From: Devosia subaequoris
GTDB taxonomy: Bacteria; Pseudomonadota; Alphaproteobacteria; Rhizobiales; Devosiaceae
NCBI RefSeq assembly: GCF_014197055.1
Contig: NZ_JACIEW010000009.1
Coordinates: 62,001 to 126,000, forward strand
Reading direction: 5' to 3'
Length of the DNA stretch: 64,000 nucleotides
The translations under genes were made by a program, and so were the position numbers. Below the pieces are notes generated by a model that saw only the letters and a program-made list of their open reading frames with translations, was not told the DNA's origin and did no database searches. Positions 1-64,000 of this stretch are shown piece after piece; positions within the stretch are counted from its first letter, which is position 1; each line of letters opens with the position of its first letter.

Positions 1-324
1 GGGGCCAATGGCGGCTTCGTGGCTTGGCTATTTGGCGTCGCTGACTTGCCGGCACTTTACGATGTGGTGCTGATCGCCGTCTTTGGGGCGCTGATCTCCG
101 TTCAACCCCTGCTGTTCAGCCTGGGTCGCGCTGCGGTGAGTACACAGCATGCAGGCAAAGCCCTGGCAGCAGTGAACCTGGCCTTTTTCGCCGGAGCGGC
201 CGTGCTTCAGGCCCTGTCTGCTCCCGTCAACACCGGCTTTGGGTTATCCGGGGTCCTTGTCTTTCTCGGTCTGGTTTGTGTTCTCGGAGCGCTGGCATTC
301 TGGGCTTTGCGGAGGCCGGTGTGA
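1..324 (+). CDS. C-terminal part of a probable MFS transporter (5' end outside window)
   Basis: The reading frame is open from the first base and ends at a TGA at 322-324, so only the last ~107 residues are present. The visible part is almost entirely hydrophobic, with three likely membrane helices separated by short polar loops and ending in ALRRPV. This suits the last helices of a 12-helix major facilitator permease, but no diagnostic motif is included, so substrate and direction of transport cannot be given. The family call is inference from hydropathy and the Gly/Ala-rich helix style. Another polytopic membrane protein remains possible. Confidence 0.45.
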   Translation, partial: GANGGFVAWLFGVADLPALYDVVLIAVFGALISVQPLLFSLGRAAVSTQHAGKALAAVNLAFFAGAAVLQALSAPVNTGFGLSGVLVFLGLVCVLGALAFWALRRPV

Positions 325-593
325 GTAGTCTGCAGGTGGCGCCGGGCCGTCTGTATTGGCGAACACGACCGCAACGAAGATGGCGGACACGCGTCGCAGC
401 TCTGCGCACGTGATCCTGCACAAGCCCTACCGAAAGGTCGGCCTGCCCAAAAGCTAACCACCTGATGCATCCGTGGCCATTGCCTGGCTGCATCAGGACT
501 TCCGACCAACAACACCCATCAAGCACCACCACCGGCGTGAGGCGCTGCGCAACTGCGCGCTGTCGCCCCCCGGACCTGCATGGAACAAAGAAT

Positions 594-731
594 ATGACCT
601 TCAAATACAGCGTCACGCTGCCGATAACCGGAAGCCACAAAATCCAGCGTTTCACGACCTGGGCGCGCGAACACGCCCCTGGCCTGGAGTTCAGCCTGCC
701 GCCGCAAACCCCATCAAAACCGAGACGATGA
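594..731 (+). CDS. Small hypothetical ORF, 45 aa, coupled to the next one
   Basis: An ATG at 594 follows a weak purine-rich stretch (GGAACAAAGA). The 45-residue product is polar, with no signal peptide or known motif. Its TGA overlaps the ATG at 728 of a second tiny frame (ATGA). Adding one base in the C-run near 710 would join the two frames into one ~68-residue protein, so this may be a single frameshifted small gene. No family recognised. Confidence 0.25.
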   Translation: MTFKYSVTLPITGSHKIQRFTTWAREHAPGLEFSLPPQTPSKPRR

Positions 732-799
732 CCGTGCGGCTCAAGTCGCTCGAGGATCGCCAGATGGTTCTGCAAAAGCTCGCTGAAGCGCGTCTGTGA
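728..799 (+). CDS. Tiny hypothetical ORF, 23 aa, or the 3' part of a frameshifted small gene
   Basis: It overlaps the preceding small ORF by four bases (ATGA). The product has the character of a charged helix (MTVRLKSLEDRQMVLQKLAE). It is either a translationally coupled mini-protein or the C-terminus of the 594 ORF after a one-base loss. Nothing else recognisable lies between 325 and 950. Confidence 0.2.
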   Translation: MTVRLKSLEDRQMVLQKLAEARL

Positions 800-950
800 C
801 AAGGGGCCAACGGGCCTGTCAGATGGCTGGTTCCTTTGAGACCGCGAACAGACGGGCCCGCTGGCGACACTCAATCGGTCCGAGCAGGTTTGCTGGACGC
901 CCAGTTCAGTTCACCACCGGCTTGCTCTGACGTTCATATCTGGAGTTCCA

Positions 951-1643
951 ATGATTGAAGAACTAACCGTAATGGTCGTTCGTATCCTGGCGTCTCTCAT
1001 CGCCGGTGCGGCTATTGGTTTTGAGCGAGGTTTTCACGGGCGTCCGGCAGGGTTCAGGACGCATGCACTGGTGTGCCTGGCCTCTGCACTCCTGATGCTG
1101 GTCACCGTGTTTCAGGACAGCTGGATGACGCAGGTCGCCATCGAAACCATTCGAACTGACCCGACACGAATGGCGCAAGGCATCATGACCGGGATCGGTT
1201 TCCTCGGGGCCGGCGTGATATTCAAGGAGGGTGCCACTGTGCGCGGTTTGACTACTGCGGCGACAATCTGGATCACCTCAGCCATTGGAGTTCTGATCGG
1301 CATTGGTTTCTATTTTGCCGCCGGCGCCGGTGTGTTTGCCACCCTGTTGGTGCTTTCGGGGCTGCGATGGATTGAGTCACACCTGCCACGAACCTTTCAT
1401 GCTCAACTGGTTGTTCGTTTCGACCGCGAAGCCGCATTGTCAGAAGCAGAATTGCGTGACCTCGTTCTTGAGGAAGGGTTCAGCGCTCAGAACCTTTCGC
1501 ATCGACTCTCGGCTAGTGGTCAGATGGTCGAGTATCGCACCACAATACGCAGTGGTCGCAGCAGGAGCATAGACGGATTGTCACAAAAGCTCCGTGAGCG
1601 ACCACAGGTAAGCGAATACCGGATCATGCCCACTGGAGAGTGA
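951..1643 (+). CDS. MgtC/SapB family inner-membrane protein
   Basis: A 230-residue protein with the MgtC layout. An N-terminal hydrophobic half of about five helices (residues 5-140) contains the family signature: an early GFERGFHGRPAGFRTH stretch, then TGIGFLGAGVIFKEG and VRGLTTAATIWITSAIG. A soluble C-terminal domain follows (about 150-230). MgtC proteins help cells cope with low magnesium, acid and intra-host conditions, partly by acting on the F1Fo ATPase; the exact role here is unknown. The start follows TGGAGTTCC with good spacing. Its 3' end overlaps the convergent NsrR-type gene by 63 bases. Confidence 0.9.
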   Translation: MIEELTVMVVRILASLIAGAAIGFERGFHGRPAGFRTHALVCLASALLMLVTVFQDSWMTQVAIETIRTDPTRMAQGIMTGIGFLGAGVIFKEGATVRGLTTAATIWITSAIGVLIGIGFYFAAGAGVFATLLVLSGLRWIESHLPRTFHAQLVVRFDREAALSEAELRDLVLEEGFSAQNLSHRLSASGQMVEYRTTIRSGRSRSIDGLSQKLRERPQVSEYRIMPTGE

Positions 1644-2186
1644 GGTTGGACTTGCATCTGGTGAGACATTCGAACCGTCTTCGAGAACACAGGCAAAAGT
1701 TGGGGGCAACGTCAGGCTCGCTCCAGTGTCGCTTGGGAGAATGCGCCGGTCAGCCCGACATTCTTTGGTCAGTCCGCTTGGACCGCCTTGTTCGATGGAA
1801 GTGGCGTTAGCCAGCGTTTGCTGATCTGCAACCTCGAGAAAGGCCTGCAGCGCTCGGTCCAGCGTAGCAGGCACTTGGCAGCGATCTGCAAACAGGCACC
1901 ATTCTCCTGCCATGCAGCCGACCAGGGCAAAGCCGGGTTCCGTGACCCTCAACACGTCGCCAAGGGTGATAGCCTCGGGCGGCTTGCCCAGCATCAGGCC
2001 GCCATTGCGCCCTCTGCCGGGCTTGAGAAACCCTTCCTGAGCAAGGCGCTGGGCGACTTTCATCAGATGACTGCGTGATATGGCGTTTGCCTTGGCAGCC
2101 TCGGCGATCGTTGTGCGCTGACCGTCTCGGTCAGCCACATGCATCAGAAGGCGCCAGGCATAGTCGGAGAACTGAGTGAGACGCAT
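1581..2186 (-). CDS. nsrR: Rrf2-family regulator, NsrR type (nitric oxide-sensing), with an unusual C-terminal tail
   Basis: The protein starts MRLTQFSDYAWRLLMHVA, a typical NsrR start; an in-frame ATG six codons upstream is less likely. A winged helix-turn-helix (about residues 25-65, with AISRSHLMKVAQRL and GRGRNGGLMLG) is followed by three cysteines in GCMAGEWCLFADRC (C-X5-C-X5-C), the expected ligands of an Fe-S cluster that reacts with NO. NsrR proteins are usually about 140-150 residues. Here the frame runs on to ~201 residues, and the last ~60 do not look like the family and overlap the 3' end of mgtC. This suggests loss of the normal stop or a late frameshift. It lies downstream of the DoxX-like gene on the same strand and may regulate it. 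Confidence 0.83.
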   Translation of the reverse strand: MRLTQFSDYAWRLLMHVADRDGQRTTIAEAAKANAISRSHLMKVAQRLAQEGFLKPGRGRNGGLMLGKPPEAITLGDVLRVTEPGFALVGCMAGEWCLFADRCQVPATLDRALQAFLEVADQQTLANATSIEQGGPSGLTKECRADRRILPSDTGASLTLPPTFACVLEDGSNVSPDASPTSLSSGHDPVFAYLWSLTELL

Positions 2187-2204
2187 GCTTGCTCCTGATA
2201 GCAA

Positions 2205-2230
2205 GGCAGCCTGCGCACTGGGAGGCTGCC
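2205..2230 (-). other. Stem-loop between the DoxX-like gene and nsrR
   Basis: A perfect 8-bp inverted repeat, GGCAGCCT (2205-2212) and AGGCTGCC (2223-2230), with a 10-base loop. It lies between the stop of the DoxX-like gene and the start of nsrR. No T-run follows on either strand, so partial termination or transcript processing is more likely than full termination. Confidence 0.5.
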
Positions 2231-2241
2231 GCCGGTAAGCA

Positions 2242-3402
2242 CTATTGGGTTGTGGTTGCGCTTTCTGCGTGCGGGTACTCGGCGTTAGGCCGATGGGTTA
2301 GCAACTGCCCTTCGGCAGTCGCGGCTGGCCCCTGGTCCTGATAGTCGTAGAAGGTGCCATGCAATCCCCAGTATGCCCCGGCTATGAGAACCATTGCTGC
2401 CAGAAGGCCGGCGGGCACGCTGCCGATAGCCGGGGTCAGTTTTGGCAGTTTGAGTCCCGATGGCGTCGGATCGGCCGCAATCAGAAACAGGGTACCCATG
2501 ATCAGGGCGTGCCCCACCAGGTCTATGCGACCGAAGGGGTAGACCGCAGCGGTGAAGATGACGATCAGGGCGACCGCCGAAAGCCGACGAATGAGCGAGG
2601 TCCAGAGCAGGCCAAATCCCATGGTGAACTCGGCAACGCCGGCCATCGGAATGAACATGTCGCGTGGCATGCCGAAGGTCAGGAATGGCCGCTCTTCAAC
2701 CAGCGGGTAGAACCATTCGGCATAGGCGAACTTTTCAAGGCTCGACCACATCAGCGCGATTGCAACGCCCCAGCGCAACACGGTGAAGCGATGCTGATAC
2801 CATTTGCTCTCGGGGTCTGCAGCCAGTGCAAGATAGCCCGCAATACCAACGCCAAGGGCCAGATAGTCGAGCAGGTGGAAGAAGTCATAGTCCCGCAGCG
2901 CAATCACCCAGAGCCCGATAATGCCAGCCGCAGCCAGGGGCATGGTGCGCCGCGAAAACACGAGTAGCGCGATCAGGAGCTGCAGCCACGACACCCATTC
3001 GTTCGGGGTCTGAAGATCGGGCGTGAGATAAACGCCGCCCACCGCGAAGATGGCCACGAAGAAGGCGCCGATGACCGCCCGCATGAAATCGTCGCCGCGC
3101 CGCCAAAGCGGCAGGGTCAGGCGTTCAAGCATACCGTTGACCGGGGTCGCAGAGGGGCTGCGTTCCACCAGAACGGTGGCGGCGAAAAACACCAGAACCA
3201 GCGCAATCCCTGCCCAGAACCAGCCATTGGCGAGGGTGTCGGTAATGGGGGCGGGTGCAGCGCCCACCACATAGGGCGCGAACCACTTCACATGGGCATG
3301 GGCCGGGCCGGCGGCCATGAGGGTCGCAATCAAGGCGGTGAAGGAAAGGCCCAGAGCCGTCCGTATGGGTGTGCGGCTCCGGGGTTCATTATTGTCTGCC
3401 AC
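2242..3402 (-). CDS. DoxX-like polytopic membrane protein, probably part of an NO/low-oxygen response
   Basis: Using the GTG at 3402 (preceded by GGAGCTTGAC), the product is 386 residues. A signal-like first helix ends in AHAHVKWFAPYV, then roughly nine more membrane helices follow with short charged loops. The second half contains WGVAIALMWSSLEKFAYAEWF and GVAEFTMGFGLLW, as in DoxX/DoxD-type quinone-linked membrane proteins. An upstream ATG (3453) is possible, but it would fall inside the NsrR-like operator. No enzymatic function can be assigned from sequence. The promoter sites and the adjacent nsrR suggest induction by NO or low oxygen. Confidence 0.68.
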   Translation of the reverse strand: MADNNEPRSRTPIRTALGLSFTALIATLMAAGPAHAHVKWFAPYVVGAAPAPITDTLANGWFWAGIALVLVFFAATVLVERSPSATPVNGMLERLTLPLWRRGDDFMRAVIGAFFVAIFAVGGVYLTPDLQTPNEWVSWLQLLIALLVFSRRTMPLAAAGIIGLWVIALRDYDFFHLLDYLALGVGIAGYLALAADPESKWYQHRFTVLRWGVAIALMWSSLEKFAYAEWFYPLVEERPFLTFGMPRDMFIPMAGVAEFTMGFGLLWTSLIRRLSAVALIVIFTAAVYPFGRIDLVGHALIMGTLFLIAADPTPSGLKLPKLTPAIGSVPAGLLAAMVLIAGAYWGLHGTFYDYQDQGPAATAEGQLLTHRPNAEYPHAESATTTQ

Positions 3403-3448
3403 GTCAAGCTCCGTTTGATCTGTGCGTGCTGCAAATGGGAGCCTTCTA

Positions 3449-3471
3449 AACATTCATTTCTGCTGCATCTT
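3449..3471. promoter_or_regulatory. NsrR-like operator
   Basis: Two 11-base half sites separated by one base: AACATTCATTT and TGCTGCATCTT. Read on the minus strand the arms become AAGATGCAGCA and AAATGAATGTT. These match the published NsrR pattern AAGATGCATTT-N-AAATGCATCTT at 17 of 22 arm positions by eye. The site overlaps a minus-strand -10-like TTTAGA (3450-3445), a good position for repression of the DoxX-like gene. Confidence 0.6.
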
Positions 3472-3484
3472 TGATCTCGATCAA
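3471..3484. promoter_or_regulatory. Fnr/Anr-type box
   Basis: TTGATCTCGATCAA is a perfect match to the Fnr consensus TTGAT-N4-ATCAA. Its centre is about 40 bases upstream of the start point predicted from the minus-strand TTTAGA at 3450-3445, close to the classical -41.5 activating position. It adjoins the NsrR-like site, so activation by Fnr and repression by NsrR of the DoxX-like gene can be proposed. Confidence 0.7.
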
Positions 3485-3544
3485 GTCGAAGATTTCCGTG
3501 TTGAGGCAATGTCCGGTCGACACGCTTGCGAGAAGGATTAAGTG

Positions 3545-3988
3545 ATGGATGTCTTGAAGCTCGGTACGGCATCTCTGCTGGCAGTCGCTTTCGCCGGTGC
3601 GCTTCTGGTACGGGACCAGCCGGCGAGCGAAGTTGCTGCCCTACCATTGCCGTCCGTCTGCGGCGACGTGCATTCGGATCATGGCGGTGTTTCCATGCAA
3701 GAGCATCTCGACATCATGGCCGAGGGCCAAAGCGAGGAGATTGCGGCCCTGATCCAGACGATGGAGCCGATGCATTCCGACATGATGCGCGGCATGACGG
3801 CAGCCGATTTTCAGACCGCCTTTGTCTGTTCCATGATCCCGCACCACCAGGGCGCCGTAGAAATGGCGCAAGTCGCGCAGACCTATGCGACAGACCCATG
3901 GATCCAGATGTTCGCCCAGGAGATCATCAGCGCGCAACAGGTTGAGATCGCCGAAATGCAGGCCTGGCTAGCGCGAAGGCATCAATAA
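3545..3988 (+). CDS. DUF305 (CopM-like) exported protein
   Basis: The ATG at 3545 follows AGAAGGA at seven bases. The 147-residue product has an N-terminal hydrophobic segment, so it is exported or anchored. The DUF305 domain follows, with EHLDIMAEGQSEEI, MEPMHSDMMRGM and the hallmark MIPHHQGAVEMAQ. The Met/His-rich pairs resemble copper-binding DUF305 proteins such as CopM, so a periplasmic metal-binding role is likely but not shown. It is divergent from the DoxX-like gene and shares the upstream region containing the Fnr/NsrR boxes. Confidence 0.82.
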   Translation: MDVLKLGTASLLAVAFAGALLVRDQPASEVAALPLPSVCGDVHSDHGGVSMQEHLDIMAEGQSEEIAALIQTMEPMHSDMMRGMTAADFQTAFVCSMIPHHQGAVEMAQVAQTYATDPWIQMFAQEIISAQQVEIAEMQAWLARRHQ

Positions 3989-4353
3989 TTGAACAGCGGA
4001 CAGCGCGCTCTGGGACACGAAGTCGAGGCCTGAAGATTCAACTCTTCAAGACGCTTCGATCTGGCCGCTTTTCTTGACCTTCGTGAAAAACCGGACAGTC
4101 CGCCATCGGCCCCGACTTCGTCCTTTCGGAAGCTCGCACGTAGGGCAGAGGCATCCAAACCCGCCGGGCAGCGATGCGCCCCAATTCAGACGTTCAGCGA
4201 GCCCTGGCGTAGACCCACAAACTGCCCGTCCGCTTTGCCACAGACGTTGGCCGAAACGGGGTGGTTTGCTGACTGTCTACTTTTCGGCGTAAATTCGGCA
4301 AACAGGACATTGCCGCGAATACGTTCGCAAATGAAACTGATGATGAGGAAAGA
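3989..4353. other. Non-coding interval
   Basis: Short frames exist on both strands but none has a plausible start with family character. No hairpin followed by a T-run, repeat or RNA gene was seen. The interval precedes a gene truncated by the IS66 remnant. Confidence 0.5.
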
Positions 4354-4709
4354 GTGCACATCCACCATCCGGTCGTAGTCGCAGTTTTCATGCTCATCCT
4401 CCCGCCCATACTTTCGGAATGCGCGGCCGATATGACGCCGAGACTACCGGTGGCTGAAAATATAGTGGTATGCGCGGTGATTTATGGTGGGCTTGAACAG
4501 TTCAACCAAGAGGATGGAGGAAACCCCTATAAGGAGAGGATATACGGTCACCGGTTTGACGTTCTTGCTGCGGAGGCCACAAGGCAGTTTGGGGCTGAGA
4601 TCGCACAGGCAAAGATGCAGGACTATGCGAACGCTCTGGGTGCTGAATTTGAACGAGTAGGCTACTATCTTCGCCTACCTCTAGGCCTAGATCAGTGTGA
4701 AGAGGAGTT
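4354..4709 (+). pseudogene. Hypothetical exported protein, 3' end lost at the IS66 junction
   Basis: A GTG at 4354 follows GAGGAAAGA. The first ~24 residues are hydrophobic and end in ILSEC, which resembles a lipobox, so an exported lipoprotein is plausible. About 118 residues have normal protein composition (for example EAEIAQAKMQ-like charged helices and YGHRFDVLAAEATRQFG). At about 4710 the frame enters antisense IS66 transposase DNA and reads on as Arg-rich nonsense to 4878, so the natural C-terminus is missing. Family not recognised. Confidence 0.5.
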
Positions 4710-5944
4710 TTCAGTGCCTCCCCGAGCGGCGCTTTTGCGGAGACGCGGGCGCGATGATAGTCGAGCCATTCTCTTATTCGTGCGGCGACCGGTGCTGATC
4801 GCTGCTGGCGAGCGGCGAGGCGGTTATCCGGGCCCAGGCCTCGGATATCGGCTTCAATGGCATAGAGCTCGCCGATGAGCCGCACACCCTCTTCTGCAAT
4901 CGGGGCAGTGCCGGCGCGTGTGATCTCAACCAGCTTGCGCCGAGCATGGGCCCAACAATAGGCGAGCTGGATACCCGGGCCGACGCGGTCGGGCGCGATC
5001 AGTCGGTTATAGCCGGCATAACCGTCGACCTGCAGAATGCCGCCAAAGCCCTGCAATATCCGTTCGGCATGAAGGCCACCTCGGCCCGGGGCATAGGTGA
5101 AGGCCACACCGGGTGGTGCGGTGCCATTCCAGGGACGATCATCGCGGGCCAAAGCCCAGAAGTATCCGGTCTTGGTTTTTCGCGCCCCAGGATCGAGCAC
5201 CGGCGCGCGGGTTTCGTCCATGAACAGCTTCGATGACCGTTTCAGGTCCGCCATCAGGGCATCGTAGACCGGACGCAGCTCGAATGCGGCCCGACCGACC
5301 CAATCGGCCAGCGTTGATCTATCCAGATCAATACCCTGACGGCTGTAGATTTGCGCCTGGCGATAGAGCGGGAGGTGATCGGCATATTTGCTGACCAGGA
5401 CATGGGCGACCATGGCCTCGGTCGGCAGCCCGCCCGGGATCAACCGCGCAGGGGCGGGAGCCTGCACCACCCCGTCGGTGCATGAGCGGCAGGCATATTT
5501 GGGGCGGCGGGTGACGATCACCCGGAACTGGGCCGGGATCACGTCGAGCCGCTCAGAGACGTCCTCGCCAATGCAATGCAGACCGCCGCCGCAGCCACAG
5601 ACCAGGCTTTCGGGTTCGATGATCTCCTCGATCCGCGGTAAGTGCTTGGGGAGCGAACCACGATTGGCGCTGCGCCGCTTGGCCGGTCGCCGGGCGGCGC
5701 GATCCTCGGCTTCGTCCTCGGCGTGGACGGCCGCGATGGCCGTTTCCAGATCTTCCAGCGCCAGTTCGAACTGGTCCGGATCGCTCTTTTCCGATCGGCG
5801 CCCGAAGGCCGCTTGCTTGAACGCGGCAACCAGCTTTTCCAACTGGGCGATCCGCTCATCCTTGCGCTGATCGCGTAACGCCGCAGCGACAAGCATCGCC
5901 TTGAGGGCGGCAATGTCGTCGGGGAGTTCGGCGGTATCGAGCAT
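4710..5944 (-). pseudogene. tnpC: IS66 transposase TnpC, C-terminally truncated
   Basis: The coding part gives ~410 residues. There is an N-terminal coiled coil (about 18-60), an HTH/linker, a zinc-finger-like CGCGGGLHC...CRSC region (about 115-155) and the DDE catalytic core, with the first Asp in LFMDETR and the second in LQVDGYAGY. The match ends at PLGEALK near 4710, before the region that normally holds the catalytic Glu (N-x-x-ER), so the enzyme must be inactive. The frame continues to 4502 only by chance. Confidence 0.88.
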
Positions 5945-6013
5945 GACCGGAATCTACCAGATCAGGCGCCGCCACACCCGCAAAAAGAGAAGCCCTGAGT
6001 CATCCTGCCGCAG

Positions 6014-6367
6014 TCATTCCACGGCTTCTGGAGCCCGCGCTTCCACGGCCCGAACCCGCCGCCAGTCGAGCCCGGAGAACAGGGCCTCGAACTGCGCGTG
6101 GCTAAGCGTCATCAGCCCGTCCTTCACTGCAGGCCAGGTGAACTCATGCTCTTCGAGCCGCTTGTAGGCCATGACCAACCCGGTGCCATCCCAGTAGAGC
6201 AGCTTCAGCCGGTCGGTCTTCCTGGCGCGGAACACAAAGACCGTGCCGGTGAACAGGTCCTTGTGCAGCTCGTTCTTCACCATCGCCGCCAGGCTGTCAT
6301 GGCCCTTGCGGAAGTCGATCGGCTTGGTCGCCACCATTACCCGTACTCGGTTGGAGGGGAAGATCAT
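6014..6367 (-). CDS. tnpB: IS66 accessory protein TnpB
   Basis: 117 residues, the usual length for the IS66 Orf2/TnpB family, starting MIFPSNRVRVMVATKPIDFRKG with the family motifs VFVFRARKTDRLKLLYWDGTG and YKRLE. It is required for IS66 transposition in studied members although its biochemistry is unclear. The ATG overlaps the tnpA stop by four bases, giving translational coupling. The gene is intact, but its partners are broken. Confidence 0.9.
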   Translation of the reverse strand: MIFPSNRVRVMVATKPIDFRKGHDSLAAMVKNELHKDLFTGTVFVFRARKTDRLKLLYWDGTGLVMAYKRLEEHEFTWPAVKDGLMTLSHAQFEALFSGLDWRRVRAVEARAPEAVE

Positions 6368-6757
6368 GAGGCCGCCATCAGCGCATGGACCACCGAGGCA
6401 ATCCGGGCCGCCGAAGCGCCTGGCTCCAGCCGGATGGTCACTGAACCCACAACGACCTCCGGCCCAGCCGATACCGCCGGCTCCGCCGCCGCCAGTGCCT
6501 CATCAACGGGATCGACCATCAGCGTCGCAAATTCCACAGCATCCTCTGGTGCCGGCAGCACCAGTTTCCCGTTCCGCGCAAGGGTTCGCCAAGAGGAGAC
6601 ATGGTTGGCCTTCAGCCCATGCCGCTCCGCAACTTCACTGACGGTCGCCCCCCGGCCGCAAAGTCTCGGCGACAATCCGCGCCTTCACCGCATCAGGCCA
6701 CTGCCGATTGCGACGCCGCCTCCCGCCACTTGTGAGAAGCTCCATTGGAGCGTCCAT
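6364..6757 (-). pseudogene. tnpA: IS66 TnpA (HTH protein), frameshifted
   Basis: Starting at the ATG at 6757, the frame reads a basic N-terminus and an HTH start (NRQWPDAVKARIVAETLRPG). It must then shift by one base within a run of six G/C near 6650 to continue as GATVSEVAERHGLKANHVSSWRTLARNGKLVLP. The C-terminal half is intact to 6364. One extra base in the homopolymer explains the break; a sequencing error in the run is the alternative. TnpA normally supplies DNA binding for IS66. Confidence 0.8.
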
Positions 6758-7051
6758 GGAGAAACTCCCGCACTGACATCAATCAGTGCGCAATCTCATG
6801 GCTCACAGCATGGCAGAAGATGGGCGTGGGACAGCGCTTACGGCTGAAGAGTCTGTAGGGCCATCGAATGTCAGTGGTGGCAGTGAAGACGAGCAGGTCC
6901 TGGCCCGCTTATGACGGGAGCCATCTCTTGGCCTACTTTGGCTATGCTGAGGGAGTGAGACATTCTTAGGGAGGAATTGACTGGACTGGGGCGGTGGAAG
7001 AGCGATGGTGTTGCCTGCCAAGTAAACTTGGTCATCATCGGAGGATTTACT

Positions 7052-7537
7052 ATGCGTATTTCGTCCCGCCTAATGGCGCCGTCCATTTCGGTATTGCTAG
7101 TCTCTGCAGCACAGGCACAATACCTTCCCAGTTGTGCCGAACATCCATTCAAGGTCCCCATTACATACTGGGAGCCTGAACTCATTGTCGATGATTGGCT
7201 GGCTTCATCCGCACCCACTGGGGATGGCCGAGTTGTGTATATATGGGCCGTGTTCGATAGCGGAGACGTCGGATGTGAGCTCGGCGGGGAGGATAGCCTG
7301 ACGCTAAGAGACGGTGAACCATTGGCCGGGATCGATGAGCCCGGTGAATCGGTCCATATCCGCGGCGGTGTGGTCTACGATAGCGGCATGTGCAAGGTAT
7401 CTGGTTACTACATCAATGAATATGTCCCCGGCATGCAGCATGGCTGGACGAACACAATCTTCGAACGGCTGGACACCTTCGCGGTCGTGAGCAGCGGAAC
7501 TTTCTGCCTTGAGAACTTGCCGGAATATTCCCGATAG
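7052..7537 (+). CDS. Hypothetical secreted protein, 161 aa
   Basis: The ATG at 7052 follows GGAGGATTTACT, a strong ribosome site, and is preferred over an upstream in-frame start at 6977. Residues 1-22 form a signal peptide (MRISSRLMAP...SAAQAQ) with likely cleavage after AQA. The mature domain is acidic, rich in Tyr/Trp/Gly, and has four Cys that could form two disulphides. No family recognised. It stands alone between the IS66 remnant and the convergent terminase gene. Confidence 0.6.
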   Translation: MRISSRLMAPSISVLLVSAAQAQYLPSCAEHPFKVPITYWEPELIVDDWLASSAPTGDGRVVYIWAVFDSGDVGCELGGEDSLTLRDGEPLAGIDEPGESVHIRGGVVYDSGMCKVSGYYINEYVPGMQHGWTNTIFERLDTFAVVSSGTFCLENLPEYSR

Positions 7538-7670
7538 ATCAGGAGCTCTGAACTGCGAACCTAGTCGCCGCACTTGTGCTGGTGAGCGGCAGAGGCAAGG
7601 CATTCCCTAATTGGCGGTGCACCGACCGCGGCGATCCGCCGGGCTCTGGTTGCCCCACCACCTGATTAGA

Positions 7671-9152
7671 TTATTTCGCCCGGCCTCGCCGGTAGAAATC
7701 ATGGCCGATCGGCCTCTGCCCCTCTTGCCGCAACATTTTCGGAGCCTGGTTGCGGTTGCGCGAAAATGCACGGCTAGACAAATGGCTCAGAGCCTGACTG
7801 GTGGAATCCACCTGATCGTCATGTTTGCAGTTTGGGAAGGCGAGCAGCTCGTCCAACCAGTCGGCCAGCCAGGGAGCGTCCTGAGGGACGTGAACCTGGT
7901 GAGATTCGAAGCGAGCGGACTGCATCAGGAACCTCGCCTCCTTGTCAAACCTGGGTTTTTTCAGAATAGGCCGACATTCTCCCGAGCGCCGCAAATCCTG
8001 CGCGATCGCCCGGCCCAATTCGGTATCCTCGATAACAGTCTGATGCGTCTCCCAGCGGTGCTCCAGATTCACCACGTGGCGGCGCAACTCAGGAACCTCA
8101 AAGCGACCGCGGACCAAATCGATCAGGTAAAAATCCAGACCTTTGGCACCCCAGACAGTGCCAACAGAATAGTCTGCGTTTTCGGACAAAGTGGATGCTG
8201 TGTCCCAGCTTGCGATCTTGAAGTCGAATGCGTCTGGGAGCTTATGGTAGCGCTGGATCCAGTCGAGTTTGACGATGTTCCCCTCAGGGGGAACGGGAGA
8301 TTGCTGGTACTGGGCCGAGAAAGTCAGCGAGCCTTGAGAGCGGCGAGTCCGCTCAAGCGATTCACGAGGTTCGCGGGCCTCGTGGAGCACCTCGCCCGCG
8401 AGCCTCCGATAGACATGCTCTGGGGCAGGGCCCAGGCGATACGAGCGGGTTTCAGTCTCGATGGCAGGAATCGAAACGACCTCCCAGTCATCCTTAGGGA
8501 GGACGTGACCCACCAAGTCGTCCTGGTGAAGACGTTGCATGATGATAACGATAGCGCCGGTCTGCTTGTTGTTGAGCCGGGTGTAGAGGGTGTTGTCGTA
8601 GAACTCGTTCACCCTGCGCCGCTCAGCGCTGGACAGCGTGGCGGTGGGTTTGATCGGGTCGTCGACGATGATCAAGTCTGCACCCCGGCCGAGCACTGAG
8701 CCACCGTTGCCCGCAGCGAAGCGATAGCCATGCTCGGTCGTGGTGAGTTCAGTATTGCGGGGGCGTTTTGATGCCAAACGCATGCGAGGGAACGTCTGTT
8801 GATACCAATCCGTCTGCAGCAGAGTGCGTGTGTCGACTGACAGCTTGCGGGCGAAGTCATCTGAAAAGGACACGCACATGATGCGTTTGGATGGGTCATG
8901 CCCGAGCAGCCAAGCGGGGAAGGCGATGGATGCCGTGATCGATTTCATGGACCGTGGAGGCACATTTATGATCAACCGGGTGCACTGACCGGCAGCCACG
9001 CGGGAAAGGTGCCAGCAGAGATGATCGATATGCCAGTTGGGCGCGTAGGTCGTGCTGGGCTCGAGGGTCTTGAAGGCCTTTTCAACAAAGCAGCTCAGAT
9101 CCTGCCGGAGGTAGGCACGTAGCTCGCGCTCCGGCTTAATCAGATTAGTCAT
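7671..9152 (-). CDS. terL: Phage-type terminase large subunit
   Basis: 493 residues from the ATG at 9152, which overlaps the DUF5681 stop by eight bases. The ATPase domain shows a Walker-A-like NVPPRSMKS (about 63-71) and Walker B LIIVDDP (about 160-166). The C-terminal RNase-H-like nuclease shows acidic motifs in ASWDTAS, VIEDTELG and HDDQVDS. Large terminases cut concatemeric phage DNA and drive it into a procapsid. No portal, capsid, protease or tail gene lies nearby, so this copy serves a remnant or a satellite-like element. It is last in an apparent minus-strand operon with the DUF5681 and methyltransferase genes. Confidence 0.88.
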   Translation of the reverse strand: MTNLIKPERELRAYLRQDLSCFVEKAFKTLEPSTTYAPNWHIDHLCWHLSRVAAGQCTRLIINVPPRSMKSITASIAFPAWLLGHDPSKRIMCVSFSDDFARKLSVDTRTLLQTDWYQQTFPRMRLASKRPRNTELTTTEHGYRFAAGNGGSVLGRGADLIIVDDPIKPTATLSSAERRRVNEFYDNTLYTRLNNKQTGAIVIIMQRLHQDDLVGHVLPKDDWEVVSIPAIETETRSYRLGPAPEHVYRRLAGEVLHEAREPRESLERTRRSQGSLTFSAQYQQSPVPPEGNIVKLDWIQRYHKLPDAFDFKIASWDTASTLSENADYSVGTVWGAKGLDFYLIDLVRGRFEVPELRRHVVNLEHRWETHQTVIEDTELGRAIAQDLRRSGECRPILKKPRFDKEARFLMQSARFESHQVHVPQDAPWLADWLDELLAFPNCKHDDQVDSTSQALSHLSSRAFSRNRNQAPKMLRQEGQRPIGHDFYRRGRAK

Positions 9153-9576
9153 CGTCCGGCGCGCCTTCATCGCCATTCAGGGCGTTCGAAGCCATCTTGG
9201 CGCCAGCGCGTTGACGACCGCGGTCGATAATTTCCCGATCTTCCTCGGGTAATTCTTCCTGGATCTGGCTGGCGCCGTCATCGCAGCGCTCATACCTGTC
9301 AAACAGGTCACTACGAACCTTTGGGTCGTGCTTGGCTTCTTGAACTGCGCACAGGAGCAGTGCCTCGAACCTAGTGACCGTGCGCTTGCGACCATTATCG
9401 GTCATTGCGATCTCAGACTCCATGACCTCGGCCAAAATGGTTTTGTAATTCCGGCTGCCTTTTTTACGTCCCCCGGGGTTGCCGGACTGACCCGGCTTGA
9501 AGCGGCTTGCCACTGGTGGCTTGCCGCGGCCGACGGTGTAGTCACCGGAGCCGTTTTTGCTCTTTTTGCCCGCCAT
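9145..9576 (-). CDS. DUF5681 protein, possible small-terminase-like partner
   Basis: 143 residues starting MAGKKSKNGSGDYTVG, with a GGAGATGAGCC ribosome site. The diagnostic stretch is RFKPGQSGNPGGRKKGSRN (about 25-43), the Gly/Lys-rich box that defines DUF5681. A helical part with RKRTVTRFEALLLCAVQEA follows, then a very acidic tail ending EGAPDDD. Proteins of this type are commonly found just before terminase genes in alphaproteobacteria, so a DNA-recognition (TerS-like) role is plausible but unproven. Confidence 0.78.
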   Translation of the reverse strand: MAGKKSKNGSGDYTVGRGKPPVASRFKPGQSGNPGGRKKGSRNYKTILAEVMESEIAMTDNGRKRTVTRFEALLLCAVQEAKHDPKVRSDLFDRYERCDDGASQIQEELPEEDREIIDRGRQRAGAKMASNALNGDEGAPDDD

Positions 9577-9587
9577 GGCTCATCTCC

Positions 9588-10997
9588 TTAGCCGATGCGG
9601 ACGCGGCGGCGCACGCGCGAGGGAGCGGAGGCAGAAGAGACAGTCTGCTCGCGGCTCTCCTGGCGCAGCTCGGACAGCTTGGCGAAGCTCAGGCCAGTCT
9701 GAGCGTGATGCGCGGTCTTACCAGACCATTCCTGCCAGCGTTTCACGCCCACATCGACAAACTTGGGGTCGAGTTCGATGGCGTAGGCCCGGCGACCGGT
9801 CTTGGCAGCGGCGATGATCGTCGTGCCCGAGCCAGAAAAGGCGTCGAGAACAATGCCATTCCGCGGAGACACGTCGCGGATCGCATCTGCGATCATGGCC
9901 ACATTCTTGGGGGTAGGGTGGAGCGCCAGCTCGTCGCGCATGGCGAACGAACCAGGATAAGACCAGACATTGGTGCGGTTACGACCAAACTTGCCCAACT
10001 GGACATTGTTAGTGCCCGACGCTTTGGGGTCGGCAAACACAAAGACAAGTTCGTGCTGGGAGCGATAGAGCGAGCCCATGCCCCCCACGCCCTTATCCCA
10101 GACGCACAGATTCTTCAGCACCAGCCCGGCGTTCTGACCGGCCGTGCTCATCTCCATCATGTGGCGCCAGTCCATGAAGCAATACTGGTAGGCCCCGGGA
10201 AGACTGAAGTCTTTGCTGGCCTTCAAGAAGCGGCTCAAGAACGGGACGAACTCGTCACCCAATTCGCCCGAGCCCATCACGAACTCAGTGTGCCGGCCTG
10301 AGCTCGAAACGTGGCCCTCGATCTTGACGTCATACGGAGCATCGTGGATGCCCATGTGAGCGCGCTCGCTCCCAAGGAGGGACTTGTAGGTTTCCTCCTC
10401 GAGCGAGTTGCCGCAGATCAGGCGATGGTCGCCAAGCAGCCAAAGGTCCCCAAGCTCAGAGATCACCCGCTCCCCCGTCGACAGCGTAACATCCGGGTCA
10501 TCCGCCTGCGAGTTGTCGGCGTTGGAAATCAACTGGTCGACTTCGGGAGACGTGAAGCCGGTGATACTGAAATCGAAGTTGACCTCGACAGAGAGCTCCA
10601 ACTCCAGCATGTCGTTGAATTCGATCGCAAGCAGGCTGTCGTCCCACTGAGACAATTCGGCGAGCTTGTTGAGAGCGATACGCAGCGCCTTTTTCGACGC
10701 TTCGTCGAGATGCTTCACGCGAACGACGGGGACGTGCTCACACCCGACCTTGATCGCGGCCTGAAGCAAGCCAGCGCCCGCAATGACGATGTTGTTCTCG
10801 TCTGCCACAAGAGGCTGTACCAGCCCGAAGGTGCGGACGGAATTCGCAAGCAGCTCGATTTGTTGTGGCGAGTGCTTTTTCAACTGCCTCTGATAGGGGC
10901 GAAGAGTAGCCACAGGGACTTGCTCGATGATCGGCAAGCAGTCCTTGTAAAGTGCTTCGAGTGAAGTCTTGGTATGGGATTGTTTGGCGTTACGCAT
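9588..10997 (-). CDS. ParB-like domain fused to a DNA methyltransferase
   Basis: The ATG at 10997 follows AAGGAG at good spacing and gives 469 residues. An N-terminal ParB/sulfiredoxin-type domain (about 25-120, LRPYQRQLKKHSPQQIELLANSV, VIAGAGLLQAA) is fused to an amino-methyltransferase of the beta-like arrangement. The catalytic motif IV region comes first (HDAPYDVKIEG, about 220) and the SAM motif later (VLDAFSGSGTT, about 390). The catalytic tetrad is DAPY rather than the usual DPPY. Phage and mobile-element versions usually protect the element's DNA. The gene is first of three on the minus strand, 11 bases from the DUF5681 start. Confidence 0.87.
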   Translation of the reverse strand: MRNAKQSHTKTSLEALYKDCLPIIEQVPVATLRPYQRQLKKHSPQQIELLANSVRTFGLVQPLVADENNIVIAGAGLLQAAIKVGCEHVPVVRVKHLDEASKKALRIALNKLAELSQWDDSLLAIEFNDMLELELSVEVNFDFSITGFTSPEVDQLISNADNSQADDPDVTLSTGERVISELGDLWLLGDHRLICGNSLEEETYKSLLGSERAHMGIHDAPYDVKIEGHVSSSGRHTEFVMGSGELGDEFVPFLSRFLKASKDFSLPGAYQYCFMDWRHMMEMSTAGQNAGLVLKNLCVWDKGVGGMGSLYRSQHELVFVFADPKASGTNNVQLGKFGRNRTNVWSYPGSFAMRDELALHPTPKNVAMIADAIRDVSPRNGIVLDAFSGSGTTIIAAAKTGRRAYAIELDPKFVDVGVKRWQEWSGKTAHHAQTGLSFAKLSELRQESREQTVSSASAPSRVRRRVRIG

Positions 10998-11697
10998 CGA
11001 GCGCTCCTTGCAGCCAGAAACAACCACAGCCGGATGTACGGCGATGGCCCCGTCTGCCTCACGACAAACGAGAAGAGTTCCTTGTGCTGCTCCCTCAACG
11101 GGGTGCTGCTCGAGGTGGTGAAGTCATCAAGAAATGACGAGACGGACACCAGCAGGTTCGTGAAGATTTGTCAACTGCTTAGATCCGGCGCCCAAAATGC
11201 GAGCCCAACGGGAACAACAACGAACTGCGGTTTTCCCTGCAGATTTCCCTCAGGGCAAGGAAACCGCACCGGAGACGGGTTTAGATGTGGATGCGTGCAC
11301 CACCAACCACTCCCTACGCAACCACGTGCTCTCGCGTGATGTGGGAAATGCAGCCACAATAAAAGGCTTAGCGGTTACCGGGCTCGAGTGAGCCGGTCTC
11401 CCCGACGAACTTAGCACAGCCATTTTGGCCGGTTTCTGCTGCTGTTCTCCCCGTGATTTCGTCTGCTTTCCGTCGGCTGAGGTCGGCGCACTTGGAGAAC
11501 GGTTCGCAAAGGCAAGAGATGGGATTCGCCATGAATGCGCCCTGCACAGGCGGTCTTCCCGGCTCTTCGGACTGGACTTGTATCCAGCTTGGAGCGGTAC
11601 TGGTGGCGCCACAAAGAGGTGCATCACCCCGCCGGTTTCTAGCATAGCAGGGTTTGGGTGGTGACAGGCTCAGTCGTCAAAACCTGGAGGTCGCGCC
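10998..11697. other. Divergent intergenic region of the terminase/recombinase element
   Basis: About 700 bases between the minus-strand methyltransferase operon and the plus-strand DUF2924-recombinase operon. Frames here lack ribosome sites and family character. A bulged stem-loop (ACCGGGCTC/GAGCCGGT type) lies near 11377-11398. It presumably contains both promoters, but no convincing -35/-10 pair was found. Confidence 0.45.
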
Positions 11698-12306
11698 TTG
11701 GATCTGATCCAAACTGATTATCTGTCTAAGGCAGGTGCGGAGGAGATCGCAGCCGGTCCGCCGCATTCCCCGCCACCTGAGCATACTGGCTCCTCCTCAC
11801 TTGAAGACGAGCGGAAAGAACGTTTGAGACACGACCTGGCGCAACTCGCGGAGCTGGACATCAACGGGCTGCGGGTACTGTGGCGGAAACGGCTCCGCAC
11901 CGGACCACCAGACTTGCCCCGCTCCCTGTTGATGCGCCTGCTGGCCTACCGTCTGCAGGCAAAAGTGCATGGGGATCTTGATCGGGCCACTCAGCGCTAC
12001 CTCGAGCGCATCCACCGTGAGACCATGCGCGAGCGGCAGGAAGGGACTCGCAAGGCCAAGGCTCCGCCGACTGTACCGCCCGTGCTCCGGCGGCGGCTTG
12101 GGCCGGGGACACTGCTGGTGCGGGAGTTCGGCAATGACGTGCACACTGTGACCGTCACCACGGCCGGGTTCCTCTGGCAAGGTGCTGAGTATCAGAGCCT
12201 GTCGGACATCGCCCGGCGGATTACTGGCACCCGCTGGAATGGCCCGCGGTTTTTCGGGTTGCGTGAAAAAGACACCAGCAACGCCGCGGCAGGGGAAGGG
12301 AAATGA
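11698..12306 (+). CDS. DUF2924 protein
   Basis: A TTG start at 11698 with GGAGG about eight bases upstream gives 202 residues. A disordered, Pro/Ser-rich start is followed by the DUF2924 core: LAQLAELDINGLRVLWRK, LPRSLLMRLLAYRLQAK, PGTLLVREFGNDVHTVTV and GFLWQGAEYQSLSDIARRITG, then WNGPRFFGL. The last stretch resembles a DNA- or chromatin-type fold seen in recombinase-associated proteins. Its stop overlaps the recombinase ATG by four bases (ATGA), a pairing that recurs in alphaproteobacterial mobile elements. It may help the recombinase; no activity is established. Confidence 0.83.
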   Translation: MDLIQTDYLSKAGAEEIAAGPPHSPPPEHTGSSSLEDERKERLRHDLAQLAELDINGLRVLWRKRLRTGPPDLPRSLLMRLLAYRLQAKVHGDLDRATQRYLERIHRETMRERQEGTRKAKAPPTVPPVLRRRLGPGTLLVREFGNDVHTVTVTTAGFLWQGAEYQSLSDIARRITGTRWNGPRFFGLREKDTSNAAAGEGK

Positions 12307-13889
12307 GCGCGGCTTTAGCAAAACTTTTGCGCTGCGCCGTCTACACGCGTGTCTCCAGCGAATATGGTCTGGAGCAGGAGTTCAACTCGCTCGCTGCACA
12401 GCGGGAAGCATGTGAAGCGTATATCACCAGCCAGAAGCATGAGGGCTGGACGCTGGTGCCCACCGCTTTTGATGATGGTGGCTTTTCGGGGGGCTCGATG
12501 AATCGCCCGGCCCTGCAACAGCTGCTTGCTGCGATTGATGCGGGGGAAGTCGACATTGTGGTGGTCTACAAGGTGGATCGGCTGACGCGATCTCTCGCAG
12601 ACTTCGCCAAGCTGGTGGAGCGCTTTGATGCTCGCCAGGTCTCCTTCGTGTCGGTGACCCAGAGTTTCAACACCACTTCCTCGATGGGACGGCTCACCCT
12701 CAATGTGCTGTTGTCCTTTGCTCAGTTTGAGCGAGAGGTCACCGGTGAGCGCATCCGGGACAAGATCGCTGCCAGCAAGAAGAAGGGGCTGCGCATGGGT
12801 GGCCCGGTGCCGCTTGGCTATGACACAGAAGACAAGAAGCTGGTGATCAACCCGGCGGAAGTAGAGACAATCCGCTTCATCTTCCGCCGCTATCTCGAGC
12901 TCAGGAGCCTGACCGGGCTCCTGAGAGAACTGCGGGAGCGGGGGCTCACCACCAAGATCAGCAAGCTGCGGGACGGCACCCAAAGAGGTGGGGTGCCGTT
13001 CAGCAAGGGGCCTCTGGCCTATCTTCTGCGCAACCGCGTTTACATTGGCGACGTCTGCCACAAGGGTCAGCACTATTCGGGTCATCACCCGCCGATCATT
13101 GCTCTGGAGCAGTTCGAGGCAGTTCAGACAGCGCTGAGCGAAGCTGCGCCCAGCAGCACGATGCGCATCAACACAAATGCGCTGCTTGCGGGTAAGCTGT
13201 TTGACGACAGAGGCTTCCGCATGACACCGACGACCGCCAACAAGGTTGGGGTGCGCTATCGCTACTACACGTCTTTCGCACTGCAGCAGGGTCGGCGAGA
13301 GGAGGCCGGGTCGGTTCCACGAGTATCCGCGCCAGCGATCGAGCAGGCAGTGCTGGAGCTAGTGCGAGAGCACTTGAGCAGCGCCAGCCAAAACCCTGAA
13401 GAAGTGACAGAGGACCCAGCTGAGCTCACTCCCGCAATCGCCAGGGTGATCGTTAGGCGAGACAGCCTGGAGGTGCACTATATTGCTTCCACTGGAGAGG
13501 AGGTAGCCATGAGCTGGCCATGGACCTCAACCAAGCGGAAAGCACGTCAGCAGGTGGTCGGCAGGAGTGGCGATCAAAGGTCGAACAGGCCAATTCGTGC
13601 CGAAACGCGGGCTCGCATGCTTGCAGGTATGGCCAAGGCTCGAAGCTGGCTGGACGAGGTCCTCGCCGGACGGGTCAAAGGGACGCATGAGATTGCCGAG
13701 CGTGAGGGGTGCAGCGAACGGTCCGCTCGGATGACGCTCAATCTTGCATTCCTGTCGCCCGAGGTCGTGAAGGCGGTGGTCGATGGCAGCATCTCGAATG
13801 GCATGACCGTGACCCAGCTCACGGAAGCTGAGATGGACTGGGACGAGCAGTCAGAGCTTCTTCGATGTAGCTGGAGCCCCCAACGCTGA
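12303..13889 (+). CDS. Large serine recombinase / integrase
   Basis: 528 residues. The N-terminal resolvase domain carries the catalytic serine in YTRVSSEYGLEQEFNS (about 16-20), followed by DDGGFSGGSMNRPALQ, VVYKVDRLTRS and SFAQFEREVTGERIRDKI. The recombinase domain (about 170-290) includes GGPVPLGYD and a zinc-ribbon-like region. The C-terminus has an HTH-like stretch (GTHEIAEREGCSERSARMTL). Such enzymes integrate and excise DNA between attP and attB using a 5'-phosphoserine link. Its 3' end is 12 bases from a tRNA-Ser 3' fragment, as expected for an integrase next to its attachment site. Confidence 0.92.
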   Translation: MSAALAKLLRCAVYTRVSSEYGLEQEFNSLAAQREACEAYITSQKHEGWTLVPTAFDDGGFSGGSMNRPALQQLLAAIDAGEVDIVVVYKVDRLTRSLADFAKLVERFDARQVSFVSVTQSFNTTSSMGRLTLNVLLSFAQFEREVTGERIRDKIAASKKKGLRMGGPVPLGYDTEDKKLVINPAEVETIRFIFRRYLELRSLTGLLRELRERGLTTKISKLRDGTQRGGVPFSKGPLAYLLRNRVYIGDVCHKGQHYSGHHPPIIALEQFEAVQTALSEAAPSSTMRINTNALLAGKLFDDRGFRMTPTTANKVGVRYRYYTSFALQQGRREEAGSVPRVSAPAIEQAVLELVREHLSSASQNPEEVTEDPAELTPAIARVIVRRDSLEVHYIASTGEEVAMSWPWTSTKRKARQQVVGRSGDQRSNRPIRAETRARMLAGMAKARSWLDEVLAGRVKGTHEIAEREGCSERSARMTLNLAFLSPEVVKAVVDGSISNGMTVTQLTEAEMDWDEQSELLRCSWSPQR

Positions 13890-13901
13890 GGTTCTGGTAC
13901 A

Positions 13902-13929
13902 GAGAGTTCGAATCCCTTCCTCTCCGCCA
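13902..13929 (+). other. Attachment site: 3' fragment of a tRNA-Ser gene
   Basis: The stretch GTTCGAATCCCTTCCTCTCCGCCA type (13906-13929) equals the T-loop, acceptor strand and CCA end of a bacterial tRNA-Ser. Just upstream, the T-stem has a mismatch (GAGAG facing CCCTT instead of GAGGG), and no D-arm or anticodon arm is present. This is therefore a duplicated 3' end created by integration, not a working tRNA. The complete tRNA-Ser should mark the other end of the element; it is not in this window. Confidence 0.8.
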
Positions 13930-13955
13930 CTTGCCCCAGCGAAAGTGTTCTCCCG

Positions 13956-13977
13956 ATCCGGCTGCGGCCGGATTTTT
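13956..13977 (+). terminator. Rho-independent terminator after the tRNA-Ser 3' fragment
   Basis: ATCCGGC (13956-13962), tetraloop TGCG, GCCGGAT (13967-13973), then TTTT. It lies 26 bases after the tRNA CCA end, as expected for the host tRNA-Ser terminator. This supports the chromosome beginning at the tRNA fragment. Confidence 0.85.
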
Positions 13978-14159
13978 CCGTTGTTTTCGAGGGTTATGCG
14001 GGAGGGGCTGAGCACTGGCCCCCGCGCCGGGAGGCCCGGAAGCGGTCTCTCAGGGCCGATATTCTCTGGACTTTTTGAGAGCGTTCGCTAAGCGGTTCGA
14101 CGTGAGTGGCATTAGCGAGATGGAACAGAAATCCAACTTGCTACCGCCTTTGAGCGGCC

Positions 14160-14655
14160 TCACTCGGAGTCACAGTCTGACATGCCTTGAGAGGCTTCCC
14201 AGTCGGCGTAATTGCGTCCGTCCGGGAGCTTCCAGAGGATCCGGCCATTGGCGCTCGCACCAATGACGGCCGCAGCGGCGGCAGAGGCAGACGTGAAGCT
14301 GTAGGCGCTTGTGAAGACAAGAAAATCGCCTTCCTCGCGGAGGACGTCCTTCTCGACAAGGGTGTTCCGGAGCGTGACCGTCCCTCTCGGTATCGTTCGC
14401 GTCGTCCGGACCCTTGCCTTCGAACCTGCTGTGACGACGAAATCCCCGGAGGGCCCAATCTCCATCTCTGCTGCGAAGCCCTCGCCTCGAAGAAGAACCG
14501 GGGGCTTTCATGGATTTCAGCCTCTGGCAGTTCTCGCCCTGCGATCTGCTCCGGCGCACGACCGCGGACTTCTCGAAAGAGATCCCAGCCGAGGGCTCCA
14601 ACCAGCGTTTTTGTCTGATCCACGAACTCGTCCATGGCTGCGCGGTCGGGGAGTG
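14160..14655 (-). pseudogene. Remnant of a DUF4357 (GIY-YIG nuclease type) gene
   Basis: Two minus-strand frames make one DUF4357 protein end. AAMDEFVDQTKTLVGALGWDLF and PEAEIHESPRFFF lie in one frame. RGEGFAAEMEIGPSGDFVV, GSKARVRTT, FTSAYSFTSASAAAAAVIG and ASANGRILWKLPDGRNYADWE lie in another. The shift falls in a TTC repeat near 14498. The N-terminal nuclease part is absent and the frame runs directly out of the HsdR-like remnant, so a deletion fused two decayed genes. Confidence 0.65.
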
Positions 14656-14659
14656 GTAG

Positions 14660-15130
14660 CTTGCCCGCGTCGTCGGACGGCGTGCGCGTGTTTCCGATGC
14701 CGCCAGTCAGATCGCTTTGGTCTTCCGCGTCGTAGATCGCCAAAGCGTCCGCGAGGTTCTTTCCGACACCGTAGTAGTCGACGACGATACCGAAGCGCTT
14801 GGCCTCTCCCGCCGTCCGGTTGGTGCGAGCGATGGCTTGCAGTAGCTCGGCGCCCGAAATGGCCCGGTCGAGATACATCGCCTGTTCGACCTTGGCGTCA
14901 AAGCCGGTGAGCAGCTTGCTTTTCACCACCAGGATCGCGAGCGCGTCCTGGGACAGTGGCTTCTTGAAGCGTTCGATGCGCTGCTTCGTCTCCGAAACAC
15001 TGCCTCAGGCCTTCAGATGTGGCAGGTCGTTGTGGTCCACAGATATGAGCGCCGCGAACTCGAGAGCCTTAATCGTGCCCAGATAGGGCAGCGCCGTTGA
15101 GAGGAACGCCACGTCGCCTCGCCGAACGCC
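14660..15130 (-). pseudogene. Remnant of a type I restriction helicase (HsdR-like)
   Basis: The conserved motor region is readable: EFAALISVDHNDLPHLKA, then an in-frame TGA (15005-15007) where family members have Trp, then ERFKKPLSQDALAILVVKSK and LLTGFDAKVEQAMYLDR, followed by the motif VI region LLQAIARTNRT and VVDYYGVGKNLADAL. Only ~150 of roughly 1000 residues remain, and no hsdM or hsdS gene is adjacent. The remnant sits between the tRNA-Ser end and the copper island. Confidence 0.68.
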
Positions 15131-15138
15131 TTGAGACC

Positions 15139-15243
15139 ATGGAGAAAACCGATGACGCACAAAGGCGGATGCTGGAGGCGGCGGCGCGCCGCCCTCGTTC
15201 TCGCGACGATCTGGCTGAGCGGCTGCGCGACGGGCGCTTCTGA
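15139..15243 (+). pseudogene. C-terminal fragment of a possible inner-membrane spanin (Rz-like)
   Basis: A frame open from about 15073 reads RRLAERLETMEKTDDAQRRM and ends RSRDDLAERLRDGRF at 15243. Its charged coiled-coil character and its overlap with the o-spanin gene resemble the Rz part of an overlapping Rz/Rz1 pair. The membrane anchor is missing upstream. The assignment rests mainly on position. Confidence 0.35.
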
Positions 15244-15409
15244 CCTTGGCGGCCTCCGGGCGTGTCCGCCGGTCCCCGAGTATAGCCGTGAGTTCCAAGC
15301 TCGGGCGGCCGAGGAACTGGCCCTGCTGCCGCATGGTTCGGTCATTGGCGAGATGCTGAGCGACTACGCCGTGATGCGGGAGCAGGCGCGCCTGTATTCT
15401 CGTCCCTGA
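15152..15409 (+). CDS. Outer-membrane spanin-like lipoprotein (Rz1-like), 85 aa
   Basis: The ATG at 15152 gives a basic N-terminus (MTHKGGCWRRRRA), a hydrophobic stretch and a lipobox at LSGC, followed by a short Pro-containing mature part (CPPVPEYSREFQARAAEEL, LPHGSVIGEMLSDYAVMREQARL). Small lipoproteins of this form accompany phage lysis genes in alphaproteobacteria and would complete outer-membrane disruption. It overlaps the Rz-like fragment in another frame. No holin or endolysin is present, so it is a phage relic. Confidence 0.55.
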   Translation: MTHKGGCWRRRRAALVLATIWLSGCATGASDLGGLRACPPVPEYSREFQARAAEELALLPHGSVIGEMLSDYAVMREQARLYSRP

Positions 15410-15438
15410 TCAGAGCGGGTGCATGTCCAGCTTCAAAG

Positions 15439-15918
15439 TCACGCGGCAGCGTAGCTGGTGAAGACTTCGGTCGATCCATCGCCTCGGATGAGGAACACGT
15501 CGTAGGCTTCGCGCTCGCTTTCCGGCCCCATCCCGGGCGAACCATAGGGCATGCCCGGCACTGCGAGGCCAATAGCGTCAGGGTGTTCCTCCAGCAGACG
15601 GCGAATGTCGGCAACAGGCACGTGGCCCTCGATCATGTAGCCATCCACGCGACCCGTATGGCAGGAAGCCATCTCCTGCGGGATGCCGCTGTCGAACTTG
15701 TAGCGCATCAGAAGCGTTCCGGCGCTCGCCTCCGTCGTGACGACGAAGCCATCGTTTTCGAGGATATCGATCCAGGCCGAGCAGCAGCCGCAGTTGGGGT
15801 CCTTCATCACGTGGATCGCCGGTCCGGCGCCTTGCGCCAGAGCCCTCAAGGGCGACGCAGCCACCAGCGCAGCTGCGCCGACCAGAAGCGTGCGGCGGGA
15901 AAAAGTGTCTTGGTTCAT
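15439..15918 (-). CDS. DUF411 metal-binding exported protein
   Basis: 159 residues. It has a twin-arginine signal (SRRTLLVGAAALVAASPLRALAQ) and a DUF411 domain with the key DPNCGCCSAWID (Cys pair and third Cys), ASCHTGRVDGYMIEGHVP and the C-terminal AVPGMPYGSPGM. DUF411 proteins are typical of copper/cation resistance loci and probably bind Cu in the periplasm. The last gene of the minus-strand copper operon, 38 bases after copA. Confidence 0.87.
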   Translation of the reverse strand: MNQDTFSRRTLLVGAAALVAASPLRALAQGAGPAIHVMKDPNCGCCSAWIDILENDGFVVTTEASAGTLLMRYKFDSGIPQEMASCHTGRVDGYMIEGHVPVADIRRLLEEHPDAIGLAVPGMPYGSPGMGPESEREAYDVFLIRGDGSTEVFTSYAAA

Positions 15919-15956
15919 CTCATCTTCCTTTCGAGATTGATGGGCGGACTGACAGG

Positions 15957-18290
<2,334 letters not shown>

Positions 18291-18357
18291 AGTCTGCCAG
18301 CCTTTCGATCTCTTGTTTCAGCTTGCCGCTTCCAGCCGTTGGAAGCTCAAGCTCTTT

Positions 18358-19668
18358 TCAATGGTGGTCGTGAGCGCCTTCCAGGGCGGGATTCCGTGCG
18401 AGGAAGATTCCGACGAACAGGAACACCAGCGCCATGCCGATCGCACCCAGGACGACGATCAAGGGGTCGGACTGCCATTTCATCGCGGCGAAGGCGGCCA
18501 GCACCACGGCATCAAGTGCGATTGCCGTCAGCAACACCCAGCCCCGAGCGCCGATTTCTTCGCGCAGATGCCGGAACACGCCGAAGTGGATGATCATGTC
18601 CATCACCAGATAGAAGAAGGCCCCGAGCGAGGCGATGCGGCTGAGGTCGAAGAAGACCGTCAGGAAGCCTGCGATCACGACGGTGTAGACGAGTGTGTGG
18701 TCCTTGATCGTGCCTGGCATCCCGAAATGGCTGTGCGGGATCATCTTCATGTCCGTCAGCATCGCCAGCATCCGCGAGACGGCAAACACGCTGGCGATCA
18801 GGCCCGAGGCAGTTGCCACCAGCGCCAGCGCCACCGTCAGGTAGAAGCCGGTTTGCCCGAGGGCTGGTTGGGCCGCTTCAGCCAGCGCGTAGTCCTTCGC
18901 CGCCACGATGCGATCGAGCGGCAGGCTGGAGCCGACCGCGAATGCGACCAGCAGGTAGACGACGACGCAGATGGCGATGGACAGGACTATGGCCCGGCCC
19001 ACGTTCCGATGCGGATTGGTCACCTCGGCGCCGCTGTTGGTGATGGTCGTGAACCCCTTGAAGGCGAGAATGGACAGCGCGACCGATGCCACGAACCCAC
19101 CCGCACGAAAATCTCCGCCCGACGCTTCGAACGAGATGCCGCTGGCCCACAGACCGGCCGCCCCGAACAGCGCAATGCCGCCCACCTTGAGAATGGCCAT
19201 GATAATAGACAGCAGCCCGACTGACCGGTTGCCAGAGACGTTCACGAGATAGGCGAAGACGATCAGCCCCACGCCGAGGACCGGCACGAGAATGCTGTCC
19301 GGATCGCCGCCGAAGGCTCGCAGGGTGTAGGTTCCGAAGGTGCGAGCGACGAGGCTTTCGTTGATGACCATCGACAGCGCCATCAGGAGAGCTGCGCCCG
19401 CCGCGACCGTCGTCGGTCCGTAGGCTTTCTTCAGGATCATCCCGATGCCGCCCGCAGACGGGTATGCGTTCGACATCTTGATATAGGTGTAGGCGCTGAA
19501 CGCGGTCACGATGGCGCCCACGATGAACGAGAGCGGGAAGAGCGGCCCGGCAAGCTCGGCGATCTGGCCGGTCAAGGCGAAGATGCCCGCGCCGATCATT
19601 ACGCCGGTTCCCATGGCCACAGCACCCGGGAGAGTAATGCTGTTCTTATCGTAATCGCTTTTCGTCAT
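18358..19668 (-). CDS. APC-superfamily permease inside the copper operon
   Basis: 436 residues and about 12 hydrophobic segments. The first helix has the APC signature GVMIGAGIFALTGQIAELAG. Later, SGAEVTNPHRNVGRAI matches the conserved inter-helix loop of amino-acid permeases (usual form E-x-x-NP-x-R-x-x-P-R-A). The C-terminus ends with His residues (EGAHDHH). Amino acids or polyamines are the usual substrates of the superfamily; copper transport has not been shown for it. It overlaps the TVP38 gene by four bases and precedes copA by 67. Confidence 0.8.
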   Translation of the reverse strand: MTKSDYDKNSITLPGAVAMGTGVMIGAGIFALTGQIAELAGPLFPLSFIVGAIVTAFSAYTYIKMSNAYPSAGGIGMILKKAYGPTTVAAGAALLMALSMVINESLVARTFGTYTLRAFGGDPDSILVPVLGVGLIVFAYLVNVSGNRSVGLLSIIMAILKVGGIALFGAAGLWASGISFEASGGDFRAGGFVASVALSILAFKGFTTITNSGAEVTNPHRNVGRAIVLSIAICVVVYLLVAFAVGSSLPLDRIVAAKDYALAEAAQPALGQTGFYLTVALALVATASGLIASVFAVSRMLAMLTDMKMIPHSHFGMPGTIKDHTLVYTVVIAGFLTVFFDLSRIASLGAFFYLVMDMIIHFGVFRHLREEIGARGWVLLTAIALDAVVLAAFAAMKWQSDPLIVVLGAIGMALVFLFVGIFLARNPALEGAHDHH

Positions 19669-20339
19669 GGATTTTCCTTTTCAGGCTTTTGCCGCAGCGC
19701 CACCCAGAGCAGCGGCAGCCCCGTCACAAGCCCGAGTCCCAGCACCGCCCATGTCGCGCGGCCGAGGTCTCCGCTAACCGCCTCACCGCCGAAATGGGCC
19801 AGCAGGAAGCTTGCCGGTATGATCCCCGCCAGAGTTGCCAAGGCGAAACGCCAGGCGTGCAATCGGCTCAGTCCGGCCGCGTAGCTGATCATGTCGAAGG
19901 ACACGAAGGGCATCAGGCGGCTGGCAAAAACCGTCGCTGTCAACGCGGTCTGCGAGCCGAGAAGCCCGGCATCGACGCGATCACCGAACACCCGCCGCAA
20001 GACATCATGCCCCAGAACCCGTGCGAGACCGAAGGCGATCAGCGCCCCGAGCTCGGCGCCGATGACAACCTGCACGGTTCCCCAGAGATGTCCGTAGGCC
20101 GCTCCGGCCGCCAGTGCGATCGGCGCGCTCGGGATTGGGCTGGCCACGACCGCGATGGTCATAAGCGTGACGATCAGGACCGGCCCCCAGAGACCCGCAC
20201 GCGCCACCAGCGTTTCCAGACGCTCGGGCTCCAGGAGGCTGCGCGCCTCGGCGAACACCGAAGGCGCGAACTGCCAGACAGCGAGCAGTCCGATGCCGAG
20301 GATCGCAAGGCCCGCGAGAATGGTGACGCGCAGGCTCAT
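19665..20339 (-). CDS. TVP38/TMEM64 (VTT domain) membrane protein
   Basis: 224 residues with a hydrophobic N-terminal helix and the VTT core: VASPIPSAPIALAAGAAYG, GTVQVVIGAELGALIAFGLARVLG, SRLMPFVSFDMISYAAGLSRL and ALATLAGIIPASFLLAHFGG. The family includes DedA-related proteins tied to lipid handling and, in bacteria, metal tolerance; no activity can be assigned. It starts one base after the DUF302 stop and overlaps the permease gene, so all are translated from one message. Confidence 0.87.
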   Translation of the reverse strand: MSLRVTILAGLAILGIGLLAVWQFAPSVFAEARSLLEPERLETLVARAGLWGPVLIVTLMTIAVVASPIPSAPIALAAGAAYGHLWGTVQVVIGAELGALIAFGLARVLGHDVLRRVFGDRVDAGLLGSQTALTATVFASRLMPFVSFDMISYAAGLSRLHAWRFALATLAGIIPASFLLAHFGGEAVSGDLGRATWAVLGLGLVTGLPLLWVALRQKPEKENP

Positions 20340-20340
20340 C

Positions 20341-20727
20341 TCAGACCGCCGCGACGGCCTTCGCCAAGAGGTCGCGCACCTCGCCCGCCACGGCCGTCAG
20401 TTCGGCGTTCTCAATCGCCTGCATCGACGCCACAGGATCGATGGCGCTGACTTCCACGCCACCGTCGACCTCGCGCAGGATGACGTTGCAGGGCAGCATC
20501 GCGCCCACACGCGGTTCGATCCCGATCGCCTGATGCGCCATCTTCGGGTTGCAGGCGCCGAGGATGCGGTAGGCGGGCATCTCGACATCTAGCTTCTTCT
20601 TCATCGTCGCCTTGACGTCGATCTCGGTCAGAACGCCGAAGCCGTGATCGGCCAGCGCCTTTCGCGCCCGAGCGTCGACATCGTCGATCCCCGAGCCAGA
20701 GATCATTCGATTGATCGTGTAAGCCAT
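20341..20727 (-). CDS. DUF302 protein, first gene of the copper operon
   Basis: 128 residues from the ATG at 20727, with AAGGA upstream; longer in-frame readings into the upstream region lack ribosome sites. DUF302 features are the FGVLTEIDVKATMKKKLDVE strand-helix unit, YRILGACNPKMAHQAI and IGLLP-like GAMLPCNVILRE. The two Cys (ACNP and LPCN) could bind metal. The family often sits beside copper or sulfur genes, its role undefined. It is divergent from the SHOCT gene, and the 240-base gap should contain both promoters. Confidence 0.85.
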   Translation of the reverse strand: MAYTINRMISGSGIDDVDARARKALADHGFGVLTEIDVKATMKKKLDVEMPAYRILGACNPKMAHQAIGIEPRVGAMLPCNVILREVDGGVEVSAIDPVASMQAIENAELTAVAGEVRDLLAKAVAAV

Positions 20728-20968
20728 TGAACTGCAATCCTTGTATTTTGGGGTTCGAAGCTGCTGACTTGGCAAATTGGCACGGAAATCGGCCTTGCGA
20801 AGCAAAATCAGAGCATTCGTTCTACCGTCAACTCGCGCGCAGCTTCGTTGCATGCTAGAATGTTTTTGCGCTGCCGTCTTGTCATGGATCATGGTCTGCG
20901 CACCGCTTTCCAGATTTATAGTTGTCCAGAGATGGCGGAATCCACTGCCATGCGAGAGGTGTGACGAG

Positions 20969-21340
20969 ATGAAACTCCGGAATTGGGCAATTGCCCCGAC
21001 TACGGCAAGTGCACTCTGCTTTGCCGCAACGTCAGTGATGGCACAGGTGGGAGAAATCCCCGGGCGCGACGGCCGCTTATATTATGGTCATGACATGATG
21101 TGGGGTGGCAGCCAATGGGGGGGCTTTGGAATGGTACTTGGACCGATCTTCATGATCCTGATCGTGGTCGGGATCGTTGCTGGGATCATCTATCTCCTGC
21201 GCCTGTTCGGCGCAGCCGGGCCCGCCGTCGGCGGCCATGCCACACATGATCGTGCCATGACGCTTTTGAAAGAGCGCTACGCCAAGGGCGAAATCGACTC
21301 GACCGAGTTCACTGAACGCAAAAAGCTGCTGGAAGAGTAA
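20969..21340 (+). CDS. SHOCT-domain membrane protein
   Basis: 123 residues from the ATG at 20969. It has an N-terminal signal-like helix (ALCFAATSVMAQ), a Gly/Met/His-rich linker (YYGHDMMWGGSQWGGFGM), one strong membrane helix (GPIFMILIVVGIVAGIIYLL) and a C-terminal SHOCT motif (LLKERYAKGEIDSTEFTERK). SHOCT tails are oligomerisation or recruiting segments. The Met/His linker beside a multicopper oxidase suggests a copper-tolerance role. Confidence 0.85.
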   Translation: MKLRNWAIAPTTASALCFAATSVMAQVGEIPGRDGRLYYGHDMMWGGSQWGGFGMVLGPIFMILIVVGIVAGIIYLLRLFGAAGPAVGGHATHDRAMTLLKERYAKGEIDSTEFTERKKLLEE

Positions 21341-21465
21341 TCTGAGGCGCGTCGAGCGCAGGCAATCACGGCCCACGGTCCTCGGCCTCCTGATGCAACT
21401 TGGCGCGCCAAGGAACCCTCGGCCGCCACAAATGGGTTTGCCAGCCAAGACCCCGAAAGAATAAA

Positions 21466-22875
21466 ATGAAAAGACGCCACTTCCTGACTTCGACCTCCGC
21501 AGCGATCCTGACCGCTGGCGTCCTTTCCCAATCGTCCGTCCGGCATGCCTTCGCGCAGGGACAGACACCGCGAACGCGCCTTGCCATGCCACCGCTTCTC
21601 GATACGCGGGAGACGGGGCGAGTGGCGCTGACGGCAACGCCGGGGAGCACCGCCTTTGGCGGTGGCGCCAGCACACCCACCGCCGGATATAATCAGGGCT
21701 ATCTGGGGCCGACCGTTGTGATGCAAAACGGCGATCTGGCCGCCGAAGTTCAGAATAACCTTGATGAAGCCATCACAACGCATTGGCATGGCCTTCTGGT
21801 GCCCGGAGAGCATGATGGCGGACCACAACAAGCGATAGAACCAGGTGCGTCATGGACCCCGGACCTGACCATCGCGCAGGACCCGGCAACCGTCTGGTAT
21901 CATACGCACATGCACGGACGAATTCCCGAACAGGTCTATTTCGGGCTGGCCGGAGTCATCCATCTGACCGACGGGCAGGATGACGCCCGTGGCCTGCCTT
22001 CAACATATGGGATCGATGATCTGACGCTTGTTTTGCAGGATCGTCGGTTCGATCGCTCCGGACGCATGATCTATGACCCATCCATGATGGACATCATGCA
22101 TGGGTTTGCCGGAAACCGGATGCTTATCAATGGTCAGGCCGGCGCGACTGCGGTCGTGCCTGAGGGGATTGTCCGCCTGCGCCTGCTCAACGGCTCGAAT
22201 GCACGGATCTACACGCTGTTCATGGACGACACGCGGCCCATGCACCTGGTGGCGACGGACGGCGGCTTTCTGCCTGCTCCAGTTGCCCTGGATGCGCTGC
22301 GTCTTTCACCCGGAGAACGGGCCGAAGTGCTTGTCGATTTCTCGTCGGGTGGCGCGCCGGTGCTGATGAGCGATCCGGGCCAGGCCTATGGCGTCCTTCA
22401 GTTCGCCACCGACTCCACGCTGTCCGCACGGATAACCCACCTGCCAGACCAGTTGGACGGTGCGCCCGAGGACTTGTCCGGAGCCGAAGCCGTGACGCGG
22501 CAGGTCTCGCTCGACATGGGCATGGGGGGCATGATGATGGGCGGCGGTGGCTTTGCCATCAACGGGCGTCCCTTTGACATGCGGCGGATCGATTTCGAAG
22601 TCGCGCTCGGATCGGTCGAACGCTGGCAGATCCGCAGCACCATGGTCGCGCATCCGTTCCACGTCCACGGCGTCCGCTTTCGGGTGATTACCGAGAACGG
22701 CGGCCCCCCGCGGCCCGAGAACACCGGCTGGAAAGACACTGTGCTGGTACCTGGCGAGGCCGAGATCCTCGCCCGGTTCGACCAGCCCGCCAGCCGCGAG
22801 ACACCGTTCATGTTTCACTGCCACATCCTCGAACATGAGGATGCGGGCATGATGGGGCAGTTCACTGTCACCTGA
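21466..22875 (+). CDS. Periplasmic multicopper oxidase (CueO/CopA-like)
   Basis: 469 residues from the ATG at 21466. It has a twin-arginine signal (KRRHFLTSTSAAIL...HAFAQG) and all four copper-ligand boxes: HWHG (about 108), HTHMHG (about 147), HPFHVHG (about 400) and HCHILEHEDAGMMG near the end. A Met-rich stretch (DMGMGGMMMGGGG, about 350) resembles the Met-rich region that tunes CueO for Cu(I). It probably oxidises Cu(I) to Cu(II) in the periplasm with reduction of O2 to water. It lies downstream of the SHOCT gene and opposite the CopA operon. Confidence 0.92.
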   Translation: MKRRHFLTSTSAAILTAGVLSQSSVRHAFAQGQTPRTRLAMPPLLDTRETGRVALTATPGSTAFGGGASTPTAGYNQGYLGPTVVMQNGDLAAEVQNNLDEAITTHWHGLLVPGEHDGGPQQAIEPGASWTPDLTIAQDPATVWYHTHMHGRIPEQVYFGLAGVIHLTDGQDDARGLPSTYGIDDLTLVLQDRRFDRSGRMIYDPSMMDIMHGFAGNRMLINGQAGATAVVPEGIVRLRLLNGSNARIYTLFMDDTRPMHLVATDGGFLPAPVALDALRLSPGERAEVLVDFSSGGAPVLMSDPGQAYGVLQFATDSTLSARITHLPDQLDGAPEDLSGAEAVTRQVSLDMGMGGMMMGGGGFAINGRPFDMRRIDFEVALGSVERWQIRSTMVAHPFHVHGVRFRVITENGGPPRPENTGWKDTVLVPGEAEILARFDQPASRETPFMFHCHILEHEDAGMMGQFTVT

Positions 22876-23579
22876 CGCCTGCTCCGCATCAGCAGTCGTG
22901 GTCGACCGATGCAGCGGCTTTGTTCGGAAGATGAGTTGAGATTTATTATATTTCAATAAGTTAGTGTGGAGAAGGTTCGACGTCAGGCCCATCCCCTCCG
23001 CCACTATCACCCTTTCGAACTCGTTTAGGCCGCCCGTCCGAGCCGATATTTCTCCCGTTTTCAAAGGGGTTCGCCGGGTGGGGCGAACCGCTGAGACGCG
23101 GACGCAGAGCGATTTCCGTCTCTGAGTGGCCTCTCGTCTCTGGTCGGGCGAACCGCGCCGAATCCGGTTCGGTTGAAATTTTCCTCGCCTTTCCAATGGT
23201 CTGACTCTCGACGCCGCCAAAAACTGCGAGCCTTGGTTCCATCGCTATCGAGCGAAACAGAGACCGAACATGCAGGAGGCGTAGCCAATGGGTGCGCTGG
23301 CTGAGTGCCGCGAGGCAATGAGAGTGTAAGCGTGGTACGCGGACTGAGACCGCTGATAACACCCTCATTGAGCCCATCTTCGTCGCAACCTTCTGCTTTC
23401 ATCGAGGCTGCTGGCGAGCTCGATCAATTGGCGGAAGATCTTCTCGAAGGTGTCGCAGTCACTCCTCCGATTGAAGATCGGCAGTGATCGCCTCGTGAAT
23501 GTGGCGGCATGGTCAGGGAATCCGTCCGCCGAGCGGGCACGCTCTGTTCCAGCCGGCCTCATTGAAGCCTTATCTCATG
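22876..23579. other. Non-coding or decayed interval after the copper island
   Basis: No frame here has family character. A perfect 8-bp inverted repeat GGTTCGCC/GGCGAACC lies at 23068-23089 (6-base loop). GGCGAACC-like words recur nearby (about 23153 in GGGCGAACCGC), giving the area a decayed-repeat look. A vaguely tRNA-end-like stretch (22974-23005) does not fold properly. The interval separates the island from the nag regulon. Confidence 0.4.
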
Positions 23580-24329
23580 TCACGTTGGAGCGGTATTTTT
23601 GAGCTTTGACGCGGCCGCTTTGTCCAAATGCACAGACGTGGAAGCGTGGGTTTGAACGATAGACGCTGGGGCCATGATGTCGACGGGGCCTTCCAGGCAA
23701 CGCGCGACGGCCTCCGCCTTGCGCGCGTCGGGCACCGTCAAGATAATGGATTTGGACTTCAGGATTTGCCGCACCGACATCGATACGGCGCGGCGCGGCA
23801 CCGCATCCAGGCTTTCGAACCAACCTTCGCCGTACTGCTGCTGGCGACAGGCCGCATCCAGCTCGACATTGATGTAGGGCGCTTCCGTCTCGAAGTCGGC
23901 TGGAGGATCGTTGAAGGCCAGGTGACCGTTTTCGCCGATACCCGCGAAGCAGACATCAATTGGGCTTTGCGCAATAAGCGCCGAGACGCGCGCTATTTCG
24001 GCATCGATATCGGCGGCTTCGCCGTCAATTAGCGTAAATTCTTTGAAAGCCGGCACCTTGGCGATGACCCGCTCAGTCAGATAGCGACGGAAGCTGGCTG
24101 GGTGGCTCAACGGCAGACCGATATACTCATCCAGATGGAAGGCTCTGATTTTGCTGAAGTCGATATCCGACTTCACCAGCACTTCGAGCACGCCAAACTG
24201 GCTGGCCCCGGTGGCCAGAATCACGTTTGCTTCGCCCCTTTCTGCCAAAGCGGCCTGAATAGTCGCGATTCCCTCCGCTGCCGCGGATTGAGCCATGCTT
24301 TCGGTGCTGTCATGAATGTGGATCCGCAC
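23580..24329 (-). CDS. nagB: Glucosamine-6-phosphate deaminase
   Basis: The GTG at 24329 follows GGGGAG at seven bases and gives 249 residues, the usual bacterial size. Motifs are ILATGASQFGVLEVLV, the active-site Asp region FHLDEYIGLPLSHPASFRRYL, ICFAGIGENGHLAFNDPPAD-like (CFAGIGENGHLAFNDP) and the C-terminal SIILTVPDARKAEAVARCL. It converts glucosamine-6-phosphate to fructose-6-phosphate and ammonium. It is divergent from the LacI-type regulator, with the operator palindrome between them, so control by that regulator is likely. Confidence 0.92.
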   Translation of the reverse strand: MRIHIHDSTESMAQSAAAEGIATIQAALAERGEANVILATGASQFGVLEVLVKSDIDFSKIRAFHLDEYIGLPLSHPASFRRYLTERVIAKVPAFKEFTLIDGEAADIDAEIARVSALIAQSPIDVCFAGIGENGHLAFNDPPADFETEAPYINVELDAACRQQQYGEGWFESLDAVPRRAVSMSVRQILKSKSIILTVPDARKAEAVARCLEGPVDIMAPASIVQTHASTSVHLDKAAASKLKNTAPT

Positions 24330-24380
24330 AATGTCTCTCCCCAAAGATTTTGATAAACGTAAGCATGTTTGTAGAGTTAC

Positions 24381-24392
24381 GCAACCGGTTGC
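24381..24392. promoter_or_regulatory. LacI-type operator, copy 1 (nagB/regulator gap)
   Basis: GCAACCGGTTGC is a perfect palindrome with the central CG typical of LacI/GalR sites, inside the context TTAC-site-ATAG. It lies 52 bases upstream of nagB and 126 upstream of the regulator gene. Related copies lie at 25610-25621 and 34641-34652. Confidence 0.8.
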
Positions 24393-24518
24393 ATAGCGAA
24401 GATGCAAATGAATGTTTGTCTGATTTGTAGGTGACCATGCTTTGGGTACCCCAGAAGGTGTCGCCGTTGACAATTCCGCCGGCAATGTTACGGGAAGGCT
24501 TGGATAGGGGGCAGGCTG

Positions 24519-25535
24519 GTGGACAACAAGCGCGGTCGCGTAACCATCCGAGAGGTGGCGGAAGCGGCAGGGGTCGATCGCTCGACTGTGTCCCGGGCAT
24601 TTACTCGGCCGCAGATGATCCGCCCGGAAACAACAGAACACGTTCTGGCTGTCGCCGAGCGGATGGGCTATTCGCCCAACCGGCTTGCCAGAGCGCTCTC
24701 GACAGGACGTGCAGCCAATTTGGCATTAGTTGTGCACGACCTCACCAACCCTTTCATTCCACGCCTGATCATGGGGGTTCAGCGGGAGGCCGATCGCGCC
24801 GGCTATTGCATTTTCATCGGTAATGCAGACGAAAACCCGCGTGACGAAGAGCGGTTGTTGTCGCGGTTTGTCAGTCAGGTTGAGGGGACCATTCTCGTTG
24901 CCTCGCGCCTTGACTCGGACAGAGTTGAGGACTTTGCCCGTATGGGGCCGGTAATCCTCGTCAATCGCGACCTCGAAGGACTACCCCGGGTGCTGGTCGA
25001 CTATACTCGCGGTTTCGGCGAGGCCGTCCGACACCTGACCGGCCTCGGACATCGTCGGATCGCTTATGTGGGGGGGCCCGAAAGCAGTTGGTCCAATACC
25101 GTCCGACTTGAAGCCGTGCGGGAGGCGGTGAACACCGCAGGCGCTGAACTTGTGCTGCTACCTGCCGGCAAAGCCAGTTTCCATGCCGGACTAAACATGA
25201 CGGACGAAATCGTCAGCTCTGATACCACGGCTGCAATCGCCTTTGACGACATCCTCGCCCAAGGCATCCTGGCTGGACTCCATGCCCGCGGGGTGGAGGT
25301 CCCTCGCCAGTATTCACTCATCGGATGCGACGACATTCTGGGCGACATGACCCACCCGGCGCTGACGTCCATCACCACCCGGGCCGAGGAAACCGGTGCG
25401 GCGGCCTTCCGGCTAATGGTCGAACGCATTACAGCACCTGACAGCGTTCCCGAACGTCATTTCCTGACCTCCGATCTGGTTCTCCGTAGTACAACCGGAC
25501 CAGCGCCAGACAAAAGCCCGCGCATCGTCTCCTAG
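24519..25535 (+). CDS. LacI-family transcriptional regulator of the amino-sugar regulon
   Basis: 338 residues from a GTG at 24519. The N-terminal LacI HTH is VTIREVAEAAGVDRSTVSRAF (about 8-28) with hinge helix PNRLARALSTGRA. The ligand domain has the usual pieces NLALVVHDLTNPF, LGHRRIAYVGGPE and AAIAFDDILAQGILAGL. It should repress until a sugar or sugar-phosphate ligand binds; by context that ligand is an amino-sugar phosphate or a precursor. Three copies of a GCAACC-type palindrome in front of nagB, the SIS operon and the second ABC operon are its probable sites. Confidence 0.9.
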   Translation: MDNKRGRVTIREVAEAAGVDRSTVSRAFTRPQMIRPETTEHVLAVAERMGYSPNRLARALSTGRAANLALVVHDLTNPFIPRLIMGVQREADRAGYCIFIGNADENPRDEERLLSRFVSQVEGTILVASRLDSDRVEDFARMGPVILVNRDLEGLPRVLVDYTRGFGEAVRHLTGLGHRRIAYVGGPESSWSNTVRLEAVREAVNTAGAELVLLPAGKASFHAGLNMTDEIVSSDTTAAIAFDDILAQGILAGLHARGVEVPRQYSLIGCDDILGDMTHPALTSITTRAEETGAAAFRLMVERITAPDSVPERHFLTSDLVLRSTTGPAPDKSPRIVS

Positions 25536-25606
25536 CACCCTCTTCGACAGCAAAACTCGACCGGCAAGTTTCCTCGGTCAAAGATACCACCACCAAGCTG
25601 TGTTGA

Positions 25607-25624
25607 CATGCAACCGATTGCATG
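25607..25624. promoter_or_regulatory. LacI-type operator, copy 2, overlapping a -35 box
   Basis: The near-perfect palindrome CATGCAACCGATTGCATG (core GCAACCGATTGC at 25610-25621) overlaps the last two bases of a consensus -35 TTGACA (25603-25608). Binding here should block RNA polymerase on the SIS-nagA-ABC operon that starts 120 bases downstream. Confidence 0.75.
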
Positions 25625-25743
25625 TACTCCTTATGAGGCAAATTGGCGGAGGCGTGCAGGAGTAGGGGCCGGCACGCCACCACCCCCAGGAGCCCGATTG
25701 GTTGCTGGCTGGGACACCTTGTTATGCGACGGAGGGTGATGTG

Positions 25744-26523
25744 ATGGCAGGGGGGGCATCGAGGGGAAGGCGCGAGCTGGTGAGCGGCTATCTGGCCGCG
25801 GCCACCGCGATCATGGAGCGGATTGAGGCCGAGGAAACGCCCGCGATCGAGGCGGCAGCAGCCGTGATTGCTCAGCAGGTAGGCGCAGATCGCCTAGTGC
25901 ATGTTTATGGCCCAGGTGGCCACTCCAACCTTGCCAGTCAGGAACTATTTTTCCGCGCCGGGGGTCTGATGCATGTGTCTGCCATCCTTGATGAAGGCAC
26001 ATTGCTGTCTAATGGCGCCCTGCGCTCCATGGCGATTGAGCGCACGCCCGGTATCGGTCGGATCGTCATACGCGATCAGGATCTGGGCTCCGACGACGTT
26101 CTCATTCTGGTCAATGCCTACGGGATCAATGCGGCGCTGATCGACGCAGCGCTGGAAGCGAAGGCACGCGACGCCACGGTGATCGGATTTTCGTCCCGCG
26201 CGCATGCTCAAGGCACATCATCCGATCATCCTGCCCGCCACCCCACCAAGCAGAACCTGCTCGACATTGTGGATTACGCCGTCGACACCAAGGTCCCGAT
26301 CGGAGATGCGGTGGTCAAGGTGCCCGGCGTGACCCAGAACATTGCGGCGATCTCCACCTTCGCCAACGCCTTTGCGCTCAACGCCCTGGTCATCCACACT
26401 GTCGGTCTTTTGGCCGAACAGGGCATTGAGCCCCCGGTCTGGCGATCAGGCAATGCCCCCGGTGGAGACGAAGCTAACGCCCGTTTTATCGCGCAGTTCC
26501 GGGGCAGGGTGCGCTGGCTATGA
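25744..26523 (+). CDS. SIS-domain sugar-phosphate binding protein (UPF0309-like)
   Basis: The ATG at 25744 follows CGGAGG and gives 259 residues; an earlier in-frame start (25702) lacks a good ribosome site. The SIS fold shows in RLVHVYGPGGHSNLASQELF (about 40-60), SDDVLILVNAYGINAALIDAAL, ATVIGFSSRAHA and NLLDIVDYAVDTKVPIGDAV. SIS proteins isomerise or sense phosphosugars; whether this one is an enzyme is unclear. It is first in the operon and its stop overlaps the nagA start by four bases, tying it to N-acetylglucosamine-type metabolism. Confidence 0.8.
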   Translation: MAGGASRGRRELVSGYLAAATAIMERIEAEETPAIEAAAAVIAQQVGADRLVHVYGPGGHSNLASQELFFRAGGLMHVSAILDEGTLLSNGALRSMAIERTPGIGRIVIRDQDLGSDDVLILVNAYGINAALIDAALEAKARDATVIGFSSRAHAQGTSSDHPARHPTKQNLLDIVDYAVDTKVPIGDAVVKVPGVTQNIAAISTFANAFALNALVIHTVGLLAEQGIEPPVWRSGNAPGGDEANARFIAQFRGRVRWL

Positions 26524-27686
26524 GCGTTCTCACCTTTTCCGGGCGCGATCCAGTTACTGGGAATGCGTTGCGCGTGAGTGTCCAGGACGGAATCGTTCGG
26601 GATGTCATGTCCGTTCCGGTCCAGCCGGGCATGGCTTGGCTTGCCCCGGGCCTCGTGGATTTGCAGGTCAATGGATTCGGCGGCCTAGATCTCAATGATG
26701 GCGCTCTTGAGCCTGCCACTGTCACTGCCCTGTGCAGCCGATTGGCAGCAGAGGGCGTGACGCGTTTCCTGCCCACGGTCATTACCGCTTCCGAGCAAGA
26801 AATCCTGGCCGCCGTTGAGGCTATTGCTGCAGCGGTTGCAGACAGCCCACTCGCGGCCCGAATGGTGGCCGGAATTCATGTGGAAGGTCCATTTCTCTCG
26901 CCGCAGGATGGGCCGCGCGGCGCACATCGGCTGGCGTGCATTCGCGATGCCGACGCCGCAGAGGTCATGCGTTGGCAGGCCGCCGCCAACGGCCTGATCC
27001 GTATCGTTACACTCGCCCCGGAAGTGCCCGGGGCGATCGCGGCCACTGAGGCCATTGTGGCGGCTGGCATCCGTGTTTCGCTGGGCCATAGTTCTGCATC
27101 GGCAGAACAAATTCATCAGGCGGCGGACGCCGGCGCCAAGCTGTCGACCCATCTGGGCAATGGCAGTGCCGGCCAGTTGCCCCGACACCCGAACATGGTG
27201 TGGGCGCAACTGGCGGACGACCGCCTGACCGCCTCATTCATCACTGACGGCCATCACCTGCCCGCTGACACAGCGAAAGCTATGCTCAGGGCAAAGGGGG
27301 CCGCGAGATCGATCCTGGTTTCCGATGCCGTGGCCCTCGCTGGATTGCCGCCCGGAAAGTACCACACGCCCGTCGGTGGCGATGTAGAAATCTTGCCGTC
27401 GGGCCGGATAGCCCTGGCGGGCACGTCGTTTCTGGCAGGCTCCGGCGATGCCCTGCGCACCTGCGTGGCACGTGCGGCTAAGATGTCCGGGTTTCCATTG
27501 TCCGAGTGCCTCGCCATGGCCAGTACGCGCGCCGCCGAGGCGATTGGCCTCTCCGGTGGTCTCGAGCCCGGTGCCCGCGCCGACCTTATCCTGTTCGACT
27601 GGGCAGAGGGCGATGACGGCCTTGCCTTGCGCCAGACCGTGCTAGCCGGAGAGATTGTGTTCGATGCCGGGGGAGGGGGCGCATGA
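26520..27686 (+). CDS. nagA: N-acetylglucosamine-6-phosphate deacetylase
   Basis: 388 residues, the normal NagA length. Signature parts are WLAPGLVDLQVNGFGGLDLND near the start, the metal-site Glu in GIHVEGPFLSPQDGPRGAH (about 118-136), His in VSLGHSSASAEQ (about 182) and STHLGNGSAGQLPRHPN, and the catalytic Asp in ILVSDAVALAGLPPG (about 262). It removes acetate from GlcNAc-6-P to give glucosamine-6-P, the NagB substrate. ATGA overlaps link it to the genes on both sides. Confidence 0.93.
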   Translation: MSVLTFSGRDPVTGNALRVSVQDGIVRDVMSVPVQPGMAWLAPGLVDLQVNGFGGLDLNDGALEPATVTALCSRLAAEGVTRFLPTVITASEQEILAAVEAIAAAVADSPLAARMVAGIHVEGPFLSPQDGPRGAHRLACIRDADAAEVMRWQAAANGLIRIVTLAPEVPGAIAATEAIVAAGIRVSLGHSSASAEQIHQAADAGAKLSTHLGNGSAGQLPRHPNMVWAQLADDRLTASFITDGHHLPADTAKAMLRAKGAARSILVSDAVALAGLPPGKYHTPVGGDVEILPSGRIALAGTSFLAGSGDALRTCVARAAKMSGFPLSECLAMASTRAAEAIGLSGGLEPGARADLILFDWAEGDDGLALRQTVLAGEIVFDAGGGGA

Positions 27687-28969
27687 TCCGGGCCGGTGTG
27701 TCGGTTGTGGACATTACGCCGCCTGCGGGGTTGGAGATGTGCGGTTTTGCCGCGCGAATTCCCCCCGCTACAGGCGCGCATGATCCACTGACCGTCCGGG
27801 CGCTGGTTATTGGTGACACCGCCATCGCCGTGGCCGACGTCATCGGCATTGACGCGGCCTTGTCTAATCGGGTGCGTCAGGCCAGTGGCCTACCCCCGGA
27901 GCGGGTGACTTTGGCGGCGACCCACACCCATGGTGGACCGCTCAGCATGCCGGGCCGCCTTTCGGGGGAAACGGACCCATCCTTCTTGGCCGGCCTGGAA
28001 GAAGCGTTTGTGACTGCCTTGCGCAGCGCCGCCAGCACCGCAGAGCCGGTAACGCTGCAGGGTGGGGTCGGGCCGGAGCCCGGAATTGCCCGCAATCGTC
28101 GCCACCCAAATGGCCCAGTCGATACCGGCGTGCCGGTCCTGCGGCTTAACCGCGCTGATGGATCAGCCATGGCTGTTCTGATCTCCTATGCCTGCCATCC
28201 CGTAGTCCTGTCGTCAGACAACCTGCTGTGGACAGCAGACTATCCGCATTATGTCAGGATCTGCCTGGAAGCGGCTCTGCCCGGTGCCGTTGCGCTCTTT
28301 GCCACCGGCTGCGCAGGCGACGTCAATACGGGGCACTCCGCCGCCGCCTCCCTCGATCCGGTTAGCAATCCTGCCAGAAGCTTTGCCGAAGCCGAGCGCA
28401 TTGGCCAGGCAATTGCCGATGCCGCGCTCGCGGCTCCCCTGCGGAGCCTGGGAGAGACAATCAAGGCCGCGCAGTCCGATGTTCTGCTGGAATTTGCGGA
28501 CGACGAAGACGTGCCGGCACTTTTGGCGGCCTGGAAAACCGAGCGTCAAAGCGCACCACCAAACCGGGCAAGGTTGCTCGATATCTGGAGCGACTGGGCA
28601 GACCGAAGGGCACAGCAGGCTCCGGCGCCCATCGCGGAGCGCGTAACCACCGCCTCCTGGGGTGGGGCCCGCATACTGGCCATGCCGGGAGAAATCTTTG
28701 CGGAAACGGCCCTGTCCCTGCGTCGGGCCGTGGCTGCTGATGGTCCGGGACCGCTTTTCATCCTGGGCTATGCCGACGACAATCCTGGCTACATTCCGCC
28801 CGAAAGCGAATTCGCCTTCGGCGGCTACGAGGTCACGGAGGCCCACAGGTTTTATGGGCTTCCGGCTGGCTTGGCGCCCCGCTCGGCCGAGAGGCTGGCC
28901 AAAGCCGTTTTCCATGCGGCAGGCGGACAACATCACGACGACATAACAAAGGGAGACTGCCATGACTAA
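27683..28969 (+). CDS. Neutral ceramidase N-terminal-domain-like hydrolase, cytoplasmic
   Basis: 428 residues starting RAGVSVVDITPPAGLEMCGF, the usual start of the neutral/alkaline ceramidase (NEUT/ALK) domain. Zinc-type residues appear in LAATHTHGGPL (about 72-82), and VLISYACHPVVLS with ATGCAGDVN follow the family order. There is no signal peptide, unlike secreted ceramidases, and the C-terminal Ig-like domain is absent. The position between nagA and an ABC binding protein suggests an intracellular amide hydrolase for an N-acyl amino sugar or similar molecule; that is inference. Confidence 0.75.
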   Translation: MIRAGVSVVDITPPAGLEMCGFAARIPPATGAHDPLTVRALVIGDTAIAVADVIGIDAALSNRVRQASGLPPERVTLAATHTHGGPLSMPGRLSGETDPSFLAGLEEAFVTALRSAASTAEPVTLQGGVGPEPGIARNRRHPNGPVDTGVPVLRLNRADGSAMAVLISYACHPVVLSSDNLLWTADYPHYVRICLEAALPGAVALFATGCAGDVNTGHSAAASLDPVSNPARSFAEAERIGQAIADAALAAPLRSLGETIKAAQSDVLLEFADDEDVPALLAAWKTERQSAPPNRARLLDIWSDWADRRAQQAPAPIAERVTTASWGGARILAMPGEIFAETALSLRRAVAADGPGPLFILGYADDNPGYIPPESEFAFGGYEVTEAHRFYGLPAGLAPRSAERLAKAVFHAAGGQHHDDITKGDCHD

Positions 28970-30251
28970 GCTTGCCTCACTTCGCTCGGCGCTCTGCGGT
29001 GCCACTGCACTTGCCGCGTTCACGCTGCCGACCGTGGCTCAAGAAATTTCTATCCTTTCGGGCTACCCCGAAATGACGCCCTTCTATGAACGCGTCGCCG
29101 AAAGCATGAAGGGCGATTATCCCAATCTCACGGTCAACGTCGAGCCGATCACGCTGCGCGAGCATGAACGCCGTGTTGCCCTGGGCCTCAGCTCTGGTCT
29201 GGAAGGGGCGTCAGTCATTGAGCTTTCGACCTCTACAGCGGGTCGTTATGTCCAGGCTGGCCTCATGCCGGCAGCCCCAGCTGACATTTCCGAATTTGTC
29301 TCTGATCCGGCCAATTTCGGCCAGTTCTTCGTTGATGCCGCCAGCTATGATGACACCGTATACGGTGTGCCACTATTCCGCGGCCAGGGTGCCCTATTCT
29401 ACAATACGCGCATGTTTGCCGAGGCGGGCCTCGAAGGTGCGCCCAAGACAATGGATGAGTATACTGATTATGCGGAAAAGCTGACGCAGCGTGATGAGAA
29501 CGGCAATCCGGTGGTTTCGGGCTGGTCGCTGCGTCTGTCGGGCGGCAGCCAGGGCATTGCCGAAAAATGGTGGCTGATCCTGTTCAACCATGGTGGCACA
29601 CTGATCGACGAGGTCAGCCCGGGCAAATGGCGCGCAGGCTATGCCAACGAGGCCGGCGTAAAAGCGCTCGGCCAGTATCTCGACAATATCTACGACAAGA
29701 AGACTGTAACGATCGAAATGCCGTCGGATGCTGAGGCGTTTGAACGCGAGCAGACCGCAATGTTCATCCGCGAAAGTTGGGTGATCGGTGACATTGCGGC
29801 AAAGGCACCCGACCTTGAATATGCTACAGCGCCGTTGCCCGTCGGTTCGATCGCCTTGCCCGTCAATCTCTACGTTGCCGGCGATGGCAGCACCGAGGAC
29901 ATGCAAGCTGCCTGGGACTTCGCCAAGGCCGCCAACGAGCCGGAAAACCTAGTCTGGTTGCTAGAAAATGTTGGCTGGCTCCCCAACCGGACGGGTGTGG
30001 ACTTCTCGAGCGTGACCGACGAAATCGAGGCCTTCAGTGCTTTCGTCGACTATCCGGAAGACTACACTTTCTTTACCGTGCCCTCGATTGCGGTGATTGA
30101 GGATCTCCAGACACGTCTGGCTGCCAAGTTGACCGAAGCCTTCGCCAACCCTGCCATGCAGGGCGACGACGCGGCCATCATGGCCTTCCTGGAATCGGCC
30201 GCCGAAGAAACCAACGCGATCCTCAAGCGCGAAGGTCTTCTGGCTGAGTAG
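28962..30251 (+). CDS. ABC sugar-transporter substrate-binding protein
   Basis: 429 residues with a signal peptide (LASLRSALCGATALAAFTLPTVAQ) and the fold of extracellular solute-binding family 1: ISILSGYPEMTPFYERVAESMKG, VYGVPLFRGQGALFYNTRMFAEAG and WLILFNHGGTLIDE. This family binds oligosaccharides or sugar derivatives in the periplasm. The start overlaps the ceramidase-like stop by eight bases. A stem-loop follows the gene. Ligand unknown, but the operon suggests an N-acetylated amino sugar. Confidence 0.87.
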   Translation: MTKLASLRSALCGATALAAFTLPTVAQEISILSGYPEMTPFYERVAESMKGDYPNLTVNVEPITLREHERRVALGLSSGLEGASVIELSTSTAGRYVQAGLMPAAPADISEFVSDPANFGQFFVDAASYDDTVYGVPLFRGQGALFYNTRMFAEAGLEGAPKTMDEYTDYAEKLTQRDENGNPVVSGWSLRLSGGSQGIAEKWWLILFNHGGTLIDEVSPGKWRAGYANEAGVKALGQYLDNIYDKKTVTIEMPSDAEAFEREQTAMFIRESWVIGDIAAKAPDLEYATAPLPVGSIALPVNLYVAGDGSTEDMQAAWDFAKAANEPENLVWLLENVGWLPNRTGVDFSSVTDEIEAFSAFVDYPEDYTFFTVPSIAVIEDLQTRLAAKLTEAFANPAMQGDDAAIMAFLESAAEETNAILKREGLLAE

Positions 30252-30267
30252 TCCTACCTATACGATT

Positions 30268-30300
30268 GGAGCCGGGCGCGGCCAGTCCGCCCCCGGTTCC
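30268..30300 (+). other. Stem-loop after the binding-protein gene (nag operon)
   Basis: GGAGCCGGG pairs with CCCGGTTCC (9 bp with one G-T pair) around a 15-base loop. No T-run follows. It lies in the 98-base gap before the first permease gene and would stabilise the upstream message and lower downstream expression. Confidence 0.55.
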
Positions 30301-30349
30301 GATCTCAGGTCCCACAAGCCTCCCAAGCTGTCACCGAAGGCCCGCGCCC

Positions 30350-31240
30350 ATGCTCAGACGCCGCCGCTTCCGTTTCGCCATCCTCGCACTGCTTCCTACC
30401 TTTGCGATATTTGCGTGGGTGCGAATGGGGCCAATTGTGCAAACCATGAACCTGTCGGTCCGCGACTGGGATCTCATCGGCACCAATCGACCCTTCATCG
30501 GACTGGCCAATTTTGTCGAACTGTTTGGGGATTCGCTCTTCCTGACAGCGCTGGTCAACACTGCCATCATTGCATTTGGCGTGATGCTGCTGACCATCCC
30601 GACGGCGATGGTTCTCGCCGGACTCATCCACTATCGAACAAGGTCGCGGTTTGCAGGCTTTTACGAGACGTCGGTTTTCATTCCGCATGTGGTTTCGCTG
30701 GTGCCGGCGGCTATGGCTTGGAAGTGGATATTTGACGCCAAGCTCGGGCCGCTAAATGCCTTGATTGTCAGTCTTGGCGGCAGCCCCCAGTCCTGGCTCT
30801 TTGACCCGAACCTGGCACTGTTTTCCATTATTGTGCTTTGTAGCTGGCAGGCCCTGGGTTACGCAGTGTTGATCTATCTTGTCGGTTTTCGAAATTTGCC
30901 GACATCGGTCTACGAGGCAGCGCGACTGGACGGTGCGAGTGGCATCCAGGCTTTCCGCTTCCTCTCTATTCCCCTGCTGAAGCCGATAACGCTCTACGTG
31001 TCCGTGGTGACGTTGGTTTCGGGATTCAACGTTTATGCGCAAGCTTTCGTCTTGGCCTCCGATAGTCAGGGCGCGCCGGGCCGGCAGGTGCGCGTCCTTG
31101 TCCTCGACATGCTCGAGAATGCTTTCCGCAACTATCGCGTAGGCTATGCCGCGGCAGAAGCCATGGTTCTGCTGCTCATCGTGCTGATACTGACGGGCGC
31201 CCAGTTCGCACTGTTGCGCGAGAAAGGTAACAGCAAATGA
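30350..31240 (+). CDS. ABC sugar-transporter permease 1
   Basis: 296 residues from the ATG at 30350, preceded by AAGG; an upstream ATG (30266) would translate the stem-loop region and has poor composition. Six membrane helices are expected, with the MalF-type MGPIVQTMNLSVRDWDL loop and the cytoplasmic EAA loop EAARLDGASGIQAFRFLSIP (about 205-225) that docks on the ATPase. The stop overlaps the second permease by four bases. Confidence 0.9.
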   Translation: MLRRRRFRFAILALLPTFAIFAWVRMGPIVQTMNLSVRDWDLIGTNRPFIGLANFVELFGDSLFLTALVNTAIIAFGVMLLTIPTAMVLAGLIHYRTRSRFAGFYETSVFIPHVVSLVPAAMAWKWIFDAKLGPLNALIVSLGGSPQSWLFDPNLALFSIIVLCSWQALGYAVLIYLVGFRNLPTSVYEAARLDGASGIQAFRFLSIPLLKPITLYVSVVTLVSGFNVYAQAFVLASDSQGAPGRQVRVLVLDMLENAFRNYRVGYAAAEAMVLLLIVLILTGAQFALLREKGNSK

Positions 31241-32070
31241 CCCGCAACCAGAGAAAAGCTACCGACTTCATGATCGATGTTGGTCTGGTCCTGTTCGGCC
31301 TTTTGATGCTGGCGCCGCTGCTGATGCTGGTGGCCAACGCATTCAAGTCTCCTGCTGAAATGGTAGCTTGGCCGCCAACCTTCATTCCTGCCAATCCCAC
31401 GCTGGACAATTTTCGATCAGTGCTGGGCGAAACCCCGCTCCTGCTCTGGATCTGGAACTCGCTTAGCTTTGCGATCATGTCGACGATTGCCATCGTCCTT
31501 ACGTCGTCGATCGCGGGCTATGTGATCGCCAAGTTTCCTTTTCGGTCCATCAACGTGGTCTTCGCGCTATTCCTCGCCACGGCAATCGTGCCGTTCGAAG
31601 TCTACATGATCCCGCTGTATTTCCAGGTGAAGGACCTGGGCATGCTCAACACCAATCAAGGGTTGCTGATTGGCTATCTAGTGATGAGCTTTGGTATCTT
31701 CCTAATCCGCCAGAATGTCCTTGCCTCCATTCCCGATGAGTTGATCGAGGCCGCACGGATCGACGGCGCCGGAGAGCTTTGGATCTATTGGCATATCGTG
31801 CTGCCCCTGCTGCGCGGGCCGCTGGCGGCGCTGGCTGTCCTTGCCTTTTTCCAGGCATGGACCAGCTTTGCCTGGCCAATGATCGTCGCCACGCGACGAG
31901 CGGCTTACACGATCGAGGTGGGTCTCGCCCTGTTTTCGACGGGCTACACCGTCGACCTTGGCAAATTGTCGGCGGCGTCAGCCTGCGTACTTGTTCCGTC
32001 GGTGGTGGCCTTCGTCATCCTGCGCCGCAATTTCGTACAGGGCGTAGCGTCCACAGGGATGAAGGAATGA
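31237..32070 (+). CDS. ABC sugar-transporter permease 2
   Basis: 277 residues, MalG-like. It has six helices, the conserved MLVANAFKSPAEM periplasmic start and the EAA loop EAARIDGAGELWIYWHIVLP (about 172-191). With the preceding permease it forms the heterodimeric channel, and it is coupled by ATGA overlaps to the genes on both sides. Confidence 0.9.
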   Translation: MTRNQRKATDFMIDVGLVLFGLLMLAPLLMLVANAFKSPAEMVAWPPTFIPANPTLDNFRSVLGETPLLLWIWNSLSFAIMSTIAIVLTSSIAGYVIAKFPFRSINVVFALFLATAIVPFEVYMIPLYFQVKDLGMLNTNQGLLIGYLVMSFGIFLIRQNVLASIPDELIEAARIDGAGELWIYWHIVLPLLRGPLAALAVLAFFQAWTSFAWPMIVATRRAAYTIEVGLALFSTGYTVDLGKLSAASACVLVPSVVAFVILRRNFVQGVASTGMKE

Positions 32071-33260
32071 CCCGAGTTCTCGCGGATGCCGCGCAACGCT
32101 ATGATGCGGCCAACCGGATAACCCTCAATTGGCTGTTGGAGCGGCCACCGGTGATGGGCGTGTTCATCAACACGCGGGTCAATCCAGTCACCGGACAAGA
32201 CTATACCGCGGTTGACGGCCTGCGCGGTCCAGACTGGATCTGTGGCTGGATACAGGGCAGGGGCCTGGAAGCCCTTGTGACTTTTGCTGCCCATTATGAG
32301 CAGATTGCGCCGGAGCTGACACTTCGGCTCGATGCTTTTGCAATGCCGCTGTACGCGGCTCTTTGTGACCTACAGGCTAAGCATGGGCACGGCTACTTCC
32401 TTTACGACCGAGACCTCAGACCCGTTCGCAAGGACAATATGGGTGGGGCGGTCCCGCAGTCCATGAACGCCGACTTATACAGCTATTCCGATATTTTTTT
32501 CGCCAAGGGACTGATTGCGGCGGCGGCGCGATTTGCGCCTGCGGACCTGCCTCGGCATATCGATTTCTTTCATCAGATTCGTGCTGCGATTGCGGACAAA
32601 CGCTTCCAGATGGGGGAGCAGGTCGAGATCTCGCGCGAGGCTATCGCCGCCGAGCCCGACGATCACGGGCCCCGCATGATCCTGCTGGGGGCGGCCGGGA
32701 TGCTCAAACGCGTGGGGCTCGCTGAGCAGGCACGCTGGGCGGACGAGATGATTGAAGAGGTGCTGGCGCATTGGCTGGATGCCACCGGATTGCTGCGCAA
32801 TGTGCCCGGCATGGATGTGCTCAATGCTGGTCACGGCATCGAGTTTGTTGGCTTTGCCTTCGACCACCTTGGTCCGGCGGGGGACTCCGCGCTCAAAGTA
32901 CATCTGTCACGCGTGTTGATCCGGCTTTTCGACCACGCCTTCCGTGAACCGGGTGTGCCACTGGCAGTATCGGCGGCTTCGGGCGAGCTGCTCGAACCCT
33001 GGTTCCCTTGGTGGCCGCTGCCGGAAACCATTCGGGCGGCCGCCCTCGCTCGCGCCTATGGCGCGCCGCAGGTTGCTGATCTGGAGCGAATTCAGACCGC
33101 TGCAGACAGCGCCTTTTTCCGCAATTACTGGCGCGGCTCCCTAGGCTTTGCCTATCAGGGGCGGACGCCCGGAGGGCCGGTCGACTACGTTCCGGCCACA
33201 CCTGATCTCGATCCCGGCTACCATACCGGGCTTTCCCTGCTTGCCGCCCAGACCGCGTGA
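32067..33260 (+). CDS. AGE-like (alpha/alpha)6 barrel protein, possible epimerase or glycoside enzyme
   Basis: 397 residues from the ATG at 32067, which overlaps the permease stop. Repeating helical pairs with aromatic/His-rich turns occur: DWICGWIQGRGLEALVTFA, GHGYFLYDRDLRP, NADLYSYSDIFFAKGLIAA, NAGHGIEFVGFAFDH and SSGELLEPWFPWWPLPETIRA-like. These are the pattern of the N-acylglucosamine 2-epimerase (AGE) superfamily. With NagA/NagB nearby, epimerisation of an N-acyl amino sugar is a natural guess, but AGE relatives also act on other sugars. Confidence 0.68.
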   Translation: MTRVLADAAQRYDAANRITLNWLLERPPVMGVFINTRVNPVTGQDYTAVDGLRGPDWICGWIQGRGLEALVTFAAHYEQIAPELTLRLDAFAMPLYAALCDLQAKHGHGYFLYDRDLRPVRKDNMGGAVPQSMNADLYSYSDIFFAKGLIAAAARFAPADLPRHIDFFHQIRAAIADKRFQMGEQVEISREAIAAEPDDHGPRMILLGAAGMLKRVGLAEQARWADEMIEEVLAHWLDATGLLRNVPGMDVLNAGHGIEFVGFAFDHLGPAGDSALKVHLSRVLIRLFDHAFREPGVPLAVSAASGELLEPWFPWWPLPETIRAAALARAYGAPQVADLERIQTAADSAFFRNYWRGSLGFAYQGRTPGGPVDYVPATPDLDPGYHTGLSLLAAQTA

Positions 33261-33267
33261 GGACACA

Positions 33268-34329
33268 ATGGCTTCAGTAGAAATTCGCGACCTTCGCAAG
33301 AGCTTCGGTCCCATAGAGACCATTCATGGCGTTACCATTGACGTCCCGGATGGCGAATTCGTCGCTCTCGTAGGTCCGTCCGGTTGCGGCAAGTCGACTA
33401 TCCTGAGATTGCTTGCCGGACTTGAAGAGGTCACCGCAGGCACCATTTCAATCGGTGGCCGCGTCATCAATGAGGTCGAACCAAAGCACCGCGACATCGC
33501 TATGGTTTTCCAGAATTATGCGCTTTATCCGCACATGACCGTGGCCGAAAACATGGGCTTTTCCATGCGGCTTCTCAAGAAGAGCAAGGAGGAAATCCGG
33601 CGTGAAGTGGGCTCCGCGGCAGAAATCCTTGGCTTGACGCCTTATCTGGGGCGGTACCCCAAGCAACTTTCCGGCGGACAAAGGCAGCGCGTCGCCATGG
33701 GGCGCGCCATTGTCCGTCAGCCGCAGGTTTTCCTGTTTGACGAGCCCCTGTCCAATCTTGACGCGCAATTGCGAGTGCAGATGCGCGCCGAGCTCAAGGC
33801 GATCCACAATCGTCTCAAGGTCACAACCATCTATGTGACGCATGACCAGGTTGAAGCCATGACCATGGCCGACCGGATCGTGGTGATGAAGGATGGCTAT
33901 GTCATGCAGGCGGGCGCGCCGTTGGACCTCTATGATCAGCCTGCCAATACCTTTGTAGCCCGTTTTGTCGGATCGCCTTCGATGAATATCTTTGCCGCCG
34001 ACGTTTCGGGGGGGCAGGTGCAATTTGCCGGAACCGACTGGTGCGCTGCCCCTGCGGACCTGGCAGGCGCGGTGCAAATGGGAATCCGCCCCGAACATTT
34101 CACCATCGGTGAAGGCGGTGCCGTGCTTGCTGTCGAAAACGTGGACCCGACTGGCTCGGAAACCCTAGTGCAGGGGCAACTGGGTGGCGTTCCAGCTACC
34201 GTGCTGCTGCGGACTCGGGCAGCGGTTCGGGCAGGCGATCTGCTTCCTGTTGCCGTGAGGCCAGAACTTATTCACCTGTTTGACGCGGAGTCCGGAGATA
34301 CGCTTCCCATGAACAGCGAAGGTCTCTGA
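33268..34329 (+). CDS. ABC sugar-transporter ATPase (MsmX/UgpC type)
   Basis: 353 residues from the ATG at 33268. Walker A is GPSGCGKST (about 37-45), signature LSGGQRQRVA (about 134), Walker B VFLFDEPLSNLD (about 155), switch His in VTHDQVEAMT. A C-terminal TOBE-type regulatory domain is present, with IRPEHF and VAVRPELIHLFD. This type powers carbohydrate importers. It ends the nag-type operon; the dead nagB copy starts immediately afterwards on the other strand. Confidence 0.92.
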   Translation: MASVEIRDLRKSFGPIETIHGVTIDVPDGEFVALVGPSGCGKSTILRLLAGLEEVTAGTISIGGRVINEVEPKHRDIAMVFQNYALYPHMTVAENMGFSMRLLKKSKEEIRREVGSAAEILGLTPYLGRYPKQLSGGQRQRVAMGRAIVRQPQVFLFDEPLSNLDAQLRVQMRAELKAIHNRLKVTTIYVTHDQVEAMTMADRIVVMKDGYVMQAGAPLDLYDQPANTFVARFVGSPSMNIFAADVSGGQVQFAGTDWCAAPADLAGAVQMGIRPEHFTIGEGGAVLAVENVDPTGSETLVQGQLGGVPATVLLRTRAAVRAGDLLPVAVRPELIHLFDAESGDTLPMNSEGL

Positions 34330-34330
34330 C

Positions 34331-34590
34331 ATGCGCGCTGACGCGATCAACCTCACCACGGTCGGCGGCGTCGCCATCAACGTAGATGATCTCGCCAAGA
34401 TGCGGCCGGTTTTTTTGGCGAACCGCTTCCGCAGGTAGCGGCGGAAGCTTGTAAGATGCTCGTGTGAAATCCCCATATACTCATCGAGAAGAAGGACGGA
34501 GCAGTCGGGGTCCGCCCTGGGTGCTCAAGCACCTCGAACTAGCTGGGACCGGTCGCCACGACCGCCGCTTTGATCTGGCCGGCTTAAACC
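34331..34590 (-). pseudogene. nagB: Remnant of a second nagB
   Basis: Broken minus-strand pieces line up with intact nagB: AAVVATGPS, a TAG stop, FEVLEHPG; then in another frame LLLDEYMGISHEHLTSFRRY; then in a third frame EIIYVDGDAADRGEVDRVSA. At least one stop and two frameshifts are present, and the second half of the gene is missing. Its upstream side carries the same operator palindrome as intact nagB, so gene and operator were probably duplicated or acquired together before decay. Confidence 0.8.
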
Positions 34591-34640
34591 CTGCAACGTT
34601 TGCATACTCGTCGCCAAGATCATTGACTTCGATCAGTTAC

Positions 34641-34652
34641 GCAACCGGTTGC
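34641..34652. promoter_or_regulatory. LacI-type operator, copy 3 (second ABC operon)
   Basis: GCAACCGGTTGC, identical to copy 1, preceded by the same GTTAC. It lies 59 bases before the binding-protein gene and just upstream of the dead nagB on the other strand. This places the phosphatase-containing ABC operon in the same regulon as nagB and nagA. Confidence 0.8.
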
Positions 34653-34711
34653 AAAAGGGCAGCGAGTGTAGAACAGTTGCACATCGGCATTGCCGAAAGG
34701 AGGAGGATCCA

Positions 34712-35677
34712 ATGAATCTGAAGTCACTAGCTCTTATTGCTGCCGTCGGCACCTTGATGAGCCAGACCGCTATCGCCCAGGAGGGTGGGCTGGTCGTGTA
34801 CAATCCCGCCGGGGACGCCGGTGAACTGATCATCGACGGGTTCCGGGAGAAGTTCCCGGGGATCTCCATCTCGGCGATCAATGCCGGCGTGGGCGAACTG
34901 TTCACCCGTATGGCGGCCGAAAAGGAAAACCCGCAGGGCGACGTCGTCCTGTGTGCGTCGAGCGAAGCGTTCCTGGCCAATCCTGACCTATTCGCGCCCC
35001 ATGAAAGTCCCGAGCTGCCCAATTTCGAGTCCGATGTCGTGGCGGCTGACCATTCCTTTTATGGATGCTCCATGCCGCTGCAGGCGTTTATCGTAAACAC
35101 CAACCTGATGAGCGAAGACCAGTACCCGCGGACCTGGGCCGACCTGGCTGCCCCGGAACTTGAAGGCAAGCTCGTGCTGGCCAACCCCTCGCTTTCGGGT
35201 TCCGCTTACGCACAGCTGGCCCAGATTCTGCAGCTCTATGGTTGGGATGTGGCCGAGAAGGTCATGAACAACGCGCGCTTCACCACCTCCTCGCAGAACG
35301 TGTTTCAGGACGTTGGACGCGGCGAAACCGAGGTCGGAGTGACGGGCGAAGTCAACATCAAGACCATGATGGACGAAGGCTACCCGGTGACGGCGATCTA
35401 TCCGGAAGACGGCACCGGCTTGCGCTTCGATGCTTCGGCGATCATCGCCGGGGGGCCGAACCCGGAGAATGCCAAGCTGTTCCTCGACTACGCCAACTCC
35501 AAGGAAGCGCACGAACTTATCGTGTCCACCAACCGTCGCTCGGTGCGCAAGGACGTGGCGCCGCCGGAAGGACTGATGCCAACCAGCGAGGTCCCGACCT
35601 TCCCATATGACGCCGACCTCGCAGCCTCGAACCGCGACGAGAACCTCGCCAAGTTCGACGAGCTGTTCGCACAGTAA
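34712..35677 (+). CDS. Iron/2-aminoethylphosphonate-type ABC substrate-binding protein
   Basis: 321 residues from the ATG at 34712 after AGGAGG. A signal peptide (MNLKSLALIAAVGTLMSQTA, ending AIAQE) precedes a type-2 periplasmic fold: LVVYNPAGDAGELIIDGFRE, TWADLAAPELEGKLVLANPS, GSAYAQLAQIL and EVNIKTMMDEGYPVTAIYPEDG. It belongs with binding proteins for ferric ion, thiamine, polyamines, phosphonates and phosphosugars. No Tyr pair typical of iron ligands was obvious, and the nag operator argues for an organic, perhaps phosphorylated, ligand. Confidence 0.85.
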   Translation: MNLKSLALIAAVGTLMSQTAIAQEGGLVVYNPAGDAGELIIDGFREKFPGISISAINAGVGELFTRMAAEKENPQGDVVLCASSEAFLANPDLFAPHESPELPNFESDVVAADHSFYGCSMPLQAFIVNTNLMSEDQYPRTWADLAAPELEGKLVLANPSLSGSAYAQLAQILQLYGWDVAEKVMNNARFTTSSQNVFQDVGRGETEVGVTGEVNIKTMMDEGYPVTAIYPEDGTGLRFDASAIIAGGPNPENAKLFLDYANSKEAHELIVSTNRRSVRKDVAPPEGLMPTSEVPTFPYDADLAASNRDENLAKFDELFAQ

Positions 35678-35689
35678 CTGACCCAGATC

Positions 35690-35718
35690 GGTGAAGCGCG
35701 GAACCCCCGGGCTTCACC
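35690..35718 (+). other. Stem-loop after the binding-protein gene (phosphatase operon)
   Basis: GGTGAAGC pairs with GCTTCACC (8 bp) around a loop of about 13 bases that itself contains a CCCCCGGG stretch. It lies 12 bases after the binding-protein stop and before the phosphatase gene. No T-run. Confidence 0.55.
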
Positions 35719-35740
35719 ACCAAACCGGGGAGAGCGCCGC

Positions 35741-36748
35741 TTGTACCATTTCCAGGGATTCACCCAGGCCAAAGACCCTGACGCGCCTGAAACCAACGAA
35801 GACCGCATCGTGGCCATTCCCAATCGCCTTTATGCGGTGATCGACGGTGCGACCGATATCAGCGGCCTGCGCTATGACGATCGGTTGGGGCAGGGCGCCA
35901 CCGGCGGGTACCTTGCGGCCCAGGCCGTCGCCGAGGTACTCGCGACCGCGGCCGCCGGCCCGCTGACCCGCCTCCCTGATCCGACCGCGCTCGTCATCGA
36001 TCTCAATACCGCCATCGCCGCTACCTATCAGAGGCTTAGGATCGCCGGGTCGGACATACGGTCGGGACTGGCGCGCTTCCGCGCTGCCTTCTCGGCCGCT
36101 TTCGCAGTCGGCGACATGGTTCGCCTCGTGGCGCTTGGCGACTGCACTATCCGCGTCAACGGCAAGGTAGTGCTTGACCATCATTTTCCCGGTGACACGG
36201 TTCTGTCCAAGGCGCGTGCAGTGGCCTGGACCATGTTGCTGGAAAAGGGGTTGAGTGTGGCTGACATCCGCCCTATCGCCCGGCAGCTCATCGTCCAGGG
36301 GCCAACGTCCGCCACCCCGGTGCCCCAGCCCCTCACCGCGGTCGACCTCGCCGCCATTGTCGCCGCGGTCCGCCGCGACGGCCCCGTGCTTGAAGCTTGC
36401 GGCAATGACCTCGCCCTGGTCGACAAGATCCTTGCGGCTGGACTCGAAGGCATTCGTGCCAATCCGGAGACGTTTCATGCGTCTGCACTCGATGGGGTGA
36501 GCGACACCAGCAGTTCGGTCCGCGTGCTCGACCTGCCGCGGTCCGAGATTAATACGCTCGAACTTGCCACCGACGGCTATCCGGCCCTTCCCGATGCTAC
36601 CGGCATTGCAGCGTGGGAAGCCGCGCTCGCCGAGGCCGACCGAACCGACCCGGACCGCGTCGGCCCTCATGCGAGCACCAAGGGTCGCGTGGGCAAGAAT
36701 TTCGGAGATGACCGCAGCATCCTCTTCATATCCGCAGGAATCAACTGA
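35741..36748 (+). CDS. PPM/PP2C-type phosphatase encoded inside an ABC operon
   Basis: 335 residues from a TTG at 35741 with GGGGAGA upstream. The PP2C metal motifs are in order: NEDR (19-22), AVIDGATD (32-39), VALGDCTIRVNG (about 130), LATDGYPALP (about 275) and GDDRSILFIS at the C-terminus. All Asp ligands for two metal ions appear present, so it should be active. No membrane or sensor domain is fused. PP2C enzymes normally act on phosphoproteins. Its place between an ABC binding protein and ATPase, under an amino-sugar operator, suggests either a regulatory role or hydrolysis of a phosphorylated solute. Confidence 0.78.
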   Translation: MYHFQGFTQAKDPDAPETNEDRIVAIPNRLYAVIDGATDISGLRYDDRLGQGATGGYLAAQAVAEVLATAAAGPLTRLPDPTALVIDLNTAIAATYQRLRIAGSDIRSGLARFRAAFSAAFAVGDMVRLVALGDCTIRVNGKVVLDHHFPGDTVLSKARAVAWTMLLEKGLSVADIRPIARQLIVQGPTSATPVPQPLTAVDLAAIVAAVRRDGPVLEACGNDLALVDKILAAGLEGIRANPETFHASALDGVSDTSSSVRVLDLPRSEINTLELATDGYPALPDATGIAAWEAALAEADRTDPDRVGPHASTKGRVGKNFGDDRSILFISAGIN

Positions 36749-37884
36749 TGGCCTCTTCTTCGCCGGCACCCGCCCGGCTTTCAGTGCGCGAGCTGACAAA
36801 AATCTTCGACACTCCCGATGGACCGGCGACGGCGGTTAAGGACGTCAGCTTCGACATCGCGCCGAACACGTTCTTCACCATGCTCGGGCCATCGGGCTGC
36901 GGGAAGACCACGACGCTGCGCATGATCGCGGGCCTCGAGTCCATTACGAGCGGTCAGATCCTGTTCAATGGCGAGGACTTCCGCCGCAAGAGCGCCTTCG
37001 AGCGCAATATCGGCATGGTGTTCCAGTCCTACGCGCTGTTTCCACACATGACGGTTTTCGAAAACGCAGCGTATGGGCTCAGGTTGCGCGGAGTCAACGA
37101 AGCGACGATGACGAAGCGGGTACACGAAACGCTGGCCATGCTCCGCCTAGACGGACTGGCCCAGCGCTACCCCGCGGATTTGTCGGGCGGCCAGCAGCAG
37201 CGCGTCTCGATCGGTCGTGCCCTGGTCTACCATCCCGGCATGCTGCTGCTTGACGAACCGCTGGCTAATCTCGATGCCAAGCTGCGCGTCGACATGCGCG
37301 ACGAAATTCGCCGCCTGCAGAAGGCACTGAACGTGATGGCGCTCTATGTGACCCACGACCAGGAAGAGGCCATGGCAATCTCCGATGTCATCGGGGTGTT
37401 CTCCAAGGGGCGGCTGATGCAGCTGGGCGCGCCCTATGACATCTATTCCGCGCCGATCTCGCTGTTCGTGGCTGATTTCATTGGCAAGGCCAACTTTTTC
37501 CCCGTCGATATTGAATCCCGCGACAACGGCCGGACGGCCGTGGTGGCGCTTGGCGGCAGCCGCTTTGCCGGAGTCAAGACGGTGACGGCGGCAAGCGATG
37601 AGGGTGACTGGTTCGTCAAGCCGCAAGCGGCGTTGATGATGAGCCGGCCTGAGCAGATGTGGCTCTCCTCAGCGGGCCAGCAGCTCGACAAGCCGGCCTT
37701 CGCCGGACGCGCGCTACGCATTCAGTTCCTGGGCAGTTTTGTGCGTTATCTGGTCGAGAGCAGCCAGGCACGTGGCGAGGTCATTGTCGACCTGCCGGCG
37801 TTCGCCGAAGGCGTGTCCGAGGGTGATGAGGTCCGGTTCGGGCTGGTCGGCCCGGGCCTCGTGTTTGAGGAGGGCAGCCGGTGA
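36748..37884 (+). CDS. ABC-transporter ATPase, Fe3+/phosphonate/polyamine type
   Basis: 378 residues; the ATG shares one base with the phosphatase stop (TGATG). Walker A GPSGCGKTT, signature LSGGQQQRVSIGRAL, Walker B MLLLDEPLANLD and switch VTHDQEEAMAI are intact. The C-terminal TOBE-like extension (about 260-378) includes MSRPEQMWL and the FLGSFVRYLVE element typical of FbpC/PotA/PhnT-like subunits. It energises the two-module permease encoded next. Confidence 0.9.
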   Translation: MASSSPAPARLSVRELTKIFDTPDGPATAVKDVSFDIAPNTFFTMLGPSGCGKTTTLRMIAGLESITSGQILFNGEDFRRKSAFERNIGMVFQSYALFPHMTVFENAAYGLRLRGVNEATMTKRVHETLAMLRLDGLAQRYPADLSGGQQQRVSIGRALVYHPGMLLLDEPLANLDAKLRVDMRDEIRRLQKALNVMALYVTHDQEEAMAISDVIGVFSKGRLMQLGAPYDIYSAPISLFVADFIGKANFFPVDIESRDNGRTAVVALGGSRFAGVKTVTAASDEGDWFVKPQAALMMSRPEQMWLSSAGQQLDKPAFAGRALRIQFLGSFVRYLVESSQARGEVIVDLPAFAEGVSEGDEVRFGLVGPGLVFEEGSR

Positions 37885-39584
37885 GCGAGCTTATAGCAAC
37901 AGCCATGGCGCCAGCCGCCCGGCGGCGCTTGAACATCGCACCTTATGTGGCCGGGGGAGTAACCATCTTTGTGCTGGTCGCGTTCCTTCTGTACCCCATC
38001 GGCACCACGATGCTGAACAGCTTCGCGCCTGCGGGCGAAGCATTCAACGTGCTCAATGCGACCCTTGAGAACTTCTCACGCTTCTTTAGCTCGTCCATGT
38101 ACCAGCAGGCCCTGTTGAACACGATCTTCATCGGCGGGATGGTGACCGTGCTCGCAACGGCAGTGGCCGTGCCCGCCGCCTATTTCGTTGCGAGGGTGCA
38201 GATACCGTTCAAGCCGCTGATCCTGTCGCTGTCGATCATTCCACTCATCTCGCCACCCTTCATCGGCGCTTATTCCTGGGTGGTGCTGTTCGGCCGCAGC
38301 GGCATCGTTTCGCAATACCTGAACCAGTGGTTTGGTATCCAAATGCCGCCGGTTTACGGGTATTTCGGCGTTATCCTGTCCATGGTTCTGTCGAACTTCA
38401 CCTATGTTTTCCTATTCGTGCAGGGGGCGCTGACAGCGGTCGATCCGCATCTGGAGGAGAGCGCCCGTGTAATGGGCGCGTCGCGCTGGCGCGTGCTGCG
38501 CACGGTGGTTCTGCCGCTGGCCATCCCGCCGATGCTGGCCGGGGCCATGATCGTTCTCATCGAGGCTCTCGGCGAGTTCGGCGCGCCGGCGGTGCTGGGC
38601 GGGGAAATGTATGTGCTCTCTACGCTGATGTATTTCCAGATACACGGCTTCTTTAATCTCAATGCGGCGTCGGCCATTGCACTAGTCAACGTGCTGATCA
38701 CCCTCGCGGCCATCCTGTTCCTGATCCGGGTCAACAAGAAGCGCCGCTTCGTGACGGTCGGCAGCACCACGCGCAGGGCGGCGCTGCAGACCGGCCGAGG
38801 CATCCGCATAATTGCCAACTGTTATGTATGGGGATTGCTGGCACTAGCCCTGCTGCCTCAACTGGTGGTGGTGTTCACCTCGTTTGCCGAGAAGTGGCCG
38901 GGCACTCTTTGGCCCACCCAGTATGGCTGGGGCAACTATCAGTATGTGTTCACCCGCGTCGTCGAACCGCTTCAGAATAGCCTGATCCTTGCGGCGGTGG
39001 CGACCGTGGCCTGCGTCGTCTTCGGAACGCTCACCGGCTATGTCGCCGAGCGCAAGACGTTCTTCGGCAAATGGGCGCTGGACCTCACCATCATGTTGCC
39101 TTTCATCCTGCCGGGCATTGTCACCGGGGTGGCGCTGCTGGTTACATACAACAGCGGTCCGATCGCACTGACAGGCACCGCCCTGATCATCGTGATCGGC
39201 TATTTCGTGCGCCGGATCGCCTATATCTACCGCTCGGTAGTGGCGGCAGTGACCCAGATCGACCTCAAGATGGAGGAAGCCTCCACCGTTGCCGGTGCGA
39301 CTTGGGGCACTACGATGCGAAAAGTTACCATTCCCCTGATCGCCCCCGGGATTCTTGCCGGTGCGATCATCGTTTTCACCACGCTCATTTCGGAAATGAG
39401 CACCACGGTGATGCTCTACTCCGCGCGATGGAAGACTATCTCAATCGCTATCTATGAACGTCTGGAAAGTCAGGAGATCTCGGCCGCCGCCGCCATCGGC
39501 TCGATCACCATCTTGGTCACGCTGATCCTGGTGCTTGCTGCCACGCGGATAATCGGAAAGTCCATGTCAGAACTCTTCTCTTGA
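37881..39584 (+). CDS. Two-module ABC permease (FbpB/PhnU2-like)
   Basis: 567 residues made of two homologous six-helix permease units in one chain. Each unit carries an EAA-type loop: EESARVMGASRWRVLRTVVLP (about 193) and EEASTVAGATWGTTMRKVTIP (about 465). A single chain can therefore form the whole channel. This architecture is known for ferric-ion and putative 2-aminoethylphosphonate importers. It overlaps the ATPase gene by four bases and ends the operon. Confidence 0.9.
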   Translation: MSELIATAMAPAARRRLNIAPYVAGGVTIFVLVAFLLYPIGTTMLNSFAPAGEAFNVLNATLENFSRFFSSSMYQQALLNTIFIGGMVTVLATAVAVPAAYFVARVQIPFKPLILSLSIIPLISPPFIGAYSWVVLFGRSGIVSQYLNQWFGIQMPPVYGYFGVILSMVLSNFTYVFLFVQGALTAVDPHLEESARVMGASRWRVLRTVVLPLAIPPMLAGAMIVLIEALGEFGAPAVLGGEMYVLSTLMYFQIHGFFNLNAASAIALVNVLITLAAILFLIRVNKKRRFVTVGSTTRRAALQTGRGIRIIANCYVWGLLALALLPQLVVVFTSFAEKWPGTLWPTQYGWGNYQYVFTRVVEPLQNSLILAAVATVACVVFGTLTGYVAERKTFFGKWALDLTIMLPFILPGIVTGVALLVTYNSGPIALTGTALIIVIGYFVRRIAYIYRSVVAAVTQIDLKMEEASTVAGATWGTTMRKVTIPLIAPGILAGAIIVFTTLISEMSTTVMLYSARWKTISIAIYERLESQEISAAAAIGSITILVTLILVLAATRIIGKSMSELFS

Positions 39585-39599
39585 GCGTAGTCGGCGATT

Positions 39600-40110
39600 C
39601 TGGCCGTAGTTTGCGGACAGTGCATCAGTCTAGGTCGCAGCTCTTGCGTGCGCCTTGCCAAGTCGGCGGCGCCCGAGGCTGGCACCAAGCAGCTAGGGTC
39701 TCGATGATGACAATTGTGCCGCCGCATCAGGACAAGACGGGTGCGCGTCTGAATTCTCGGTGGTCGGCGGTTCGGTTGTCGTCGGCGCCACCCCCAGCAT
39801 GACGCGGGAATAGGGTGCGGCAGTCCTTGCGGGCGGAGCTGGCGAGTCGGACAATGTGCCGGATACGGTGGAACCCACGCGGCAGTACGTGGATCAGGAA
39901 GCGGCGGATGAACTCGTCGGCGGTCATGACCTGCTTACGAGCGAGGCCGCACGGCTGTATTCCTTGTATCAATAGTTTACTGTGATCCCATCGAAGGCGA
40001 TAAGCCATTAAGAAGTGACCCAGCAGGTTGGGATATTTCCACCGAGATTTGACCCATCTCCAGATGGTGGCAGACACCGGAATTGCCGCAATTGGCCAGA
40101 ACACTTGTTT
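39600..40110 (-). mobile_element. Decayed IS91-family transposase remnant
   Basis: Minus-strand fragments match the conserved end of IS91-type transposases: KQVMTADEFIRRFLIHVLPR followed by GFHRIRHIVRLASSARKDC, and further on CGGTIVIIETL after a stop, the relic of the final Cys-rich motif. The catalytic Tyr region and both ends are missing. The rest of 39585-40448 (about 860 bases between operons) shows no gene; a 40028-40243 frame reading CFLEVALKAGGQNQS is not recognised. Confidence 0.72.
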
Positions 40111-40448
40111 CCTAGAAGTCGCATTAAAGGCAGGAGGCCAAAATCAGTCGAGCGGCATGGCGCCCCGAAACGGTCATCCGGTTAGACCTGAAGACGTCCC
40201 GAAAGTTGCCCTTCTTCTTTGCTCAAGCGTCGCCCTTGCCTAGCTCCCAAAAGGGGCTCGTACGGTGCGCTCCGCCAGGTACGTCCCGGAAGTCGATGGA
40301 GGCAATTTCGGAGCAACGGCCCTGCCATACATACTCTCACCCTTTCTCCGAGTGCTCTGCAGGATCAGCAGGACGCGGAGGTAGCTCCCGAATGTCTGGC
40401 GCGAACCCGCCATTTATGGACCGCTTGACTCAATCCAACGTTTAATGA

Positions 40449-40473
40449 TTAGTTCGGTTAGTGACCGAACTAA
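40449..40473. promoter_or_regulatory. Operator of the ROK-regulated operon
   Basis: A perfect 10-bp inverted repeat, TTAGTTCGGT (40449-40458) and ACCGAACTAA (40464-40473), with five bases between. It ends 13 bases before the ROK gene start and resembles sites of ROK repressors. Autoregulation of the whole operon is the simplest reading. Confidence 0.75.
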
Positions 40474-40486
40474 ATAAGGCGCCGAT

Positions 40487-41701
40487 GTGAGCCAGGCCAT
40501 TCGTATCTCGCGACAGTTTTCCCTTCGCTCTGTCATGGAGGCGATCGTGCAGGGCGGCTCGGTGTCGCGTGCTTCGCTGTCCAAGCAGACGGGCCTGTCC
40601 AAGCAAACCATTTCGGAAATCATGCGCCAGCTCCAAGACGAAGGCTGGGTGCAGGAGACCGGCCGCACCAGCGGACATGTTGGGCGCACGGCGGTCACAT
40701 ATGAATTGGTGCCCTCGGCCGCCTATATCGCAGCGGTTGATCTGGGTGGCACTAAGGTGCGGGTTGCCATTTGCGATCTGTCCAGCCACGTGCTGGCGGA
40801 AGTGACCGAGCCGACCCGTGCGGCTGGTGGGCTGGCCGTGGTCGAGCAGATTGCTCAGCTTTGCTGGCAGGCGGCGGATAAAGGCGGGGTGCCGCGCGAC
40901 AAGCTGCGCATTGCGGTCGTGGGCGCTCCCGGGGCCCCGCAGCCAGAGACGGGGCGCGTGCTGCTGGCGCCCAATATTGCCGGTTTCGATCAGATGGACG
41001 TTGCCGGGGCACTGGAATCTGCCCTCGGATTCGAGGCCATGCTTGAAAACGACGTCAATCTGGCAGTGCTTGGCGAGAGCTGGCTGGGCGTCGGTCAGGG
41101 TGTCGACGATCTGGCCTTCATTGCCCTGGGCACTGGCGTTGGCAGCGGCTTGATGTTGAACGGACAATTGGTGCGGGGCGCCGGCAATGCTGCTGGTGAG
41201 CTGGGCTTTCTGCCTTTCGGTGCCGATCCGTATGAAGCGGAATCACTGCGGGCGGGCGCGTTCGAGCGTGTCGTTGCCTCCCATGGCATCATCGGGCGCT
41301 ACCGCGATGCCGTGGGGCACGACGCCACCGTCCCGGCGATTTTCGAAAAGGCCAATGCCGGTGATGCTGACGCGATCAAGGTGCTCGATGATACGGCGCG
41401 CTATCTTGCGCGGGGTATCGGCGCCATGGCCGCCATGGCCAATCCGCAAAAGGTCATTCTGGGGGGCTCCATTGGGTCGCGGCCTGAACTGGTCGAGCGG
41501 ATCCGCCACGTATTGCCGCTCTGCTTTCCCTATCCCGTCGAGGTCGAGGCGAGCGTTCTGGGCAATCACGCGGCCCTGGTTGGCGCTGCGGCCATCGGGC
41601 TGAGCCATCTGCACAATACGCTGTTCGGCACGGAAACGCCGGAAGCCCGCATCTCGCTGCCGCCCGCCAACGCTGCGTTGATGCGCGAGGTGCTCAAATG
41701 A
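40487..41701 (+). CDS. ROK-family transcriptional regulator
   Basis: 404 residues from a GTG at 40487. The N-terminal winged HTH is AIVQGGSVSRASLSKQTGLS (about 21-40) followed by TISEIMRQLQDEGWVQE. The ROK sugar domain has DLGGTKVRVAICDL (about 87-100), GAPGAPQPETG, ENDVNLAVLGE and GTGVGSGLMLNGQLVRGAGN. The usual ROK Cys-rich zinc motif after AGELG is not seen. Such proteins are sugar-responsive repressors, some with vestigial kinase domains. It is first in a six-gene operon and joined to the M20 gene by an ATGA overlap. Confidence 0.9.
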   Translation: MSQAIRISRQFSLRSVMEAIVQGGSVSRASLSKQTGLSKQTISEIMRQLQDEGWVQETGRTSGHVGRTAVTYELVPSAAYIAAVDLGGTKVRVAICDLSSHVLAEVTEPTRAAGGLAVVEQIAQLCWQAADKGGVPRDKLRIAVVGAPGAPQPETGRVLLAPNIAGFDQMDVAGALESALGFEAMLENDVNLAVLGESWLGVGQGVDDLAFIALGTGVGSGLMLNGQLVRGAGNAAGELGFLPFGADPYEAESLRAGAFERVVASHGIIGRYRDAVGHDATVPAIFEKANAGDADAIKVLDDTARYLARGIGAMAAMANPQKVILGGSIGSRPELVERIRHVLPLCFPYPVEVEASVLGNHAALVGAAAIGLSHLHNTLFGTETPEARISLPPANAALMREVLK

Positions 41702-42957
41702 GTGAAACCCTGCACAATCGGCTGCTGGCCGCACTGGATCGAGACGAGGCCATTGGCCTGTTGCGCGGTGCCATTGGCTGCAACAGCGTTACCGGCGATG
41801 AGGTCACCATGGTGGCCTATCTCGATCGGCAGATGCGCAGCCGCGGCCTTGAGGATGTCGAGATCGCAGAATTCCTCCCCGGGCGGCCTAATATCTGGGG
41901 ACGCCGCAAGGGTTCGGGTGGCGGCAGGCGCCTGCAATTTATCGGTCACACCGATACGGTGCATGTCGAGGGCTGGCGCGAGCACTGGGCGGGTGATGAA
42001 CGCGAGGATCCGTTCGGCGCCCCAATCATTGATGGTGAAATCTGGGGGCGCGGTGCGGGTGACCTCAAGGCCGGCATCTGCGCGAGCCTGGCGGCGATAA
42101 GCCTGCTCGACCGGGCCGGCATCCGGCTCAAGGGCGATGTGGATTTCGCTTTTGTCGGCGACGAGGAAAGCGGCGAGCCGGGCAGTGGGGTGTCCGCGGG
42201 GGTCAAGGCGCATGTGGCACGTATCGCGGCGGGCAGACTGCCGCGCCCGGACTTCGTGGTCTATACAGAGCCCACGCGGCTGGCAGTCTATCCAGCGCAA
42301 ATCGGCTTTTTCATCGCCGACATCACCATTACCGGCAAGTCGGCCTATTTCGGCGTGCCCGAACTGGGACGTGATGCGCTCAAGGCGAGCCACAAGGTGA
42401 TGAGTGCGCTCTGGGCGCATTCGGAAGAAGTGTCTGCGCGTGCGGAGCATGCCCTGGTAGGCAAGGGCTTCCTGCTCATCACCACACTCAATGGTGGTGG
42501 TTTCATTGCCGTTCCCGAGCGCTGCACGCTGTCTCTGATCCGCAAGCTGCTGCCAGGCGAGAGCCTGGATGCGGCGGCCCGGGAACTGGAAGAGGTCATT
42601 CGTGGTGCGGTGACCGACCCTGATATTGCCGTCGAAATCGCCTATCCGGCCGGGCGCGATCACGCCCTGGGCGGCACCGCAGCAGAGATCGATCTGGATC
42701 ATTCGGCCCTTGCAATGCTGCAAGAGAGCGTCGGGCAGGCCATGCCCGGACGAGGGGGTGCCGAGGGGGCGCCGTTCTGGTCGGAGACTCCGTTCTTCGT
42801 GAACGGGCTGGGCATTCCCGCCGTCTATTGCGCGCCGGGGGATATTCGCAATTGCCACACATTCGAGGAGCGCGTCAGCGTCGAGGAATATCTCGCCGGG
42901 GTCGTGGCCTTTGCCGGTTTCATCGCCCGCTATTGCGGGGTGGAAGACGAAAACTAG
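41698..42957 (+). CDS. M20-family metallohydrolase (ArgE/DapE-like deacylase or peptidase)
   Basis: 419 residues. Zinc-site signatures are FIGHTDTVHVEG (about 80-91), WGRGAGDLKAGICASLAA (about 115-132), the general base in GDEESGEPGSG (about 157) and TEPTRLAVYPAQIGF; a lid domain is inserted in the middle. The family hydrolyses N-acyl amino acids, dipeptides or N-acyl compounds. In an operon with a sugar-type ABC importer and a PLP racemase-like protein it may deacylate an imported amino compound. Exact substrate unknown. Confidence 0.87.
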   Translation: MSETLHNRLLAALDRDEAIGLLRGAIGCNSVTGDEVTMVAYLDRQMRSRGLEDVEIAEFLPGRPNIWGRRKGSGGGRRLQFIGHTDTVHVEGWREHWAGDEREDPFGAPIIDGEIWGRGAGDLKAGICASLAAISLLDRAGIRLKGDVDFAFVGDEESGEPGSGVSAGVKAHVARIAAGRLPRPDFVVYTEPTRLAVYPAQIGFFIADITITGKSAYFGVPELGRDALKASHKVMSALWAHSEEVSARAEHALVGKGFLLITTLNGGGFIAVPERCTLSLIRKLLPGESLDAAARELEEVIRGAVTDPDIAVEIAYPAGRDHALGGTAAEIDLDHSALAMLQESVGQAMPGRGGAEGAPFWSETPFFVNGLGIPAVYCAPGDIRNCHTFEERVSVEEYLAGVVAFAGFIARYCGVEDEN

Positions 42958-42985
42958 GGAATTTTCAATCAAGGGAGATATGAAG

Positions 42986-44044
42986 ATGAAAACCACGACA
43001 AAACTGGCGACGGCCCTGCTGGCCGCAACGCTGCTCCATCCGGTTGCTGGCTTTGCCCAGACCGTGGGGCCGAATGGCGAAAGTGCCACTCCGTCCTCCG
43101 ACGTTGTCCTTAGCGATGAGGACATCGCGGCCCTTGCGGGGCAGGGCTACAAGGCGGCACTGCTCTGGCACACCTCGTCGGATTTCATCAATGCGGTCTC
43201 AGCCGGCGCCAATGATGAATTTGCGCGTGCGGGTGTCGACGTGGTCGTGACCACCGATGCCGGTTTCGACGCCGCCAAGCAGCGCTCGGACATCGAGACG
43301 GCCCTATCGGCCGGCCCCAATGTCATCCTGTCGCTGCCGCTTGATCCCGTGACTTCGGCTGCTGCCTTCAGGGAAGCGGTCGAGACGGATGTGGAACTGG
43401 TGTTCCTCTCCAACCTGCCGGCCGACTATGTGCATGGCACGGACTATGCCGCCATCGTCACCGACGATCTGTTCCAGATGGGCAAACAGGCGGCCGACGT
43501 GCTGGCCGAGGCCATTGGGGGCGAAGGCGAGGTGGGCTATATCTTCCACGATGCCAGCTATTACGTGACCAACCAGCGCGATCAGGCGTTCAAGACGACG
43601 ATCGAGACCGACTATCCCGATATTTCGATTGTCGCCGAGCAGGGCATTTCCGATCCGGCGCGTGCCGAGGAACTGGCCAGCGCCATGCTGCTGCAGAACC
43701 CCGAGCTCGATGGCATCTATGTGACCTGGGCCGAACCGGCCGATGGGGTACTGGCCGCGCTGCGCGGTGCCGGCAATAGCGAAACCAAGGTCGTCACGCT
43801 CGATCTTTCCGAGCCTATTGCGCTCGACATGGTGCGCGGTGGCAATGTCGCTGGTATCGTGGCTGATGAGGCCTATGAGCTGGGCCGCGCCATGGCTGCG
43901 GTGGGTCTCAAGGCGCTGCTGGGCCAGGAAACTCCGGCTTTTGTGGTGGCGCCCGCGCTGACCGTCACGGCGGACAATGTCGCTGAAGGCTGGCAGCAGT
44001 CGTTGCACCGTGACGCACCGGCTTCGGTTTTGGCCGCACAGTAA
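42986..44044 (+). CDS. Ribose-type ABC substrate-binding protein
   Basis: 352 residues from the ATG at 42986, which gives the better eight-base spacing from GGGAG than the ATG at 42980. The signal peptide ends AGFAQT. The mature protein has the type-1 periplasmic fold of RbsB-like proteins: YKAALLWHTSSDFINAVSAG, AAKQRSDIETALSAGPNVIL, DGIYVTWAEPADGVLAAL and VVTLDLSEPIALDMVRGG. The ligand is not predictable. Confidence 0.88.
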   Translation: MKTTTKLATALLAATLLHPVAGFAQTVGPNGESATPSSDVVLSDEDIAALAGQGYKAALLWHTSSDFINAVSAGANDEFARAGVDVVVTTDAGFDAAKQRSDIETALSAGPNVILSLPLDPVTSAAAFREAVETDVELVFLSNLPADYVHGTDYAAIVTDDLFQMGKQAADVLAEAIGGEGEVGYIFHDASYYVTNQRDQAFKTTIETDYPDISIVAEQGISDPARAEELASAMLLQNPELDGIYVTWAEPADGVLAALRGAGNSETKVVTLDLSEPIALDMVRGGNVAGIVADEAYELGRAMAAVGLKALLGQETPAFVVAPALTVTADNVAEGWQQSLHRDAPASVLAAQ

Positions 44045-44052
44045 TCCCTCCC

Positions 44053-44080
44053 GGGGCGGGGGCAATGGTGCTCCCGCCTC
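44053..44080 (+). other. Strong stem-loop after the binding-protein gene (ROK operon)
   Basis: GGGGCGGGGGCA (44053-44064) pairs with TGCTCCCGCCTC (44069-44080): 12 bp with two G-T pairs and loop ATGG. It lies nine bases after the stop and before the permease gene. No T-run. Confidence 0.65.
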
Positions 44081-44104
44081 AACCCTGATCTTCACGAGGC
44101 CGCT

Positions 44105-45097
44105 ATGACCGCGCCCCAGTCCGCCGCTCCTACGACAACTTCGCTCTTGGCTCGCCTGTCCGGCGCCAATCTGCAGCAATATGTCGTCTATGTCGGTTTT
44201 CTGGCCATTTTCCTGTTCTTTGCGGTGGTGCTGCGCGACAGCGGCTTCCTGACCCAGAGAAACCTGATCAACATCATCCTGCAGACCGCGCCGGTGACGA
44301 TCATGGCTATCGGGCTGGTCTTTGCCCTGTCGGCCGGCGAGATCGACCTTTCGATCGGCTCAACTGTTGCCGTTTCGGCGCTTGGCGGGGCGATGGCGAT
44401 GGCGGCATTTCCGCAGGCGGCGCTGCTCGCCGGGATTGGCGCCGGGCTGGGCATGGGGCTACTGGTCGGGCTGGTCAATGGGGCGCTGGTCGCCTATCTG
44501 CGGTTGCCCTCGTTCCTCGTGACGCTGGCCACCATGGGACTGTTTGCCGGCGTGGCGCGCTCGCTGACGCAATTGCGCTCGATACCGGTCACCGACCCCG
44601 TGTTTACGGGCCTGTTCGGTTCGGGAAATCTGTTCGGCATTCCATCACTGGTCATTTGGACAATCGCGGCGGTTGCCATCGGCCACTTCATCTTCCGGCA
44701 AACCAAATATGGCGCGCACGTGCTGGCGACGGGTGACAATGCGCGGGCGGCCATGGTCACCGGCATCAAGGTGCCGCGCGTCCGGCTCTCGGTGTTCCTG
44801 ATCAGCGGCGCCATGGCCGGCCTGGCCGGGCTGCTCTATTCGGGGCGGCTGCAGGCGGCGAAATATACGTTGGGCGAAACCGATCTGATGACGGTGATTG
44901 CCGCGGTGATTGTCGGCGGCACGCTGCTCCATGGTGGAAAGGGCTCTATCATCGGGGCGCTGGTGGGCTCGCTGATGATGGGCATGCTCAATAATGGGCT
45001 GATCCTGATGGGGCTCTCCGTCTCCGACCAGATGATCGTACGCGGTCTCATCATCCTCATCGCCGTTGCGGTCTCGCTGCGCGAAACCTCCCGCTAG
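44105..45097 (+). CDS. Ribose-type ABC permease (RbsC-like)
   Basis: 330 residues and 8-10 hydrophobic helices. Family features are NIILQTAPVTIMAIGLVFAL, LSAGEIDLSIGSTVA (the conserved G-x-IDLS-x-G box, about 80-93), ALVAYLRLPSFLVTLATMG, GDNARAAMVTGIKV and VIVGGTLLHGGKGSIIGALVG. It acts as a homodimer with the adjacent binding protein and the ATPase encoded two genes on. Starts 61 bases after the binding-protein stop. Confidence 0.92.
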   Translation: MTAPQSAAPTTTSLLARLSGANLQQYVVYVGFLAIFLFFAVVLRDSGFLTQRNLINIILQTAPVTIMAIGLVFALSAGEIDLSIGSTVAVSALGGAMAMAAFPQAALLAGIGAGLGMGLLVGLVNGALVAYLRLPSFLVTLATMGLFAGVARSLTQLRSIPVTDPVFTGLFGSGNLFGIPSLVIWTIAAVAIGHFIFRQTKYGAHVLATGDNARAAMVTGIKVPRVRLSVFLISGAMAGLAGLLYSGRLQAAKYTLGETDLMTVIAAVIVGGTLLHGGKGSIIGALVGSLMMGMLNNGLILMGLSVSDQMIVRGLIILIAVAVSLRETSR

Positions 45098-45107
45098 GAG
45101 TTCAACC

Positions 45108-46307
45108 ATGTTTCTCGACGTTCTGCGCCGCCGCAACCCTGCCTTTGTCGAAGCCGCCATGGCGCTGCATCAATCAGGGCAGGTACCGGCCAATGCCTAC
45201 GTGCTCGATCTCGATGCGGTCGAAGCCAACGCCCGAGTGCTCAAGTCCGAGGCGGACAAGTACGGCCTCAAGATCTTTGCCATGACCAAGCAGGTGGGGC
45301 GTTCGTCCAGCTTCTGCCAGGCGGTGCAGCGTGGCGGTATCGAAAAGTCGGTGGCCGTCGATATGGCCTGTGCGCGGGCGACCCACAATGCTGGTATGCC
45401 GGTGGGCCATCTGGGGCATTTGCAGCAAGTGGCGCGGGCCGAGGCCGATGCGGCTGCAGCAACTTTCCGTCCGGACTACTGGACCGTTTTCAACGCCGAA
45501 AAGGCACATGAGGCGGGGCAGGCGGCGCACAAGGCGGGTTACAAGCAGAACCTGCTCGCGCGGATCAAGGCGGAGGGCGATACGTTCTATCGTGGCCATG
45601 AAGGCGGGTTCGAGGCAGCCGACATCGTGAGCGTGGCCGAGGGGCTGGACCGGGTCGAAGGTGGGCGCTTTGCCGGGATCACGACTTTCCCGGCGCTGCT
45701 GTTCGACCACGAGACGCGCAAGGTGAGGCCGACGCCGAACCTGGCGACCCTGTCGCGTGCGGCTGAAGCGCTGCGCAAGGCGGGCCGGCGGGATGTCGAG
45801 ATCAATGCACCCGGAACCACATCGTCAGTGTTGTTGCAGGGACTAGCCGAAGCCGGGGCAACGCAGTGCGAGCCGGGCAATGGGCTGCATGGCACGACGG
45901 CGCTGCATGTGATGGAGGATCTGCCCGAATTGCCGGCGGTACTCTACCTTACCGAAGTGTCGCATCTGTCGGGCGGCAAGGCCTATTGCCTGGGCGGCGG
46001 GTTCTATATCGATCCGATCTTCCCTGATTATCCGGTCAAGGCCATCGTGTCGCGCGAGCCGACGACGGCTGCAGGCGCGCTGCGCGATGTGGAAATTCCG
46101 CCCCCTTCGGCCATCGACTATTACGCGATGATCGATGCCGATGGCGCCTCCGCACCGCGACCCGGCGATACGGCGGTGTTCGGGTTCCGCGGGCAGGCTT
46201 TTGTCACGCGCGCCTATGTCGTGGGGGTTTCCGGCGTTTCGACGGGCAACCCCAAGGTCGAAACCATTGAAGACAGCTTTGGCCGCACAGCGGCATGGCC
46301 GGTATAG
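45108..46307 (+). CDS. YhfX-like PLP-dependent alanine-racemase-fold protein
   Basis: 399 residues from the ATG at 45108 after TAGGAG; the ORF extends upstream without support. The N-terminal alanine-racemase-like barrel has the PLP lysine in IFAMTKQVGRSSSFC (about 60), then EKSVAVDMACARATHNAGMP, LLARIKAEGDTFYRGHEGGF and DVEINAPGTTSSVLLQG. The family is related to E. coli YhfX, found in an uncharacterised catabolic operon. It may racemise or rearrange an amino compound. Encoded between the permease and ATPase of one ABC system. Confidence 0.82.
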   Translation: MFLDVLRRRNPAFVEAAMALHQSGQVPANAYVLDLDAVEANARVLKSEADKYGLKIFAMTKQVGRSSSFCQAVQRGGIEKSVAVDMACARATHNAGMPVGHLGHLQQVARAEADAAAATFRPDYWTVFNAEKAHEAGQAAHKAGYKQNLLARIKAEGDTFYRGHEGGFEAADIVSVAEGLDRVEGGRFAGITTFPALLFDHETRKVRPTPNLATLSRAAEALRKAGRRDVEINAPGTTSSVLLQGLAEAGATQCEPGNGLHGTTALHVMEDLPELPAVLYLTEVSHLSGGKAYCLGGGFYIDPIFPDYPVKAIVSREPTTAAGALRDVEIPPPSAIDYYAMIDADGASAPRPGDTAVFGFRGQAFVTRAYVVGVSGVSTGNPKVETIEDSFGRTAAWPV

Positions 46308-46318
46308 GAGCGCACGAC

Positions 46319-47056
46319 ATGACCCAACCTGTTCTGGCCCTCAACAATATCCGCAAGAGCTTTGGCGGCGTCGTTGCCATTGAGGATTTCAGCCTCACCA
46401 TCGAGCCGGGCGAGATCGTCGCACTGGTCGGTGACAATGGCGCGGGCAAGTCGACGCTGATCAAGATCGTCTCCGGCGTGCATGCGCCAACCGCCGGCAG
46501 CATCGTCATCGAAGGAGAAAGCGTCGCCATGTCAAGTGCGACCAAGGCCCGGGAGCACGGCATCGAGGTCGTTTACCAGGATCTGGCGCTGGCCGATCAG
46601 CAATCGGTCTATATGAATCTGTTCCTCGGGCGCGAGGTGACCAAGGGACCGTTCGGACAGCTTGATCGCAAGACCATGATCGCCGAGACCCAGCGCCTGG
46701 TGGATGAATTGGATGTGCGCATTCCCTCACCGCACGCCACTATCCGCGATCTGTCGGGTGGGCAGAGGCAGGGTATCGCCATTGCCCGCGCCACGCGCTG
46801 GGCCAAGAAGCTGATCCTGCTCGATGAACCCACGGCAGCGCTGGGCGTCGCGGAAACGGCCAAGGTGGAAAAGATCGTGGCCGGGCTCAAGGCGCGCAAT
46901 ATCGGGGTGCTGATCATCAGCCATAGCTTGGATCAGGTGTTCCGTTTATCGGACCGGATCTGTGTACTGCGACGCGGGAAGCAGATCGGCATTCGCAACA
47001 CAGCTGACACCGACAAGAACGAGATCGTCTCGATGATCACGGGTCTGAGCGCGTAG
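46319..47056 (+). CDS. Ribose/fructose-type ABC ATPase, single nucleotide-binding domain
   Basis: 245 residues from the ATG at 46319. Walker A GDNGAGKSTL (about 40), signature LSGGQRQGIAIARA (about 143), Walker B LILLDEPTAALG (about 168). Typical RbsA proteins have two ATPase modules (~500 residues). This one has one, as in FrcA-type systems, and would work as a homodimer. The last gene of the ROK operon, followed by a stem-loop. Confidence 0.9.
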   Translation: MTQPVLALNNIRKSFGGVVAIEDFSLTIEPGEIVALVGDNGAGKSTLIKIVSGVHAPTAGSIVIEGESVAMSSATKAREHGIEVVYQDLALADQQSVYMNLFLGREVTKGPFGQLDRKTMIAETQRLVDELDVRIPSPHATIRDLSGGQRQGIAIARATRWAKKLILLDEPTAALGVAETAKVEKIVAGLKARNIGVLIISHSLDQVFRLSDRICVLRRGKQIGIRNTADTDKNEIVSMITGLSA

Positions 47057-47065
47057 TAGGTCCAA

Positions 47066-47089
47066 GGGGCCGTTGCAATATACGGCCCT
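47066..47089 (+). terminator. Possible transcription stop after the ROK operon
   Basis: GGGGCCGT and ACGGCCCT pair (7 bp plus a terminal G-T) around an 8-base loop, ten bases after the ATPase stop. No T-run follows, so it may be a weak or Rho-assisted end. Confidence 0.45.
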
Positions 47090-47199
47090 CAGCAACGCGT
47101 CCCAAGTACAAGCCCGCTGCGCGGGATGTTCAGCGGCATCGTTTAGGCCTTTGAGCGGCTAAGGTTGCAGTCGGACCACCATCAAACCGCCAAGCGCCG

Positions 47200-47612
47200 G
47201 TATTACCGCTGAATTGAGATGGGCGTGCTCGAAAAGCTGTTCGAGGCACTGGCCAGGAAAGGTAACCTCGATTGGGTGGCGTCGATTCCACTTCCATCCG
47301 TGTCCAGCCACAAGCCGCCGGTGCATGGCAAAAGGGGGACGGACACCCAAGATCTTGGCCGCTCTCGCGGCGGGCTAGGCACCAAGATCATGTCGTTGTG
47401 CGCCCGGCGCGCCGGCGCGCGTTGTGCTTGCGCCGTGCCATCGCGGTTACCTGATCCATGGCAAGGATCTACTGGACGGCCTTAAGTCTCGCCACGTCAT
47501 CGCTGACCGCGCCTCTGACGCCGAGCACTTCCACGACACCCTTCTTGATGCTGGAGCGATCCCCGTCATCCCGCCAAGACAAGAACGGCGGCGTCCCCAC
47601 ACTTGCGACTGA
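47200..47612 (+). mobile_element. Decayed IS5-family (IS427-like) transposase remnant
   Basis: Plus-strand fragments in different frames line up with IS5-type transposases: VDSTSIRVQPQAAGAWQKGD, then DLGRSRGGLGTKIM, then DGLKSRHVIADRASDAEHFH and AGAIPVIPPRQERR. Normal genes read VDST...AHQHAAGA...GRSRGG(F/L)-T-KI and later the second catalytic Asp in ADRAYDA. At least two frameshifts and missing ends make it inactive. It fills the gap (47057-47624) between two catabolic modules. Confidence 0.75.
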
Positions 47613-47624
47613 CAGCTCTCCAAC

Positions 47625-47975
47625 CTAGTCCAGAGCCGCGATGGCGGTCATTTCGACGCGCAGACCGGGAATGGCAAGGCGGGCTTCGACTGTTGCGCGT
47701 GCGGGCAAGTTGGCCTTGTCCAGCCACTCGTCCCACACCGCATTCATGGCGTTGAAATCGCTGATATGGGGCAGGTAGATATTGACCGACAGGAGCTTCG
47801 CGCGGCTAGTTCCCGACCTTTTCAAGAGGTCATCTATCTTGGCGAGCACTTCGCGCGTCTGTACTTCAATCGGGGCACCGATACTGTCGGCGATCTGGCC
47901 CGCAATATAGACGGTGTGGTTGTGCACCACGGCCGCGGCAAAGCGCTGGCCATTCTCAATTCGCTTGATCGTCAT
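47625..47975 (-). CDS. RidA (YjgF/YER057c/UK114) family protein
   Basis: 116 residues from the ATG at 47975 with GAGG upstream. Family features are AAAVVHNHTVYIAGQIADS, EVLAKIDDLLKRSGTSRAKLLSV, and the C-terminal PARATVEARLAIPGLRVEMTAIAA, which has the expected Arg-x-x-x-E arrangement. RidA proteins release ammonia from reactive enamine/imine intermediates; some family members have other hydrolase roles. It is last in a five-gene minus-strand operon, seven bases after the ATPase stop, suggesting an imine-forming step or general metabolite repair. Confidence 0.88.
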   Translation of the reverse strand: MTIKRIENGQRFAAAVVHNHTVYIAGQIADSIGAPIEVQTREVLAKIDDLLKRSGTSRAKLLSVNIYLPHISDFNAMNAVWDEWLDKANLPARATVEARLAIPGLRVEMTAIAALD

Positions 47976-47982
47976 AAGGTCC

Positions 47983-49038
47983 TCAATTGATGCGCAAGCC
48001 GGAAGCGGCGTCGAAGAGGTGAACGGTGCCGGGCATAGGGGCCAAGCTAAAATGATCTCCAGGACCCATCTGCAGGCGTTCGCGCAGCGCCACCATAACT
48101 TCGGTGCCGGCGAGGCGGCTGACGACCTGGGTTTCGGCGCCGGTTGGCTCCACGGTGACGATCTCGGCTGGCGTGCCGCCATCGGACACGACCAAATGTT
48201 CGGGACGGATGCCAAGCATAATTGCCTGACCGTCGACTCTGTCAGGAGTGGTGTCCAAAGCGATTTCGGTGCCGTCCTCGGCAATGAAACGCCCGGCGCG
48301 GACCGTGCCGGGCAGCATGTTCATCGCCGGCGAGCCGATGAAGCCGGCAACGAAGACATTGGCAGGCCGATCGTAGAGCTCCAGGGGAGTGCCAATCTGC
48401 TCGATGAGACCATCATGCATGACGACGATGCGGTCGGCCATGGTCATGGCTTCTATCTGGTCGTGGGTGACATAGACGGTCGTGGTCTTGAGACGGGCAT
48501 GGTTTTGCTTGATCTCGCTGCGCATCTGCACGCGCAGCTTGGCATCGAGGTTGGACAAGGGCTCGTCGAAGAGGAAGACAGCTGGACTGCGCACGATGGC
48601 GCGGCCCATGGCCACACGCTGGCGTTGGCCACCAGACAATTCCTTGGGTAAGCGTTCGAGATAGGGCGTCAGGCCGAGAATACCGGCTGCTCTCGCAACC
48701 CTCTCCTTGCGCTCGGCGGGGGACATCCCCTTGAGGCGGAGTGCAAAGGTCATATTCTGCTCGACGGTCATATGAGGATAAAGCGCATAGGACTGGAACA
48801 CCATGGCAATGTCGCGATCCTTGGGTGCCAAGTCGTTGATGATCTGTCCACCAATCGAAATATCGCCGCTGCTGATCTCCTCAAGGCCCGCGATCATGCG
48901 CAGCAGGGTGGACTTGCCACAGCCGGACGGGCCGACCAGAACTAGGAATTCGCCGTCCCGGATGTCGACCGAGACACCCTTGAGGACTTCCAACTTATTG
49001 TAGATTTTGCGCACGTCGCGAATCGTGACTGTACCCAT
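47983..49038 (-). CDS. ABC sugar-transporter ATPase (MsmX/UgpC type)
   Basis: 351 residues from MGTVTIRDVRKIYN at 49038. Walker A GPSGCGKSTLL, signature LSGGQRQRVAMGRAI, Walker B VFLFDEPLSNLD, switch VTHDQIEAMTM, and a C-terminal TOBE region with LGIRPEHL. The divergent operon has a binding protein and two permeases but no ATPase, so this subunit should complete that importer. It follows the SDR gene by 22 bases. Confidence 0.92.
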   Translation of the reverse strand: MGTVTIRDVRKIYNKLEVLKGVSVDIRDGEFLVLVGPSGCGKSTLLRMIAGLEEISSGDISIGGQIINDLAPKDRDIAMVFQSYALYPHMTVEQNMTFALRLKGMSPAERKERVARAAGILGLTPYLERLPKELSGGQRQRVAMGRAIVRSPAVFLFDEPLSNLDAKLRVQMRSEIKQNHARLKTTTVYVTHDQIEAMTMADRIVVMHDGLIEQIGTPLELYDRPANVFVAGFIGSPAMNMLPGTVRAGRFIAEDGTEIALDTTPDRVDGQAIMLGIRPEHLVVSDGGTPAEIVTVEPTGAETQVVSRLAGTEVMVALRERLQMGPGDHFSLAPMPGTVHLFDAASGLRIN

Positions 49039-49060
49039 AATGGTGCCTCCAGCGGATTGA

Positions 49061-49807
49061 CTAATATGTGGCCCGGCCACCGGAAAGATCGAAAACGGAC
49101 GCCGTTGTGAAGCTGTTTTCCCGGCTGACGAGCCAGCCAACCATGCTGGCGGCTTCTTCCACTTCTAGGAAACGGCCACGGGGGATGCGGCTGAGCATGT
49201 ATTCGATGAATTCAGGCTTGAGCTCATCGAGGATGCGCGTCTTGGCGGTGGCTGGCGTGATGGCATTGACGGCAATGTCATACCGCGCCAATTCCTTGCC
49301 AAGCGCCTTGGTCATCGCAATGACGCCACCCTTGGCCGCCGCATAGGCAGAGGCCAACGGATTGCCTTCCTTGCCGGCGATCGAGGCGATGTTGACGATA
49401 CGCCCATAATTGGCGGCCTTCATGTAGGGCACAACGGCGCGATTGACGTAGAAGGCTCCATTAAGGTCGATATCGACCACCCGGCGCCATTCGATAGGAT
49501 CGTACTCGTCGAGCGGGGCATTCTTCCCAGCGATACCAGCCGAGTGAACGAGGATGTCTATGCCGCCAGTGCCTTGAGCGACCGATGCGGCTGCGGCCGC
49601 CACGGCGTCACAATCGGCAATATCCACGATCACGGTGGATGCGGCTTCACCCAGTCGGGCCTGAGCAGATGCCAGAACACCTGCGTCAATATCCCAGAGG
49701 CTGACGCGGGCACCCGAGGCCACGAGACGAGAGGCGATGGCCAGGCCAATCCCCTGTCCTCCGCCGGTGACAATGGCGGTCTGGTTGTGAAGATCGTAAG
49801 AATTCAT
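49061..49807 (-). CDS. SDR-family NAD(P)-dependent dehydrogenase
   Basis: 248 residues, a classical short-chain dehydrogenase. It has the nucleotide motif TGGGQGIGLA (about 15-24), NAG-like HSAGIAG, catalytic Ser in VNIASIAG and Tyr-x3-Lys in SAYAAAKGG (about 154-162). An acidic residue after strand 2 (LWDID) points to NAD preference. Relatives oxidise sugar acids, for example 2-keto-3-deoxy-L-fuconate. Coupled (four-base overlap) to a fuconolactonase-like gene, so a sugar or sugar-acid oxidation step fits. Confidence 0.87.
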   Translation of the reverse strand: MNSYDLHNQTAIVTGGGQGIGLAIASRLVASGARVSLWDIDAGVLASAQARLGEAASTVIVDIADCDAVAAAAASVAQGTGGIDILVHSAGIAGKNAPLDEYDPIEWRRVVDIDLNGAFYVNRAVVPYMKAANYGRIVNIASIAGKEGNPLASAYAAAKGGVIAMTKALGKELARYDIAVNAITPATAKTRILDELKPEFIEYMLSRIPRGRFLEVEEAASMVGWLVSRENSFTTASVFDLSGGRATY

Positions 49808-50733
49808 GGATATCGGTCCAACTGGATGTCGGTGAAATTGTAGAAGCGCGCTGCATTGCCGGCAAATATGGCCAGCAGCTCATCATCGCTCAGATCAGCG
49901 AAGATGCGCCGGAAGCTCTCATAGGTCTGAGCAAAGCTGGCATGCTGGGTAACCACCGGATGGTCGCTGGCCAAAAGGCATCTATGTGGCCCAAAGGCGT
50001 CAAGGCAGGTCATGGCCACGTCGCGCAGGCTCGCTTCGGTCCAGTCCGGATCGTAGGCCACCATGTCGGAAATCTTGAGCACCAGGTTTGGCACACGGGC
50101 GAGGCTGGATAGTCCCGATGCCCAGTTGGCCATGCCCTCGACCGTCCGGTCGAATGGGGAGCCACAATGATTGAGGGCAAAAGCAACCTCGGGAAACGCC
50201 GCCAGCAGGTCGAGCACCTCCGCAACCTGCCAGGGCGATATCAGAAGATCAAAAGACAGGCCATAGCGGCCGAGTGCGGCGAGGCCGCGACGCCATTGCG
50301 GGTCGGCCACCAGATGCTTGTCGGCCACAGCAGAGCGCGCGGGGTCGGGATGCCAGCTGACAATCTGGCGTATCCCGGTTACCCGGCCATTTGCGGCCAT
50401 TGCGGCCAGGGTGTCTTCCACATCGGGCGCGCGCAGATCGGCAAATCCGACGTAGCGCCCTGCAATGCCCGAGGGGCGCTCAAGGCTATCGAGCCAGGCG
50501 ATTTCGCCCAACGGATTGGTCGCGTCCCAATTGGCCTCCACATGAACGCTGGCAATGACGTCGTATCCGCGTGTGTCGCGCAGATAGTCCTGCGGTAGGC
50601 AATTGCGCGTAAGGACCGCGTCCTGTTGTCCGCGCAACCACGGATGACGGTCAATCGCCAAATCCCAGAAATGGTGGTGGGCGTCCACGATCGGGCCGCA
50701 ATAGAGCCCTGCACTGTCACGCAACGGGCTCAT
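49804..50733 (-). CDS. Amidohydrolase-family lactonase-like protein (L-fuconolactonase type)
   Basis: 309 residues from the ATG at 50733, which shares one base with the upstream stop (TAATG). Amidohydrolase_2 pattern: the first metal His pair in IVDAHHHFWDLAIDRHPWL (about 15-33), SVHVEANWD, FALNHCGSPFD (about 200) and the late Asp in LLASDHPV (about 268). This pattern is shared with L-fuconolactonases and 2-pyrone-dicarboxylate lactonases, which open sugar or aromatic lactones. With the neighbouring SDR and Gfo/Idh dehydrogenases it suggests an oxidise-then-hydrolyse route. Confidence 0.82.
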   Translation of the reverse strand: MSPLRDSAGLYCGPIVDAHHHFWDLAIDRHPWLRGQQDAVLTRNCLPQDYLRDTRGYDVIASVHVEANWDATNPLGEIAWLDSLERPSGIAGRYVGFADLRAPDVEDTLAAMAANGRVTGIRQIVSWHPDPARSAVADKHLVADPQWRRGLAALGRYGLSFDLLISPWQVAEVLDLLAAFPEVAFALNHCGSPFDRTVEGMANWASGLSSLARVPNLVLKISDMVAYDPDWTEASLRDVAMTCLDAFGPHRCLLASDHPVVTQHASFAQTYESFRRIFADLSDDELLAIFAGNAARFYNFTDIQLDRYP

Positions 50734-52328
50734 TAACGCCCCATATGAACGCGGCGGGCGATCTGCTCGGCTAGCGTCAGCCAGCGGCGCGCCACTGCGC
50801 CGTTCCATGACATGGCCGTGGCAAGCGCCTCGGCCTGCAACTGGGAGAGGCGCTCCACAGGCAGTCCGGCCGACCCGTCCAGTTCAGACGCTATGGCAAG
50901 AAAGCGTTCCGCTGCCGCCTCACCACCCAGGCGGGGGGCCAAGTCGCGCGTGACGAATTCAGACCATTTCAGCGCCGGATTCCAGGTGAAACGGGCAAAA
51001 GCCAGATAGCTCAGTTCCACGGTGGCGCTGTAGTCGGAAGCCTCTCCCCAGACGGTCAGCCCCTGCATGCCCAATTGCGCGCCGCGTCTGGCCATGTCGG
51101 CGAAATCGCCGCCATTGAAGGCATATCGTTCGGTCCGATTGTCGCCATTCCACTGGCTCGCAAACTGGCAGCGAAGGACGTTTGGCTGGGTAGGCAGCGA
51201 CGCCACATAGCCCGGTTCGAGTTCGTTGCGCAGCCGCTTCCAATAACTGCGATTGGCAGTGTGCTGGTAGATGGCTCCCTGAGGCAGCGCCGATTGCGCA
51301 GACGTTGCCACCGGATCGAGCAGATTGTCCCATTGCATTTCGCAATAGATCCAGAGGTCGGGCCGCTTCGCTATTGCAGCCGCATAGAGGCGGGGAAAAT
51401 TGATCGCCATGTCGGTGTGTGACCAGGAGTCGCCGTGAACATCTTCGCGCCTTTGCGCCTCGGCGTCATTGTCTCGGCGGGCTCGGCAGCGGTCGCAATC
51501 ACAGACGCCATAATCGCCGCTCTCAATATTGATGCCGCCAATTTCGAACGTCTCGGCCAGCCATGCGACAGCCTCTTCCATCCAGTCCATGGTTTCGGGC
51601 GCGCTGGGGCATGCGCTCATGGTGTAGTCCGAATGGGGGAAGTTCAGCGGGAAGGCGAGATCGGCGATCTGGAATCCGACATCTCGGTTCATCTTGGCGG
51701 CATGCTGCGGATTTTCCTTCAACCAGGTCGACAGATTGTAGCGGTGCTTGCCCTCCCAGTAGACGCCGCCATATGCGCCGATGGCAATGCCGGGAATGAT
51801 GCGCACACCCCGCTCATTGGCATAGCGACAAAGCTGCTGGGCAGCCTCAACCCCGCCATGACTGTCGCGCAGAAAGCCATAGATGATAATGCCGCCAATG
51901 CGGTTCCTGGAGCAGAAGTCGATCAGGCGCTGATAGTCGGCTAGAAAGCCGCCGGGCGGCTTCTGATAAGGATTGAAGACGCCGATTTCCTGATGACCTA
52001 TCTGGGATAACTCCCAATTGGTGGAATGGTCCCAGGTCCAGAATGACCGATATTTCATGCCTGGCGCACCCGCGATCGGGGCATCTGCAAGGCGAGCCAG
52101 AAGGCGGTCACTAGCGCTGTGAGCGATGAGTTCTTCGACGCCGTAGATGACGCCTGAAAACGGGCCGCCGCGCACTTCGATGGTTCCATCGAGGGCACTA
52201 ATCACAAAGGCGCCTTCTGCCAAGGACGTATCAAGAACCAGTCTGATCGACTGTTCCTGGAGCGGGCTATCATGAAGAGATTCACGGAGACGCTCGGCCG
52301 CATAGGGGTGTGTGTGTCTGTGCGCCAT
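50733..52328 (-). CDS. Glycoside-hydrolase-like protein with GH20b/alpha-glucuronidase-type N-domain, cytoplasmic
   Basis: 531 residues, no signal peptide. The N-terminal alpha/beta domain ends with IEVRGGPFSGVIYGVEELI (about 50-68), the substrate-domain pattern shared by GH20, GH67 and relatives. A TIM-barrel-like part follows, with RSFWTWDHSTNWEL, IGGIIIYGFLRDSHGG, VRIIPGIAIGAYGG, IESGDYGVCDCDRCRAR (about 265-281) and QGLTVWGEASDY. The CDC-x2-C cluster could bind metal. Acid residues in IESGD and WGEAS are candidates for catalysis. It probably cleaves imported oligosaccharides; the linkage is unknown. First gene of the minus-strand operon. Confidence 0.65.
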   Translation of the reverse strand: MAHRHTHPYAAERLRESLHDSPLQEQSIRLVLDTSLAEGAFVISALDGTIEVRGGPFSGVIYGVEELIAHSASDRLLARLADAPIAGAPGMKYRSFWTWDHSTNWELSQIGHQEIGVFNPYQKPPGGFLADYQRLIDFCSRNRIGGIIIYGFLRDSHGGVEAAQQLCRYANERGVRIIPGIAIGAYGGVYWEGKHRYNLSTWLKENPQHAAKMNRDVGFQIADLAFPLNFPHSDYTMSACPSAPETMDWMEEAVAWLAETFEIGGINIESGDYGVCDCDRCRARRDNDAEAQRREDVHGDSWSHTDMAINFPRLYAAAIAKRPDLWIYCEMQWDNLLDPVATSAQSALPQGAIYQHTANRSYWKRLRNELEPGYVASLPTQPNVLRCQFASQWNGDNRTERYAFNGGDFADMARRGAQLGMQGLTVWGEASDYSATVELSYLAFARFTWNPALKWSEFVTRDLAPRLGGEAAAERFLAIASELDGSAGLPVERLSQLQAEALATAMSWNGAVARRWLTLAEQIARRVHMGR

Positions 52329-52361
52329 CGATCATCATACCTCGTCTCCGCTCGCTTCACA

Positions 52362-52397
52362 TTGACAGAATAAAGCATCATGACTATCAAATATCAA
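52362..52397. promoter_or_regulatory. Overlapping divergent sigma-70 promoters
   Basis: Plus strand: -35 TTGACA (52362-52367), 17-base spacer, -10 TATCAA (52385-52390), for the Gfo/Idh gene at 52456. Minus strand: -35 TTGATA (52397-52392), 17-base spacer, -10 TTTATT (52374-52369), for the glycosidase-like gene at 52328. The two elements interlock, so a single regulator bound here would control both operons. Confidence 0.65.
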
Positions 52398-52455
52398 CAT
52401 TAATTTTTGCTGGTGATAATGCACTCATCCTCGGCAGCATCCCACAGGAGCGTTC

Positions 52456-53535
52456 ATGCCTGCGCAATCCGTCTTCGATTTCGCCAGTCTGCAGCAGACC
52501 TGGGCCATGCCCAGCGCGCCGCGTCCGATCACCATTTTAGGCGCCGGTGGCATCGTCCGAGACGGGCATTTGCCAGCCTATCGGAGAATGGGACTTCCAG
52601 TCGCCGGCGTCTTCGATGTGAACGCGGAAGCCGCGCGCAAACTTGCTGCCGATTTCGACATCCCGGTGGTCCATCAAACTTTGGACGACACCCTCGCCGC
52701 CTGCGGCACGCGCGGTGTGTTTGACCTGGCGCTACCGCCGGCCGCGATCCTGCAAACAGTGGAACAACTGCCCGAGGGCAGCATTGCGCTCATCCAGAAG
52801 CCGCTGGGCCCGGATGGGGCAGCGGCGCGTCAGATCGTTGACACCTTGCAAGCCCGCTCGGTCACCGCCGCCACCAATTTTCAGCTGCGTTTCACCCCCT
52901 CGATGTTGGCCATTCGTGATGCGGTGCGTCGGGGCCTGCTGGGCGACATTGTCGACGTCGAGGTTCGGCTTGCCGTTTATATGCCCTGGGAGCTGTGGTC
53001 GTTCATCCCCTCGCTGGACGCGGTGGAAATTCCGCTGCATTCCATTCATTATCTCGACTGGATACGGTCTCTGCTCGGCGAGCCTGAAAGCGTTTTTGCT
53101 AAGGCCGTGAAGCATCCCCGCTACCCGACCCTGGCCGATGCGCGGTCCAGCATTATCCTTGATTATGGCGACCGCGTGCGCTGTGCGCTATCGCTCAATC
53201 ACACCTACAATTACGGCCCCAAACATGTCGAAGCCACGATAAGGGTCGAGGGCACAAAGGGCGCCGCCCACCTGAGCGTGGGCTACCTGATCGACTACAA
53301 CAAGCCGGTCCCTGAAAAGCTCGAATTTGTCACCGAAGGCGGCACATGGACCGAACTGCCGCTCAAGGGCGAGCGGGTGCCGGATGCCTTCGGCTTCGTC
53401 ATGGCGAACCTGCAGCGCTTCGCTGCGGGAGAGGATGCCGTGCTCGACACCGATGTCCGAGACTCGGTTCGTACCATGGCGCTTGTGGATGCTGCGCTCA
53501 AGTCCAGCAGACTGGGCGGCGTCGTCCCCGAGTGA
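52456..53535 (+). CDS. Gfo/Idh/MocA-family sugar dehydrogenase-like protein
   Basis: 359 residues. An N-terminal Rossmann fold (ITILGAGGIVRDGHLPAYRRMG, about 30-51) is followed by IALIQKPLGPDGAAAR, where many members have an EKP triad; here the position reads QKP. The C-terminal beta-sheet domain contains HSIHYLDWIRSLLGEP, with the His usually used in catalysis or metal/sugar binding. Likely an NAD(P)-dependent sugar oxidoreductase. First gene of the plus-strand operon. Confidence 0.87.
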   Translation: MPAQSVFDFASLQQTWAMPSAPRPITILGAGGIVRDGHLPAYRRMGLPVAGVFDVNAEAARKLAADFDIPVVHQTLDDTLAACGTRGVFDLALPPAAILQTVEQLPEGSIALIQKPLGPDGAAARQIVDTLQARSVTAATNFQLRFTPSMLAIRDAVRRGLLGDIVDVEVRLAVYMPWELWSFIPSLDAVEIPLHSIHYLDWIRSLLGEPESVFAKAVKHPRYPTLADARSSIILDYGDRVRCALSLNHTYNYGPKHVEATIRVEGTKGAAHLSVGYLIDYNKPVPEKLEFVTEGGTWTELPLKGERVPDAFGFVMANLQRFAAGEDAVLDTDVRDSVRTMALVDAALKSSRLGGVVPE

Positions 53536-53537
53536 TT

Positions 53538-53564
53538 GAGATATTGATTTCGCATGAGATATTG
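53538..53564. repeat. Direct repeat GAGATATTG, possible regulator site
   Basis: GAGATATTG at 53538-53546 and again at 53556-53564, an 18-base period, just after the Gfo/Idh stop and 140 bases before the binding-protein gene. The A+T-rich setting and similarity to the GATATTTGATA word in the divergent promoter (minus strand, near 52395-52385) suggest a shared regulator, perhaps the IclR protein. Confidence 0.35.
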
Positions 53565-53702
53565 TACTTTCATATTTCAAATTACTCGTGTTAGCGTGTT
53601 GGAGTTGAAGTCTGGTCGCGGAGGGACGCGGCCAAGCTGGATAACGAGGGAGTCGCGCCCAAGCCGACAGACCGGGCCGACTGCAAATCAAGGGAAGCGG
53701 AG

Positions 53703-55004
53703 ATGACGACAGAATCGAATTTCGCAACGTTGCGCCAAGGGTTGCAGCTTGGCTGCGCAGCCCTGGTGCTGGCGGCCGCTGGACTGGCCGCGCCGGCCTG
53801 GGCCCAGGATACCACGAGCATCAAGGTCTTGAACTGGCAGCCCGGCGGCCCCGAATACTGGATTGCGCTTGTTGAAGCGTTCGAGGCCGAGAACCCGGAC
53901 ATTACGGTGGAATTGGAGACCGTACCCTTCGATCGCTATCCGGAGGTCCAGGGTCCCTACATTACGACCCGCTCGGGCCCCGACGTGATGCAAAATAACA
54001 GCGGTCTCGAACTATATGACCGGCGTTCGGCCTACATTGAGCTGCCACCGGAAACCCTGGCTGCTGGCAAGAACCTGATCACCTATGCTGGTGGTTGCCT
54101 CAATTTCGACACCACCCAGCCCTGCTACGGCCTGCCCTTCGGCTATCAGGGCAACGTCATGTACTACAACAAGGCGGTGTTGACGCAAGCCGGGCTCAAT
54201 GCCGAAAGCCCACCCACCACATGGGAGGAAATGGATGCCGCCTGTGAGGCGGTCAAGGCGATCGGCAAGACCTGCCTCGCGCATGGCATGACCGGCGTGT
54301 TCCCGGCCTATTGGAACTTCCCGGAAATTGCCCGCAATTTTCTGACCGAAGATGATATGCGCGCGGTCCTTGCCGGGGATCTGCCCTGGACCGACCCGAA
54401 GATGACAAGCATTCTCGAAGCCATGGCTTCGATCGGGGAGCGCGGCTGGATCAATTCCAACTCGCCCTCTATCAGCATGCTGCCTGACGGCGCCGACATC
54501 TTTGCCAGCGGCAACGCCGCCTTTGCTAGCACGATCATCGCCGATGCGGTGAATTGGCAGGCCTTTGGAGCGGCACTGGGCGACGAAAACGTCGGTGCTA
54601 TGCGCTGGCCGGTTCTCGTGGCAGACGCTCCGCTGGCCAACAGCTTCTCGGGCACCGAGAGCGCGGTCTTCGGCGTATCCTCCTGGACCAACAAACAGGA
54701 CGCCGCACTCAAGTTCGTCGAATTTATCGCTGGCACTGAAAACGGCAATCTTCTGACATCGCTGGGCGGTGGCATCGCGCTCAACAACAACGTCGATCCG
54801 AGCCTTATTCCGGAATCGCAGGCGCTCGCGCAGATCCAGGAGATCATCAAGACGCCGACACTGCATGCGGGCATCCTGCTCAGCGGTCAGGAAGCAGATG
54901 CACTGGCCCGCGGCTGGCAGGAAGTGACTCTGGGCCGCCTCAGTGTGCCGGATTGGGCTGCGCGTATGCAAGTCGCCCTCGAAGAAAGCCCAGGCAAAAA
55001 CTGA
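53703..55004 (+). CDS. ABC sugar-transporter substrate-binding protein
   Basis: 433 residues with a signal peptide ending AAPAWAQD, then a family-1 binding-protein fold: IKVLNWQPGGPEYWIALVEA, CYGLPFGYQGNVMYYNKAVL and GTESAVFGVSSWTNKQDAAL. Two Cys in GGCLNFDTTQPCYGL could make a disulphide near the ligand cleft. The ligand is presumably the glycoside handled by the divergent operon. Followed by a stem-loop. Confidence 0.88.
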   Translation: MTTESNFATLRQGLQLGCAALVLAAAGLAAPAWAQDTTSIKVLNWQPGGPEYWIALVEAFEAENPDITVELETVPFDRYPEVQGPYITTRSGPDVMQNNSGLELYDRRSAYIELPPETLAAGKNLITYAGGCLNFDTTQPCYGLPFGYQGNVMYYNKAVLTQAGLNAESPPTTWEEMDAACEAVKAIGKTCLAHGMTGVFPAYWNFPEIARNFLTEDDMRAVLAGDLPWTDPKMTSILEAMASIGERGWINSNSPSISMLPDGADIFASGNAAFASTIIADAVNWQAFGAALGDENVGAMRWPVLVADAPLANSFSGTESAVFGVSSWTNKQDAALKFVEFIAGTENGNLLTSLGGGIALNNNVDPSLIPESQALAQIQEIIKTPTLHAGILLSGQEADALARGWQEVTLGRLSVPDWAARMQVALEESPGKN

Positions 55005-55011
55005 CCCCGCC

Positions 55012-55031
55012 GGGTGGCCTTCGGGCCACCC
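55012..55031 (+). other. Stem-loop with UUCG tetraloop after the binding-protein gene
   Basis: GGGTGGCC (55012-55019), loop TTCG, GGCCACCC (55024-55031): a perfect 8-bp stem with a very stable tetraloop, seven bases after the stop. No T-run follows; 28 bases later the permease starts. Confidence 0.7.
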
Positions 55032-55058
55032 CGCTCTCTTCTATTTAAGGCAACAGCT

Positions 55059-55997
55059 ATGAATACCTCCGACATTGCCGCCCCCGCCCTCATAAAGGCG
55101 GGACGGCGGAAACGCGGGTCTACGCGCACCAAGATAGTGCTGATCCTTGCGCTTGTCCTGCCCGGTTTGCTGCTGGCAATCCTGTTCAAGCTGGTGCCGC
55201 TGGTTCGTGCCTTCTGGCTGAGCCTGATGCAAACTCGCGGATTCGAAGAGCCGAGCTTTGCCTGGTTTGCCAATTACCAGTCGATGTTCAGAGACCCCAC
55301 ATTCCTGCAATCATTTCAGAACGGGGCCACGGTGTTCCTGACCTTGCCGGTCTGGGTCGTCCTGCCGCTAATCGTTGCGCTGCTGCTATTCCAGCGCACG
55401 CCCGGCTGGAAGCTGTTTCGCGCTGTCTATTTCGTGCCCTACATGATCGCCCCGGTCGTTGTCGGCATCATGTTTCGCCAGATCCTGGCGCCCGAGGGTC
55501 CGCTCAATGCCATGCTGATCGGAGTGGGCCTGGCTCCCCTCGCCATCGAATGGTTGAACGGGCCCACAAGCGCCCTGTTCTCACTCACAGCCGTCGCCCT
55601 CTGGGCATTCTTCGGCCTAGGCGTGCTCACATATCTTTCCGGCCTTGCGACGGTTTCCCAGGATGTCATGGAGGCCGCCAGGCTCGATGGCGCCGGCTTC
55701 TGGCGTGTGTTGGTGAGCATTGCCGTGCCACTGATCAAGCCGGTAATCGGCTATTGGACGGTGCTGTGCATGTCGAGCATGCTGATCTGGATGTTCCCGC
55801 TCATCTACGCGCTGACGCGCGGCGGACCGGGCAGCTCAACCATGCTGCCAGAATATCTGGTGTTCATCACCACGTTCGAATTCCTAAACCGCGGCAAGGG
55901 TGCTGCGATCGGCATGGCGTTGTTCGTCTTTGCCGCACTGGTGTCGGCATTCGTCGTCCGCCGCATGTATCTCGATGGCAAGGGGGAGCGCTCATGA
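55059..55997 (+). CDS. ABC sugar-transporter permease 1
   Basis: 312 residues from the ATG at 55059 after AAGGCAACAGCT. The basic N-terminus (KAGRRKRGSTRTK) precedes six membrane helices. The EAA loop is EAARLDGAGFWRVLVSIAVP (about 206-225) and the family end pattern GGPGSSTMLPEYLVF is present. MalF-type partner of the next permease, which it overlaps by four bases. Confidence 0.9.
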   Translation: MNTSDIAAPALIKAGRRKRGSTRTKIVLILALVLPGLLLAILFKLVPLVRAFWLSLMQTRGFEEPSFAWFANYQSMFRDPTFLQSFQNGATVFLTLPVWVVLPLIVALLLFQRTPGWKLFRAVYFVPYMIAPVVVGIMFRQILAPEGPLNAMLIGVGLAPLAIEWLNGPTSALFSLTAVALWAFFGLGVLTYLSGLATVSQDVMEAARLDGAGFWRVLVSIAVPLIKPVIGYWTVLCMSSMLIWMFPLIYALTRGGPGSSTMLPEYLVFITTFEFLNRGKGAAIGMALFVFAALVSAFVVRRMYLDGKGERS

Positions 55998-56872
55998 GCA
56001 CGAGTGCACAATCTGGCGCATTCCACCCAAGAGGCCGACGCGGTTCGCCGGTCGCCCGCAGCCTGTCACGGTGGCTTGTGACTCTCGTTCTTGTCGTGGT
56101 GGCGGCAGCAGCGCTTTATCCGCTTATGTTCACGATCATCAATTCGGTGAAGTCGCGTACAGGCTATTCGCAGAACCCGCTCGGCCTCCCCTCCGGCATC
56201 ACCTTTGAAAACTACATCGACACGTTCAACCGGATGAACGTGCTCCGCCTGTTGCTCAATACGATCATCACCACCGGCGGGGGGCTGCTGCTGTCCACAG
56301 TCGCGGCGCTGTTCATCGCCTATGCGGTCACCAAGCTGCGCATGCCTTTCGGTAATTTCCTGTTCCTGTTCATCATCTCCATGCTGGTCATTCCCAGCCA
56401 AGTGGTCATCTACCCGCTTTATGAAACCATCCTGAATCTGGGTATGGGCGGTTCCTACCAAGGGTTGATCCTCGCCTATGCGGCATTCGGACTGCCGATG
56501 AGCACCTACCTGCTGGTCGCCTATTTCCGTGCCATCCCCGATGAGCTGATCGAGGCGGCGCGGCTGGATGGCGCGGGCGACATGCGCATCCTATTCGAAG
56601 TGCTGCTGCCGGTATCGACGCCCGCCATCGCGGCCCTTTCCATCCTGAACTTCGTCTGGATGTGGAATGACCTGCTCCTGCCACTGGTGATCATGGGCGG
56701 CTCTGACAAGACGACCTTGATGGTGGGCATTGCCCTGCTTTCGGGCCAGTACGACGTTTCAATTCCTCTGATCAGTGCGGGCCTGATCATCGCACTGCTG
56801 CCGGTTTTGGTGGTCTATCTGCTGTTCCAGCGCCAGATCTTAAGCGGCGCGATTTCCGGGGCCGTACGATGA
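55994..56872 (+). CDS. ABC sugar-transporter permease 2
   Basis: 292 residues from the ATG at 55994; the much longer upstream frame is antisense-like noise inside the other permease. It has six helices, the MalG-type NSVKSRTGYSQNPLGLPSG segment and the EAA loop EAARLDGAGDMRILFEVLLP (about 190-209). It overlaps the mutarotase gene by four bases. Confidence 0.9.
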   Translation: MSTSAQSGAFHPRGRRGSPVARSLSRWLVTLVLVVVAAAALYPLMFTIINSVKSRTGYSQNPLGLPSGITFENYIDTFNRMNVLRLLLNTIITTGGGLLLSTVAALFIAYAVTKLRMPFGNFLFLFIISMLVIPSQVVIYPLYETILNLGMGGSYQGLILAYAAFGLPMSTYLLVAYFRAIPDELIEAARLDGAGDMRILFEVLLPVSTPAIAALSILNFVWMWNDLLLPLVIMGGSDKTTLMVGIALLSGQYDVSIPLISAGLIIALLPVLVVYLLFQRQILSGAISGAVR

Positions 56873-57225
56873 CAGTAGGGGGCCCGGGCGCGGCCGTCAT
56901 GTACCTGTACCGGCTGAAGCCGGGCATGGGCGAGGAGTATGACCGGCTGCATCGTGCGGTCTGGCCGGAAATGCTCGACCTGATCGATCAGGCTGGCATC
57001 TACGATTACCAGATCTGGCGACACGAAGAGATCGTAATCGTGCGGCTGCGCACACAGCATAGCTTCGAACAGGCCGCAGCCACGACTGCTGCCAGCCCCA
57101 TACAGGCCCGCTGGACTGCTTACATGGGCCATGTGTTCGCCCAGACCGAAGCTGCAGACGGCCAGCCCTTGTGGCTGAACGAGGTCTTCAGCTATCGCCC
57201 CGGTCCTAGCGAGGTACGCCGATGA
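56869..57225 (+). CDS. L-rhamnose mutarotase-like protein
   Basis: 118 residues, the usual RhaM size. The conserved core is MYLYRLKPGMGEEYDRLHRA followed by VWPEMLDLIDQAGIYDYQIWRHEEIVI, including the active-site His and Tyr/Trp positions known for RhaM, and a C-terminal LWLNEVFSYR. It interconverts alpha and beta anomers of L-rhamnose or, in relatives, L-fucose. This is the best hint that the module handles a 6-deoxy-hexose. The last gene of the plus-strand operon, 11 bases from the convergent IclR gene's stop. Confidence 0.85.
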   Translation: MTVGGPGAAVMYLYRLKPGMGEEYDRLHRAVWPEMLDLIDQAGIYDYQIWRHEEIVIVRLRTQHSFEQAAATTAASPIQARWTAYMGHVFAQTEAADGQPLWLNEVFSYRPGPSEVRR

Positions 57226-57236
57226 GCGCTGTTCTT

Positions 57237-58133
57237 TCAGTGGTCGCGAGCAGGCGGGCGCTTCTCGCGGATCGGTGCCAGGGGAAAACGCGGCTCAGGC
57301 AGGGTGCCGCCCAGGGCGGTGGTAATAGCGCTTGCGGCGCCAAACTGTATACGGCACGCGGCCTCGAAGCTGATGCGTTCGCGCGCGGAGGAAAGGTAGG
57401 GCATGGTCAGAACCGCCGCCGCATGACCTTCCGAATCCAGGATGGGAAAGCTCACGTCGGTAATGCCCTGCAGACCCTCGCCCGCGATCATCTCGTAACC
57501 GCGTCGGCTGATGGCCGCGATGCGCTGCTCGAGTGCCATGGCTTCCTCGGCGGAGAGGGCCTTTTCGATCTGGGAGAAGGCCCAGCGCTGGTCGGTCTCG
57601 CGCTGGAAGGCAATAAGGACACGGCCCGACGCGGTGGCAACCGCCGGATTCTGCGTGCCAACGCGCAGGCGAAACCCCAGTGGCGCAGGACTATCCACCT
57701 GTGCAACGACAAGAATGTCGAGATGGTCGAGAATCGCGACGTGGAGGGCCTGATAAGCCTCCACCGAAGCCGAGTTGATGATCGGTCCCGCAATGTCGAG
57801 AAGGCGCCGCAGCGGGGGATGCCGGTTTGCAAGGTAGTGCAACCGGTGGGAAAGAAAATAGCCTTCTTCACCGATCCGGCGCTGGATGAAACCACGTCGC
57901 TCCAGCACCATGACAACGCGATAGACCTCCTGCAGAGAGCGCCCGAGCAACTGGGCGATCTCACTCTGGCTCACGCCACGCGACATGCCGGCGAGCAATT
58001 CCAGAATATCGAGCCCCTTTTCGAGTGCCGGGGCGCCGTAGGCTTGCCTGGCATCCGCCGCAGACGCGGTTGCATCCGACTTGCGGGCTCGGACCTTGGT
58101 TGTTTCGGCGGCGGCTTTGGATGTCCTGACCAT
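57237..58133 (-). CDS. IclR-family transcriptional regulator
   Basis: 298 residues from MVRTSKAAAE at 58133; the longer frame upstream lacks a ribosome site. A basic lead is followed by the winged HTH (APALEKGLDILELLAGMSRG, VSQSEIAQLLGRSLQEVYRVV, about 40-85) and an IclR ligand domain (about 110-285) with TASGRVLIAFQRETDQ and ISRRGYEMIAGEGLQGITDVSFPI. The protein ends KRPPARDH. It lies tail-to-tail with the mutarotase gene and divergent from the DoeB-like gene, so it may control either side. Confidence 0.9.
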   Translation of the reverse strand: MVRTSKAAAETTKVRARKSDATASAADARQAYGAPALEKGLDILELLAGMSRGVSQSEIAQLLGRSLQEVYRVVMVLERRGFIQRRIGEEGYFLSHRLHYLANRHPPLRRLLDIAGPIINSASVEAYQALHVAILDHLDILVVAQVDSPAPLGFRLRVGTQNPAVATASGRVLIAFQRETDQRWAFSQIEKALSAEEAMALEQRIAAISRRGYEMIAGEGLQGITDVSFPILDSEGHAAAVLTMPYLSSARERISFEAACRIQFGAASAITTALGGTLPEPRFPLAPIREKRPPARDH

Positions 58134-58287
58134 TCTGTCCTGCACAATGAAGTCGATGCAATTCGATATCACAAGAGAGATCGGATTATCATATATAAAA
58201 TTAATTCTACACCGCTTACTACGCAACGAAAACACCGGTGGGTCTTTCGCAAAGACACTCCTCACACAGCAATACCGAGAGCAGTAA

Positions 58288-59310
58288 ATGACTCGTAATA
58301 TAACCGAACAATTGACTCCTGCCACCGTGGACTTCGGCAAGCCCGGCAAGCAGATTGGTGTGTTCCACGTACCGCTCTCGGCTCACGACGATGCCTGGGG
58401 CGTGGTGCCGGTGCCGGTTGCGGTCATCGGTAACGGCGAGGGACCCACGGTCATTCTCGAGGGGGGTAATCATGGCGATGAATATGAGGGGCCCATCGCG
58501 CTTGGCGAAATGATCCGCGACCTCAGGCCTGAAGATATCCAGGGCCGGCTCATCTTCATTCCGGCTATCAACCAGCCCGCTGTCAACTCGGCATTGCGCA
58601 CGTCGCCAATCGACGGCATCAATATGAACCGGACCTTTCCGGGGGACCCGTTGGGCACGACGACTCGCCAGATCGCGGCTTATGTAAACGACGTCCTCTT
58701 CCCGATGGGCGACGTGTTTATCGACCTGCATTCGGGTGGCTCATCCCTCGATATCATTCCCAGTTCCGTTATCGAGCCCGGGCGCACGCCCGAACAGCAT
58801 GCTGCAAATGTGGCTGCGGCGCAGGCATTCGGCGCGCCGATCGCAGTGGTGATCGACAATCGAGGCGATCCACGCACGGCCACCGCCTCGGCCGCACTGG
58901 CGGGCATGACGGTGATTGGCACCGAGATGGCAGGCGGCGGCACTGTTTCCATTGATGCGCTGGCGCTTTGTCGGCGCGGCATCCGCAATGTTCTTGCTCA
59001 TGTCGGTGTCCTGCCCGCCAGCGCAGCAAGTCAGGTCGAAAAGGCCTCCAAACTCTATGAACTGACTGCACTGGCTCATGTCATCTCCGAGGATGACGGC
59101 GTGTTCGAGCCTATGCACAGGCTAGGCACTGAGGTGGTCGCTGGCGAACTGGCAGGGCGCATTCATTTCCTTACGCAGCCGGGGCGCACGCCTGTCGATC
59201 TGCAATATCGCGCTAGCGGCATGGTGTATGGCCGTCGCCAGCCTGGTCGGGTTCGTCCTGGCAATTGCTGTCTGGTAGTTGCCACCCCTTATGAAAGGCA
59301 TGACGCATGA
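58288..59310 (+). CDS. DoeB-like deacylase (succinylglutamate desuccinylase/aspartoacylase family)
   Basis: 340 residues. Zinc-carboxypeptidase-type motifs are VILEGGNHGDEYEGPIALGE (His and Glu ligands, about 56-75), GINMNRTFPGDP (about 110) and DVFIDLHSGGSSLDIIPS with the second His (about 135-152). The family includes DoeB, which removes acetate from N-alpha-acetyl-diaminobutyrate in ectoine breakdown. The next gene also has a relative in hydroxyectoine use (EutB), but no ectoine hydrolase or transporter is seen, so an unrelated N-acyl amino acid is possible. Confidence 0.8.
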   Translation: MTRNITEQLTPATVDFGKPGKQIGVFHVPLSAHDDAWGVVPVPVAVIGNGEGPTVILEGGNHGDEYEGPIALGEMIRDLRPEDIQGRLIFIPAINQPAVNSALRTSPIDGINMNRTFPGDPLGTTTRQIAAYVNDVLFPMGDVFIDLHSGGSSLDIIPSSVIEPGRTPEQHAANVAAAQAFGAPIAVVIDNRGDPRTATASAALAGMTVIGTEMAGGGTVSIDALALCRRGIRNVLAHVGVLPASAASQVEKASKLYELTALAHVISEDDGVFEPMHRLGTEVVAGELAGRIHFLTQPGRTPVDLQYRASGMVYGRRQPGRVRPGNCCLVVATPYERHDA

Positions 59311-60242
59311 TCACGTTGAACGACGTCCGGGCCGCAGCAGATCGCATCGCACCCTATATTCGGCACACACCGACAATTGCGGTAGAAGCGGTCTCGCAGC
59401 CCATCACAGATGCCCGGCTTTCGCTGAAACTCGAATCCCTGCAGGTCACCGGCTCCTTCAAAGCCCGTGGAGCCACCAACAAGCTGCTATCGATGCCAAA
59501 GGAAGCGCTTTCCCGTGGCATTGTGACGGCGTCGGGGGGCAATCACGGCCTGGCCGTGGCGCGCGCATCAAAATTGGCTGGTGTGCTGGCAACGGTCTAT
59601 GTCACTGAAAGCGCCACCGCCGAAAAGCGGGAAAAGCTCAAGCGTTGGGGCGCCAATGTGGAAGTCGTCGGACAAATTTGGAACGAGACCAATGTTGCCG
59701 CCCTAGACTTTGCGGAGCAGACAGGTGCGGCCTATTTTCATCCTTTTGCTGACCCGGATGTTGTAGCTGGTCAGGGTACTGCGGGCATCGAGTTGCTTGA
59801 AGCGGTCCCGGACGTCGATGTGGTTTTGGTTGCCATCGGCGGGGGCGGGCTGATCTCAGGCATGGCAGTGGCCCTCAAGGCGCTTAAACCGTCCATTCGA
59901 ATCGTCGGCATCGAACCCGAAGGTTCGCCAACGCTCAAGGCCTGTCTGGATGCAGGTCGTCTTGTCCATCTCGATCGGGTCACCAGCCGCGTGGCAACGA
60001 TGAGCTGCGCGGAGACGGACCAGAAGGTGTACGAGACCGTGCGGGATAACGTCGACGAGATCGTTGTGGTGTCTGACGAGGCAATGCTGGAAGCTGCAAG
60101 GTGGCTGTGGTTCGAAATGGGTATCGCGGCCGACCTCAGCGGTGCCGCCGCTGTTGCAGCCCTGCGCGGGAAGGCAATCGACATACCGTCCAATCAATCC
60201 GTTGCTGCAATGGTCTGTGGCGCTGGTAAGGACGCACTCTAA
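59307..60242 (+). CDS. Threonine/serine dehydratase-like PLP enzyme (EutB-like)
   Basis: 311 residues of the tryptophan-synthase-beta fold. The PLP lysine lies in LESLQVTGSFKARGATNKL (about 50), with SGGNHGLAVARASKL (about 73), VVLVAIGGGGLISGMAVALK (about 174) and a C-terminal VCGAG. There is no C-terminal ACT domain, so it is of the catabolic or non-allosteric type. Substrates may be threonine, serine or a 3-hydroxy amino acid, as for EutB of hydroxyectoine use. ATGA overlap with the DoeB-like gene. Confidence 0.85.
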   Translation: MITLNDVRAAADRIAPYIRHTPTIAVEAVSQPITDARLSLKLESLQVTGSFKARGATNKLLSMPKEALSRGIVTASGGNHGLAVARASKLAGVLATVYVTESATAEKREKLKRWGANVEVVGQIWNETNVAALDFAEQTGAAYFHPFADPDVVAGQGTAGIELLEAVPDVDVVLVAIGGGGLISGMAVALKALKPSIRIVGIEPEGSPTLKACLDAGRLVHLDRVTSRVATMSCAETDQKVYETVRDNVDEIVVVSDEAMLEAARWLWFEMGIAADLSGAAAVAALRGKAIDIPSNQSVAAMVCGAGKDAL

Positions 60243-60621
60243 GAAAGCCTGCAATGCGATGCCAGCGCTCAAGTTGCCTGAAGCGCCGATAAGCGGCTGG
60301 CATCTGCCGGGCACTTCAATATCCGTGGACGTCGTGGCCAAAAGCCAAGCCGGCCGGTGTGCACTGTGGAGTGGCCACCCCGCGTTCGTTGACGACAGAG
60401 CGCGAGCACCGGCTGAACGGTATCGGAAAGTTGGCTCACATTTTCACCTTACTCACGTAAGAAACCTCGGCTTTCCGACCACCCTTTCCAGCCAATTCGG
60501 GCTCGCGTGCCGCTAGCCATCCGGAGTTGCCAACCCGATGGCCGCTACTGGCGCCAACTTCGAAACGGTCGCCAAAACAGTCCGTCGCATCAGCAATGCG
60601 CAGGTCGCCCGCAACGCTACG
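60243..60621. other. Non-coding interval between convergent genes
   Basis: Frames in this stretch have no family character. A weak frame from 60538 overlaps the RpiR gene and is not accepted. No terminator-like hairpin with a T-run was found. Confidence 0.45.
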
Positions 60622-61548
60622 TCAGTCCCCAAGGGGCTCGAGAGTTTTTCCCTCGCGGTGCGCGAGGACAGTGTATTTAATCCGACGTAGCGTTTCGCGG
60701 GACGATGGATCCAGACGGTAACCGACCGCGGTTGATAACAGGTCTATTATTAGAAGAAATGCATATCGCGAAGCGGTCGGCTTCAGCGTATCTGGATATT
60801 CCGGAACCTCCACCGTCAGCTTGACGTCGCACAAGGCCGCCAGCTCGGAATCCGGCGCCGTGATGCCGATGGCCTTGGCGCGATAGTGCTTTGCCAGTTC
60901 AACCACCTCGATAACCTCACGGGTGCGGCCCGTCCCGGAAATGGCGATGACGAGATCGTTCGGCTTGAGCGTCGCTGCCGTCATTTTGAGGATGTAGGGG
61001 TCCGAATGCGAGACGGTCACTATACCATAGCGAAAAAGCCGGTTCTGCGTTTCATGCGCTAGCGATGTGGAGCTGCCGCCGAGACCGAGAACGACCACCT
61101 GATGGGCGTTGGCCACCAGATCTGCCGCCTCGAGAACACTCGCCGGATCGATGCTGCGCTCGACCACGGAAATGGCGTTGCGCGCTTCGCTGAACACGAC
61201 CTTCATCAAAGGAGAGCCGTCGCCAGCCGGTTGTTCCGGCGATACCTGATCCAAATAGAGGCGCCCCACCACCACGCTCTGCGCCAGTTTGAGCTTGAAA
61301 TCGCGCACACCCTCACAGCCGATCGAACGGCAAAAACGGGTAACGGTGGGCTCACTGACATTAGCACGCTGGGCAATTGCGGCATTCGAGGCGTCAACGG
61401 CGAAGCTCACATCCGCCAGTACCACATCCGCCACTTGCCTCTCGGCCGGACGAAATTCGGTGTACGTGTCCTTGATGATCGCAAGAATGTCCGGGATCGG
61501 CTTGGTAAAACCGTCCTTGCCACGGTTGGGTGGGACGTGCGTTTGCAT
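60622..61548 (-). CDS. RpiR/MurR-family regulator with SIS domain
   Basis: 308 residues. The N-terminal RpiR HTH (RPAERQVADVVLADVSFAVD, SNAAIAQRANVSEPTVTRFC, about 30-75) is followed by a C-terminal SIS domain (about 130-275) with VVLGLGGSSTSLAHETQNRL, NDLVIAISGTGRTREVIEVV and AKAIGITAPDSELAALC. The SIS pocket should bind a phosphosugar or similar effector. It is divergent from the ABC operon; twin TGTA-N7-TACA sites between them suggest it controls itself and the transporter. Confidence 0.9.
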   Translation of the reverse strand: MQTHVPPNRGKDGFTKPIPDILAIIKDTYTEFRPAERQVADVVLADVSFAVDASNAAIAQRANVSEPTVTRFCRSIGCEGVRDFKLKLAQSVVVGRLYLDQVSPEQPAGDGSPLMKVVFSEARNAISVVERSIDPASVLEAADLVANAHQVVVLGLGGSSTSLAHETQNRLFRYGIVTVSHSDPYILKMTAATLKPNDLVIAISGTGRTREVIEVVELAKHYRAKAIGITAPDSELAALCDVKLTVEVPEYPDTLKPTASRYAFLLIIDLLSTAVGYRLDPSSRETLRRIKYTVLAHREGKTLEPLGD

Positions 61549-61667
61549 ATGGACGCCCTTCCGCAGGGTGGGTGCACCCAGGCTATCGAATTAGCGACAG
61601 ACTCGCGTCTTGGGACGCGATAGATCAGGCCCGTTCTCGTATTACACAATCGACGAGGCTGCAAGAT

Positions 61668-61684
61668 TGTAGGAAACTTACACA
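61668..61684. promoter_or_regulatory. RpiR-type operator, copy 1
   Basis: TGTAGGAAACTTACACA, with TGTA-N7-TACA as inverted ends, 120 bases upstream of the RpiR gene. It resembles the HexR (RpiR family) consensus TGTARTWWWATTACA. Confidence 0.65.
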
Positions 61685-61760
61685 TCAATCAAGCAGATTT
61701 CAGCGAAAACAGGGTCAAATCGGCCAGGTCTCGAGATTTTCAGCTCTCGCTTGACAGTAA

Positions 61761-61777
61761 TGTAGGTTAGTTACACA
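61761..61777. promoter_or_regulatory. RpiR-type operator, copy 2, next to a -35 box
   Basis: TGTAGGTTAGTTACACA, sharing the outer bases TGTAGG and TTACACA with copy 1. It begins five bases after a consensus -35 TTGACA (61751-61756) and ends 80 bases before the ABC ATPase gene. Confidence 0.65.
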
Positions 61778-61857
61778 CTGATCGGGTTGGCAGGTTACAG
61801 GCTCTTTGGGGGAGTTGTCACTTGATGCCGACGAGAGGCGGAGAATCGTGAGGGACG

Positions 61858-62682
61858 ATGTCTGACGCTGCCATTATCCAGCCCAAGTTGGGCGTGCGAA
61901 ACGCCACCAAGAGCTATTCCACGCGCTCTGGCGACCTGCTGGCAATCGACGATTGCTCGCTGGACGTAAAGGCTGGTGAGATCGTGTCCATCGTCGGTCC
62001 GTCGGGCTGCGGGAAAACCACTTTGCTGTGGTCGATGTCTGGATTGCATCAGCTGAGCAGCGGCGAAGTCTTGCTCGACGGAAAGTTGGTGGACGGACCT
62101 AATCCCGAGATCGGCATGGTCTTTCAGGACGCCAATTTGCTGCCCTGGCGCAATCTCGATCAGAACATCAATTTTCCTTTCGAAATCATGGGGGCCAAAC
62201 CTGATCGCGCCTGGGTTGACGATTTGCTCGGCCGCGTTGGCCTGGCTGGCTTTGGCGGCCGCATGCCGCGCGAGCTGTCTGGCGGTATGCAGCAGCGCGC
62301 GGCATTGGTGCGCGCGCTGTCGTTCAAACCCTCGGTACTCTTGATGGACGAACCATTCGGCGCGCTTGACGCATTCACCCGTGAGGAAATGAACCAGATG
62401 GTCGAAGAAATCTGGATGGACTCACCGACCACCATCGTTCTGATCACCCATTCGCTGGAAGAAGCGATTTTCCTGTCGGATCGCATCGCGGTGATGAGCC
62501 CGCGCCCTGGCAAGGTCGCCAGCATTCATGAGGTGCCTTTCGCGCGGCCGCGCTCGCTCGAAATCATGGCGACCAAGGAGGTTTTCGACCTCACCAATAT
62601 CATCAAGAAGGAAATCGTGGGCGACCAGCAAAGCCGCTATGCCCGTTCATCCGATGCGCCGGTGGCGCAGGCCGCCCGTTGA
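61858..62682 (+). CDS. ABC ATPase, nitrate/sulfonate/taurine type
   Basis: 274 residues. Walker A GPSGCGKTTLL (about 50), Q-loop GMVFQDANLLPWRN, signature LSGGMQQRAALVRAL (about 140), Walker B VLLMDEPFGALDAFTREEM and switch ITHSLEEAIFLSDRI are all of the SsuB/TauB/NrtD class. The C-terminus has a short tail. It heads an operon with a matching permease and a Tat-exported binding protein. Confidence 0.92.
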   Translation: MSDAAIIQPKLGVRNATKSYSTRSGDLLAIDDCSLDVKAGEIVSIVGPSGCGKTTLLWSMSGLHQLSSGEVLLDGKLVDGPNPEIGMVFQDANLLPWRNLDQNINFPFEIMGAKPDRAWVDDLLGRVGLAGFGGRMPRELSGGMQQRAALVRALSFKPSVLLMDEPFGALDAFTREEMNQMVEEIWMDSPTTIVLITHSLEEAIFLSDRIAVMSPRPGKVASIHEVPFARPRSLEIMATKEVFDLTNIIKKEIVGDQQSRYARSSDAPVAQAAR

Positions 62683-62689
62683 GGATCTC

Positions 62690-63538
62690 ATGAGCGAATC
62701 CGACACCATTCCCCAGTTCAAGCGCGGCGGCGTCGGCAGCGACAAGGTCGACATTTCGGGCGGCATGTCATCTCTGGCAGCCGGTCCCGGCATCCGGTCG
62801 CTGAGCGAGGTTCTCGCCATCATCGCGGTCGCCGTCATGATCATCGGCGGCACCGAGCTCGCGCTCAACCTGTTTGCCGTGCCCCAGTACATTCTGCCCA
62901 AGCCAAGCGAAATCGCGATGGCCCTGGTCTCCGACTTTCACCTGATCGCGCCGCAACTGGGCCATACGCTGATCGAACTCTTCTCCGGATTCGGCATCGG
63001 TGCTGTGGTGGGTCTGGTGCTGGCGGCGGTGATCACCCAATATCCCTTCGCCGAAAAGATCATCACACCCTACATTCTCTTGCTGGTGACCACGCCGATG
63101 CTGGCGCTTGTGCCCCTGCTGATCCTGCGTTTCGGGTTCGGGTACGAACCGCGCATCATCGCAGTGGCTCTCGCCTCGGGACCCATGGTGATGATCAATG
63201 CCGCGACGGGCTTTCGCCGGGTCGATAGCGGCAAGATCGCCCTTGCCCGGTCCTATGGCGCGTCGACGCTGCAGATTTTCTGGAAAGTGCGGGCGCCGAT
63301 GGCGCTGCCAATGATTTTTGTAGGGCTCATGGTGGGCTCGATCTTCGGGCTGCTGACTGCCGTTGGCGCCGAGATGGTGGGAGGCGGCTTCGGGCTCGGC
63401 AACCGCCTGACCTCCTATTCTTCCATGATCCAGATGCCACAGTTCTTTGCTGTGGTGCTGATCCTGTCGATCCTGGGCATCCTGATCTACACGCTCTTCT
63501 TTCTTCTCGGGAAGAAATTCGCCAGCTGGGAGGCCTGA
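62690..63538 (+). CDS. ABC permease, SsuC/TauC type
   Basis: 282 residues from the ATG at 62690, eight bases after the ATPase stop; the longer frame upstream overlaps the ATPase and is unlikely. A polar start (~35 residues) precedes six helices. The SsuC-type loop is ARSYGASTLQIFWKVRAPMALP (about 188-209), followed by GLMVGSIFGLLTAVGAEMVG. It forms a homodimeric channel. Confidence 0.9.
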   Translation: MSESDTIPQFKRGGVGSDKVDISGGMSSLAAGPGIRSLSEVLAIIAVAVMIIGGTELALNLFAVPQYILPKPSEIAMALVSDFHLIAPQLGHTLIELFSGFGIGAVVGLVLAAVITQYPFAEKIITPYILLLVTTPMLALVPLLILRFGFGYEPRIIAVALASGPMVMINAATGFRRVDSGKIALARSYGASTLQIFWKVRAPMALPMIFVGLMVGSIFGLLTAVGAEMVGGGFGLGNRLTSYSSMIQMPQFFAVVLILSILGILIYTLFFLLGKKFASWEA

Positions 63539-63607
63539 TACGACCCGTCGTCCGCATGGGCGGCGGCCTGCATGCTCAACGAAACGAACCATAAAAGAGG
63601 GATTAAC

Positions 63608-64000
63608 ATGGCTAGCATTCTGACTCCCGGCGGTTTGAGCCGCCGCACTTTCCTCCAGGTTTCCGCGGCCGGCGTTGTGACGGCGACTGCTCTTGGCGGT
63701 GTCGGTCGGGCCTTCGCCGAGCCCTACGAGAAGTTCACCTGGATCTCCCCGCGTGGCACGCTCGAAGTGCTGGACGATTTCGGTTTCTGGATGGGCAAGA
63801 AGCTTGGCTATTTCGACGATCTGGGTGTCGAAGTCGACATGCAACCTGGCCCGTCCGATGGCACGGCAACTGTCAAGTTCGTCGATGTGGGGCAGGCCGA
63901 TATGGGCTTCCCGTCTCCGGGCATCTTCTCGTTTGCGCTGGAAAACGGCATGGACCTGAAATCGGTGTTCCACTGGGGCGCTCTGGACACGTTCAGTCTC
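63608..64000 (+). CDS. Tat-exported ABC substrate-binding protein (NMT1/SsuA-like), 3' end outside window
   Basis: The ATG at 63608 follows AGAGGGATTAAC. At least 131 residues are visible. They begin with a twin-arginine signal (LSRRTFLQVSAAGVVTATAL, cleavage near AFAEP) and the start of a type-2 binding fold: KFTWISPRGTLEVLDDFGFW, KLGYFDDLGVEVDMQPGPSD and VKFVDVGQADMGFPSPGIFS. This layout is shared by proteins that bind sulfonates, nitrate or pyrimidine precursors. The Tat signal implies folding in the cytoplasm before export, unlike the other binding proteins in the window. Confidence 0.82.
   Translation, partial: MASILTPGGLSRRTFLQVSAAGVVTATALGGVGRAFAEPYEKFTWISPRGTLEVLDDFGFWMGKKLGYFDDLGVEVDMQPGPSDGTATVKFVDVGQADMGFPSPGIFSFALENGMDLKSVFHWGALDTFSL

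Follow-up and report, generated by a model that had tools for sequence, protein, structure and literature searches.

A probable Fnr-activated, NsrR-repressed promoter in front of a DoxX-like membrane protein gene in Devosia

The DoxX-like gene and its neighbours

The window, that is, the whole 64-kb stretch of Devosia subaequoris DNA that was analysed, carries on its minus strand a gene for a DoxX-like (DoxX/MauE/HTTM-type) membrane protein (2242–3402) and, just downstream as the first-pass annotation had it, a gene for an Rrf2-family regulator, nsrR (1581–2186), whose start at 2186 lies 55 bp beyond the doxX-like stop. A divergent gene on the plus strand (3545–3988), absent from that annotation, encodes a secreted protein of the DUF305 family (CopM-type, Cu(I)-binding fold). 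Near the DUF305 gene lies an IS66 element (4502–6675) with a truncated transposase frame (4502–5944) and TnpB (6014–6367).

For the doxX-like gene, the GTG at 3402 is the most likely start codon, behind a Shine–Dalgarno sequence, GGAG (3409–3412, minus strand), that was read from the sequence and is kept in most Devosia orthologues. An ATG at 3453 was rejected as the start because it lies inside the repressor site described below and because the start behind GGAG, further downstream, is the one that the orthologues favour. A signal peptide is predicted, with cleavage between AHA and HVKWF. Since every one of the 80 orthologues carries Ala followed by HVKWF at this point, and nearly all of them AxA, the mature protein probably begins with His. 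Five further histidines, H140, H262, H312, H334 and H342, are invariant. Histidine-brace copper proteins are marked by an N-terminal His exposed by signal-peptide removal together with a second, copper-chelating His. The main text of a 'signal-strapping' survey of N-terminal-His proteins makes no mention of DoxX.

The label 'DoxX-like' given in the first-pass annotation holds as a distant likeness at the level of the superfamily, but not as membership of DoxX proper: the window protein has no match to any Pfam model, those for DoxX and NnrS included, even at an E-value of 10, and among 28 relatives only three give a match, a weak one to MauE (best 1.1e-5). A profile of the DoxX-like proteins found no match among PDB sequences. 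The predicted model has a pLDDT of 79.8, with residues 1–9 below 50. Its nearest solved fold is the membrane domain of the vitamin-K-dependent carboxylase GGCX (Z 10.7, rmsd 5.0 over 232 residues; next unrelated fold Z 5.2; Foldseek E 0.34), a likeness that is suggestive and lies below the level that is safe for helical bundles, which can reach Z 13 by arrangement alone. No relatives of the locus were found in viral contigs. In sum, these proteins make up a genuine and conserved family that is uncharacterised.

The window DUF305 protein matches PF03713 (E 2e-18), carries the motif MIPHHQGA and resembles CopM (5fej, 5e-16); its score against the NCBIfam CopM model is 82.2 bits, just under the cut-off of 90. 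The gene is divergent in Devosia, and in many other genera the domain is joined to the C-terminus of the DoxX-like protein; this fused domain shares 47% identity with the Cu(I)-bound chain of 7vw1. The two genes probably form one unit. Based on the conserved N-terminal His, the invariant histidines and the Cu(I)-binding DUF305 fold, a copper-related role of the pair may reasonably be inferred.

The NsrR-type and FNR-type regulators

The linked regulator contains an Rrf2 domain (PF02082, E 4e-24), and its top PDB match is the NsrR of Streptomyces coelicolor (ScNsrR, 5n07). D8 and CMAGEWCLFADRC, which forms a CX5CX5C motif, align to the residues that ligate the cluster in ScNsrR, namely D8 and CX5CX5C (PMC5411485). 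Further, its recognition helix, SRSHLMKV, is close to that of Escherichia coli NsrR, SRNHMVKI (SRxHxxK). Against the NCBIfam NsrR equivalog, NF008240, the protein scores 97.6 bits, below the cut-off of 182, which serves for naming and does not describe a property of the protein itself; against the RirA model it scores 107.4 bits, slightly more and likewise below the cut-off (193). Because the cut-offs are not reached and the position of the protein in a tree is poorly resolved, its assignment as NsrR-type is based on the ligands, the operator and the context. The conserved core of the gene spans 1806–2186. The remainder of the frame (1581–1805, minus strand) adds a C-terminal tail of about 70 residues that orthologues do not have and that overlaps the end of a convergent mgtC-like gene; a frameshift or the loss of a stop codon is a possible origin.

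The genome encodes a separate RirA-like protein (L206) with N8, CX6C spacing and another recognition helix. It also has a canonical FNR-type gene (L183:9457–10254), close to cydAB/cydDC, with the N-terminal Cys motif CQSCEARHQGIC and an ETVSR helix. Searches of the genome for NorB, NirK, NnrS and full-length Hmp gave no match, and these count as weak negatives.

Paired Fnr and NsrR-type sites

The first-pass annotation had described a perfect Fnr palindrome adjoining a 23-base NsrR-like site in front of the doxX-like gene, and both are there. The Fnr box, TTGATCTCGATCAA (3471–3484), is the sole copy of TTGATN4ATCAA without mismatch in the 64-kb window. The operator, AAGATGCAGCAGAAATGAATGTT (3449–3471, minus strand), agrees with the consensus AAGATGCAT-N5-ATGCATCTT at 15 of 18 positions, and the two sites overlap by one base (3471). 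On the minus strand, the region between the DUF305 and DoxX-like genes reads TTGATCGAGATCAA-AGATGCAGCAGAAATGAATGTTTAGAAGG: the first 14 bases are the Fnr palindrome, the 23-mer begins with its last base, and the hexamer TAGAAG follows.

A scan of the window, which the annotation had proposed as a check, ranks both sites as the best of their kind: 3471–3484 is the best-scoring Fnr-type site, and 3449–3471 has the top score of all 23-mers, the runner-up reaching 13 of 18. When the 142-bp intergenic region was dinucleotide-shuffled 20,000 times, the Fnr score was reached in 21 cases, the NsrR score in seven and both together in none. We therefore regard the observation of paired sites as confirmed. 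Genome-wide statements on motifs come from pattern searches. By these, the 3.79-Mb genome holds three perfect TTGATN4ATCAA sequences; elsewhere, one is common to cydAB and cydDC, beside the FNR-type gene, and one inside the open frame of a class V aminotransferase (L182) is probably a chance occurrence. The genome has only one other site with at most three mismatches to the NsrR consensus, and it was set aside since it lies within the reading frame of thymidylate synthase (L184).

The hexamer TAGAAG (3443–3448, minus strand) is a candidate -10 element of the doxX-like promoter, and its TA is kept in most Devosia orthologues. The NsrR-like site had been said to overlap a minus-strand -10 sequence; such a sequence does adjoin it, but TAGAAG abuts the 23-mer and does not overlap it. 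The distance from the centre of TAGAAG to that of the Fnr box is exactly 32 bp, which matches the -10 distance expected for Fnr bound at -41.5, and transcription is predicted to start near 3436. Between operator and start codon most Devosia orthologues carry an inverted repeat, CTGCA-N4/5-TGCAG, that is possibly a hairpin in the 5' leader. At the same place in the window (about 3418–3433, minus strand) the repeat is weak.

Conservation in Devosia

The search upstream of orthologues bore out the earlier observation. The pair of sites is kept with constant spacing in at least 13 Devosia species, and the distances between Fnr box, abutting palindrome and the TA of the -10 element are fixed among the orthologues. 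In the alignment of these regions each column of the Fnr box carries about 1.6 bits of information and each of the NsrR-type site about 1.1, compared with mostly about 0.3 in the flanks (0.4 furthest upstream), values that are lowered by one misaligned row (L061). The window operator, with its three mismatches, is among the weaker versions. A perfect palindrome is found in the orthologues L057/L038 and L047 (genomes of D. pacifica and G026), and that of D. pacifica (L057), AAGATGCATCGCCGATGCATCTT, agrees throughout with the NsrR consensus given by Rodionov et al. (PMC1274295). Both half-sites are altered symmetrically in the D. soli group, to AACATGCA..TGCATGTT.

Two Devosia loci (L063 in genome G032 and L050 in G058) have neither the palindrome nor a linked nsrR nor the divergent DUF305 gene, and retain TTGACN4GTCAA. 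Most degenerate operators belong to loci without an adjacent nsrR (L060, L066, L052); an exception is Devosia sp. Leaf420 (L064), which has kept the palindrome (15 of 18) with no linked nsrR. Across 20 Devosia genomes, every operator with no or one mismatch sits at the doxX-like promoter and nowhere else, so that the NsrR circuit of the genus looks nearly single-target.

Incomplete copies of the doxX-like gene occur at two loci. Devosia sediminis has a second, decayed copy (L041:11785–12743), about 94% identical to that of the window and broken near residue 113, some 9 kb from an intact one, which suggests recent transfer within Devosia. In another genome (L186, G002:C5:5791–6307) the nsrR orthologue (88%) is kept and the DoxX-like protein is reduced to its last 26 residues.

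Orthologous loci in other genera

The neighbourhoods of 80 named orthologue loci were counted over about 6 kb; many of these belong to a single genus, Microvirga, and the counts are not independent. Rrf2 genes occur near 23 of them, group III-type truncated haemoglobins near 28, flavohaemoglobins near three and NnrS near two, while a norEF-doxX-norCBQD cluster is found in two (Neorhizobium alkalisoli and a Rhizobiales isolate). In all, 32 of the 80 loci have an NO gene, 42 have an NO gene or Rrf2 and 38 have neither within this distance.

Of 16 loci with linked Rrf2 in other genera, nine have a 23-bp palindrome of autoregulatory type at -40 or -41 relative to the start of rrf2, often as a variant such as AATAGGTATTGTAAATGCCTATT. 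Among loci with no linked Rrf2, 8 of 54 have TTGAYN4RTCAA upstream, against 0.27 expected for the same loci, and low-oxygen or NO-type control by CRP/FNR proteins may therefore reach beyond Devosia.

On a conjugative plasmid of Comamonas antarctica (L032:2334–6419), Rrf2, NnrS, a group III truncated haemoglobin, a cupin and a DoxX-DUF305 fusion lie together; judged from its gene content, this region is an NO-defence island in a betaproteobacterium. NnrS lies within 6 kb of the DoxX-like gene at two other loci as well (L107, L128). In Rhodobacterales, a gene of a small uncharacterised family, DUF6522, separates rrf2 from the DoxX-like gene and lies about 400 bp ahead of the latter (L108, L111, L122, L126, L128). 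In Mesorhizobium sp. NBSH29 the DUF6522 gene comes after the DoxX-like gene (L034:6725–7045), and this locus adjoins a heavy-metal P-type ATPase.

Proposed circuit and alternative explanations

Positions 3443–3484 very likely constitute a class II promoter, activated by Fnr and repressed by NsrR, from which the doxX-like gene and nsrR would be transcribed as an operon. The arrangement is one that the first-pass annotation had already considered to fit activation by Fnr and repression by NsrR, and it does so with the operator lying downstream of an Fnr box at about -41.5 and ahead of the -10 element. Without oxygen, [4Fe-4S]-Fnr would bind the box and activate transcription. As long as there is no NO, [Fe-S]-NsrR would occupy the adjoining palindrome (about -13 to -35), blocking RNA polymerase and possibly Fnr. 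NO would destroy the NsrR cluster and release the doxX-like operon, nsrR included. As nsrR probably lies within the operon that it regulates, negative autoregulation would then let repression recover. Expression would peak at low oxygen in the presence of NO, since Fnr activates without oxygen and NO removes NsrR. Further, the base common to the two sites means that NsrR may exclude Fnr and thereby, we conjecture, silence the divergent DUF305 promoter too. The DoxX-like product would be a periplasm-facing membrane protein of NO-defence operons, probably working with the Cu(I)-binding DUF305 protein. Its adjoining control sites, and the fact that relatives keep the gene beside NO-defence genes, make it probably a new part of NO defence.

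The probability that the motifs stand together by chance is negligible. Fnr-like palindromes with at most one mismatch are indeed expected about once per window; however, the joint shuffles and the conservation of both sites at fixed spacing across the genus rule out such an origin of the pair. It is improbable, too, that the linked regulator responds to iron or Fe-S status in the manner of RirA or IscR, the operon then answering iron or oxidative stress rather than NO. The slightly higher raw score for RirA would fit this reading, with both scores under their cut-offs, but D8 and CX5CX5C match NsrR while the separate RirA-like protein differs, the operator is NsrR-type with no TGA-N9-TCA iron box in the intergenic region, and the neighbours in other genera are NO genes.

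Two further explanations are possible, though we favour neither. The Fnr box, being symmetric, could serve mainly the DUF305 gene, or both genes equally, with NsrR controlling both through steric competition with Fnr. CATAGT or CATGGT lies about 32 bp from the Fnr centre on the DUF305 side in several Devosia orthologues, and the fusion of DUF305 to the DoxX-like protein in other genera leads one to expect their co-expression. However, the corresponding hexamer in the window is weak (CAATGT), its conservation is only moderate and the operator stands only on the side of the doxX-like gene. The other explanation, about equally doubtful, concerns function: rather than being an NO protein, the DoxX-like protein could handle copper or oxidise Cu(I), and be induced because NO and low oxygen raise toxic Cu(I). 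Several points speak for it: DUF305, as a fused domain or a partner, has a cuprous-ion-binding protein as its nearest solved relative; the mature N-terminal His and five more histidines are invariant; a heavy-metal P-type ATPase lies beside the Mesorhizobium gene; and a similar proposal exists for the DoxX-like protein GigT of Cupriavidus under copper stress (PMC10304878). Yet the recurrent linkage is to NO genes, and copper genes are found at one locus only.

More speculatively, and in our view rather unlikely, the DoxX-like/DUF305 pair would be a new type of NO-responsive, quinone-interacting membrane metalloprotein of NO-defence operons in Alpha- and some Betaproteobacteria, with a copper site at the N-terminal His and a Cu(I)-binding DUF305 part, that either removes NO or keeps periplasmic copper harmless.

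The Fnr/NsrR promoter reading would add a widespread, highly conserved and uncharacterised membrane protein family to NO defence. The apparently single-target NsrR/Fnr circuit of this soil bacterium would make a clean test case, and the DUF305 fusion together with the invariant N-terminal His offers a concrete starting point for linking copper to NO tolerance.

Comparison with known systems

The literature searched, which largely lacked subscription papers, held no report of DoxX in connection with NsrR or NO, in keeping with the earlier remark that a DoxX-like gene is not a standard NsrR target, and no description was found there of DUF305 fused to a DoxX-like membrane domain. As far as that literature goes, the DoxX-like target is new to the NsrR regulon, and the promoter logic is already known from enterobacterial hcp.

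Among membrane and copper proteins, GigT of C. metallidurans is, by its description, another membrane protein with a distant likeness to DoxX; together with quinol and a partner protein it is proposed to work on Cu(I) in the periplasm, passing electrons from Cu(I) to quinol (PMC10304878). It differs in that it belongs to the operon gigPABT, is induced by copper and gold and has 3–4 predicted spans. The DUF305 partner, or fused domain, is shared with the periplasmic copper proteins CopM (5fej) and 7vw1; those solved proteins are stand-alone chains, and CopM serves copper resistance. NnrS is similarly a membrane protein of NO-responsive operons with an uncertain function, but the DoxX-like protein, which does not match it in Pfam, co-occurs with it in Comamonas and at the two further loci given above.

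With the NsrR of S. coelicolor (5n07) the Devosia regulator has in common the Rrf2 fold, D8, CX5CX5C, a 23-bp operator and a very small regulon (PMC5411485, PMC9338935). There the targets are, by the same sources, two hmp genes and nsrR itself, whereas in Devosia the target is a DoxX-like gene and no full hmp was found in the genome. The closest precedent is the hcp-hcr promoter of enterobacteria, with an FNR site upstream and an NsrR site downstream (Rodionov et al. 2005, PMC1274295). Its motifs and their order are the same, the NsrR palindrome gATGyAT-N5-ATrCATc following the FNR site. In Devosia, however, the sites abut and share a base, nsrR is probably part of the operon under control, and the place of the hybrid cluster protein is taken by an uncharacterised membrane protein.
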